49,319 nucleotides of DNA, from assembly GCA_947454425.1 (NCBI GenBank), contig CANGJV010000002.1, forward strand, positions 1 through 49,319, given 5' to 3'. This stretch comes from Candidatus Nanopelagicaceae bacterium (GTDB lineage: Bacteria > Actinomycetota > Actinomycetes > Nanopelagicales > Nanopelagicaceae). Positions within the stretch are counted from its first letter, which is position 1. Each line of letters begins with the position of its first letter. Of this stretch, positions 1-49,319 are shown piece after piece. The notes below the pieces were generated by a model. It had not been told where the DNA came from and did no database searches. It saw only the letters and a program-made list of their open reading frames with translations. A program made the translations under genes and the position numbers.

Positions 1-25
1 CTATCTTTTTTAACAATTGAATAAT

Positions 26-99
26 GGCTCGGTAGCTCAGTTGGTACGAGCGCGCGACTGAAAATCGTGAGGTCGACAGTTCGATCCTGTCCCGAGCCA
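26..99 (+). tRNA. tRNA-Phe (anticodon GAA)
   Basis: GGCTCGG...CCGAGCC acceptor pairing, D-arm GCTCagttggtacGAGC, anticodon loop CTGAAAA, T-loop TTCGATC, discriminator A. Confidence 0.96.
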
Positions 100-113
100 C
101 TTAGAAAGATTGA

Positions 114-407
114 CTATAAAAGTCTTGGAGTCTCTCCCATTAGCTCTTCCAGCCTTGTTTGTAGAGTTTTTACATCTCCACTGACTAAGAGTCTTTTATC
201 GCGACCAAGTTCACCAAAGACAATTGTGAAATCACGCGCGCGAATATTAAATGCTGCGGCGAGCTCTTTGATAACTGCGTTATTGGCTTTGCCATCTACA
301 GCCGGTGCTTGAACCGCCACAACTAAACGAGGTGGTTCACCGACACTTCCACCGACTTTATTACGTGAGGAATTAGGTCTTACTTGAATTTCAAGCAGAA
401 AAGACAC
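114..407 (-). CDS. DUF167 / YggU family protein
   Basis: 97 aa ORF with family-like VGEPPRLVVAVQAPAVDGKANNAVIKELA; GTG start. Confidence 0.85.
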   Translation of the reverse strand: MSFLLEIQVRPNSSRNKVGGSVGEPPRLVVAVQAPAVDGKANNAVIKELAAAFNIRARDFTIVFGELGRDKRLLVSGDVKTLQTRLEELMGETPRLL

Positions 408-420
408 AAGCTAATAAAAA

Positions 421-615
421 TTAGCCAGCTGATCCAGAACCTGAAGGTCCTGCCTTGCGCTGGACTGCAGGAGCGCCTCCAGATCGTTGCCCGCCCTTAA
501 TCTTTGAACCGCCCTCTGCGTGATTCTGAGTGCCAGGTGCGCCCTTCTTATTCTTCTTTGCTTCAAGGGCAGCTAGCATCTTTGCTTTTACATCATCTGC
601 AGGTGTGTTGGACAT
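421..615 (-). CDS. DUF5302-like small actinobacterial protein
   Basis: 64 aa, DDVKAKMLAALEAKKNK... GGSKIKGGQ...QRKAG pattern; TAAACT-N6-ATG upstream. Confidence 0.65.
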   Translation of the reverse strand: MSNTPADDVKAKMLAALEAKKNKKGAPGTQNHAEGGSKIKGGQRSGGAPAVQRKAGPSGSGSAG

Positions 616-624
616 GAAAGTAGT

Positions 625-1665
625 TTACCCCTCAGATGGAATACGCAGGAAACCAATAAGCATTAAAACCCAAGTAATTGTGGCGACAAAGATGATTGGA
701 GTGCCGATCGAATCGGGCCAGGTGTAGAGCGCTAGTGCAAGCGCTCCATAAAGAGCAGCTAGCGCCCACAAAGTTATTGCGGTCCATTTACGAGTAAACC
801 CAATTCGCATCAATCGATGCGAGAGGTGATCGCGCCCGCCCTGAAAAGGAGATATGCCACGATAAATGCGTGATGTGACCGCCACTGTTGTGTCCAAGAT
901 TGGCGTTGCCATTAGTAGAACGGGAATAGTAAGAGATTTATAGGAAGGGATGACTCCTGGGCTTAAACGAATCGTCAATACCGAGATGATGATGCCAAGG
1001 AAAAGTGAGCCAGCATCTCCCATATAAATCTTCGCTGGGTGTCGATTCCAAATCAAGAATCCCGCGGTAGCGCCGGCGGTAACAACTGCAAGAGCGCTCA
1101 CCAGAACTTGCTGGCGATCGTAGGCGATAAAGAATGTAAAGAAGGTGATAACCGCAACGGTACCCGCTGCTCCCCCATCGTGATTGTCAAAGAAATTGAT
1201 GGAGTTACAGACTCCTACAATCCAGAGAGTGGTGATTGCGTAATTGAGAAATGTATTTCCGAAGGCTATTCCACTTGTATTTGTAGCAATCAAAATAAAT
1301 GAGACACCGATTCCAGTAAATGTCTGTGCGATCAGGCGGGGCCATGGACTTAATCCGCGCAAGTCATCCCAGAGCCCCATTGCACTTATTGCCACTGCTG
1401 GAAGTAAAACGGTGCTCGCCAATCGAATTGTCTGCCAAGAGAAATCAACGGCCAACATTGAGCCATATGAGGCAGCCAAAACTCCGATTGCAATCGCCAC
1501 TCCACCTAAATAAGGCACGGGTTCTTTCTGAACCTTGCGCTCGAGACTTGGAGCATCTACTGCGTTAAAGTGAACTGCAATGCGGCGTATCTGCGGAGTG
1601 ATTGCTCCGACGAGAGCAAAGGTGAGAAAGCCAAGTAAGGCAAATTGTGCAATGGAATAATTCAT
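625..1665 (-). CDS. Undecaprenyl-phosphate GlcNAc-1-phosphate transferase-like (MraY/WecA/TagO family)
   Basis: 346 aa polytopic protein with WDDLRGLSPWPRL, NFFDNHDGGAAG, KIYMGDAGSLFLG, GGRDHLSHRL motifs. Confidence 0.9.
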   Translation of the reverse strand: MNYSIAQFALLGFLTFALVGAITPQIRRIAVHFNAVDAPSLERKVQKEPVPYLGGVAIAIGVLAASYGSMLAVDFSWQTIRLASTVLLPAVAISAMGLWDDLRGLSPWPRLIAQTFTGIGVSFILIATNTSGIAFGNTFLNYAITTLWIVGVCNSINFFDNHDGGAAGTVAVITFFTFFIAYDRQQVLVSALAVVTAGATAGFLIWNRHPAKIYMGDAGSLFLGIIISVLTIRLSPGVIPSYKSLTIPVLLMATPILDTTVAVTSRIYRGISPFQGGRDHLSHRLMRIGFTRKWTAITLWALAALYGALALALYTWPDSIGTPIIFVATITWVLMLIGFLRIPSEG

Positions 1666-1676
1666 AGATAAAAGAT

Positions 1677-1958
1677 TTAGCTCTGACTCTTAAAGTAACC
1701 GGCACGAAGTTCATCAACTTCAGATTTGCGATATCGACGATGGCCACCGAGTGTGCGAATAGAAGTAAGTTTTCCAGCCTTAGCCCAACGGGTGACAGTC
1801 TTAGGATCAACGCCGAAGAGATCTGCGACTTCGCGAGGGGTGAGAAGGACTTCAGCTTCAGGAATGCGATTCACAGTATTACTCACCTCATCTGAATTGA
1901 ATGTCCGAATTGCTCCGTTATGTCGGGAAGTATCGGGTAGAAAGGGGTCAATTGGCAA
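1677..1958 (-). CDS. bldC: BldC-family MerR-like HTH transcriptional regulator
   Basis: LLTPREVADLFGVDPKTVTRWAKAGKLTSIRTLGGHRRYRKSEV; start uncertain (TTG at 1958 in ORF track). Confidence 0.9.
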   Translation of the reverse strand: MPIDPFLPDTSRHNGAIRTFNSDEVSNTVNRIPEAEVLLTPREVADLFGVDPKTVTRWAKAGKLTSIRTLGGHRRYRKSEVDELRAGYFKSQS

Positions 1959-1993
1959 GATGGGTAGTGTAGAAATACCGAACTCTTTCAGCG

Positions 1994-2809
1994 TTACATC
2001 GCTGATTCAAGCGCCTGAACTGGGCGCCAGCGACTGACTAAGCGTTCATACCCCTCACCAGCAATGGCGCCATCTCCGGAAGCAAGTCCGGCAAGACTAA
2101 AAATGACATCTTCAATCGATCCATCATCTTCAATTCCAGCAAGACCATCCGATTTCAAAGTGCCATCGAGGTAATGTGCAAGTCCTCCGTAATCGAGTTC
2201 AACCATCGATAAGGGATGAAAGAGTTCGAGCCACTCAATTAGTTCTTCAATCTCTTGTTCGACAACGCCTTCGCCAAATGATTGCAGGACGACTTCATGT
2301 GAATGATTTGCGCGCTCGATTGCCTTTGCCACAGTTGTGCGAGCGATTGAATATGCAATCTCTTGTCGATAACCACGTTCTCGCTCTTGCGGCTGAAAGA
2401 GTGCGAGCCAACGTGGCGGAACCATCCACGTCTCAGTCAGAATATGTGGCACGCGATCTTCAATATTTTCCATTCCAGATGTGATTACTTCTTCGAGCGC
2501 AGGTGGAATAAAGAATGGTGTCACCGTTGAAGGAAGTGATTCTTTAAAGTCATCTAAAGCGCTCCAGCATCTCGTCGCTGTCGACCAAGGAGATATATAT
2601 CTGATTCCATCAAGTTCCAGCAGATGGACTCCATCCGGGCGAAGGGCTGGCGACTCAGGGGAAATCAATCTTCTCAGAGCGAGCGCTTGTTCGTCTTCGC
2701 GAGTATCACTTTCAATCGAGAGATTTTCCCAGCGCAAACGGTCCGCTGCCGGAAAGGCAGTGATTGGCTCGTAGATGCGAAGAGATGCAACGTATGGAGT
2801 TGAACTCAT
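1994..2809 (-). CDS. Conserved hypothetical protein (bldC neighbourhood)
   Basis: 271 aa ORF, good coding context; TATAAA-N6-ATG upstream. Confidence 0.75.
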   Translation of the reverse strand: MSSTPYVASLRIYEPITAFPAADRLRWENLSIESDTREDEQALALRRLISPESPALRPDGVHLLELDGIRYISPWSTATRCWSALDDFKESLPSTVTPFFIPPALEEVITSGMENIEDRVPHILTETWMVPPRWLALFQPQERERGYRQEIAYSIARTTVAKAIERANHSHEVVLQSFGEGVVEQEIEELIEWLELFHPLSMVELDYGGLAHYLDGTLKSDGLAGIEDDGSIEDVIFSLAGLASGDGAIAGEGYERLVSRWRPVQALESAM

Positions 2810-2843
2810 GATTTTTTTATACTGAACACGCTACAGATATTTT

Positions 2844-3020
2844 TTATGCGCGTGGGATGTAATTTCCTTCAGCAAAGGGATCATCATCATCACGCTCTGG
2901 CTGAAGTGGGGCATCGCTATGAAGCTCCTTAGCGAGACGTTCGATATCCATCTCTTGGGAGTTGTACTTCAAATCACGAGCAACTTTTGTCTGCTTTGCT
3001 TTTGCACGGCCGCGACCCAT
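2844..3020 (-). CDS. DUF3073 family protein (58 aa; not in supplied ORF track)
   Basis: Hand translation MGRGRAKAKQTKVARDLKYNSQEMDIERLAKELHSDAPLQPERDDDDPFAEGNYIPRA*; GAGGAGG ribosome-binding site upstream. Confidence 0.93.
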   Translation of the reverse strand: MGRGRAKAKQTKVARDLKYNSQEMDIERLAKELHSDAPLQPERDDDDPFAEGNYIPRA

Positions 3021-3106
3021 GGGCGAGACCTCCTCATCGGAAATATTTTGTGTGTTCCAAGGGGGGTAGATTATCGCGTCCAGGCCCTGCCTACCAAAGC
3101 CAAGCT

Positions 3107-4507
3107 TTATGGCTGAACTTCGACCTTAAATGAGCCTGTTTTTGCTCTCTGGCGCAGTGCAAAGTAGCCCAAAACCTGTAAAACCAGGGCGAGGGACATC
3201 GTCGGCAAACGGAAGCGATGGTCGCCAATTGTGCCCATTGCCACCAGCCAGGAGATGACTACCGGCGTGAAGGTTAACCAGGCGAGTGTGCGGTAAATAC
3301 CCTTATATGAGCGAAGCCAGAAGAAACCGATAAAGAAGAGGCTCATTGTGGCAAGCACCCAGAGCCACGAGATGAGCTTTCCAATAATTCCATAAACAAG
3401 GTCATGTCCCTGCTGACTTCCGCGTTCGATATTGATGACTGGATCAATCTTGAGCCAAGGGTTGCGCGCCATAGTGCCATTCATCCTCGGTCCATACCAT
3501 GGGGACCAGAAGTAGAGACTCTTATTGATAAAAAGTCTCACCGCTTTAACTGGGTGGCCTGCATACCATTTGAAAACACACTTCACCATTTGGTTATCGG
3601 TAGTTGTTGTTGCAGGTGCAATTGGCTTGCATGGAACATCTGGGCCAGAATGCATATAGCTGCCAGAAGTTGTATCACCTGCTCCGATTCTCATCGTCGT
3701 GCCAAGATTTGTTGAGACTACAGAGCCATTTCCCGCCTTGTGATTTCGCACGATCAACGCTACTGGTGCAATTGCCATCACTGCCATCACAATTGCGAGG
3801 ATAAGTGCTTGCTGCTTTAGGTTCTTATATGTAATGGCCCAGATTGCAGCTATAACAATTGTTGTCAGAATCCAACGGGGCTGCATAAAAGAGGCAAGTG
3901 CAAAAAATCCACCGACGGCAACAACTCTGAGCCAGAATCGATTATCTTCTGGGTTCAGTTTGGATTTAATTATTAGGCCAACCACCATCAACATGCAGGA
4001 GGCAATCGGGCTTTCGTATCCGATAGCAAGGGAGCTCAGTGAGAGCGTTGGGTTGGCGGCAAGTATTAATGCGAAGGTAAAGAGATAGCGCTGTAACTTT
4101 GTATTTCGAAGTTGTTTTACAAAGTAATAACTGGCATAACCATAAAAAGCACTTTGAGAGATAGATACTAGCGAGAGAATGTGAGTGAGGGATATTTTTG
4201 AGATCAGCCACAGTAAGAATGGGTATCCAGCTGGCCAATACTCTAATAAATGATCCTTGGAGTAGAGGCCATCCTTGAGAAATCCATATAGGGCGTTGAG
4301 ATAATTCTCGCCGTCTGCGCCAAGCCAAGCACCGCCATAGCGAGATCCATTGAAATTAATGACTGGTTCGATATTTCGAATAATTATTAATTTTATGAAA
4401 AATGCAAGGATTGGAATTGCAATTAAAAAGAATTGAAGTGTGAATTTTGCTTTAAATTGTTGGATCCTCGCCTCAAATGGCTCATATTCCACTAGCTCTT
4501 CACTCAT
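3107..4507 (-). CDS. Polytopic membrane protein, putative GT-C type glycosyltransferase
   Basis: 466 aa with multiple hydrophobic segments; only general similarity to GT-C/mannosyltransferase-type proteins. Confidence 0.55.
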   Translation of the reverse strand: MSEELVEYEPFEARIQQFKAKFTLQFFLIAIPILAFFIKLIIIRNIEPVINFNGSRYGGAWLGADGENYLNALYGFLKDGLYSKDHLLEYWPAGYPFLLWLISKISLTHILSLVSISQSAFYGYASYYFVKQLRNTKLQRYLFTFALILAANPTLSLSSLAIGYESPIASCMLMVVGLIIKSKLNPEDNRFWLRVVAVGGFFALASFMQPRWILTTIVIAAIWAITYKNLKQQALILAIVMAVMAIAPVALIVRNHKAGNGSVVSTNLGTTMRIGAGDTTSGSYMHSGPDVPCKPIAPATTTTDNQMVKCVFKWYAGHPVKAVRLFINKSLYFWSPWYGPRMNGTMARNPWLKIDPVINIERGSQQGHDLVYGIIGKLISWLWVLATMSLFFIGFFWLRSYKGIYRTLAWLTFTPVVISWLVAMGTIGDHRFRLPTMSLALVLQVLGYFALRQRAKTGSFKVEVQP

Positions 4508-4535
4508 TTATTTTCCAAAACTCCAAAGGCTCTCA

Positions 4536-5588
4536 TTAAAGATATTCAGAGACTAAGTATGAGCGAGGAGCGCCCAGTTCTGCTGCTTTTTCGACCTTTC
4601 CCGCAATCCATGCCTTCATGCCTCGTGCTGAAAGCGAGCGAATAATTAACTCTGCAACTGTTGGATCCACAATTGCGCTCATTCCGATTCCGACATTCCA
4701 TGTTCGCTCGAGATCTGATTGTGGAACGCCAGCGATATCTGAAAGGAACTTCATCTCGAGCGGAAGTGACCAGGTTGAGCGATCATAAATTGCCGTCAAA
4801 CCATCTGGAATAACGCGCGCAGTATTTTCAGCAACGCCGCCGCCAGTGATATGGCTAAAGGTACGAATATTTGCCTGTTGTGCTCGGATAAGTGCAAGGC
4901 AGTCAAGTGTGTAAATCTCTGTCGGAGTTAAGAGGACTTCACCCAGCGACTTATCAAAATCATAATTGCGAGTCAGATCTAATTCTTGGGTGGCAAGAAT
5001 ATGGCGAACTAATGAGAAACCATTTGCATGAATGCCGCTAGATGGCATTGCAATGATGAGATCTCCTGCTTTGACGCGATGAGCGCCGAGTTGTAGCTCT
5101 GCATCTACGACGCCTGTTGCTGCTCCTGCTATATCGAATTCATCTTCTTGAAGTAGACCTGGATGTTCTGCTGTCTCACCCCCAACCAGGGCGGTACCAG
5201 CCTTTACACATCCACGGGCAATGCCAGCAACAATTGCGGCAATGCGTTCCGGAATAACTTTTCCTACAGCAATGTAGTCGGTCATAAATAGTGGCTCTGC
5301 GCCGCAGACAACAAGATCATCGACAACCATCGCAACTAAATCTTCACCGATGGTGTCGTAGATTCCCATCTGGCGAGCAATTTCAGTCTTGGTTCCGACT
5401 CCATCCGTAGATGTTGCAAGAAGGGGTTGTTTCATATTTTTTATTGCAGATGCATCAAATAACCCAGCGAATCCACCGATTCCGCCAACAACTTCGGGAC
5501 GTGAAGCGCGAGCGATAGAAGCTTTCATTAATTCAACGGCGCGATCTCCAGCATCAATATCGACGCCAGAATCTTTATATGTAGCCAT
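4536..5588 (-). CDS. purM: Phosphoribosylformylglycinamidine cyclo-ligase
   Basis: YKDSGVDIDAGDRAVELMK, GGFAGLFD, STDGVGTK, ALVGGETAEHPG, HITGGGVAENTARV. Confidence 0.97.
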   Translation of the reverse strand: MATYKDSGVDIDAGDRAVELMKASIARASRPEVVGGIGGFAGLFDASAIKNMKQPLLATSTDGVGTKTEIARQMGIYDTIGEDLVAMVVDDLVVCGAEPLFMTDYIAVGKVIPERIAAIVAGIARGCVKAGTALVGGETAEHPGLLQEDEFDIAGAATGVVDAELQLGAHRVKAGDLIIAMPSSGIHANGFSLVRHILATQELDLTRNYDFDKSLGEVLLTPTEIYTLDCLALIRAQQANIRTFSHITGGGVAENTARVIPDGLTAIYDRSTWSLPLEMKFLSDIAGVPQSDLERTWNVGIGMSAIVDPTVAELIIRSLSARGMKAWIAGKVEKAAELGAPRSYLVSEYL

Positions 5589-5590
5589 CG

Positions 5591-7057
5591 CTATACCTCA
5601 CTGATTTCTAGTCGAGTCTTGCCTTCAGATAAATCGGCTGGGATAGCAATTGGATATTTACCCGAGAAACAGGCGGTGCAGAGTTTATCTTCCGCCACCT
5701 TTGTAGCTTCAATCAGGCCGGCCTCTGAAACAAATGCAAGTGAGTCCGCACCGATAGATTGACAAATTTCTTCAACGCTCATTTCAGCGCCAATAAGTTC
5801 TGCCCGAGTTGCAAAATCGATTCCGTAGAAACATGGCCATTTAACGGGAGGTGATGAGATTCTTACATGTATCTCCAGCGCTCCAGCCTCACGAAGCATC
5901 TTCACAATTGCGCGCTGCGTATTTCCGCGAACAATTGAGTCATCGACAACAACGATACGGCGGCCCTCAATGATTTCCTTAAGCGGGTTGAGTTTAAGGC
6001 GAATTCCTAATTGGCGAATCGTCTGTGACGGTTGAATAAAAGTTCGTCCTACATATGAGTTCTTGACGAGTCCTAAACCAAAAGGAATTCCAGATTCTTT
6101 TGCAAAGCCAATTGCAGCTGGCGTTCCAGATTCTGGAACTGGAATTACTAAATCGGCATTGACTGGCGCTTCTACCGCTAGGCGTCGTCCGATCGCACCA
6201 CGCACCGCATGGATTCCTTGACCTGCAATTGTTGTATCTGGTCGTGCTAGATAAACGTATTCAAAGATGCAACCCTTTGGATTCGGAGTACCCCACATCT
6301 GAGAGCGAACCCCATCGCTATCAATTGCGATAAATTCACCTGGCTCAATTTCGCGGATGAAATCTGCTCCGACAATGTCGAGTGCGGCAGTCTCTGATGC
6401 AACCACCCAGCCACTTTCAAGTTTTCCAAGAACTAATGGGCGTACGCCGTTGAGATCTCTGGCCGCATATAAAGTTGTTTCATCCATTATTACTAGTGAA
6501 AAGGCACCTTGCAACAATGGAAGCACGGCAACAATATTTTCTTCAATAGTTTCGTGATCTTGCAGGCCAATCAGTGCGGTCATGATCTCTGTATCTGTAG
6601 TCGCCCCGCGTCCTAACTTTGGAACTTCAGTCTCTAGATTTCTTACCAAATCAAAGAGTTCTCCGGTATTTGTGAGATTTCCATTATGGCCTAAAGCGAT
6701 TGTGCCGTACTTAGTTGGACGTAGAGTTGGCTGAGCATTGACCCAGGTGCTTGAACCGGTGGTGCTATATCTGCAGTGTCCAATAGCGATATCGCCCTTC
6801 AAGGATGCGAGGTCGCTTTCGGTAAATACTTGTGAAACTAGCCCCATATCTTTAAAGATAACGATTCGTTCGCCATCCGAAGCTGCAATTCCTGCAGATT
6901 CTTGACCGCGATGTTGAAGGGCATAGAGGCCATAGAAAGTTAACTTAGCGACTTCTTCTTGCGGAGCATAAACTCCAAATACTCCGCAGGCATCTTGCGG
7001 TCCTTTATCTTCATCGAGCAGGTTATGGTTGAGATTTCCATCAGCTCTACGGTTCAT
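5591..7057 (-). CDS. purF: Amidophosphoribosyltransferase
   Basis: DACGVFGVYAP, YALQHRGQESAGI, VVVDDSIVRGNTQRAIVKMLREAGA. Confidence 0.97.
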   Translation of the reverse strand: MNRRADGNLNHNLLDEDKGPQDACGVFGVYAPQEEVAKLTFYGLYALQHRGQESAGIAASDGERIVIFKDMGLVSQVFTESDLASLKGDIAIGHCRYSTTGSSTWVNAQPTLRPTKYGTIALGHNGNLTNTGELFDLVRNLETEVPKLGRGATTDTEIMTALIGLQDHETIEENIVAVLPLLQGAFSLVIMDETTLYAARDLNGVRPLVLGKLESGWVVASETAALDIVGADFIREIEPGEFIAIDSDGVRSQMWGTPNPKGCIFEYVYLARPDTTIAGQGIHAVRGAIGRRLAVEAPVNADLVIPVPESGTPAAIGFAKESGIPFGLGLVKNSYVGRTFIQPSQTIRQLGIRLKLNPLKEIIEGRRIVVVDDSIVRGNTQRAIVKMLREAGALEIHVRISSPPVKWPCFYGIDFATRAELIGAEMSVEEICQSIGADSLAFVSEAGLIEATKVAEDKLCTACFSGKYPIAIPADLSEGKTRLEISEV

Positions 7058-7350
7058 GAGAGATCCTTCATAGGTAGTAGGTGACTTAAATCTGCACGGA
7101 CACCTGATGCACTAATCAGTCCATCGCTGTACGCGTCCGCCCAAGAACGAGCGCCGCTAAATAATTGCAACCAAGTCTGGGCATCCATCTCAATTACATT
7201 TGGCGGAGTTCCACGTGTGTGCTTTGGACCATCGCCACATTGAATAGCGGCATACGGAGGAACGCGGACTTCAATTGCTTTGCCAGGATAGCGTTCGGCC
7301 AAAATTGCAAGCGTCTCCTTCACTTCAGCTAGAATTTTGGGATCGCGCAT
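7054..7350 (-). CDS. Sterol carrier (SCP2-like) family protein within the pur cluster
   Basis: MRDPKILAEVKETLAILAERYPGKAIEVRVPPYAAIQC...; internal Met at 7350 preferred over the ORF-track start at 7425, which overlaps purL. Confidence 0.75.
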   Translation of the reverse strand: MRDPKILAEVKETLAILAERYPGKAIEVRVPPYAAIQCGDGPKHTRGTPPNVIEMDAQTWLQLFSGARSWADAYSDGLISASGVRADLSHLLPMKDLS

Positions 7351-7357
7351 TTTTCCT

Positions 7358-9589
7358 TTATCCAAATAACTTCTTGAAGGTTTCAGTATGAGCCGTACGT
7401 AACTCAGTGAGCGAAATTGTTGCATCGTTAATTACTAGTGCATCCCCTCCAGTAGTACCTAAGTTTTGTAGTGGAATACTTTTCACTCGAGCAAGATTCT
7501 GAAACGCACTAACCTTCGTTGGTTCTACCGCAACAATCACTCGGCCAGGTGTTTCGCTTAAGAGAGATATCCCTACATTCTCTAACGAAACCGATGCACC
7601 GATGTTGTGGCGAAGTACCATTTCGATAAGTGAAATCGCTAAACCGCCTTGGCTCAAATCATGGGCGGCAGCAAAGAGAGATTCCTTGTTCGCTGTGAGA
7701 AGTAGGTCTATCAAGCGCATCTCGCATTGAAGGTCAGCAGTAGGTGCAATACCTCCGCGCATTCCATGCAGGTAAGCCCATTCGCTTCCGGAGAGATTTT
7801 CATCGGTTGCCCCTAAGAGATAGAGCTCTAAACCAGCGTCAGTAAAGGACATTGGGGTACGAGCGCGGACATCTTCAATCACGCCAAGCACGCCAATCAC
7901 CGGAGTTGGAAGAATTGCGACGCTTCCAGTTTGATTGTAGAAAGAAACGTTTCCACCAGTAACAGGTAGGCCCATCTCCAGGCAACCATCGGCAAGCCCA
8001 CGAACGGTTTCCGCAAATTGCCACATGACTCCTGGATCTTCTGGCGATCCAAAGTTAAGACAGTTGGTAACCGCAAGTGGTTTTGCTCCGGCAGTTGCAA
8101 TATTGCGTGCAGCTTCGGCAAGAGCCAATTTCGCACCTTCATAAGGATTGAGATAGGACCAATTGGCATTTGCATCTGTCGCTATTGCAACTCCAAGATG
8201 AGTTATCTCATCAATACGAACCATGCCTGAATCATCTGGCTGAGATTGAATTGTATTTCCTTGAACATATCGGTCGTATTGATCTGTGACCCAAGACTTA
8301 TCTGCAAGGTTTGGAGTTGCGGCCACTTTAAGTATTGCCTCTTTAATTTCGGCAGCATTTGTTGGAAGTGGTGGATTGATAACATCTTTTGCAACTTCAT
8401 CAACATAGTCAGGCTTTGCTAATGGTCTGTTATAGACGGGGCCATCGTGCGCCACAGTACGTGGAGGTACATCAACAATTAACTCACCATTAAAGGTAAT
8501 CTCTAGATGACTGCCATCCGTGACTTCTCCAATTACCGTTGAAGTCACATCCCACTTCTTGCAAATTTCTAGGAAGCGCTCAATTTTTGATGGCTCAACG
8601 ATTGCGCACATACGTTCTTGCGACTCAGACATGAGAATTTCTTCAGGCGAGAGCGAAGGATCGCGCAATGGAACTTTATCCAGCTGCACCTTCATGCCAC
8701 CTGAACCACCGGAAGCAAGTTCTGAAGTTGCGCACGAAAGACCTGCACCGCCAAGATCTTGAATTCCAACAACAAGATCTTCTGCAAAAATTTCGAGCGA
8801 ACATTCGATGAGAACTTTCTCTACGAAGGGATCTCCCACTTGAACGGCGGGACGCTTAGCTGGACCTTTCGACTCGAATGTCTCAGATGCCAATACTGAG
8901 ACGCCACCGATGCCATCGCCACCAGTCTTTGCGCCATATAAAACGACGAGATTTCCTGCTCCGGCCGCCTTTGCAAGCTTGATATCACTATGTTTCATAA
9001 CGCCGACACAGAGTGCGTTGACCAAAGGATTACCGAGATAAGTTTCGTCGAAGACAACTTCGCCACCAATATTTGGAAGGCCGAGACAATTTCCGTAACC
9101 ACCAACACCAGCGATGATGCCTGGCAAGACTCGACGCGTATCAGCTGCATCGGCCGGACCGAATCGGAGTGGATCCATGACAGCTATTGGTCGCGCGCCC
9201 ATCGTAAGAATGTCACGGACGATTCCACCGACGCCGGTGGCAGCGCCTTGATATGGCTCAATAAATGATGGGTGATTATGTGATTCGATTTTGAAAGTTA
9301 CTGCATATCCCTGCCCGACATCGACAACTCCCGCATTTTCTCCGATACCAACAAGAAGTGCATCTGTCTTAACTGCCTTCTCGCCAAATTGCTTGAGGTG
9401 CACTTTGGAAGATTTGTAAGAACAATGCTCAGACCACATCACTGAGTACATAGCGAGCTCTGAAGAAGTTGGGCGACGTCCAAGAATCTCTTTGATACTT
9501 GCATACTCATCTGGCTTAAGACCGAGTTCTGCATACGGTTGTTTTAAATCTGGATTGGCGATTGCGGCAGCAACAGTATCGAGTGACAT
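7358..9589 (-). CDS. purL: Phosphoribosylformylglycinamidine synthase subunit PurL
   Basis: 743 aa; [54 protein letters not shown]. Confidence 0.97.
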
Positions 9590-10270
9590 TTATTTAGCCC
9601 CTCCTGCTACTAAGGTCTTTAGAACTGAGGTGAAAAATCCAAGTCCATCGGCAGATGGACCAGTCAATGGATTGATAGCATGCTCGGGATGAGGCATCAA
9701 CCCAACAATGTTGCCTCTCTCATTTGTTATACCTGCGATGAGATTGCGAGACCCATTTGGGTTTTCTCCGACGTAACGCGCAATAATTCTGCCTTCGCCT
9801 TCAAGCATCTTAAGAGTTTCGTCATCACATTGGTAAGAACCTTCACCATTTTTTAATGGAATGACAATTTCTTGATTTTCACGAAAAGAATTAGTCCACG
9901 CAGTTTCTGTATTTTCGATTCGGATCGTCTGATCGGTACAGAGAAAGTGAAGATGTTGGTTTCTGGTAAGCGCCCCAGGAATTAAATGTGCTTCAGCTAA
10001 AACTTGAAAGCCATTGCAGATTCCAAGTAGCGGCATTCCACCCTGAGCTGCCGCAATAAGTGGCTCCATCACTGGGGAGAAACGCGAAATTGCGCCACAA
10101 CGGAGGTAATCACCGTAAGAGAATCCGCCAGGCAGGATGACTGCATCGACTCCTTTTAGTTCAGCATCATCGTGCCAGAGCTCGATTGCCTCGCCGCCGG
10201 CGGCGCGAACGGCACGGGCGGCATCTCGATCATCAAGGGTTCCCGGGAAAGTAACAACTCCGATTTTCAT
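9590..10270 (-). CDS. purQ: Phosphoribosylformylglycinamidine synthase subunit PurQ
   Basis: [55 protein letters not shown]. Confidence 0.97.
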
Positions 10271-10275
10271 GGCGG

Positions 10276-10521
10276 TTACTTCTCCACTCGAACTGTGAAG
10301 TTTTCGATGACTGGATTAGAGAGTAACTTTTCTGCGGCATCGCGAACCTCAGCTAGTTGTGCTTCAGTTGGATCGCCCTCAACGGTAATTTCAAAGCGCT
10401 TACCTTGACGAACATCGGTAGCAAATGCGAAACCAAGTCGTGGCAATGCCGCAGCAACAGCCTTACCTTGCGGATCTAAGATTTCTGGCTTCAACATTAC
10501 ATCCACCACGATTGTTGCCAT
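10276..10521 (-). CDS. purS: Phosphoribosylformylglycinamidine synthase subunit PurS
   Basis: [31 protein letters not shown]; start moved to 10521 from ORF-track 10635. Confidence 0.94.
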
Positions 10522-10564
10522 TGCTATCTCCCTTAAGTTGGTCGGTATTTCAAAACTTTTAAAC

Positions 10565-11446
10565 TTAAAATTTACTTCCTGTAATTCGTTCATATGCCTC
10601 TTCATAGCGAAGAGCTGTCTTTTCGATGATCTCATCCGGAAGTTCGGGCGGTGGAGATTTCTTATCCCATCCGGTTGAAGTTAACCAATCACGAACAAAT
10701 TGCTTATCGAAAGAGGCCTGCTGAGTTCCTGGAGTCCATGCGTCGAGCTCCCAAAAACGTGAAGAATCAGGAGTGAGGACTTCATCACCCAATGTGATCG
10801 CGCCGTCAGCATCAGCCCCAAACTCAAATTTAGTATCAGCGAGAATAATTCCACGGCTTAGCGCGTACTCGGCTGCTGTCTCGTAAAGCTTTAATGAGAG
10901 TTGTCGTAACTCTGCTGCTACTTCTTCTCCAACAATTTTGGATGCGGATTCAAAATCAATATTTACATCATGGTCGCCGATATCTGCCTTTGTTGCCGGT
11001 GTGAAAATCGGAGTTGGAAGTTTTGATCCATCTAGTAATCCTGCCGGAAGTGGATTTCCGCAAACAGCGCTATTGGTTTCGTACTCTGAAAGTCCACTTC
11101 CAGATAAATAGCCGCGCGCTACGCATTCGATTTCATACATCTGAAGTGGCTCAACAATCACGGCACGATCCAGCACTTGGAGAGGAACATCGTCAGAAAT
11201 AAAGTGATTAGGGACAATGTCTCCTAGTAGTTCGAACCAAAAGAGCGAGAGCTGAGTCAAAATAGCGCCCTTATTAGGTATCTCAGACGGCAATACCCAA
11301 TCAAATGCAGAGATTCGATCTGATGCAACAAGGAGAATCTCGCCATCTTCATTTCGGTAGAGATCGCGAACCTTGCCCGTGCGCAGATGAGTCCAGCCAT
11401 CAATTTTCGGCGCAACGGGAGCGCCGTTTTTGCCGAAACCGCTCAT
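10565..11446 (-). CDS. purC: Phosphoribosylaminoimidazole-succinocarboxamide synthase
   Basis: HLRTGKVRDLYRNEDGEILLVASDRISAFD, IECVARGYLSGSG, LADTKFEFG. Confidence 0.97.
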   Translation of the reverse strand: MSGFGKNGAPVAPKIDGWTHLRTGKVRDLYRNEDGEILLVASDRISAFDWVLPSEIPNKGAILTQLSLFWFELLGDIVPNHFISDDVPLQVLDRAVIVEPLQMYEIECVARGYLSGSGLSEYETNSAVCGNPLPAGLLDGSKLPTPIFTPATKADIGDHDVNIDFESASKIVGEEVAAELRQLSLKLYETAAEYALSRGIILADTKFEFGADADGAITLGDEVLTPDSSRFWELDAWTPGTQQASFDKQFVRDWLTSTGWDKKSPPPELPDEIIEKTALRYEEAYERITGSKF

Positions 11447-12846
11447 CGAATAGAACCCGGCTTATAAGTCGCTCCTGCTGGGTACTTCTTTGAAATTAAA
11501 TCTACTCTTTTGACCACGCGTTCAACTTGTTGGCGAGCATCACCTGTAAATTCAATTGGATTACCAATCAGGTTTTCGAGTTCGAGTTGATTGAATGGAA
11601 TTCGATTGTCCGAAGCTAACGCTTCAAGCAAGTTATTTGCTTTGCCTTCGCGCATTCCAAGTGCTGCAGCAACTGCATGCTCCTTGATTGCCTCATGTGC
11701 AATTTCGCGACCGATGCCAGCCTTGACTGATGCCATCAATATCTTCGTTGTTGCCAAGAAAGGTAAGTAACGTTCTAGCTCGGCATCCATCACTGCAGGG
11801 AATGCTCCGAATTCGTTAAGTACAGTCAACATTGTTTCCAAGAGACCATCGATTGCATAGAAAGCATCTGCAATTGCCACGCGGCGCACGACGCTGCAAG
11901 AAACATCGCCTTCGTTCCACTGATTTCCTGCGAGCTCGGAGACCATTGATGCATAGCCACGTAAGATGACTGTCAATCCATTGACGCGTTCGCAAGAACG
12001 AGTATTCATCTTATGCGGCATCGCCGAGGAGCCAACTTGTCCGGCTTTAAATCCCTCTGTCACCAACTCTGCGCCAGCCATTAAACGGATAGAGGTTGCA
12101 AGCGATGATGGTGATGCAGCGATCTGCACAAGCGTTGTGAGCACTTCATAATCAAGTGAACGAGGGTAAACCTGTCCGGTTGAATCAAGTACGCGTTCAA
12201 AGCCAAGCGTTGATGCGATGGCTGCCTCTAACTTCTGGTGGTCTTGTGAGCCGCCCAGTAAATCGATTGAATCTTGTGCAGTGCCCACCGGTCCTTTAAT
12301 TCCACGCATCGGATAACGATTTTGTAGGCTCTCTAAACGTTCGAATGCATAGAGCAACTCTTCAGCTGCAGAGGCGAATCGCTTTCCAAGTGTTGTGATT
12401 TGTGCCGGAACATTATGTGAACGTCCCGCAATCGGACGATCACTGTATAGAGCAGCCTTCGCTGCAAGTTGGGAAAGGAGTGCGACCGTCTTATCTCGTA
12501 CGATATTGAGACCATTACGTATCTGAAGCGCCTCTATATTTTCAGTGAGATCCCGACTAGTCATCCCGGCATGGATAGCTTCATGTCCAGCCAAAGCGTT
12601 AAATTCTTCAATCCGCGCCTTTACATCGTGGCGAGTGATCTTTTCACGAGCATCAATTGAAGCCAGATTTACTGTATTAATAACCTTTTCGTAATCTGCG
12701 ATAACTTTAGAATCTATTGAGTGTCCCAGTTGTGATTGCGCGCGAGCAACAGCAATCCATAATTGACGCTCTGCAATAATTTTTGCCTCTGGTGCAAAAA
12801 TCTCTTGCATCTCCTTAGATGCATAACGGTTTGCAAGTACGCTCAT
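11443..12846 (-). CDS. purB: Adenylosuccinate lyase
   Basis: GMTSRDLTENIEALQ, GSSAMPHKMNTRSCERVNGL. Confidence 0.95.
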   Translation of the reverse strand: MSVLANRYASKEMQEIFAPEAKIIAERQLWIAVARAQSQLGHSIDSKVIADYEKVINTVNLASIDAREKITRHDVKARIEEFNALAGHEAIHAGMTSRDLTENIEALQIRNGLNIVRDKTVALLSQLAAKAALYSDRPIAGRSHNVPAQITTLGKRFASAAEELLYAFERLESLQNRYPMRGIKGPVGTAQDSIDLLGGSQDHQKLEAAIASTLGFERVLDSTGQVYPRSLDYEVLTTLVQIAASPSSLATSIRLMAGAELVTEGFKAGQVGSSAMPHKMNTRSCERVNGLTVILRGYASMVSELAGNQWNEGDVSCSVVRRVAIADAFYAIDGLLETMLTVLNEFGAFPAVMDAELERYLPFLATTKILMASVKAGIGREIAHEAIKEHAVAAALGMREGKANNLLEALASDNRIPFNQLELENLIGNPIEFTGDARQQVERVVKRVDLISKKYPAGATYKPGSIR

Positions 12847-12849
12847 CGA

Positions 12850-14082
12850 TTACTTCCCCTTACTAGCAGCTAGCGCGATATCAGTGCGATAAAACGAGTT
12901 CTCTAAGGTGATGCCCTTGATTGTGGCGTAAGCCTTCGCTCTTGCCGATGAAAGGTTTTCACCAATTCCAGTAACAGTCAGAACTCGCCCGCCTTTTGAG
13001 ATCAAGCGGCCTTCAGATTGCGCAGTACCTGAATGATAGATAGTTGCAGCTGATGATGTCGGTAATGAAACTTCATTCCCAAATATTGGTGATTCAGGAT
13101 AGCCAGCTGATGCAAGAACGACTGTTACTGCACTTTCGGGTGACCAGTTCAGCACTTTGTCATCAAGATTGTCAGTTGCTGCACTGTAGAGAAGAGTTGC
13201 CAGGGGCGTCTTAAGACGAGGGATCAAAACTTGAGTCTCTGGGTCACCAAAGCGTGCATTGAACTCAATCACACGAATTCCATTCTTGGTCAACGCTAGC
13301 CCTGCATATAACAAGCCTACGAAAGGAGTTCCGCGCGCTGCCATCTCGGCAATCATTGGCGCTAAAACATTTTCATATGTCATCTCGACGATATCTTCTG
13401 GTGCCCACGGCAATGGGGAGTAAGCGCCCATTCCACCTGTATTTGTTCCGAGATCTCCATCTAGAGCTCGCTTGAAATCTTGCGCAGGTTCCATCGCCAA
13501 AATATTTCGACCATCTGAGATTCCGAATAAAGAAATCTCTGGACCATCTAAATACTCTTCAATAACAACACGGTTGCAAGCAAGTGCATGATTGAGAGCC
13601 GCTTCACGATCATCGGTAACAACCACACCTTTGCCGGCGGCAAGTCCATCATCTTTCACAACATATGGTGCACCAAATGTATCGAGCGCTTTCTCAATCT
13701 CTGACTGAGATGTGCAGGTAAAACTATGTGCCGTTGGAACGCCCGCATCAAGCATTACGCCCTTTGCAAAATCTTTTGAACCTTCAAGTTGTGCCGCTGC
13801 CTTTGATGGACCAAATACTGGAATACCAAGTGCACGAATCGAATCTGCCGCTCCATTGACGAGTGGGATTTCGGGACCAATCACAACAAGATCCACTGAT
13901 AAAGATTGTGCAAGCGCTGCAATTGCTGAGTTATCTGTAACGTCCAGCGGGTGAAGTGTGGCGATCTCAGCAATGCCTGGATTGCCTGGTGCGACGTGGA
14001 GTTCTGTACAAGCTGAATCTGCTCGTAGTCCTAGTGCAAGTGCGTGTTCACGACCGCCACTTCCGACTAGGAGGATTTTCAT
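12850..14082 (-). CDS. purD: Phosphoribosylamine-glycine ligase
   Basis: [44 protein letters not shown]. Confidence 0.97.
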
Positions 14083-14085
14083 GGT

Positions 14086-15402
<1,317 letters not shown>

Positions 15403-16437
15403 TTACTTAAGAAGTGATGTGCCGGTTGAGCGAAGATCTTCGCAAGCAAGTGCCACTCGTGCAGCAATTCCTGCCTCTGCAGCCTTACCCCACGCACGTG
15501 GGTCATATGACTTCTTATTTCCGATTTCGCCATCAATCTTGAGAACGCCGTCATAGTTCTTCATCATGTGATCAACAACTGGACGAGTAAATGCATACTG
15601 AGTATCGGTATCGATATTCATCTTGATGACACCGTAATCGAGTGAGTCACGAATCTCTGAAAGTAGTGAACCAGAGCCACCGTGGAATACGAGATCCATT
15701 GGCTTGCTTCCAGCTGCTTGGCCAAGCTTTGCTGCGACTGCATCTTGAAGATCCTTCAGGATGCCAGGGCTTAGAACAACGTTTCCTGGCTTGTAAACAC
15801 CGTGAACGTTTCCGAATGTTGCAGCAACCATATAGCGACCATTTGATCCATCGCCAAGAGTTTCAAGTGTAAGGAGCGCATCTTCTGGAGTTGAGTAGAG
15901 CTTTGCATCGTGCTTTGCTTCTACGCCATCTTCTTCGCCGCCAACAACTCCAATTTCAATTTCAAGAATTGTGTTTGCAGCAACTGACTTTGCAAGAAGT
16001 TCCTTTGCAATAAGCATGTTCTCTTTCATGTCGACAGCTGAGCCATCCCACATGTGAGAGTTAAATAGTGGCGCCTTGCCATCTTTAATGCGCTGCGCAC
16101 CGAGCTCGAGAAGTGGACGCATAAAGGTATCGAGCTTCTCTTTTGGGCAGTGATCAGTATGGATTGCAATATTTACGTTGTAATTCTTTGCAACAACATG
16201 AGCGAATTCAGCGAGCGCTACTGCGCCTGCAACCTGATCCTTAACAGTCGAACCTGATGCGTACTCTGCTCCACCCCATGAGAATTGGATGATTCCATCT
16301 GATTGCGCCTCTGCGAAGCCACGGATTGCGCCGATGATTGTCTGAGAAGAAGAGACGTTGATGGCTGGGTATGCGAACTTGCCGGCCTTAGCGCGGTCTA
16401 ACATCGCTGCATAAACTTCAGGGGTTGCAATTGGCAT
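15403..16437 (-). CDS. fba: Class II fructose-bisphosphate aldolase
   Basis: YPAINVSSSQTI, HTDHCPKEKLDTFMRPLLE, SHMWDGSAVD, DLVFHGGSGS, MNIDTDTQYAFTR. Confidence 0.96.
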   Translation of the reverse strand: MPIATPEVYAAMLDRAKAGKFAYPAINVSSSQTIIGAIRGFAEAQSDGIIQFSWGGAEYASGSTVKDQVAGAVALAEFAHVVAKNYNVNIAIHTDHCPKEKLDTFMRPLLELGAQRIKDGKAPLFNSHMWDGSAVDMKENMLIAKELLAKSVAANTILEIEIGVVGGEEDGVEAKHDAKLYSTPEDALLTLETLGDGSNGRYMVAATFGNVHGVYKPGNVVLSPGILKDLQDAVAAKLGQAAGSKPMDLVFHGGSGSLLSEIRDSLDYGVIKMNIDTDTQYAFTRPVVDHMMKNYDGVLKIDGEIGNKKSYDPRAWGKAAEAGIAARVALACEDLRSTGTSLLK

Positions 16438-16789
16438 GATGACTCCAATGGATTAGATCTACATGAATGTAAACCTTGAACCGGAGGCGCCTTTGGCTCT
16501 AGTACTGGCTTACGGCTAATCCAACCACTTACCCCCGCCTAAGCGAAAATCGCCACCCGTAATGGCTCGAAATATGGAATTTTCAGCGGAGAAATTTATG
16601 AATCGCGGCGATGAGGGCGGTTAAAAGCGCCTGATTTGAAAGGAATTTAAGGAGGTAGCTGAGGAAGGTTATAAGTGTCATGGGCAGATAGTGGGGCAAA
16701 TGAGTGAGCCAAAACGGAGATTGCAATGTGGCTGTGGAGAGAGTTACCACTCTAGGCAGCAAGAAATGAACCTTGTAGCCTTATGAGTT

Positions 16790-18748
16790 ATGAGCACCGA
16801 ATCCTTGGAAAACCTCTCAAGCGAGAACCGAACTTTTGCACCTACTCCAGAGTTTGCCGCTCAAGCAAATGCCCAACCAGATCTGTACGCCAGAGCTCAA
16901 GCAGATACCTTAAAATTTTGGGAACAACAAGCCGATTCACTTCATTGGGATCGTAAATGGGATACCACCCTTGAGTGGAGACCACCATTTGCAAAGTGGT
17001 TTGTCGGAGGCAAGATTAATGCCTCAGTAAATGCACTTGATCGCCACGTCGAAGAAGGACACGGAGGTCGCATTGCCTTTTACTTTGAAGGCGAACCCGG
17101 AGATACTCGAACAATCTCCTATGCCCAACTGCTAACTGAGGTAAGTAAGGCCGCTAATGCACTTACCGAATTAGGAATTGTTGCAGGTGACAGAGTCGCA
17201 ATTTACATGCCACTTATTCCTGAAGCAGCAGTCGCAATGTTGGCATGCGCGCGAATCGGAGCCATCCACTCAGTTGTATTTGGTGGATTCTCAGCAGAGG
17301 CTTTGCTCTCACGTATACAAGATGCAGATGCAAAATTAGTAATTACAGCAGATGGCGGATTCCGCAAAGGCGCAGCATTCGCTCTCAAACCTGCAGTTGA
17401 TGAAGCGCTTCTTGGTGTAACTAATGTGAAAAATGTTTTAGTAGTAAAGCGCACCGGACAAGAAACTCCTTGGAAAGAAGGAAGAGATATCTGGTGGAGT
17501 GAACTCGTAGATCGCCAACGTTCTACTCATAACCCTGAGTTCTTTGATAGTGAACATCCGCTCTTCATTCTTTATACATCTGGAACAACAGCTAAACCAA
17601 AGGGAATCTTTCACACCACTGGCGGGTATCTGACACAAGTGGCCTACACACATAAAGCTGTCTTTGATATAAAACCAAAAACAGATGTCTACTGGTGCAC
17701 CGCTGATGTTGGCTGGATAACCGGCCATTCATACATGGTTTATGGGCCGCTGATAAATGGTGCGACACAGGTGATGTATGAAGGCACACCTGATACGCCA
17801 CATAAGGGTCGTATATTTGAAATTGTGGAGAAGTACGGCGTCACGATTTTATATACAGCTCCAACACTGATTCGAACCTGGATGAAGTGGGGTGATGAAT
17901 TCCCCAATCAATTTAGCCTTGGAACGCTTCGACTACTTGGATCTGTTGGAGAACCAATTAATCCTGAGGCATGGATTTGGTATCGCCAAGTTATTGGTGG
18001 CGGCCGTTGTCCCATTGTTGATACTTGGTGGCAGACCGAAACCGGTGCCATCATGATTTCGCCATTGCCAGGAATTACCGCGACCAAACCTGGTTCTGCA
18101 ATGAGACCTCTTCCTGGAATTAGTACGAAGGTCGTTGATGACAATGGCGCACCGGTAGGAAATGGCCACGGTGGATATCTCGTTATTGACCAGCCTTGGC
18201 CTTCAATGTTGCGAGGAATTTGGGGCGAAGAAGAGAGATATAAAGAAACGTATTGGTCGCGTTGGGATGGCGTTTATTTTGCAGGTGACGGGGCAAAGCT
18301 AGATGAGGATGGAGCAATCTGGTTACTTGGTCGTGTAGATGATGTGATGAATGTTTCAGGCCACCGGATTTCGACTACTGAAGTGGAGTCAGCCCTTGTC
18401 TCTCATGAGGCAGTAGCAGAAGCTGCTGTTGTAGGTGCCGCTGATGCAATGACGGGACAAGGAATTGTTGCATTTGTAATTCTTCGAGGAGGAGTCGAAC
18501 ATCTTGAAGGTGATCAACTTATAAAAGAGCTCCGGGATCACGTCACCAAAGAAATTGGAGCAATAGCAAAGCCCCGTCAGATCATGGTTGTCAACGAACT
18601 TCCAAAGACTCGAAGCGGCAAGATTATGCGACGGTTACTGAAAGATGTCGCGGAAAATCGAGTCGTTGGTGATGCCACCACACTGGCTGATCCCAATGTG
18701 ATGAAGTTGATCTCTGAAGGGTTAAAAGGGGCTACGGCTGAGGATTAA
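16790..18748 (+). CDS. acs: Acetyl-CoA synthetase
   Basis: 652 aa; [57 protein letters not shown]. Confidence 0.97.
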
Positions 18749-19199
18749 TAAGCTTTTCAACTTCATTTCCAACCGCGTTAAATACGCTTGGCGCATGAGT
18801 GTTGAGCTGTAAGTAAAGCTTGCTCTCGGATATATCGTTTTGGCCAGGTGTCCATGGCGCAAATAACAAGATTGTTCCAATGACATAAAAGAGGAATACG
18901 TACTTAGTGGCCTCAAATATTGCACCGGCCAGTGAATCTATCCAACGAAGTGGTCCACGAATAAGTGTGAACTTTATAGTCTTTGCAATTTTAGTTCCGA
19001 CCCAAGCAGCGGTGTAAGCACCGGTAATAATTGCTACGACTAGCCAGCCAGTCTTGTTGTATTGAACAACAAAGTACATCGCAGCGATTGCTCCGATAAT
19101 AAAAAATGCTGTGCGAATAATGGTTGTGAGCAAGCCATTTTTATAACCGTTAACCAGCGCTCCGATAGCGATGAGGGTGAAGATAATGTCGAAGATCAT
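18732..19199 (-). CDS. CvpA-like membrane protein (no protease domain)
   Basis: 155 aa hydrophobic ORF, start overlaps tlpA end; [36 protein letters not shown]. Confidence 0.75.
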
Positions 19200-19735
19200 C
19201 CGCTTATTCCGAAATACTTGAACGAAAGGGTGCGAATTTCTTCGGTAGAGTTAAATGGGCCGACTTTCTTGAATAATACTTTTCCATTTTCATCGACAAA
19301 CCAACTGACAGGAACACCCATGCCAAAGAACATTCGAGTCGATCCATCGCCATCGTAAAGATTTGGCCACATGATTCCGTGGGTTCTGGCGAACATTCGC
19401 CCATCTTCAATTTGCTTTTCTTCTACGTCAACTCCGATTAATTGAAGGCGTGGATCCATAGTTTGATAAAACTCATTTAAATATGGGAGTTCTTTCTTGC
19501 ATGGTTCGCACCACGAGCCCCACACATTAATAATTGCAGGCCCTTTAATTGCCGCAATATTTACACCTTTGCCGCTATCGAGGCATCCTGCTTCAATATC
19601 TTGCTTTGGATTTTCGATGAGTGAAATGTGATTACAGGGAAGAACCTGTCCAGTGATGATTGGTTCGGAATTTCCGCACGAGGTAAGAATCAACAAGGCT
19701 GTCAGTACAAGAGCGCTCTTACGTCGTAAATTCAT
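19196..19735 (-). CDS. TlpA/ResA-like thioredoxin-fold lipoprotein
   Basis: Lipobox [38 protein letters not shown]. Confidence 0.9.
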
Positions 19736-20430
19736 CGGAAGTCCTTATCTGTCTTTACTAGTAGCGCAGCTTTTGCTTGATCCATCTCGCCAATCCCGAC
19801 GGATGGACATATTTTAGCGAGTGGGCAGGCTCCACATGCTGGTTTTCGTGAATGACATATGCGGCGACCGTGCCAAATCATTCGCTGAGAGAGATTTGTC
19901 CATTCACGCATCGGAATAAGTTCTCCAACTTCATATTCAACTTTCACCGGATCCATTGATGCAGTCCAGTGAAATCTTCGAGAGAGTCGGCCGAAATGTG
20001 TATCGACTGTTATGCCTGGGATATTAAATGCATGGCCGAGAACTACATTTGCCGTCTTACGTCCCACACCGGGCAGGGTGATTAACTCAGATAAAATTGC
20101 AGGAACCTCGCCATCAAACTCTTCTACAAGTTTGCTACCCAAGCCCTTGAGGTGGCGCGCCTTGGCGTGATGAAAACCGGCAGAGTAGATAAGTTCTTCG
20201 ATCTCAGAAAGCGGCGCTTTTGCATAATCTTTTGCACTCTTGTATTTCTTAAAGAGCGCTGGGGTTAGCTGGTTGATTCTCTTATCGGTGCACTGCGCCG
20301 AGAGAATTACCGCCACGATAAGTTCCAGTGGATTCTTAAAGTCTAGTTCGCAGTGAATATCTGGATAGGTTTTGGTGAGAATGCGGTAAATAGCCCCGGC
20401 CTGCTTCCGATTTTCTTTATCTGCGCTCAC
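19732..20430 (-). CDS. nth: Endonuclease III
   Basis: [47 protein letters not shown]-x6-C-x2-C-x5-C FeS motif ([17 protein letters not shown]); GTG start. Confidence 0.96.
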
Positions 20431-20447
20431 GGGTATAAAGTACCGGT

Positions 20448-21131
20448 GTGCCTCAAGATGATGAAGTTATACGTCGCGCTCCACTCTTTACTGCGCTCGA
20501 TGATGCATCTGCAACATCGCTTCGCGCTTCAATGGACTCTGTAAAGATTTCAAAAGGTGGAACTCTCTTTAAAGAGGGCGATGAAGGCGAGCATGTCTAT
20601 GTAATCGTGGATGGCAAGCTCAAGCTTGGTACATCAAGCGGAGATGGTCGTGAAAATCTTTTATCTATCCTTGGACCTGGCGAGATGTTCGGTGAACTCT
20701 CCCTCTTTGATCCAGGACCTCGTACCTCTACTGCAACAGCAGTTACTGATGCCAAGCTCCTTTCACTAAGCCATGAGAAATTGATTCCTTGGCTTCGTGA
20801 AAACCCAGAGGTTTCTCTTCAATTACTCGCACGTCTGGCACAACGCCTACGTCGCACCAACGAAGCGGTTGGAGATCTTGTCTTCTCTGATGTTCCAGGT
20901 CGTGTTGCAAAGGCTCTTATTGATTTAGGTGCCCGTTTTGGTAAGCAGACTGATGAAGGTCTATTTGTTCACCATGATCTGACCCAAGAGGAACTAGCTC
21001 AACTCGTTGGAGCATCTCGCGAGACTGTTAATAAGGCTCTCGCTGATTTTGCTGGTCGAAATTGGCTCAAGCTTGATGGACGCGCAGTCTTGATTACAGA
21101 TCTTGAACGTCTCGAAAAGCGCGGCAAATAA
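20448..21131 (+). CDS. Crp/Fnr family regulator (GlxR-like)
   Basis: cNMP-binding fold ([25 protein letters not shown]) and HTH ([24 protein letters not shown]); GTG start. Confidence 0.94.
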
Positions 21132-21143
21132 CGCAGTAAATAT

Positions 21144-21605
21144 TTACGCGATTTCTACAGTGAGCTCGACCTCAACAGGTGAATTCAACGGTAGCTCTGC
21201 AACACCAATCGCGCTTCTCGCTGCGACTCCTGCTTCGCCCCAGATGTGCTTAAACAACTCTGATGCGCCATTCGCAACGGCTGGGTGATTGATAAAGCCG
21301 GATGCTCCGTTTACATAACAAACAATTCGAACAACCTGAACAATCGAATCAACCGGTGCAACAAGTTCGACAGCAGCAAGAGCATTGAGAGCGCAGATCT
21401 CTGCAAGTTTATTTGCTTCTTCGGGAGTGATATCCGAACCCACTTTTCCAACAGCTGCAATTGCACCATCAACCATCGGAAGCTGTCCTGCGGTAAATAC
21501 AATTTTGCCAGTGCGAACAGCTGGAACATATGCAGCCAATGGCTTTGAGGCAATTGGAAGAGTCAATCCCTTTTCGGCGAGCTTTGCGCGAACATCAACA
21601 GTCAT
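21144..21605 (-). CDS. RidA family protein
   Basis: AYVPAVRTGKIVFTAGQLPMVDG...; 153 aa. Confidence 0.9.
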   Translation of the reverse strand: MTVDVRAKLAEKGLTLPIASKPLAAYVPAVRTGKIVFTAGQLPMVDGAIAAVGKVGSDITPEEANKLAEICALNALAAVELVAPVDSIVQVVRIVCYVNGASGFINHPAVANGASELFKHIWGEAGVAARSAIGVAELPLNSPVEVELTVEIA

Positions 21606-21757
21606 TATTTAATCTCGCGCTTCATGTATGCAACAAGTTGTTCTCCACCTGGTGCTGGAACTACTTGTACAAGTTCCCAGCCATCAGAACCCCATGTGTC
21701 GAGTATTTGCTTTGTTGCGTGTGACAAAAGTGGAACGGTTGCATATTCAAATTTCAT
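21605..21757 (-). CDS. DUF4177-like small protein (50 aa; not in ORF track)
   Basis: Hand translation MKFEYATVPLLSHATKQILDTWGSDGWELVQVVPAPGGEQLVAYMKREIK*; TAATG overlaps with both neighbours. Confidence 0.88.
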   Translation of the reverse strand: MKFEYATVPLLSHATKQILDTWGSDGWELVQVVPAPGGEQLVAYMKREIK

Positions 21758-22215
21758 TAGTTTCCTCCGGCGAGCGTTGATTTAACAAGAGATGAAACAA
21801 GTGATCCATCTGCTTTTCCAGCAATAAGTGGCTTGATTGCACCCATGACCTTGCCCATATCGGCAGGACCTGCCGCACCAGTTGAAGCAACAGCATCAAC
21901 AATGATCTTCTTGATCTCATCTTCTGTTAATTGCGCCGGAAGATACTTAGCGATTACTTCACCCTCTGCTTTTTCTTCGGATGCCTTATCTGCGCGGCCG
22001 GCCTTTCCAAATTCTTCTGCTGCTTCGCGGCGCTTCTTAGCTTCACGCGAGAGAACAGTAATAATTTCTTCATCGCTGAGCTTTCGTGCTTCTTTGCCAG
22101 CAACTTCTTCATTTGTGATTGCAGTCAGAACCATCCGGATAGTTCCGGATACAAGCTTGTTGCTGCTGCGGATTGCCGCTGTGAGGTCTTCGTGAAGTGT
22201 CTCTTTAAGTCCCAC
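21757..22215 (-). CDS. GatB/YqeY domain-containing protein
   Basis: LKETLHEDLTAAIRSSNKLVSGTIRMVLTAI, AKYLPAQLTEDEI, MGKVMGAIKPLIAGKADG. Confidence 0.93.
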   Translation of the reverse strand: MGLKETLHEDLTAAIRSSNKLVSGTIRMVLTAITNEEVAGKEARKLSDEEIITVLSREAKKRREAAEEFGKAGRADKASEEKAEGEVIAKYLPAQLTEDEIKKIIVDAVASTGAAGPADMGKVMGAIKPLIAGKADGSLVSSLVKSTLAGGN

Positions 22216-22283
22216 GTGTCTGATGCTCCAAATTCTTTGAATAGTTCGGTCTAATCATCTCATGCCCATGTAGCCTCTATTCC

Positions 22284-23096
22284 ATGAGTTACGCGTTACG
22301 TGAAGCTGAAATCCCGGTATTGCCCGAGGGTCATGCGCCTATCCGTATCTTGCACTTCTCCGATCTTCACCTTACGCCAAAGCGCAAGACTGAGATTGCT
22401 GACATTAAATCGTGGGTGAAATACAAACCCGATTTAGTAATTAGTACAGGTGACTTTTTGGCAGATATGCAGGCGGTCCCCGTTGTACTTGATGCACTCG
22501 ATGGCTTACTTGATCTCCCTGGGCTTTTTGTATTTGGTTCAAATGATTACTTTGCTCCAAAGCCTAAAAATCCTTTGAAGTACCTACTTCCTAATCATGG
22601 AAAACGTGTTCATGGAGAAGATCTTCCATGGCCTGATTTAGATAATGGATTACAAAGCCGTGGCTGGATGAATCTCAACCGCGCTCGATCCACAATAAAG
22701 ATTAATGACACTGTAATTGAAGCGCGCGGCACAGATGACGCGCATCTTGAGTTTGACGATTACTCACTTGTTGCGGGAGAAGCAGGGCAATGCGATCTGG
22801 CTATCGGAGTTACTCATGCGCCATACCTTCGCATACTTGAAGGAATGAGCAAAGATAATCTTGATGTAATTTTTGCTGGGCATACACATGGGGGACAAGT
22901 TCGTCTACCTTGGCCTGGCGGCTCGAAGGCGCTAACAACAAATTGCGACTTACCTACGTGGCGCGCACGGGGGCTATCTCGTGAAAAAAATCAACCATTT
23001 CTTCATGTTTCTGCAGGTATGGGTACTAGTCCATTTGCGCGTATACGTGTTGCTAGTCCGCCCGAAGTTTCACTTATAACTTTGACTGAACAATAG
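22284..23096 (+). CDS. Metallophosphoesterase family protein
   Basis: LHFSDLHL, STGDFLAD, GSNDY, VTHAPY, AGHTHGGQV. Confidence 0.92.
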   Translation: MSYALREAEIPVLPEGHAPIRILHFSDLHLTPKRKTEIADIKSWVKYKPDLVISTGDFLADMQAVPVVLDALDGLLDLPGLFVFGSNDYFAPKPKNPLKYLLPNHGKRVHGEDLPWPDLDNGLQSRGWMNLNRARSTIKINDTVIEARGTDDAHLEFDDYSLVAGEAGQCDLAIGVTHAPYLRILEGMSKDNLDVIFAGHTHGGQVRLPWPGGSKALTTNCDLPTWRARGLSREKNQPFLHVSAGMGTSPFARIRVASPPEVSLITLTEQ

Positions 23097-23170
23097 AGTC
23101 TTCGTTAACCAGTTTTCCGCTTTCGTTACTTCATACTAAACCTAGCTGTTCGACAATAGAAAGGTTTTAC

Positions 23171-24073
23171 ATGCAAAATATTCAATCACACATGGTTAAG
23201 TATCGAGGTTTGGTCGCATCTGTTCTGATCGTTCCTCTATTGAGTCTCTATGGCTTTGGCTTCTCTGGCTATGACTCATCTTGGTACAACCCATCATTCA
23301 CATCATTTGTAAGCTTTGCATTTATATTGATTTTTGGAAGTTACTTTATTCGTAACGCTACTTACGGAAATGCATTTTTTGCTTCAGGTTTATTCCTAAG
23401 TTTATTCCTGACGGCAAATGCAATTGTCTACGCTTCAAGTGAGTATTCAATGCTGGTCAGAACTGCACTTGGAATCAGTACGGTCGGTGTAATTTTCGGC
23501 ATCGTAACTCTATTCATGGGAGCCAACTCGATAGTTGCACACCTCAGTGAATCTTTCCGAAGAGTCCTTTCTGGAGCGGAGCACAAGGTTGTAAATGCAC
23601 TTACTCAGATTGTGCTTTTAGGTGTTATCTTGTGGGTTAGCTACGGAATTTACTTGTTCAACCATGATCAAACCGAGACAGATTTCAAGTTCTTTATTAC
23701 CTTTGCAGTCCGAGTACTTATGGCCTATTTCATCGCCTTTAGTCTCGTTAATGTAATTCATCACTTGATTACTACAAACTGGAGAACTATCTCTAGCGTC
23801 TTCTCAAAGTTGGATGACACCAGCATCAATACCTACCTCACTCGCACAATCTCTTCCTGGATTTATGCGGTTGCTCGCTGGGCAACTTTTGTCGGTATGG
23901 GTTATGCGGTTGCAGCAAACTTAAATACCTACGAAGGATGGCCACAACTATGGATATTCCCATTAGCGCTGCCATTCATTTTCCTCATCGGTTATTTGAT
24001 TTTGATGGCTATCAGAATCGTAATTGAGTACTCCAATGCACTTATCCACGTTGCGGAGAACACTGCAAAGTAA
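23171..24073 (+). CDS. Hypothetical polytopic membrane protein
   Basis: 300 aa with several hydrophobic segments; AAAGG ribosome-binding site; followed by strong terminator. Confidence 0.7.
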   Translation: MQNIQSHMVKYRGLVASVLIVPLLSLYGFGFSGYDSSWYNPSFTSFVSFAFILIFGSYFIRNATYGNAFFASGLFLSLFLTANAIVYASSEYSMLVRTALGISTVGVIFGIVTLFMGANSIVAHLSESFRRVLSGAEHKVVNALTQIVLLGVILWVSYGIYLFNHDQTETDFKFFITFAVRVLMAYFIAFSLVNVIHHLITTNWRTISSVFSKLDDTSINTYLTRTISSWIYAVARWATFVGMGYAVAANLNTYEGWPQLWIFPLALPFIFLIGYLILMAIRIVIEYSNALIHVAENTAK

Positions 24074-24083
24074 TTGAATCAAT

Positions 24084-24120
24084 AAAAATCCCCCGTCAGA
24101 ATTCTGACGGGGGATTTTTT
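24084..24120. terminator. Bidirectional intrinsic terminator between convergent genes
   Basis: Perfect 36-nt palindrome aaaaatcccccgtcagaattctgacgggggattttt with A-tract/T-tract on both flanks. Confidence 0.95.
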
Positions 24121-24129
24121 CTTTAATCT

Positions 24130-25119
24130 TTAACTTTTTTTCGCTAAGGCTTCAATATCGGCATCGACCATAAGTTCTGCAAGTTCTTTCCAGTGAGTCT
24201 TTGCCTTCCAGCCAAATGCATTAGCTGCCTTTGATGGATCTCCGATAAGCGCATCGACTTCGGTTGGACGAATGTACTTCTTATCAGTCTCGACGTGATC
24301 TTCCCAGTTGAGGCCAGCGTGTGAAAATGATGCTTCTACAAAGTCGCGCACTGTCGCACCGACGCCAGTAGCAACAACATAGTCGGATGGCTTATCTTGC
24401 TGGAGCATCAGCCACATTGATTCGACATACTCTTTCGCATAGCCCCAGTCGCGAACTGCATCCAGATTTCCAAGGAACAATTTATCTTGATGGCCCGCTT
24501 TGATGGCAGCCACTGCGCGTGTGATTTTACGGGTTACGAAAGTCTCGCCACGACGAGGTGATTCGTGATTAAAGAGAATTCCGTTTGTTGCATGCATTCC
24601 GTAGCCATCGCGATAGTTAACTGTGCACCAGTACGCCATCAACTTTGCTGCAGCATAGGGAGATTGTGGGCGGAAAACTGAATTTTCATTCTGTGGTGGT
24701 GGAGTAGAGCCGAAGAGTTCAGATGTTGAAGCCTGATAGAAGCGAGTTTCGATATCTGCACTACGGATTGCCTCTAGCAAGCCAACTGCTCCAACCGCAT
24801 CAACTTGACCGGTGTACTGAGGCATTGTGAATGAAACCTGCACATGCGATTGCGCGCCAAGGTTATAGACCTCAGTTGGCTTAATTTCGCGAATGAGGTT
24901 TGTTAGACCGACGCCATCAATTAAATCTCCGTAGTGCAAGAAGAGCTGGGGATTCTTTGCATGAGGATCTTCGTAAATATGATCGATGCGGGATGTATTA
25001 AATGTAGAAGAGCGACGAATGAGGCCATGGACTTCATAACCTTTTGCAAGCAAGAACTCTGCAAGGTAAGAACCATCTTGTCCGGTTACACCGGTGATAA
25101 GAGCTACTTTTCTACTCAT
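24130..25119 (-). CDS. gmd: GDP-mannose 4,6-dehydratase
   Basis: [71 protein letters not shown]. Confidence 0.97.
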
Positions 25120-26048
25120 CGTCGTACTTCTCCCTTAGCTGTTGCATCTTTATACCAAGCGACAGTTGATGCAATTCCGTCGCGCAATGAAATCTTTGGT
25201 GACCACCCAAGGGCTTTCGCCTTAGATACATCGAGAACCTTACGAGGTGTTCCATCAGGCTTCGATGAATCCCATGCCAATTGACCTGTAAAACCCGAAA
25301 CTTCAGCGACTAATTCCGCTAATTCTTTAATAGTGAGGTCTTCCCCGGTTCCAATATTGAGATGCTCAGAAGAATCGTAACTCTGACCTAAATGCACAAC
25401 GGCTGATGCAAGATCATCAACGTGCAAGAACTCGCGCTTTGGTGAACCTGTTCCCCATAGCGTTTCGGTTGCAACGTTGTTCTCTGCTGCTTCTACAAAA
25501 CGTCGAATAAAGGCAGGCAGAACATGTGAGCCCTGTAGTTCGAAGTTGTCATTAATGCCGTATAAATTGGTCGGCATCAAGGAAATCCATTTGCGGCCGT
25601 ACTCTTTCCGGAAAGATTTAATAAGTTCGATACCGGCAATTTTTGCCACAGCGTAGGCCGAGTTTGTCTCTTCAAGCGGGCCAGTAAGCAGATACTCCTC
25701 TTTTATAGGCTGCGCGCAATCACGTGGGTAGATACAACTTGAACCAAGGAAGATAAATTTTTCAACATCGGCAGCGTGCGCTGCCTCCATCAAGTTGCTT
25801 TGGATGCGCACGTTATCTGCCAGGAATTCGACTGGGAATGAGTTATTGGCGCCGATTCCACCAACCTTTGCAGCGGCATCGACAATGAGAGTTGGTCTTA
25901 CATCTTTGATAAAGGCGAAGGTAGCTTCGCGATCTAAGAGATCGACAATCTTTCGACTAACAGGGATAACTTCTTGGCCTGCAGATTGATAGGCACGGAC
26001 TATCGCCGAGCCGGCAAGTCCTGTGCCACCGGCTACAACGATTGTCAT
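25116..26048 (-). CDS. fcl: GDP-L-fucose synthase
   Basis: [55 protein letters not shown]. Confidence 0.96.
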
Positions 26049-26057
26049 GTAATTAGT

Positions 26058-27119
26058 CTACTTGGTGAATTCAGCAGCAACGAGCTCTGCGATTTGAGCC
26101 GTGTTGAGTGCAGCTCCCTTCCGCAAATTATCGCCGCATACAAATAAATCAATCGCCTTTGGGTTATCGAGAGACTGACGCACGCGACCAACCCAAGTTG
26201 GATCGGTTCCTACAACATCGGCAGGGGTTGGATATTCCTGCTTCTCTGGATTGTCATAGAGAAGAACGCCTTCAGCTTTCTTCAAAGCAGATTGTGCAGC
26301 CTTGCGAGATACTTCCTTTGAGAAGACTGCATGCACTGTCAATGAATGAGTTGTAATCACAGGAACACGAACACATGTGACAGAAACTTTAAGCTTTGGC
26401 ATTCCAAGAATCTTCCGTGATTCATTGCGAACCTTCAGCTCTTCCGATGAGTATCCATCTTCTTTTAATGAACCTGCCCATGGGACAACATTCATTGCAA
26501 GTGGTGCTGGGAATGGACCTAAATCTGTAATAACGCCACGGAGATCTTTAGCAACAGAGCCGAGATTCTTACCTGCAACCTTTGAAATCTGATCGTGAAG
26601 CGCATCAATTCCTGGCTGACCTGCACCAGATGCTGCTTGGTATGAAGAGACGACAAGTTCCTTCAAGCCAAACTTCTTATTGAGCGCACCCATCGCAACA
26701 ATCATTGAAAGAGTCGTGCAATTTGGATTAGAGATAATCCCCTTCGGGCGCTTCTTAATATCTTTTGGATTTACCTCAGGAACTACGAGTGGAACCTTCT
26801 TATCCATACGGAATGCACCAGAGTTATCGACTACGACTGCGCCACGTGCTGCTGCAATCGGCGCCCATTCGGCGGAAACCTCATCAGGCACATCAAACAT
26901 CGCAATATCGATGCCATCGAATGCCTCAGGGGAAAGTGCAACAACTGTTAACTCTTCGCCACGGCATACAAGCTTTTTGCCTGCACTTCGCGCGGATGCG
27001 ATCAGACGGATCTCGCCGTAGACATTCTTTCGCTTACTTAAAATATCGAGCATGACAGTGCCCACTGCGCCAGTTGCACCAACAACAGCTAGTGATGGGA
27101 GTTTCTTCTTCTTACTCAT
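26058..27119 (-). CDS. asd: Aspartate-semialdehyde dehydrogenase
   Basis: [55 protein letters not shown]. Confidence 0.96.
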
Positions 27120-28387
27120 CGTCCTGAACCTCCATATACGACAGCTTCATTCTGATCTGAATCAAGGCCAAAAGCAGTGTGGGCAGCCTTTGCTGCACGC
27201 TCGAGATCGCTCTCGCGAACGATGATGGAGATGCGGATTTCAGAGGTAGAAATCATTTCGATGTTAACGCCGGCTTCTGACATAGCAGCAAAGAATGTTG
27301 CTGTAACACCTGGGTGTGAACGCATACCTGCGCCGACCAATGAAAGTTTTCCGATGGTGTCGTCATATTGAATTGAAGCGAAACCAACTTCACCTTGAAT
27401 CTTCTTCAAAACAGTTGTTGCTTCGGCGCCATCTGCCTTAGGTAGTGTGAAGGAAATATCGGTAAGGCCAGTAGCAGCTGCAGAGACGTTCTGCACAATC
27501 ATGTCGATGTTGAGATCGTTATCAGCGAGCGCCTGGAAGATTCGCGCTGCAACACCAGTTCGGTCAGGAACACCGACGATTGTGACCTTCGCTTCAGATT
27601 TATCATGTGCGACTCCGGCGATGATTGCTTGCTCCATGGTGCCTCCTTCTGGGTGGTTTTCAACTACCCATGTTCCTTCTAGCGGTGAGAAAGATGAACG
27701 GACGTGAATCGGTAAGTTGTAGCGACGTGCATATTCGACACAACGCAAGTGAAGAACCTTTGCTCCAGCGGCAGCGAGTTCTAGCATCTCTTCATATGTG
27801 ACGGTATTTAATTTTCGAGCCGCAGGTACGGTGCGAGGATCCGCTGAGAAGATTCCATCAACATCTGTATAAATCTCGCAGACATCTGCTTCGAGTGCTG
27901 CAGCAAGTGCAACTGCAGTTGTATCTGAACCACCGCGACCTAAAGTTGTGATGTCTTTGGTATCTTGCGAAATTCCTTGGAAGCCGGCAACGATTGCAAT
28001 GTTTCCGCCATCAATAGCTTCACGAATTCGACCGGGTGTGACATCGATGATGCGCGCCTTGCCGTGGGTTGAATCGGTAATAACGCCTGCTTGTGAACCG
28101 GTAAATGATTGTGCTTCAAAACCTAAATTATTAATTGCCATTGCAAGAAGTGCCATGGAGATTCGCTCGCCAGCGGTGAGCAACATATCGAGTTCGCGCC
28201 CTGGTGGAATTGGAGAGACTTGATTTGCCAGATCGATGAGTTCATCGGTGGTGTCGCCCATCGCAGAGACCACGACGACGACTTGGTTACCAGCTTTCTT
28301 GCTCGCAACGATTCTTGCGGCAACGCGCTTCATCCCCTCAGCATCAGCTACTGAAGATCCGCCGTACTTTTGAACGATGAGCGCCAT
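27116..28387 (-). CDS. lysC: Aspartate kinase
   Basis: [50 protein letters not shown], two C-terminal ACT regions. Confidence 0.97.
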
Positions 28388-28487
28388 GAGTTAAGTCTGA
28401 AGCCATACGTTAATACCGTCTAGCCGAATTTAGGATTATCTCAATATATGAAACAGGTTTCTATCCAAATAATGAGACATTTACTCT

Positions 28488-29093
28488 CTAAAGGTTGGTT
28501 CGGCCTTCAAAGGCGCGCCCGAGCGTAACTTCATCAGCGTATTCAAGATCTCCACCTACGGGAAGGCCTGAGGCAAGGCGTGAGATTTTAATTCCGGTCG
28601 GCTTAATCAGGCGAGCCAGGTACATCGACGTCGCCTCTCCCTCAAGGTTGGGGTCGGTAGCGACAATGACCTCAGTAATCGTCGTATCTGAAAGGCGCTG
28701 CATCAACTCGCGAATTCGAAGCTGATCTGGACCAATGCCATCGATCGGACTGATGGCCCCGCCGAGGACGTGATACTTGCCGCGGAATTCGCGAGTACGT
28801 TCGACTGCAATCACATCTTTCGACTCTTCGACGACACAGATTTTGGAAGGGTCACGGCGAGGATCGCGACAGATTCGACATTGCGTTTCTTCGGAGACGT
28901 TTCCGCACTCGGTGCAGAACTTCACGCGCTCTTTAACAGTGCGCACCGCATCAACAAGTGCATCTGCAAGCTCTGACTCTGATTGCAAGATATGAAATGC
29001 AATGCGTTGTGCGCTCTTTGGACCAATTCCAGGCAAGCGACCTAGTGCATCAATGAGATCTTGAATTGCGCCTTCATACATTCCGCTAGACAT
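28488..29093 (-). CDS. recR: Recombination protein RecR
   Basis: [24 protein letters not shown], four-Cys zinc motif [16 protein letters not shown], Toprim [13 protein letters not shown]. Confidence 0.97.
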
Positions 29094-30862
29094 CAGTCGT
29101 GCTTCGTTTCACTGATAATTGTTGCGCCAAGTTCGGCAGCAAGCAGTGCGGCGCCAGATAATTGAGTGGCATCTGTCGGAGCTTCTGTTGTTCTTACTGC
29201 GCGCGCCTCTGGTGTGCTTGTGGTGTCAATACTTGGATCGACTGTGACTTCAATCTTGCGATCGAGCCCAACAATTTCGATAAATGCATCGCGCAAAATG
29301 GCATCTGACTCGCTGCGCAAGAATGAATCTCGAGCACCGGCATTCACGATGCCAATCGTGATGTTCTTATCGTCTACTCCAAGAATCTGCGCGCTTGCAC
29401 TTAAGAGTGACCAGGTAAGACGTCTGCGCTTCTTTACATTTTCGATTACCTCAGGCCACATCCGGCGCAGGCCAGAAACATCCATGGCATCAATCTTTGC
29501 AGCGGGTTTATTGGGTGCAACTGCATCAACAATTTTCTTCTCTTCCTTAGGAGCCCGAACCGCTTCGGCCGTGGCACGTGATACATAATCTTCCGGATCG
29601 GGAGCAGTTTCTTTTGCTGGCTGTACAAGTCGAGGTTCTGTCGGAACGACAGTGCTCGACGGTGCAGCGACCTTTGAAACTGCTTGTGGTGCGGGAGCGA
29701 TGTTTTCTACGCGTTCCAGGCGTTCGATTCGCGAAAGTAAACCAGCGGCGGAGTTATCGCCAATTGGCAACAAAATTCGTCCGCAAATGAGCTCAAGAAT
29801 TAAGCGCGGAGCGGTGGCGCCACGCATCTGTGTAAGTCCTTCAGATGCAATATCAGCAGCGCGAGAAAGTGAAGCCTGGCCAATGTTCTGCGCTTGCAAA
29901 CGCATACGATCAAGTTGATCATCAGGAAGCTCGCGCAAAATGCTATTGGCATTAGTCGCCTGTAGCGCATCAACAATCATGAGGTCGCGTAGCCGCTCGA
30001 GTAAATCTTGAGTAAAACGGCGAGGATCGTGTCCGGATTCGATTACACGATCAACAGTTTGAAAGAGAGTTGAACCATCGCGCGCAGCGATTGCATCCAT
30101 CGCATCATCAAGGAGCGCGCCATCGGTAAAGCCAAGGAGCTGCACCGCAATCTCGTAACTGACTCCATCTTTGCCGGCACCTGCAAGCAACTGCCCAAGA
30201 ACGGATAGGGCATCGCGAACAGAGCCACCAGATGCGCGCACAACAAGTGGAATAACGCCCTTTGCAACTTTGACGCCTTCTGATGCGCAGACCTTTTCAA
30301 GATGCGCAGCCAATGTTCCGGGTGGAACCAAACGGAATGGATAATGGTGTGTACGAGAGCGAATTGTTGAAATCAATTTCTCTGGCTCAGTTGTAGCAAA
30401 GATAAAGATGACGTGTGCAGGTGGTTCTTCTACAACTTTGAGAAGTGCATTCGCCGCACCGGTACCTAGTTGGTGCGCCTCATCGATGATGTAAATCTTG
30501 TACTTGCTCTGCACTGGTGCAAAGAATGCTTTATCGCGAAGATCACGTGCATCATCTACAAGTCCGTGGGTCGCAGCATCAATTTCGATGACATCGAGTG
30601 AACCCGGACCGTTAGCAACTAAGTCTTTACAGGATTGACATTCGCCACATGGATTAGGTGTTGGACCTTTTTCGCAATTGAGCGAGCGCGCCATGATTCG
30701 CGCAGAAGATGTTTTACCGCAACCACGTGGGCCGCTAAAGAGATATGCGTGATGGGTCTTACCGGATTCGAGGGCATTAGAAAGTGGAACTGTTACATGT
30801 TCTTGTCCGATCACATCTGCAAATACGGATGGACGGTACTTCCGATAGAGAGCAAGGCTCAT
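29093..30862 (-). CDS. dnaX: DNA polymerase III subunit gamma/tau
   Basis: [62 protein letters not shown]. Confidence 0.97.
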
Positions 30863-30950
30863 TTTTTACCCTTCGATAGCTCTGATTCAATTCACTTCTA
30901 ATTGACCAGAGGATCTAGATTTCAATTACTAATTTATACCTACTTATAGG

Positions 30951-31038
30951 GACCTCCGGTGCACCCAACAGAGCGCCTCTACCCTTGCTGTATTCCTACC
31001 CTGGGGGAGTTCGAAACGGTGCCGTCGCACCGGAGATC
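30951..31038 (-). ncRNA. ffs: Bacterial small signal recognition particle RNA (4.5S-like)
   Basis: Reverse complement has terminal helix GAUCUCCGGUGC...GCACCGGAGGUC and S-domain CAGG-GUA-GGAA-UAC-AGCA; located upstream of dnaX. Confidence 0.88.
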
Positions 31039-31123
31039 TGAGCCAATCTTATGTGTCAGAGCTGACTTCGCACACCGCTACCCTTAGCCAGTCTGGTTGG
31101 CGCGTGAGCGTGAATAGGGCGCG

Positions 31124-31208
31124 GGAGGATTCGCATAGCGGCCGAGTGCGCACGCTTGGAAAGCGTGTATAGGGAAACCTATCGAGGGTTCAAATCCCTC
31201 ATCCTCCG
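31124..31208 (+). tRNA. tRNA-Ser (anticodon GGA)
   Basis: GGAGGAT...ATCCTCC acceptor, CACGC-TTGGAAA-GCGTG anticodon arm, long variable arm, GAGGG-TTCAAAT-CCCTC T-arm. Confidence 0.96.
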
Positions 31209-31220
31209 CAGGCTGTGGAT

Positions 31221-31252
31221 ATCTCAATCCTCATTAATTAAGAGATTGAGAT
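31221..31252 (+). repeat. Inverted repeat/hairpin directly after tRNA-Ser
   Basis: Perfect 9-bp stem atctcaatc/gattgagat, 14-nt loop; no T-tract. Confidence 0.5.
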
Positions 31253-31261
31253 TCTCCCCGG

Positions 31262-31741
31262 ATGAAACAAAACTCAAAATATAGATACTTCTTATCTTTC
31301 TTGATTCTTACGCTAATGGCCCTGGCGCCTTCAGCTCACGGTGTCTCAACAGTCATAACTCCACCGCTTACCAAGTGCTTTATTGATATTCGAGATGCTC
31401 ATATCTCAACAACAATTTTTAAGAAGGAGGGGCGACTTGCGGTTAAAGTAAATGCCATCTCGAGTTGTAACACACTTCAAAGGAATGTAGTTCTAACGGT
31501 AAAAATTTTCAAAGAGGGTCGGTTTGGTTCACAACTTGTTCAGGAAAGAAGTACAGATGGAAAAAGTCCGAAATCGCAAGGTTTTATCGTTAAGAATCAA
31601 TTTACCTTTGCTTACTGCAAAAATACGACGAAAACAAGGTACTACGGGATAGCCACAGCACGGGCAATAATTAATGGTAAGTCCTATTTCACTCATCCAG
31701 TTCGTTCAGAAAATATTACTCAGCTCGGATGCGGTACTTAA
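31262..31741 (+). CDS. Hypothetical secreted protein, four-cysteine family (paralogue of 33268..33777)
   Basis: Signal-peptide-like N-terminus YFLSFLILTLMALAPSAHG; C-x29-C-x49-C-x37-C. Confidence 0.75.
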   Translation: MKQNSKYRYFLSFLILTLMALAPSAHGVSTVITPPLTKCFIDIRDAHISTTIFKKEGRLAVKVNAISSCNTLQRNVVLTVKIFKEGRFGSQLVQERSTDGKSPKSQGFIVKNQFTFAYCKNTTKTRYYGIATARAIINGKSYFTHPVRSENITQLGCGT

Positions 31742-31755
31742 GTTAGGATTTAGGC

Positions 31756-32133
31756 ATGGCTGAGGTTGATCCGCTAGATGACTCAATTGTGAGATACGTA
31801 ATTCGTCGCCATAGTTACGATCCTGCAACCAGACACTTCAAGTGGTTTGATGAAAGAGCATTTGATAATAAAAAAGAATTTGAAGCGAGCCTTCAAGAGG
31901 CTGGCTTCGAATTGGAGAGTCGTCAAGTCAAAGGTCAGGCTCATCATAAAGAGCAAATCATGGGACAGGTATTAGCAATTAATTATCTCGTGGAATCGAA
32001 ATCGCGCAGGAAAATGCGAAAGGCTGAAGGAGCCTTCGTTCCAGCTACTTTTAAGGCGAGGCTTCTCTTTGCCTTATCGACAAAACGTTTTTTGCTTTCT
32101 AACAGAAGGCGTAGAAGGTGGTTTGATGCATAG
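31756..32133 (+). CDS. Hypothetical small basic protein
   Basis: 125 aa; TAGGAT-N6-ATG upstream; Arg-rich C-terminus runs into the tRNA-Ser remnant. Confidence 0.6.
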   Translation: MAEVDPLDDSIVRYVIRRHSYDPATRHFKWFDERAFDNKKEFEASLQEAGFELESRQVKGQAHHKEQIMGQVLAINYLVESKSRRKMRKAEGAFVPATFKARLLFALSTKRFLLSNRRRRRWFDA

Positions 32134-32207
32134 ACTCGTTTCGTGCGCACGCTTGGAAACCGTGTATCAGGCAATCTATCGAGGACTGTAATCAATCGTC
32201 CTTCGCC
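32117..32207 (+). pseudogene. Degenerate tRNA-Ser copy
   Basis: From 32143 aligns without gaps to the 3' part of tRNA-Ser(GGA) for about 65 nt (about 14 mismatches by eye); T-stem and T-loop destroyed, anticodon stem mismatch. Confidence 0.8.
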
Positions 32208-32289
32208 TCAATAAATTCACTTTCAATCTATTTCATTTCGACGCCTTCCCACCTACCTTTGCGGGGTATCGGCAAGGAACGGAGAGATC

Positions 32290-33195
32290 ATGAGCACAGA
32301 AGTTATCGATTACACGGGCACAATGACCTGGGAGCATGGCACCACTTGGTATCGCGTAGTCGGCGATCTCAAATCAAAGATGACACCAGCAGTGGTCTTG
32401 CACGGTGGCCCAGGTGCGCCCCATAACTATGTCCTCGGAATAGTTCATCTCATTGCGATGACTGGCCGACCAGTAATTGTTTACGATCAAATCGGTTCAG
32501 GTCAATCAACACATATAAAAGATAAGCCTAAGGAATTTTGGACCGTTGACCTCTTTAAGCATGAGCTTAATTTAATTCTCAAAGAGCTAAAAGTTTCTAA
32601 GAAGTACATCTTGGTTGGTCAATCATGGGGCGGAATTCTCTCCTTTGCGCATGCTGTTGATAAACCAAAAGGTCTTAAGGGATTGATCATCGCTAACTCA
32701 CTTGCATCTGTTCCTAAGTGGTTACCTGAAATTGAACGACTTGTTTCAGAACTTCCTTCAGTACATCGCAAGGCAGTGGCAAAAGGCTTGAAGGAGAACA
32801 ACTTCACCGCGCCAGAATTTGCTGCAGCTAATGATTACTTCACATTGCAGCACTTAGCGCGCGTTCCAATGACTCCAGATGTTGTGGCCTCATTCGGACA
32901 GCTTGCAGAGAACCCAACTGTGTACGAAGCAATGTGGGGACCCGTTGAATTCGCACCTATCGGTTCACTTCGTACTTGGACCGTTGAAGATCAATTGCAT
33001 AATATAAAGGTTCCAACACTTTTGATTAATGGTAAGTACGATGAAGTAACACCAAAGACACAGAAGCGACTTGTGAAGAAGATTAAAGGCGCAGAATGGG
33101 TTTGTCTTCCTTACTCATCACATCTATCGTGGGTGGAAGAACCAGCCGCGTGGATTGATGCGGTGGGTACCTTCTTGAAGCGTAAAAAGCTTTAA
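32290..33195 (+). CDS. Alpha/beta hydrolase, proline iminopeptidase-like
   Basis: VVLHGGPGAPHNY, YDQIGSGQS, LVGQSWGGILSF nucleophile elbow; GGAGAG ribosome-binding site. Confidence 0.87.
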   Translation: MSTEVIDYTGTMTWEHGTTWYRVVGDLKSKMTPAVVLHGGPGAPHNYVLGIVHLIAMTGRPVIVYDQIGSGQSTHIKDKPKEFWTVDLFKHELNLILKELKVSKKYILVGQSWGGILSFAHAVDKPKGLKGLIIANSLASVPKWLPEIERLVSELPSVHRKAVAKGLKENNFTAPEFAAANDYFTLQHLARVPMTPDVVASFGQLAENPTVYEAMWGPVEFAPIGSLRTWTVEDQLHNIKVPTLLINGKYDEVTPKTQKRLVKKIKGAEWVCLPYSSHLSWVEEPAAWIDAVGTFLKRKKL

Positions 33196-33267
33196 CGTAT
33201 CAAGACGTTTCTAGTTACTGGGGGCTGCCTGATTTATTTGGCTGCATGCATTAACTAGCTTGTCGGG

Positions 33268-33777
33268 ATGCCTATAACCATCCCAAAGCCGACAAATCTC
33301 ATCCCAAAGCTTGTGAAAGCCAAGGTGCCAGTCTGGCTCGTGGCCGCAATAGTCGCAGCAGACGTTGTGGCTGTTCAACTAGCTCAGCCAAAAGAACCAA
33401 TTTGCACATTAAAGGTGGACTACCCCCATCATTCGACTTCAGTCAAGAAGTATTCAGGAGTCGACGCCATTAAAGTCAACATTGTTTCTAAGTGCGACGT
33501 GGATCAGTCTTACACATTGGTAGACGCGACGATTTTGGAAAAAGTGGGTGGCAAAATTCTTAACCACGATTTTTTACAAGTTAGAGCGAACGCCGATTCA
33601 GATCAACGGACAAAGGCGTTCTTTAAGAATCTTTGGAAGACTTGCAAATTCGGAAGTCAAGTCGAGTACGCAGGAAAAGCACGCGGAGAAGTGCATCTAG
33701 TAGGTGGAAAGGTTGTTTCTGTTTCAGATGACTCTGGAAAATACTTCCCACAAAAATGCCAAATTACGGCAAAATAG
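33268..33777 (+). CDS. Hypothetical exported/membrane-anchored protein, four-cysteine family
   Basis: N-terminal hydrophobic segment; same C-x29-C-x49-C-x37-C spacing as 31262..31741; TAGCTT-N6-ATG. Confidence 0.72.
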   Translation: MPITIPKPTNLIPKLVKAKVPVWLVAAIVAADVVAVQLAQPKEPICTLKVDYPHHSTSVKKYSGVDAIKVNIVSKCDVDQSYTLVDATILEKVGGKILNHDFLQVRANADSDQRTKAFFKNLWKTCKFGSQVEYAGKARGEVHLVGGKVVSVSDDSGKYFPQKCQITAK

Positions 33778-33781
33778 GAGG

Positions 33782-34282
33782 ATGAGCTTGTTTGAGAAGT
33801 ATCTTGCTCTTGGCCAATGGATTAGCCAAGAGGAACAGCTTGCACTTTATAAGTATTTGAGCAGAACAAAAGCTTCTGCTTATCGTGATGATGCAAAAAG
33901 ATTATTGGCTGAAGGCGAATTGATAAGACAAATTGCAGATGGTGAAATTTTATATAGGGTTTTGCGAAATAAACTCATATATAGAGCAAAAGAAATGAAT
34001 CGCGCGGAGTATTCCGAGGTAATCCGTGAAGTAAATCTAAGCAGATTTCATTCAGTAAATATTTCTAAGTTTGTGAAGTTTTTTGCTCAAGCTGAGGTGG
34101 ATGTCATTTGCAATTACCCTTTGCCTGGAATCGACCAAGAAGCAGGAAGTGGCTTTAATTGGGTCGTATTCCCATGTTACGACTTAAATTATTATTCACG
34201 TGGCAAGGGCAAAGTTAAGGGCTTTCTGATGAAGTTACGAGCGAAAGATCATGAACTTCTTCAGAAACTTCTCGCTTCTTAG
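33782..34282 (+). CDS. Hypothetical protein
   Basis: Met at 33782 preceded by GGAGG; internal to longer ORF-track entry 33704..34282. Confidence 0.65.
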   Translation: MSLFEKYLALGQWISQEEQLALYKYLSRTKASAYRDDAKRLLAEGELIRQIADGEILYRVLRNKLIYRAKEMNRAEYSEVIREVNLSRFHSVNISKFVKFFAQAEVDVICNYPLPGIDQEAGSGFNWVVFPCYDLNYYSRGKGKVKGFLMKLRAKDHELLQKLLAS

Positions 34283-34285
34283 CTC

Positions 34286-34307
34286 TGCTCATTTCCCGCA
34301 ATGAGCA
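34286..34307. repeat. Short inverted repeat, possible weak terminator
   Basis: 8-bp stem tgctcatt/aatgagca with 6-nt loop; no T-tract. Confidence 0.4.
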
Positions 34308-34320
34308 ATAGAATCTAGCC

Positions 34321-34581
34321 ATGCGCACACATTGGCTCTGGGTAAAGAACAACTGGAAACGTCTGCCTCATCCCATTCGTTGGATAGTCGCCTCTTCTGT
34401 AGGTTTCACGCTCTTCATTCTTGGAATCATCTTTATGTTTCTGCCAGGGCCGGGGATCCCATTGATTATTGGCGGCCTAGCAATCCTTGCAACTGAATTT
34501 GCGTGGGCTGAAGTTTTATTAAATCGCACCAAGCATCATGCTGCTAAGGCAGTAACTAAAGTTCGAAAGAAGAAGCCTTAG
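34321..34581 (+). CDS. PGPGW-type small membrane protein
   Basis: FLPGPGIPLIIGGLAILATEFAWA; TAGAAT-N6-ATG. Confidence 0.85.
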   Translation: MRTHWLWVKNNWKRLPHPIRWIVASSVGFTLFILGIIFMFLPGPGIPLIIGGLAILATEFAWAEVLLNRTKHHAAKAVTKVRKKKP

Positions 34582-35996
34582 ATCTCAACGCCGATGTACT
34601 TGGTCTGCAAGAACTCGTGAATTCCATCGAAGCCACCTTCGCGACCAAGACCTGACTGCTTGACTCCACCGAATGGCGCTGCAGGATCAGAGAGCATGCC
34701 GCGGTTGATTCCAACCATTCCAGCTTCTAACCCTTCAGCAAAGCGGATTGCTCGCTTGAGATCTTCAGAGTAAACGTAACTAATAAGACCGTACTCGGTG
34801 TCATTTGCTAGCGCGAGAGCTTCTTCATCTGTATCAAAGAGAACAACTGGTGCAACAGGTCCAAAGACTTCGTTTGCGAGAATCTCATCGTTCTTTGGAA
34901 CTTCGATCACTGTTGGAGGGTAGAAAGCACCTGGGCCATCAGGTGTTGTTCCACCTGTGTGAATTTTTGCTCCGCGAGAAGTTGCGCCATCAACCAGCTC
35001 GGCAATTTTATTGCGCTCTTTCATTGAAACAGATGCGCCGAGAGTGATACCAGCATTGCGACCGACTCCCATAGTCATTGCAGCCATTGTCTTTGTGAAC
35101 TCTGCAATAAATTTATCTCCGATTGATCGTGCAACATAAATCCGGTTAGCAGCTGTACATGCAGCGCCACCATTGCGCATCTTCGCCAACATTAAACCTT
35201 TAACTGCTTCTTCAATATTTGCATCTTCCAGTACTACGAATGGCGCGTTTCCACCGAGCTCCATAGAACAACGGATGACTTGATCTGCAGCTTCGCGTAA
35301 CAAAATCTTTCCAACTGCCGTTGAACCAGTAAACGATAGATTCTTAACTCGTGAGTCGTGAAGCAACTGCGAGACTGCCGGCCCCGTCTGAGCTGGAAGA
35401 ATTACATTGATAACTCCCTTTGGAAGTCCAGCACGTTCCATAATGTCTGCGATTGCAAGAACAGTAAGTGGAGTCTCGCCAGCAGGTTTCAAAATCATTG
35501 TGCATCCGGCCGCAACAGCTGGACCAATCTTGCGAGTTGCCATTCCTGCTGGGAAGTTCCACGGAGTAATAAGGAGTGAGACGCCAATAGGTTGGTGTGT
35601 TACCAAGATGCGCTTATCGCCAGATGGTGAAAGTCTGAAGTCTCCTGATGTGCGAACTGCTTCTTCTGAGAACCAACGGAAGAATTCAGCTGCATAAGCA
35701 ACCTCACCTCTTGCATCAGGCATTGCCTTGCCATTTTCGCGTGAGATTAACTCTGCGATCTGCTCTGCCTCAGCAGTCATGATTTCAAAGGCCTTGCGCA
35801 AAATCTCACCACGCACGCGAGGGGCAGTCTTCGCCCAATCGGCTGCGACTCGATCTGCTGCTGCGAGTGCGGCAAAATTCTGTTCGTCACTCGAGGTAGC
35901 GACTGAGGCGATAACTGAGCCATCGCTCGGGTCAATTACCTCAAGAGTGCCGCTTCCATCTACCCATTGACCATCGATATATAACTGAGTGCGCAT
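34578..35996 (-). CDS. gabD: NAD(P)-dependent succinate-semialdehyde dehydrogenase-like aldehyde dehydrogenase
   Basis: TPWNFPAGMATRKIGPAVAAGCT, FTGSTAVGK, MELGGNAPFVVLEDA, NGGAACTAANRIYV. Confidence 0.88.
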   Translation of the reverse strand: MRTQLYIDGQWVDGSGTLEVIDPSDGSVIASVATSSDEQNFAALAAADRVAADWAKTAPRVRGEILRKAFEIMTAEAEQIAELISRENGKAMPDARGEVAYAAEFFRWFSEEAVRTSGDFRLSPSGDKRILVTHQPIGVSLLITPWNFPAGMATRKIGPAVAAGCTMILKPAGETPLTVLAIADIMERAGLPKGVINVILPAQTGPAVSQLLHDSRVKNLSFTGSTAVGKILLREAADQVIRCSMELGGNAPFVVLEDANIEEAVKGLMLAKMRNGGAACTAANRIYVARSIGDKFIAEFTKTMAAMTMGVGRNAGITLGASVSMKERNKIAELVDGATSRGAKIHTGGTTPDGPGAFYPPTVIEVPKNDEILANEVFGPVAPVVLFDTDEEALALANDTEYGLISYVYSEDLKRAIRFAEGLEAGMVGINRGMLSDPAAPFGGVKQSGLGREGGFDGIHEFLQTKYIGVEI

Positions 35997-36061
35997 AAGA
36001 TGAGCCTACCAAAACCGGTAGTTACGAGTCGTTGCAGCTAGTGCACAAAAGGAGTCTTAAC

Positions 36062-38398
36062 GTGGCTAAGTCGTGGACAGATGGCGCACCTCAGCCCGTT
36101 GCTCTCCAAGAACATGCGCACCTCAAAGATCCGTTGCGCTACAAGATTAAGCGTGCATTCTTAGGCGCTCCGCATAACCGCCATTCGCTTGGACATCAGC
36201 GTCTTGATAAGAAGTACGCCCTTGGAATTCTCTCATCTGACTGCATCTCATCATCTGCATATGGTTCAGAACAGATTTTGATTGCTTTGTTACCTGCATT
36301 TGGATTAGCTGCATTTGGAATTTTGATGCCGATGACTGCGGTCGTTCTCGTCATTCTTACTTTATTAACTCTCTCTTATCGAAACGTAATCGATGTCTAT
36401 ACAAAAACTGGCGGCGCATACATTGTTGCGAGAGATAACTTTGGTCCGGTAGTTGCACAGGTTGCTGCTGTTGCTCTCATGCTGGATTACATTGTTACCG
36501 TTGCAGTTCAATCTGCTGCTGGTGTAGCTGCAATTATTTCTACATTTCCTTCACTAGGTGAATGGAAAATGGAGATGATCTTTGCCGTCATCGGAATCTT
36601 GACTTTTGGAAACTTGCGTGGAGTAAAAGAAGCTGGCAAAGCTTTCGCAATGCCAACGTACTTCTTCGTCGGTTGTATGTTTATCGTCTTCGTGATGGGA
36701 ACGTGGCGCCTCATTAACGGCACTCTCCCAATGCTCGATCCTCACGCTGCAGGTGCAGTTGAGATTGGACATTCACAAGGGCTATTAACAGCGGCATCAA
36801 TATTTATTTTGCTTCGCGCATTCGCCAATGGCGGTTCATCTCTTACCGGGCTTGAGGCAATCTCTGATGGAGTCGCTCTCTTTAAGGCTCCAGAACATAC
36901 AAATGCAAAGCGAACCATGGTGATTATGAGTTCTTTACTCGGTTCGCTTGTTCTTGGCGTCTCATGGTTTGCAGGGCACGTGCACGCTGTCCCTTACACA
37001 TCGGGTGCACCAACTGTTATTTCACAGATTGCAAAAGCAGCAGTAGGCACAGGCGGATTTGGTTCCACGATGTTCGTATTGGTACAGCTTGCAACAATGC
37101 TTATTCTCTTTGCGGGAGCAAATACAACATATAGCGCTTTCCCATTACTCGTAAACTTTGTAGCAACAGATGGCTATCTTCCACGTCAACTTACAAAGCG
37201 CGGTCACCGCCTTGCCTTTTCAAATGGAATCTTGCTCCTTTCCGGTGGTGGAATTCTTCTCGTAACTCTGACCTCTGGTTCAGTCGAAAAGCTTGTAGCT
37301 TTTTACGCTCTTGGCGTCTTTACTGGCTTCACCTTGGCTGGCGCAGGAATGACGAAACACGCCCTCCGTACTCGTCCTAAGAATTGGCAATGGAAGGTAG
37401 CCATCAATTCCATCTCTGCCGCAGTTTCATTCCTCGTAGTGATCATCTTCTCTGTTGTTAAATTTAGCGAGGGCGCTTGGATGGTTCTGGTTGCTGCCCC
37501 AATTCTCGTCTTTGTATTCCTGAGATTCCGCAAGCAATATGTACGTGAGCAAGCTGCGCTTAAGGTTCATGACGAGCATGAGCGAGCAACTTCAATTGCA
37601 CGTCACGATGTAACAATCTTGGTAGATAACGTCGATCTAGCAACAGTTGGTGCAGTTCGTTATGCGCGTAGCTTGAAGCCTCACAAGATTAAGGCAGTTC
37701 ACTTTGTAATTGATGATATTCATGCAGAGGAAATCAAGAGCGCTTGGGCAGAGTCAGAAGCTCTAGAAGATGTACAACTAGAACTTATTGACTGTCCGGA
37801 TCGTCGTATTGCTAACTCTGTTGTTGATTATGCAATCCGAAAGACTGAGAAGCCAGATGTCGAACTGACTCTCCTTCTACCACGACGTTCTTATTCACGA
37901 TTCTTAGGGCGATTACTCCATGATCAAACCGCTGAAGAAATCGCTGCACCAATTTCACAGCTTCAACGTGTAGTTGCAACGATTATTCCGTTCGATGTAA
38001 ACAATATAACTTCACGTCGTTCAGTCCTCATTCATGAAGAGCATGTTGGCCCTAAGGAAGCAGCACCTGTGGCTTCAACACCAGCTGCTCGTGCTGATAT
38101 GCCTTTTACTCCAATTAGCCATTACGCCGAACACATCACGCCGATTGGCAAAATCGAATGGCGTAAGCGCGCACATGTGCAGGGTCGTGTCACTTCAGTT
38201 ACGACTGCTCCTCGTGGAAGCGCGCCATCTCTTCAGGTTGAGGTTTGGGATGAGACAGGTGGAGTCACACTCAACTTCCTTGGTCGCCGCGAAATTGCAG
38301 GGCTTGAAGTTGGGATGGAGCTTCGCGCAGAAGGAATGGTTGGTGAAGATGAGGGAACTCTCGTAATCCTCAATCCATCCTACGAGTTAGTTATTTAA
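36062..38398 (+). CDS. APC-superfamily permease (KimA-like) with C-terminal USP-like and OB-fold regions
   Basis: GTG start after AAAGGAG; LGILSSDCISSSAYGSEQIL, KTGGAYIVARDNFG; cytosolic HDVTILVDNVDLATVGAVRYARSL; C-terminal RAHVQGRVTSV...LQVEVWDETGGVTLNFLGRREIAGLEVGMELRAEGMV. Confidence 0.85.
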   Translation: MAKSWTDGAPQPVALQEHAHLKDPLRYKIKRAFLGAPHNRHSLGHQRLDKKYALGILSSDCISSSAYGSEQILIALLPAFGLAAFGILMPMTAVVLVILTLLTLSYRNVIDVYTKTGGAYIVARDNFGPVVAQVAAVALMLDYIVTVAVQSAAGVAAIISTFPSLGEWKMEMIFAVIGILTFGNLRGVKEAGKAFAMPTYFFVGCMFIVFVMGTWRLINGTLPMLDPHAAGAVEIGHSQGLLTAASIFILLRAFANGGSSLTGLEAISDGVALFKAPEHTNAKRTMVIMSSLLGSLVLGVSWFAGHVHAVPYTSGAPTVISQIAKAAVGTGGFGSTMFVLVQLATMLILFAGANTTYSAFPLLVNFVATDGYLPRQLTKRGHRLAFSNGILLLSGGGILLVTLTSGSVEKLVAFYALGVFTGFTLAGAGMTKHALRTRPKNWQWKVAINSISAAVSFLVVIIFSVVKFSEGAWMVLVAAPILVFVFLRFRKQYVREQAALKVHDEHERATSIARHDVTILVDNVDLATVGAVRYARSLKPHKIKAVHFVIDDIHAEEIKSAWAESEALEDVQLELIDCPDRRIANSVVDYAIRKTEKPDVELTLLLPRRSYSRFLGRLLHDQTAEEIAAPISQLQRVVATIIPFDVNNITSRRSVLIHEEHVGPKEAAPVASTPAARADMPFTPISHYAEHITPIGKIEWRKRAHVQGRVTSVTTAPRGSAPSLQVEVWDETGGVTLNFLGRREIAGLEVGMELRAEGMVGEDEGTLVILNPSYELVI

Positions 38399-38847
38399 GA
38401 TTTATCTTTAAAGAAATCTGTAAGTAGCGCTGCGCATTCTTTTTCTAACACCCCAGATGTCACATCAATCTTAAAAATTGAACGTGGGTCGCGAAGAATG
38501 TCCCAGACCGAGCCAACTGCTCCAGCCTTTTCATCCCATGCACCAAAGATCACTTTATTAATTCGAGATTGGGCGATAGCGCCAGCGCACATGGCACAGG
38601 GTTCAAGTGTGACGATTAATGTGCAGTCATCAAGTCTAGATTTTTGCAGGCGGGCTGCGGCGTTACGAATCGCAACCACCTCTGCATGTGCCGTCGGATC
38701 ATTATTAGCTTCGCGTTCATTGAAGCCTTTTCCGATGACGACTCCATCACTGTTAATCACGATTGCGCCTACGGGAACGTCGCCTCTCTCTGTTGCGGCG
38801 TGAGCAACTTCAAGGGCCATGCGCATAAGTTCCTCGCTATTCTGCAT
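38395..38847 (-). CDS. tadA: tRNA adenosine(34) deaminase
   Basis: PTAHAEVVAIRNAA, TLEPCAMCAGAIAQSRI. Confidence 0.93.
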   Translation of the reverse strand: MQNSEELMRMALEVAHAATERGDVPVGAIVINSDGVVIGKGFNEREANNDPTAHAEVVAIRNAAARLQKSRLDDCTLIVTLEPCAMCAGAIAQSRINKVIFGAWDEKAGAVGSVWDILRDPRSIFKIDVTSGVLEKECAALLTDFFKDKS

Positions 38848-38876
38848 AGCCCGACTTTATCGGTAAGGTTGGAACC

Positions 38877-39515
38877 ATGAAAGTACATGTTGCCAATCAC
38901 CCGCTTATCTCTCACAAGTTAACTGTTCTCCGTGATGAGCGCACTGATTCGCCTACTTTCCGTCGGTTAGTGGAAGAGCTCGTAACACTTCTTGCCTACG
39001 AAGCTACTCGAGATGTAAAGACAGTTTCCGTGAAGATAAAGACTCCAGTTACCGAAACAACTGGTCTAAAAATGGCAGAGCCTCGTCCTGTTGTTGTTCC
39101 AATTCTCCGAGCCGGGCTCGGAATGCTTGAGGGAATGACGAAATTACTTCCCACTGCTCAAGTTGGTTTCCTCGGCATGGTCCGAGATGAAAAAACTTTG
39201 CAAGCAAGTACATATGCAAATCGCCTTCCAGAAGATCTAGCGGGGCGTCAATGCTTTGTTCTAGATCCAATGTTGGCAACTGGCGGAACTCTTGTTGCCG
39301 CATTTAATTTCCTTATTGAACGTGGAGCAACTGAGATCACTGCAATCTGTCTCCTTGCAGCCCCAGAGGGAATCAAAATTGTTGAAGATGCTTTTAAAGA
39401 TTCTGGGGTACCAATTACCTTGGTGACAGGTTCACTCGACGAAAAGCTCAACGAACATGGTTATATCGTTCCTGGTCTTGGGGATGCTGGAGACCGTCTC
39501 TACGGTGTCGTGTAA
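38877..39515 (+). CDS. upp: Uracil phosphoribosyltransferase
   Basis: [45 protein letters not shown]. Confidence 0.97.
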
Positions 39516-40901
39516 ATGGCATCAACATCACCTGGGTATGGGATCACTATTCGTGTCGAAGGTGCGCCTGAACTCCAACCTGTAGCTCTTGTCACTGCAA
39601 CTGTCACCTCAGCCGGTGCGACTATCACTGCACTTGATGTTGTGGAATCGACTTTAGATAAGGTAGTTGTCGACATCACTTGCGATACGGTCGATAAAGA
39701 TCATGCGCAGGAAATTAATGCGGCCCTCGCCGCACATGCTGGGCTTACAGTTCGAAAGGTAAGTGACCGTACCTTCTTGCTCCACCTTGGTGGAAAGATT
39801 GAGATTAATTCAAAGGTCCCTCTTAAGACTCGTGATGATTTATCACGTGCCTACACTCCAGGGGTTGCGAGAATCTGCGAAGCTATTGTTGAAGATCCAT
39901 CTGACGTTCGACGTTTAACTATGAAGCGCAATACCGTAGCTGTAGTGACGGATGGCTCTGCAGTACTTGGCCTTGGAAATATTGGTCCAGCGGCAGCCTT
40001 GCCAGTAATGGAAGGTAAGGCGGTACTTTTCAAGCGTTTTGCTGATATTGATGCATGGCCAGTCTGTCTTGATACACAAGATGTCGATGAGATTGTTCGC
40101 ACCGTTCAACTGATCGCCCCTGTTTATGGTGGCATTAACTTGGAGGACATCTCTGCACCTCGCTGTTTTGAGGTTGAAGCGCGTCTACGAGAGCTCTTGG
40201 ATATCCCGGTCTTTCACGATGATCAACATGGAACCGCAATCGTTGTTTCTGCTGCGCTCCGAAACTCTTTAAAACTCGTAAAGAAGAATCTTGGCGATGT
40301 AAAAATCGTCATGAGTGGCGCTGGGGCAGCTGGAACTGCAATTGCACGGCTACTGGTCTTAAGTGGTGCTAAAAATATTATTGCCTACGATAAAGATGGA
40401 GTTATCTCTAAATCCTCTGCCGGTGAAGACGATATGCGCCAGTGGTTTAAAGAGAATTCAAACCCGGATAACTTCCTCGGTGATATCCATCAAGCCATGG
40501 TTGGCGCAGATGTATTCATCGGTGTGAGCGCGCCAGATGTGCTCGTCGAAGCAGATATTGCAGCTATGGCTAAAGATTCAATTGTCTTCGCACTTGCAAA
40601 TCCAAATCCAGAGATAGATCCAGCTATTGCTCGCAAGTACGCAACAGTTGTTGCGACTGGACGAAGTGATCAGCCAAATCAAATCAACAATGTTCTGGCC
40701 TTTCCAGGAATATTCCGTGGTTTGCTTGATGCTGGAGCTCGAAAGATTTCAGATGACCTCCTTGCGGCGGCGGCCGATGCAATTGCAGATTGTGTGACTG
40801 ATTCACAACTTAACGCTTCATTTATTGTTCCGAGCGTCTTTGACCCACAGGTTGTGACAAAAGTTGCTGCCGCTGTGAAAAAGATTTCTCAACGGGGCTA
40901 A
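39516..40901 (+). CDS. NAD(P)-dependent malic enzyme with N-terminal ACT domain
   Basis: N-terminal ACT-like [80 protein letters not shown]. Confidence 0.94.
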
Positions 40902-41507
40902 ATGAACAGCTTTGCAGCTTCATTTGATAGCCAGTTCTCTTCGCTAGCGCCGTTCTTTCTCTACATTTTTGTGGCGGGAATAGTTTTCATTGAAACCGGT
41001 CTCCTCTTTGGATTCTTTCTCCCCGGTGATTCGATTCTCTTTAGCGCTGGATTAGTTGCGGCAGCGCATGGAGATATCAATATTCTCTTGCTCGTTACAT
41101 TGATTGTTGTAGCTGCATTCTTCGGAGATCAAGTTGGATTCGTTCTCGGTCGAGTGATTGGCCGCCCGTATCTTGAGAAGCGAGAGTCTCCTAGGGTTCA
41201 ACGGCTGATAGTCAACGCCGAGCGCTTCTATCAACAGACCGGTTGGTGGGCGGTAGTAGCGGCACGTTTCTTTCCATGGGTTCGTACCTTTGTTCCACCG
41301 ATTGCCGGTGCTTCAAAGATGAATTACTACAAGTTCTTATCCGCCAATTTAGTCGGCGCAATCCTCTGGGGCGCTGGAATTACACTGGCCGGATTCTATG
41401 CCGCAACTCTGCCGTGGGTGAAGACTTCTTCCTATGCAATTGCAGGGTTCTTTATTCTTGCTTCTACCGTTTCGGTAATTGTGAATTATTCACGCCGCCC
41501 ACAATAA
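40902..41507 (+). CDS. DedA family membrane protein
   Basis: ETGLLFGFFLPGDSILFSAGLVAA, GDQVGFVLGRVIG, ARFFPWVRTFVPPIAGASKM. Confidence 0.93.
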   Translation: MNSFAASFDSQFSSLAPFFLYIFVAGIVFIETGLLFGFFLPGDSILFSAGLVAAAHGDINILLLVTLIVVAAFFGDQVGFVLGRVIGRPYLEKRESPRVQRLIVNAERFYQQTGWWAVVAARFFPWVRTFVPPIAGASKMNYYKFLSANLVGAILWGAGITLAGFYAATLPWVKTSSYAIAGFFILASTVSVIVNYSRRPQ

Positions 41508-42414
41508 CTCCGAGGTAGGTCAGCGCGATTCCGGTTACAAGGTACCAACTGACATTTACTCCGTTGGTAGGAGATATCAAATCGATAAGCAGCGATCCAA
41601 GAAGGTTTCCGCCAACGCTAAAGAGCGTGAATGTAAGTACCCCAAGGTGTTGCACAATTTTTGATGTAAAAGCAATGTAGATAACTCCAATTACTCCACC
41701 TGTATATATCCACCAAGGGCCCGCGGGCAGAGCAGTTACCTTTGCATTCCCAAAAATAATAATGAGAAGCAAGAAGAGTGATAGGAAAGCTGTTCCCATA
41801 AAGAAATTAAGTAGTGAAGTTGTGTAACTCTGGTGAGAGAACTCATTGATGCGACCATTAAGTGCACGTTGAACTCCAACAACTGCACCCGCAACTCCCG
41901 CCATAAGAACTGCAAGGAGCTCGAGGTTTGCACCTTCAATTCGGTCGTAAACAGAGACTAAGACTGCGAAGATAGTAAAGAGTGCAGCGGCGACGCGACG
42001 GATTGTTATTCCTTTCTTACCGCCGCCTGTTAAACCTAAGCGATCCACAAGAAGCGATGCAGCGGTCTGTCCTGCGATTGAGGCAACGGAATAAATGGCA
42101 ACGCCTATTACAGGCACGGTGTGAGTCTGAATTGCGACAAAGGATCCGCCAAGTGCACCAGCGAATAGTGTCCATCGTGGAATCTCGCGACGAGATACAG
42201 CCCCGCTTAAATTGCGAACGCCTAATTTAATTGACGGCGAGAAGAGAGCGATGAAGGCAATTATTACAAGGCCTGATGTGAATGAGATTAAGGCAGCTTC
42301 TACTCCATTATTTAAGCGATGAGATAATTCGCCATTTGCTCGGGCTTGTAACGCAATCATTGCTCCGGAAATAGTTGCCAAAATATCTAATCTTTGAGTC
42401 GCCTTTGACAACAT
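41464..42414 (-). CDS. DMT-type transporter, DUF606/YdcZ-like duplicated domains
   Basis: 316 aa; two EamA/YdcZ-like halves (ALQARANGELSHRLNNGVEAALISF; GVQRALNGRINEFSHQSYTTSLLNFFMG). Confidence 0.82.
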   Translation of the reverse strand: MLSKATQRLDILATISGAMIALQARANGELSHRLNNGVEAALISFTSGLVIIAFIALFSPSIKLGVRNLSGAVSRREIPRWTLFAGALGGSFVAIQTHTVPVIGVAIYSVASIAGQTAASLLVDRLGLTGGGKKGITIRRVAAALFTIFAVLVSVYDRIEGANLELLAVLMAGVAGAVVGVQRALNGRINEFSHQSYTTSLLNFFMGTAFLSLFLLLIIIFGNAKVTALPAGPWWIYTGGVIGVIYIAFTSKIVQHLGVLTFTLFSVGGNLLGSLLIDLISPTNGVNVSWYLVTGIALTYLGVIVGGVNNSQLPKR

Positions 42415-42416
42415 TT

Positions 42417-44183
42417 CTATCCCTCAAGTGCCAACGTAATCGATAGCCACTCTTCTTCGCGCGCGGCTAGGTCATTTGAAACTTTCGCAAGTTGATTTGT
42501 AAGTTCTGTAAATTGCGCCGGGTCACTTTGGATTTCTAGCTCTGCGCTAATGCGGATTACCTCTGCTTTACCTTTTTCAATCTGGCGCTCAACTCTAGTG
42601 AGGTCTTTCTTCAATTGACGCTCTTCTGCAGCGTTTGAAGTCTTCCCCTTATTAGCCAGAGATTGCGTTGGCTGCGTTGATGCATGGCGGAGTTCGAGAT
42701 ATTCATCGACTCCACGAGGTAGATCACGTAATTTCAAATCGCCTAATAAGCCTACAAACCGATCGCAGACACGTTCTAAGAAGTATCTATCGTGGGATAC
42801 AACGAGCAAAGTTCCACCATAGCTATCGAGCAAATCTTCTAACTCTGTAAGTGTCTCGATATCAAAATCGTTTGTAGGCTCATCTAGCATCAATACATTT
42901 GGGGCATCCATCAGTAAGCGCGTCAGTTGCAATCGACGGCGCTCACCTCCAGATAGATCTCCGACCGGAGTCCACTGTCCATCTCGATCAAAGCCAAGGC
43001 GTTCGCAGAGTTGTGAAGCTGAAAGAGTTTTGCCTTTTCCAAGTTCGACATATTGCGCAACATTTTCTACCGCTTCTAACACACGCCAGGTTGGATCGAG
43101 TTCATCTAAATGTTGGGTAAGGAATGCTATTTTCACTGTTATTCCAGTAGTGAGCTTTCCTGCAGCCGGTGCTAGATGACTCGCAAGCACTCGCATCAAA
43201 GTACTTTTCCCGGCGCCGTTAACTCCGATAATTCCAATTCGATCACCGGGACCGATATTCCAAGTTAAGTGCGATAGAAGTTCTTTATCGCCGGCTTTAA
43301 CCTGCATATCTTTTGTCTCGAGAACTGTTTTACCTAATCGGTTAAGGGCAAATTTTAAGAGTTCGCTACCATCTCGTGGAGCAGGCTCTGCCGAAATCAG
43401 TTCGTTTGCGGCATCAATACGAAACTTGGGTTTAGTTGTTCGCGCGGGCGCACCACGGCGTAACCACGCGAGTTCCTTACGAATTAGATTGTTTCGGCGG
43501 GCTTCGGTTACCGCAGATTGGCGTGATCGCTCTGCCTTCGCCAAGACGAAAGCAGAATATCCACCGTCGTACTCTTCAACGTTTCCTAGTACAACTTCCC
43601 AGGTTCGATCTGTGATTTCATCAAGGAACCAACGATCGTGAGTAACAACGAGCACTGCTAAATCTGTTCTCTTCTTTAAATACTGCGCCAACCATGCCAC
43701 TCCCTCAACATCGAGATGGTTAGTCGGCTCATCGAGCAGAACAAGTTCGACGTCATCAATTAATAACTTTGCAAGACCGACGCGGCGCTTCTCTCCACCT
43801 GATAATTGTCCAAAAGTTCTTTCAAATAGGTGATCATCGAATCCACCGAAGAGACCAGTGAAGATTTCTCTGATGCGAGAATCACCAGCCCACTCATGCT
43901 TCTCGCGATCACCCAGCACGACTTCACCAACTGTTAATAAGGGATCTGCTTTATCAATCTGAGCTAAGAAGCCAATATTCGTTGAATTTGATTTTGTCAC
44001 TCGACCAGCATCTGGAGCTTCTTCGCCAGTGATAATTCGCATCAAAGTGCTCTTGCCAGCGCCATTGCGCCCAACAATTCCGATTCTTTCACCTTCAGAA
44101 ATGCCTAACGAAACCTTTGTCAGAAGTGGGCGAATATCAAAGGCTTTAGAGACCTCTTCGATGTTTACAAGATTGCGCGCCAC
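42417..44183 (-). CDS. ABC-F family ATP-binding protein
   Basis: Two Walker A (GRNGAGKST, GVNGAGKST) and two LSGGE motifs, no TM; GTG start at 44183 preferred over 44267. Confidence 0.9.
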   Translation of the reverse strand: MARNLVNIEEVSKAFDIRPLLTKVSLGISEGERIGIVGRNGAGKSTLMRIITGEEAPDAGRVTKSNSTNIGFLAQIDKADPLLTVGEVVLGDREKHEWAGDSRIREIFTGLFGGFDDHLFERTFGQLSGGEKRRVGLAKLLIDDVELVLLDEPTNHLDVEGVAWLAQYLKKRTDLAVLVVTHDRWFLDEITDRTWEVVLGNVEEYDGGYSAFVLAKAERSRQSAVTEARRNNLIRKELAWLRRGAPARTTKPKFRIDAANELISAEPAPRDGSELLKFALNRLGKTVLETKDMQVKAGDKELLSHLTWNIGPGDRIGIIGVNGAGKSTLMRVLASHLAPAAGKLTTGITVKIAFLTQHLDELDPTWRVLEAVENVAQYVELGKGKTLSASQLCERLGFDRDGQWTPVGDLSGGERRRLQLTRLLMDAPNVLMLDEPTNDFDIETLTELEDLLDSYGGTLLVVSHDRYFLERVCDRFVGLLGDLKLRDLPRGVDEYLELRHASTQPTQSLANKGKTSNAAEERQLKKDLTRVERQIEKGKAEVIRISAELEIQSDPAQFTELTNQLAKVSNDLAAREEEWLSITLALEG

Positions 44184-44207
44184 GGTAGGAGAGCGTACCT
44201 TTCCATC

Positions 44208-45482
44208 ATGAAGGTTACTGACCGCGAATACGCTCTCGAACTCGACCGAATCGATCCGCTCGCACATTTCAAGAGCAGATTTGTGATTACCGACCCGGAT
44301 CTCTGTTATTTAGATGGAAATTCACTCGGACGTCTCCCCCATGAGACTGTGAAAGCGGTAAATGACTTCCTCACCCACGAATGGGGCCGTGAAGTGGTGA
44401 CCGGCTGGAGCCACTGGGTGGATGAAGCTCAGCCGGCGGGAGATCTATTGGGACGTTCAGTCCTTGGCGCTGCGCCAGGACAGGTGTTGGTCTGCGATAC
44501 GACATCTGTAAATTTCTATCAACTCTGTCTCGCTGCTATTAATTCTCGCCCTGGACGCAAGACAATCATTACCGATGCTGCCAACTTTCCAACTGATCGT
44601 TACATCCTTGATGGCATCGCAAAGCAACTTGGTCTCAATCTTGTAATCATTGATAACGAAGATAAAACTCTCTCTGATAACGAGCGAATCACAGTCGATA
44701 TTTTGAAACCTTACATGAGTGAAGATGTTGCACTTGTTACCTTTGAAGTAATTCAATATCGCTCTGGTGCGCGCAATGACATCAAATCAATTACCGATTT
44801 GGCTCGCGAATACGGCGCGTTGGTCTTGTGGGATGCTAGCCACGCAGCTGGAGCAATTGAAATGGACTTTGATGCAAATGGTGTCGATCTTGCCGTTGGA
44901 TGCACATATAAATATGGAAACTCAGGCCCAGGATCTCCAGCTTGGTTATATGTAAATAAGAGAGTGCAAAACGAATTACAAGTTCCTATCCAAGGTTGGT
45001 TTGGAAATGAAGATCAATTTGGAATGGGTCCTGAGTTTGTAAAAGCAAAAGGTATTCGCGGTTTCCAAATTGCTAGCCCATCCATCGTTGGGGTACGCGG
45101 AGTGCAAACCGCATTTGCCATGATTGAAGAAGCTGGCATTAAGTCAATTTCCGAAAAAGCTGCAACTGGAACTCAGATGATGATTGATCTCTTCGACGCA
45201 TGGCTTGCTGATCTTGGTTACACGCTGCTTACATCGCGCGATGCGAGCGAACGTGGTGGGCATATTTCAATCGGCCATCCACAAGCTGCACAAATTTGTA
45301 TTGCCCTGCGACAGTTCGTCAATGTGATCCCTGATTACCGTACCCCAAATACAATTCGGCTTGCCATCGCGCCACTACCAACGTCGTACGTTGAAATTTG
45401 GGATGGCTTCCAACGATTGCGCGATTTAACGATCAGTAAGAAATATGAAGAAATCAAGGGTTCGGATTCGAGAGTCACATGA
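44208..45482 (+). CDS. kynU: Kynureninase
   Basis: LDGNSLGRLPHETVKAVNDFLTHEWG, DTTSVNFYQL, LWDASHAAGA, GCTYKYGNSGPGSPAWLYV. Confidence 0.95.
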   Translation: MKVTDREYALELDRIDPLAHFKSRFVITDPDLCYLDGNSLGRLPHETVKAVNDFLTHEWGREVVTGWSHWVDEAQPAGDLLGRSVLGAAPGQVLVCDTTSVNFYQLCLAAINSRPGRKTIITDAANFPTDRYILDGIAKQLGLNLVIIDNEDKTLSDNERITVDILKPYMSEDVALVTFEVIQYRSGARNDIKSITDLAREYGALVLWDASHAAGAIEMDFDANGVDLAVGCTYKYGNSGPGSPAWLYVNKRVQNELQVPIQGWFGNEDQFGMGPEFVKAKGIRGFQIASPSIVGVRGVQTAFAMIEEAGIKSISEKAATGTQMMIDLFDAWLADLGYTLLTSRDASERGGHISIGHPQAAQICIALRQFVNVIPDYRTPNTIRLAIAPLPTSYVEIWDGFQRLRDLTISKKYEEIKGSDSRVT

Positions 45483-46273
45483 GTGAAGAATACGATTCAG
45501 CGTTGACTTATTCCTCATATCTTCAAGTTGATGAATTATTAAAGCTTCAGAAGCCACTTTCAGAAGGCCCCGAGCATGATGAAATGCTTTTTATCATCAT
45601 TCATCAAACATATGAACTTTGGTTTAAGCAACTCCTTCACGAATTTCAAGAAGCTGCAACTGCTATGGAGTCCGGTAATTCACATTATGCACTCGCCCTA
45701 TTGGGTCGAATCCGCACCATCATGAAGGTCTGTGTCACACAGGTAGATATTTTGGAGACCATGACTCCACTTCAATTCAACGCCTTTCGTGATTACCTCT
45801 CGACATCGAGCGGCTTTCAATCTGCACAGTTCCGCAAGGTAGAGGCAATATTGGGTCGCCGCGACGAACGTATGGCGGGACACTTACCACCTGAGGTGCA
45901 GGAAGAAATTAAGTTGATTTGTATTGGTAATTCAACCTGGGATTCATTCTTGATTTACGTTTCTCAACGTGGATTTGAAATCCCAGCGGAAGTGTTAAAC
46001 CGTTCTAAGAACATTGCCTACGAGAGCAATGTAAAGGTGCAGGATGCACTGCTTGACCTCCATCGAACAGACGCAGAAGCTGCCATGGTTGCCGAACGCT
46101 TACTTGATATAGATGAAGGAATCCAAGAATGGCGGTATCGCCATGTAAAGATGGTTGAGCGAACAATTGGTGCAAAGATGGGTTCCGGTGGATCAAGCGG
46201 AGTGCAGTATCTGGCGAGCACTCTCTTTAATCCGGTATTTAAGGATCTCTGGGAGATTCGTTCCCGTTTTTAA
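45479..46273 (+). CDS. kynA: Tryptophan 2,3-dioxygenase
   Basis: LTYSSYLQVDELLKLQKPLSEGPEHDEMLFIIIHQTYELWFKQLLHE, HVKMVERTIGAKMGSGGSSGVQYL. Confidence 0.97.
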   Translation: MSEEYDSALTYSSYLQVDELLKLQKPLSEGPEHDEMLFIIIHQTYELWFKQLLHEFQEAATAMESGNSHYALALLGRIRTIMKVCVTQVDILETMTPLQFNAFRDYLSTSSGFQSAQFRKVEAILGRRDERMAGHLPPEVQEEIKLICIGNSTWDSFLIYVSQRGFEIPAEVLNRSKNIAYESNVKVQDALLDLHRTDAEAAMVAERLLDIDEGIQEWRYRHVKMVERTIGAKMGSGGSSGVQYLASTLFNPVFKDLWEIRSRF

Positions 46274-46842
46274 AAAGGTAAGCCTTTAAGAACAATCTCG
46301 TGTAAGGCAAGGCGTTCACGCTTTGCAGTTTCACGTTCTAACAATGGTCCAGATAATTTCTCCGGTGCATCTTGCACGCCCACCGCAATGACAACTACGG
46401 CGGTGAGTTCTTCCGGCATTGAAACAGCAACCTTTGCCTTTTCTCGATCAAATCCTGTCATCTGGTGAGCCACAAGGCCGCGATCGTGCGCTTCTATAAC
46501 CAATTGCGCCACAGAGAGTCCACAATCAAATAGATAGTCGCCGTGAGGAGATCCATCTGCTTTCGCTGTTTTAGATGCCACGAGAATCAGCGCTGAGGCG
46601 CTCTTTGACCACATCTGATTGAACTCAACCAATGAAGAGAGGATCTGGTTAAAGACTTCATCGCCGCGCTTGCCAACAAAGAAGCGCCATGGCTGGCCGT
46701 TAAAGGCTGATGGTGCCCATCGAGCAGCCTCTAGTATCGCGGTGAGATCCTCGTTTGAAATCTCTGCCACCTCGTTAAAAGAACGTGGACTACGACGTGT
46801 GGCAATAATTTCATTTACTGGAATTGATGTTTCAGCTCTCAT
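46270..46842 (-). CDS. Nitroreductase family protein
   Basis: TRRSPRSFNEVAEISNEDLTAILEAARWAPSAFNGQPWRFFV; TAAAGT-N7-ATG supports start at 46842. Confidence 0.92.
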   Translation of the reverse strand: MRAETSIPVNEIIATRRSPRSFNEVAEISNEDLTAILEAARWAPSAFNGQPWRFFVGKRGDEVFNQILSSLVEFNQMWSKSASALILVASKTAKADGSPHGDYLFDCGLSVAQLVIEAHDRGLVAHQMTGFDREKAKVAVSMPEELTAVVVIAVGVQDAPEKLSGPLLERETAKRERLALHEIVLKGLPF

Positions 46843-46876
46843 GGCGCTGACTTTACTAGTCATATATGGTGAGCGC

Positions 46877-47518
46877 ATGTCGATTTCAGAGTGGATACGT
46901 CACACTGCTGATTATCTCGTTCTACATAATCTTCATATACCCCTCTTCATCCTCTTACTTTTATTTGCTTTCGCAGAGGCAGCAGCGTTTGTGGGTTTCG
47001 TTCTTCCGGGCGAGACAGCTCTCCTAATAGGTGGCGTGCTCGCGCATGAAAAAATTTGGAATGTATGGTTTTTTCTTGGTTGCGCAATAGTGGCAGCAAT
47101 CGCTGGTGATTCAGTTGGATATGAAGTTGGAAAGCACTTCGGTCCACGAATTAAAGAAAATCGTTTTGGTAAATTAATTGGTGAGAAGCGATGGCGTTTA
47201 GCAGAAGCAATTTTTGATCGATATCACGGTGGAGCTATCTTCTTTGGAAGAGCGCAAGCCTTGTTGCGTGCCTTGGTTCCAGCACTTGCTGGGATGCACC
47301 GCGTTCCTTACCGAACATTTCTTAAATGGAATGCAGCGGGAGCTATCGTATTTTCAACTGTAGTTGTCCTACTGGGTTACGAATTTGCAAACTCACTTGC
47401 TGCCCTTGAAAAATATTTGCGCTACTGGGCAATATTCTTCTTAGGTATTGCAATTACGGTGATTTTTATTCTTAAGCGAAAGCTCGAGAAAATGATTGAA
47501 GAGCCAAGGGGAAAGTAG
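46877..47518 (+). CDS. DedA family membrane protein
   Basis: AFVGFVLPGETALLIGGVLAHEK, GDSVGYEVGKHFGPRIKENRFG, FFGRAQALLRALVPALAGMHRVPYRTF; start trimmed from 46619. Confidence 0.92.
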   Translation: MSISEWIRHTADYLVLHNLHIPLFILLLLFAFAEAAAFVGFVLPGETALLIGGVLAHEKIWNVWFFLGCAIVAAIAGDSVGYEVGKHFGPRIKENRFGKLIGEKRWRLAEAIFDRYHGGAIFFGRAQALLRALVPALAGMHRVPYRTFLKWNAAGAIVFSTVVVLLGYEFANSLAALEKYLRYWAIFFLGIAITVIFILKRKLEKMIEEPRGK

Positions 47519-47519
47519 A

Positions 47520-48944
47520 TTACTTACTCTTCTTTGTATTAATCACTTCTGTCTTTTGGCCGTAAGCCTTCTCTGCAATTGCCTTCCGGCGTGCAATGTA
47601 TTCATCCGATGCACCAGAGATGAGATGTTCAAAACGCATCTCTCCTTTAATAAGTGGGTGAAGTTCAGCGGCGGTCATTTGAGAGCCCCAAATTGGAGGC
47701 TCTTGCTTTGTACGACTTACAATGATGTGCGGATTGATTGCTCGATAGACAAGTCCTAGTCGACGAAGTCCCGTGTAGGCAATGTGTCGCTTACCGCGAT
47801 TGATGTGGTCTTGTAGTCGTAAACGCTTATATGTAATCCACGATGGGCGCTTGGGTTCTTCCTGAGTTGCAAGTTGATAAAGAATCTTTGCAATTTCTGC
47901 ACCGCCCGAAGTCTTAGGAAGTTCCGTGCACTTTGCAGCAAGCTTTGCGCGAATATCTGGATCCTGCAATTTCTTTACTGCAGCTGTGATGTCGTGCAAA
48001 TTTGCTTGATTGCCTCGGATTGCATATCCAAAATCATGGCACCACTGTGCGCGCGCTTCTTGATCATCCGTACCACGAATATTTGAGATAAAGACTGTCG
48101 GCAGGCAAGCAGGTAGGTTTTCGTGAACGCCGTTATAGCCAGTTGCGGATACACCTGCATCAAAGGCGTGGAGAACTCGTGCCAATGGGAAATGTCGCAC
48201 GACGCGAATATCGAGACCCTCGGGAGCTAACGATTTTCCATTTTTATCGAGCGGTTGCTTAGTAAGAATTACTTGTAGATCTTTCCAACCAAGTAGACCA
48301 GATAAGGCAGCGGTGAGTTTCTCGTTGACATCGCTATCGCCAGTTCCAAGTTGAACCAATACTGCTGGGCGGTTGAGATCTAATCCAAGGACTTTCCGTG
48401 CCTCATCTCGAGAAAGTGCACTCTCTTTTTTGTAGAGAGAAACCGGCGAAGTAAGAGTTGCATCATCGCGTTTCGATGTAGGACCGAAGTCATATGCGCG
48501 ACCGATATCGCCTGGTTCGACAACATAATCCATCATTTTGGATTGCATGCTTAAGACGAAACGTTGTGGCAACTTTTGCCAGAATCCTCGGCGAACCCAC
48601 ACGAGTGCCAATTTGTGGTGAGAGAATTTCGCAGCGATTACGCCTGGATAGGGAACAACGCCATCAAATGTCATGACAGTCGCATCTGTCTCATCGACAA
48701 GTGCCATCAATCGGTCGCGAAGGTACTCGTCCCAATTCTCTCGATTCATCCATCCGCGATCGCGACCTGGGATGTATTCCACTCGGATTCCTAGGTATTC
48801 AGGAATCTCAGCAATGCCACCAGCCATGGAGACAATAATTGGCTCTGCAAACTCTTTCAGCTCAAGCGCGATTGCACTAGCGCGAGCGAGATGGCCCATT
48901 CCTACACCATTACTTGTGGCAAGGATGATTGTCGGCTTTTTCAT
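47520..48944 (-). CDS. Glycosyltransferase-like protein (MurG/GT-B type)
   Basis: TSNGVGMGHLARASAIALEL; PAVLVQLGTGDSDVNEKL; GVSATGYNGVHENL. Confidence 0.7.
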   Translation of the reverse strand: MKKPTIILATSNGVGMGHLARASAIALELKEFAEPIIVSMAGGIAEIPEYLGIRVEYIPGRDRGWMNRENWDEYLRDRLMALVDETDATVMTFDGVVPYPGVIAAKFSHHKLALVWVRRGFWQKLPQRFVLSMQSKMMDYVVEPGDIGRAYDFGPTSKRDDATLTSPVSLYKKESALSRDEARKVLGLDLNRPAVLVQLGTGDSDVNEKLTAALSGLLGWKDLQVILTKQPLDKNGKSLAPEGLDIRVVRHFPLARVLHAFDAGVSATGYNGVHENLPACLPTVFISNIRGTDDQEARAQWCHDFGYAIRGNQANLHDITAAVKKLQDPDIRAKLAAKCTELPKTSGGAEIAKILYQLATQEEPKRPSWITYKRLRLQDHINRGKRHIAYTGLRRLGLVYRAINPHIIVSRTKQEPPIWGSQMTAAELHPLIKGEMRFEHLISGASDEYIARRKAIAEKAYGQKTEVINTKKSK

Positions 48945-48991
48945 AATGCGTAAGGCTACCAATACTTCTCATTATTGAGTTTAATAACCCA

Positions 48992-49319
48992 ATGGCAAAT
49001 GTATCTCACCCTACAAAAGTGCGTCTGATTGAGACGACGGTTGAAATACTGGAGGAAAAATTCTCGAGCGATATTTCGGTAGATGAAATTCTCGAAAAGT
49101 CAGGCATTTCAAAAGGCAGCCTCTACCACCATTTTGAGGATCTCTCTGAATTACTTGAATCCGCTCAAGTTGCCAGATACGCAATCTGGGTTGATCGAAG
49201 TATCGGATTAATTGTTCCGCTTTTATCTGCGGCAAAGACACGTGATGACATAATTAAAGGACTCCGGACAGCAACGGCCTTTACTCAGTCGAATGAATAC
49301 CGAGCCACTAGATTTGATC
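48992..49319 (+). CDS. TetR family transcriptional regulator (truncated by window end; not in ORF track)
   Basis: Hand translation MANVSHPTKVRLIETTVEILEEKFSSDISVDEILEKSGISKGSLYHHFEDLSELLESAQ... Confidence 0.88.
   Translation, partial: MANVSHPTKVRLIETTVEILEEKFSSDISVDEILEKSGISKGSLYHHFEDLSELLESAQVARYAIWVDRSIGLIVPLLSAAKTRDDIIKGLRTATAFTQSNEYRATRFD

Follow-up and report, generated by a model that had tools for sequence, protein, structure and literature searches.

The window, the whole 49,319-nt stretch of DNA analysed here, is a contig of a 1.27-Mb MAG of the genus Ca. Planktophila in the acI order (Nanopelagicales) and carries two genes for proteins with four cysteines each, hereafter the 4-Cys proteins A and B. 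A (31262..31741, + strand) has 159 aa, a signal peptide and the C-terminal end CGT, and B (33268..33777, + strand) has 169 aa, the N-terminus MPITIPKP, a TM segment and the C-terminal end ITAK. The cysteines lie at positions 39/69/119/157 in A and 46/76/126/164 in B, giving the same C-x29-C-x49-C-x37-C spacing. A first-pass annotation had taken the two for paralogues on the basis of this spacing, and the ORFs, pairwise BLASTP (E = 9e-7, 25% identity over 106 aa), shuffling and profile-profile comparison bore this out: the A-B alignment scored 76, a value reached by 0/5000 shuffles (shuffled-B mean 27, sd 5), and the two profiles, with 15-17 relatives per side, matched with a probability of 99% and an E value of about 1e-18. 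The residues HxST and A[VI]KVN, listed earlier as common, are present in both proteins. The N-termini also agree with the export or anchor segments proposed before; judged from the sequence, A has a cleavable-type signal peptide and B an uncleaved-type TM segment (helix 22-38 in the AF2 model). As the earlier failure to recognize a named family had implied, no match to A or B was found in Pfam, NCBIfam, PHROGs, PADLOC or PDB sequence; PHROG tail-protein and glutathione-peroxidase matches were weak (E > 0.02) and were put down to chance.

In the AF2 model of B, which was built with 9 sequences, the TM helix is followed by an all-beta domain with pLDDT mostly 88-97. C46 stands at the start of strand 1 and C76 at the end of strand 2, with C126 after strand 5 and C164 after the final strand, an order compatible with predicted disulfides C1-C2 and C3-C4. 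The domain is modelled with confidence as a beta-sandwich, and its Ig-like matches are generic only: the best Foldseek matches, to LEA14/WHy (1yyc), ApaG and the TMEM106B luminal domain (2e-4 to 4e-3), were weak, with TM-scores of 0.3-0.5 and 6-11% identity over long, loosely superposed stretches. These three are, like the model of B, all-beta sandwiches of similar size, but they have no sequence relationship to B and none has the four-cysteine pattern; LEA14/WHy, ApaG and other Ig-like Pfam families gave no sequence profile match to the 4-Cys proteins. The BFVD fold search returned low-TM generic matches only. The small beta-rich fold that had been anticipated for both proteins agrees with the model of B and with the homology of A to B by profile.

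The neighbourhood of A and B is bordered upstream by dnaX (29093..30862, - strand) and downstream by an aldehyde-dehydrogenase-type gene assigned by eye (34578..35996, - strand). An intact tRNA-Ser(GGA) gene detected by ARAGORN (31124..31209, + strand), on which the first-pass annotation was silent, lies immediately 5' of A and forms the upstream border of the cassette site. Between A and B are three further features, all on the + strand: a cargo gene, orf125 (31756..32133), in the usual place of the ~110-aa partner of A; a degenerate tRNA-Ser(GGA) copy (32143..32206), 80% identical to the tRNA-Ser 3' part, which repeats the intact tRNA in direct orientation at a distance of 997 nt; and a proline-iminopeptidase-family hydrolase (32290..33195; TIGR01250, E 5e-74). 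The tRNA remnant and the peptidase-like hydrolase noticed earlier between the two genes were both recovered in this way. B is followed by its own cytoplasmic partner gene (33782..34282, + strand; 166 aa) and by a cargo gene for a small membrane protein with a PGPGW domain (34321..34581, + strand; PF09656).

The partner of B was called from 33704 in the mechanical ORF list (33704-34282), a start inside B that is a start-codon artefact. The likely start is the ATG at 33782, 4 nt past the B stop and preceded by TAGGAGG, which overlaps the B stop codon. Across relatives, B-type genes are followed by a 166-aa gene starting about 4-6 nt past the B stop, and A-type genes by a ~110-aa gene, usually 8-44 nt downstream. 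Homology links the two partner types (hhalign probability 98, E 2.8e-13), which have in common a Y..QA..LL core and a FFAQSE-type helix; the whole bicistron was therefore duplicated, and duplication of the 4-Cys gene alone was rejected. The accessory locus with duplicated modules suggested by the first-pass annotation is thus real, with a two-gene cassette as the duplicated unit; that annotation had missed the two-gene unit, the lineage-wide fixed tRNA-Ser hotspot and the DnaA box in the leader. The AF2 model of the B partner consists of helices, four strands and a long helix, and no solved structure matched it at E below 0.29. In six-frame searches, 51 copies had both genes of the pair intact; in 9 the partner was intact but the 4-Cys gene broken, and in 7 a partner stood without any 4-Cys gene, as it did in 4 more copies near contig ends. 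The profile picked up no partner for ten intact 4-Cys genes; inspection revealed a divergent partner in 3, leaving 7 without a detectable intact partner (A of the window, G236, G312, G336, G340, G356 and G373). Partners without an intact 4-Cys gene thus stand against intact 4-Cys genes without a partner at 16 vs 7 (about p = 0.09), counts in which some broken genes may be MAG errors. A clean toxin/immunity asymmetry, in which partners vastly outlive 4-Cys genes, was weakened by this recount. Tandem partner genes occur in G318, G319, G330, G349 and G002. In the window, A is without its own partner, with orf125 in its place, and B retains its own.

Since A and B share too few conserved stretches for a joint profile, relatives were searched with sub-family alignments. 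Profile searches matched the 4-Cys family in 70/296 genomes of the acI order and in 8/17 sampled genera, by which a family confined to one genus was rejected, and in a class-wide sample of 395 genomes matches occurred only within the window's own family. The lineage restriction predicted for the family therefore held in the profile searches, and tandem occurrence, also predicted, was seen in some cases. Within Ca. Planktophila the family is present in 24/44 good genomes, and the module is also present in Ca. Planktophila lacus and IMCC19121, both of which have complete genomes. The spacing x29, x49-51, x37 is kept in nearly every full-length member across 8 genera, with exceptions in G037 (no C2) and G229 (x38). 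The libraries searched contain no description of either the 4-Cys or the partner family.

Almost every copy sits between dnaX and the aldehyde-dehydrogenase-type gene, on the tRNA strand and downstream of tRNA-Ser(GGA). The tRNA border holds for nearly all relatives whose contig spans that point, and the dehydrogenase-type gene is kept in nearly all relatives; copies outside the usual site were found in G267/G268 and on one G341 contig. Empty sites have 18 nt (G030) or about 10 nt (G001) between the tRNA and the dehydrogenase, other genomes have unrelated cargo at the hotspot, and in G051 two intact tRNA-Ser(GGA) copies flank the A module. The hydrolase also occurs in the hotspots of G120, G060, G010, G033 and others, and the PGPGW-domain gene is common to the closest relatives, G120 and G060. 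Although orf125 had no family match in library searches, it represents a recurrent cargo family found before or after the 4-Cys module (window 31756-32133; L073, L065, L108, L117, L135); in G010 its relative comes after the normal partner. No recombinase was found among the island genes of the window or among 20 cargo proteins scanned elsewhere.

Other contents of the hotspot were also observed. Related alternative cargo in G082 (L088, 4015-7604) and G200 (L128, 8955-12550) includes a collagen-repeat protein by the tRNA and a 514-525 aa protein without a family, and that of G082 also has a LuxR-type response regulator. A small gene pair that by eye is Phd/Doc (Fic-type) toxin-antitoxin-like was seen at L072 (2416-3014, flipped) and L075 (4642-5240). 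In addition, the location of tRNA-Ser(CGA) varies, being within the island in some genomes and downstream of a transporter gene in others (L065, L068, L071, L074, L079, L090), so that even a tRNA gene seems to move together with the hotspot.

Protein distances of the 4-Cys proteins correlated with those of their partners (r = 0.74 for A and 0.84 for B), and those of the flanks, dnaX and the aldehyde dehydrogenase, correlated with each other (0.69-0.89), whereas the correlation of either cassette protein with dnaX was only 0.25-0.35 (0.28-0.35 for the 4-Cys proteins). In G067/G097/G199 the module had a dS of 0-0.01 against a dnaX dS of 0.20-0.33. Because 4-Cys and partner genes track each other and not the flanks, the cassettes are swapped as whole units through recombination at the conserved flanks. 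Sequence identity in G039/G211 (86% for the 4-Cys protein vs 50% for the partner) points to occasional partner swaps. The dN/dS of both genes was below 1 (about 0.04-0.6), and whole genes gave no sign of positive selection. Such values would suit an ordinary envelope accessory protein, either an adhesin or a stress factor, that has a dedicated helper in the cytoplasm and diversifies by drift and recombination; adhesins commonly have Ig-like folds, and intact 4-Cys copies without a partner exist. However, patchiness within the genus, swapping of alleles and frequent decay would not normally be seen with a maintenance function, and we consider this explanation quite unlikely.

We then turn to the leader of the 4-Cys genes, in which the 9-mer TGTGGATAA recurs, the complement of the DnaA box TTATCCACA. 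An exact copy is present in 38 of 71 leaders and a copy with one mismatch in 18, compared with exact occurrences in 19/5000 random 150-nt windows. In 55 leaders the 9-mer (<=1 mismatch) begins at -46 to -49 from the start codon, mostly 47 or 48 nt 5' of the ATG in A-type and 49 in B-type genes, at any distance from the tRNA; box-to-ATG spacing is constant and tRNA-to-box spacing varies, the tRNA being 3 to 260 nt away. Upstream of A of the window, the DnaA-box-like 9-mer TGTGGATAT (complement ATATCCACA; 31214..31222, + strand) lies at -48 with one mismatch, a variant also found beside dnaA in the same genome. B has a decayed box, TGGGGGCTG (33219..33227, + strand), at the B-type position -49, where relatives have TGGGGATAA. 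The aligned leaders have a -10-like element at -12 to -7, immediately before the ATG, with A at -11 in 38/53 and T-rich at -7/-6, and no conserved -35. Putative -10 elements in the window are GATTCT for a leaderless promoter of A (31250..31255, + strand) and TAGCTT for B (33256..33261, + strand). The layout suggests a leaderless, activator-dependent promoter with the box centre near -43.

Pattern searches, on which the box counts rest, found the exact 10-mer TGTGGATAAC 2-7 times per complete genome searched, mostly beside dnaA; the exact extended box is otherwise rare and clusters at oriC/dnaA. The one-mismatch leader variants ATATCCACA, CTATCCACA, TTATCCCCA and TTACCCACA recur beside dnaA. 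The leader box thus corresponds to the DnaA box of the organism itself and has a conserved place in the promoter, as in a DnaA regulon, and DnaA probably binds it. If the match to a DnaA box were fortuitous, the 9-mer could be a core promoter element or the site of another regulator, which the constant distance to the start codon would also suit and a TANNNT-like reading of GATAAC would allow. This is improbable given the distinct -10-like element at -12 to -7 and the genome-wide rarity of the 10-mer, which is concentrated beside dnaA, the tolerated variants being those found there.

Checked sites that are empty or otherwise filled were devoid of a box near the tRNA, except for one-mismatch matches at the orphan-partner site of G022. 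Module and DnaA box were also found together at a different chromosomal place in G267 and G268 (L102, 3231-4061; L103, 4656-5486), which indicates that the box travels with the module. As it is fixed relative to the ATG and nearly absent from the examined sites without a 4-Cys gene, the box belongs to the 4-Cys gene. It has also to be asked whether the box instead serves replication or titration in a tiny mobile element that is excised between tRNA-Ser repeats, since A is flanked by tRNA-Ser direct repeats in the window and in G051. Its position, however, follows the ATG and not the tRNA, and the scans of island and cargo genes recovered no recombinase; this account is very improbable, and we retain regulation of the 4-Cys gene by DnaA as the preferred reading.

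Two observations on DnaA boxes elsewhere were made in passing. Four DnaA-box-like 9-mers are clustered directly 5' of dnaB in the window's genome (L187, G000:C25, 1243-1327). Several complete acI genomes have an exact DnaA box about 9-11 kb from dnaA (G014:C1:10435, G015:C1:10448, G082:C1:324935, G200:C1:245033, G211:C1:1420243, G349:C3:39445), which could be a titration or reset site; its interpretation as a dnaB-adjacent box was rejected, as no dnaB is there.

Taken together, we propose, with a probability of roughly 0.55, that the window has two copies of one acI-specific cassette, of which A and B form the exported halves, and that this cassette is controlled by DnaA, with antagonism as its likeliest role. 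DnaA would bind the box (centre about -43) and switch on a leaderless promoter without a conserved -35, so that the bicistron would be made when DnaA is free and active, at replication initiation or stalling. The 4-Cys protein would be exported by Sec, A being cleaved and released and B remaining tethered, and each would adopt an Ig-like beta-sandwich fold that C1-C2 and C3-C4 disulfides close, with the cytoplasmic partner as the cognate of its 4-Cys protein. Because A is without a perfect box and a partner and B is without a box, the window's copy of the locus is probably partly decayed. As for the role, we tentatively put first an antagonism within the lineage in which the 4-Cys protein would be the effector and the partner an immunity-like protector, on account of co-transfer, tandem and orphan partners and the decay of 4-Cys genes. 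Partner swaps and the seven intact 4-Cys genes without an intact partner speak against strict toxin/immunity, and such copies would not be expected if the 4-Cys protein were a lethal toxin with obligatory immunity.

Phage exclusion ranks second and is on balance unlikely. Here, a variable, Ig-like exported domain would block phage adsorption at the cell surface or serve as a decoy for it, the partner would act on infection within the cell, and phage pressure would swap the cassettes. The exported, variable protein is swapped at one tRNA hotspot, and a tRNA-Ser(gga)-flanked replacement island in another streamlined freshwater/marine lineage was described as phage defence (PMC10872708). On the other hand, no PADLOC model of anti-phage defence families matched, the neighbouring cargo sampled consists for the most part of metabolic or unknown genes and not of recognized defence genes, and the commonest 4-Cys form appears released and not surface-bound. 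The viral contigs searched contained no relatives, by which a viral origin was also rejected. A fuller proposal, to which we give somewhat less weight than to antagonism itself, is that acI bacteria possess a swapped exported-protein/cognate-partner system, serving as a weapon or in phage exclusion, that is switched directly by DnaA and is replication-timed or disturbance-triggered.

In lakes, the acI actinobacteria rank among the most abundant cells. Their genomes are trimmed to about 1.3 Mb, and many of them nonetheless keep and constantly exchange an unexplained cassette. Phages that infect the order have been isolated (PMC10202952). The cassette adds two new protein families, one with a fold matching no solved structure. 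A DnaA box on a mobile accessory gene, if functional, would tie competition or phage defence to chromosome replication. A literature search on the DnaA box with Planktophila found nothing, and we know of no description of an exported-protein cassette that is swapped and has a positioned DnaA box of its own.

In effector/immunity pairs with orphan immunity arrays, an exported protein and a small cytoplasmic partner are transferred together, and partner genes occur in tandem. The acI cassette likewise combines an exported protein with a small partner (51 intact pairs, 8 genera) and has co-transfer and tandem partners, but it has no known toxin or immunity domain, and its exported gene is at times kept without a protector (7 vs 16). 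Both tRNA-bordered replacement islands (PMC10872708) and DnaA-controlled genes (PMC8203912) are already known. Replacement flexible genomic islands at tRNA-Ser(gga) were described in Ca. Methylopumilus/OM43 (PMC10872708), and the acI hotspot similarly has a constant site with a tRNA-Ser(gga) border, content swapped by recombination and conserved flanks in a streamlined plankton host; it differs in phylum and in its unrelated genes, and the swapped content can be as small as one two-gene cassette. Tycheposons (PMC10872708) also have cargo beside a tRNA gene and tRNA-derived repeats, whereas their tyrosine recombinase was not found in the window island or the 20 cargo proteins, and the acI unit is about 1 kb. 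Finally, DnaA-regulated genes (PMC8203912) resemble the 4-Cys leader in having a TTATCCACA-type box upstream, but they are core genes, whereas the 4-Cys module is a horizontally swapped exported-protein module with a single box at a constant distance above a leaderless-type promoter.
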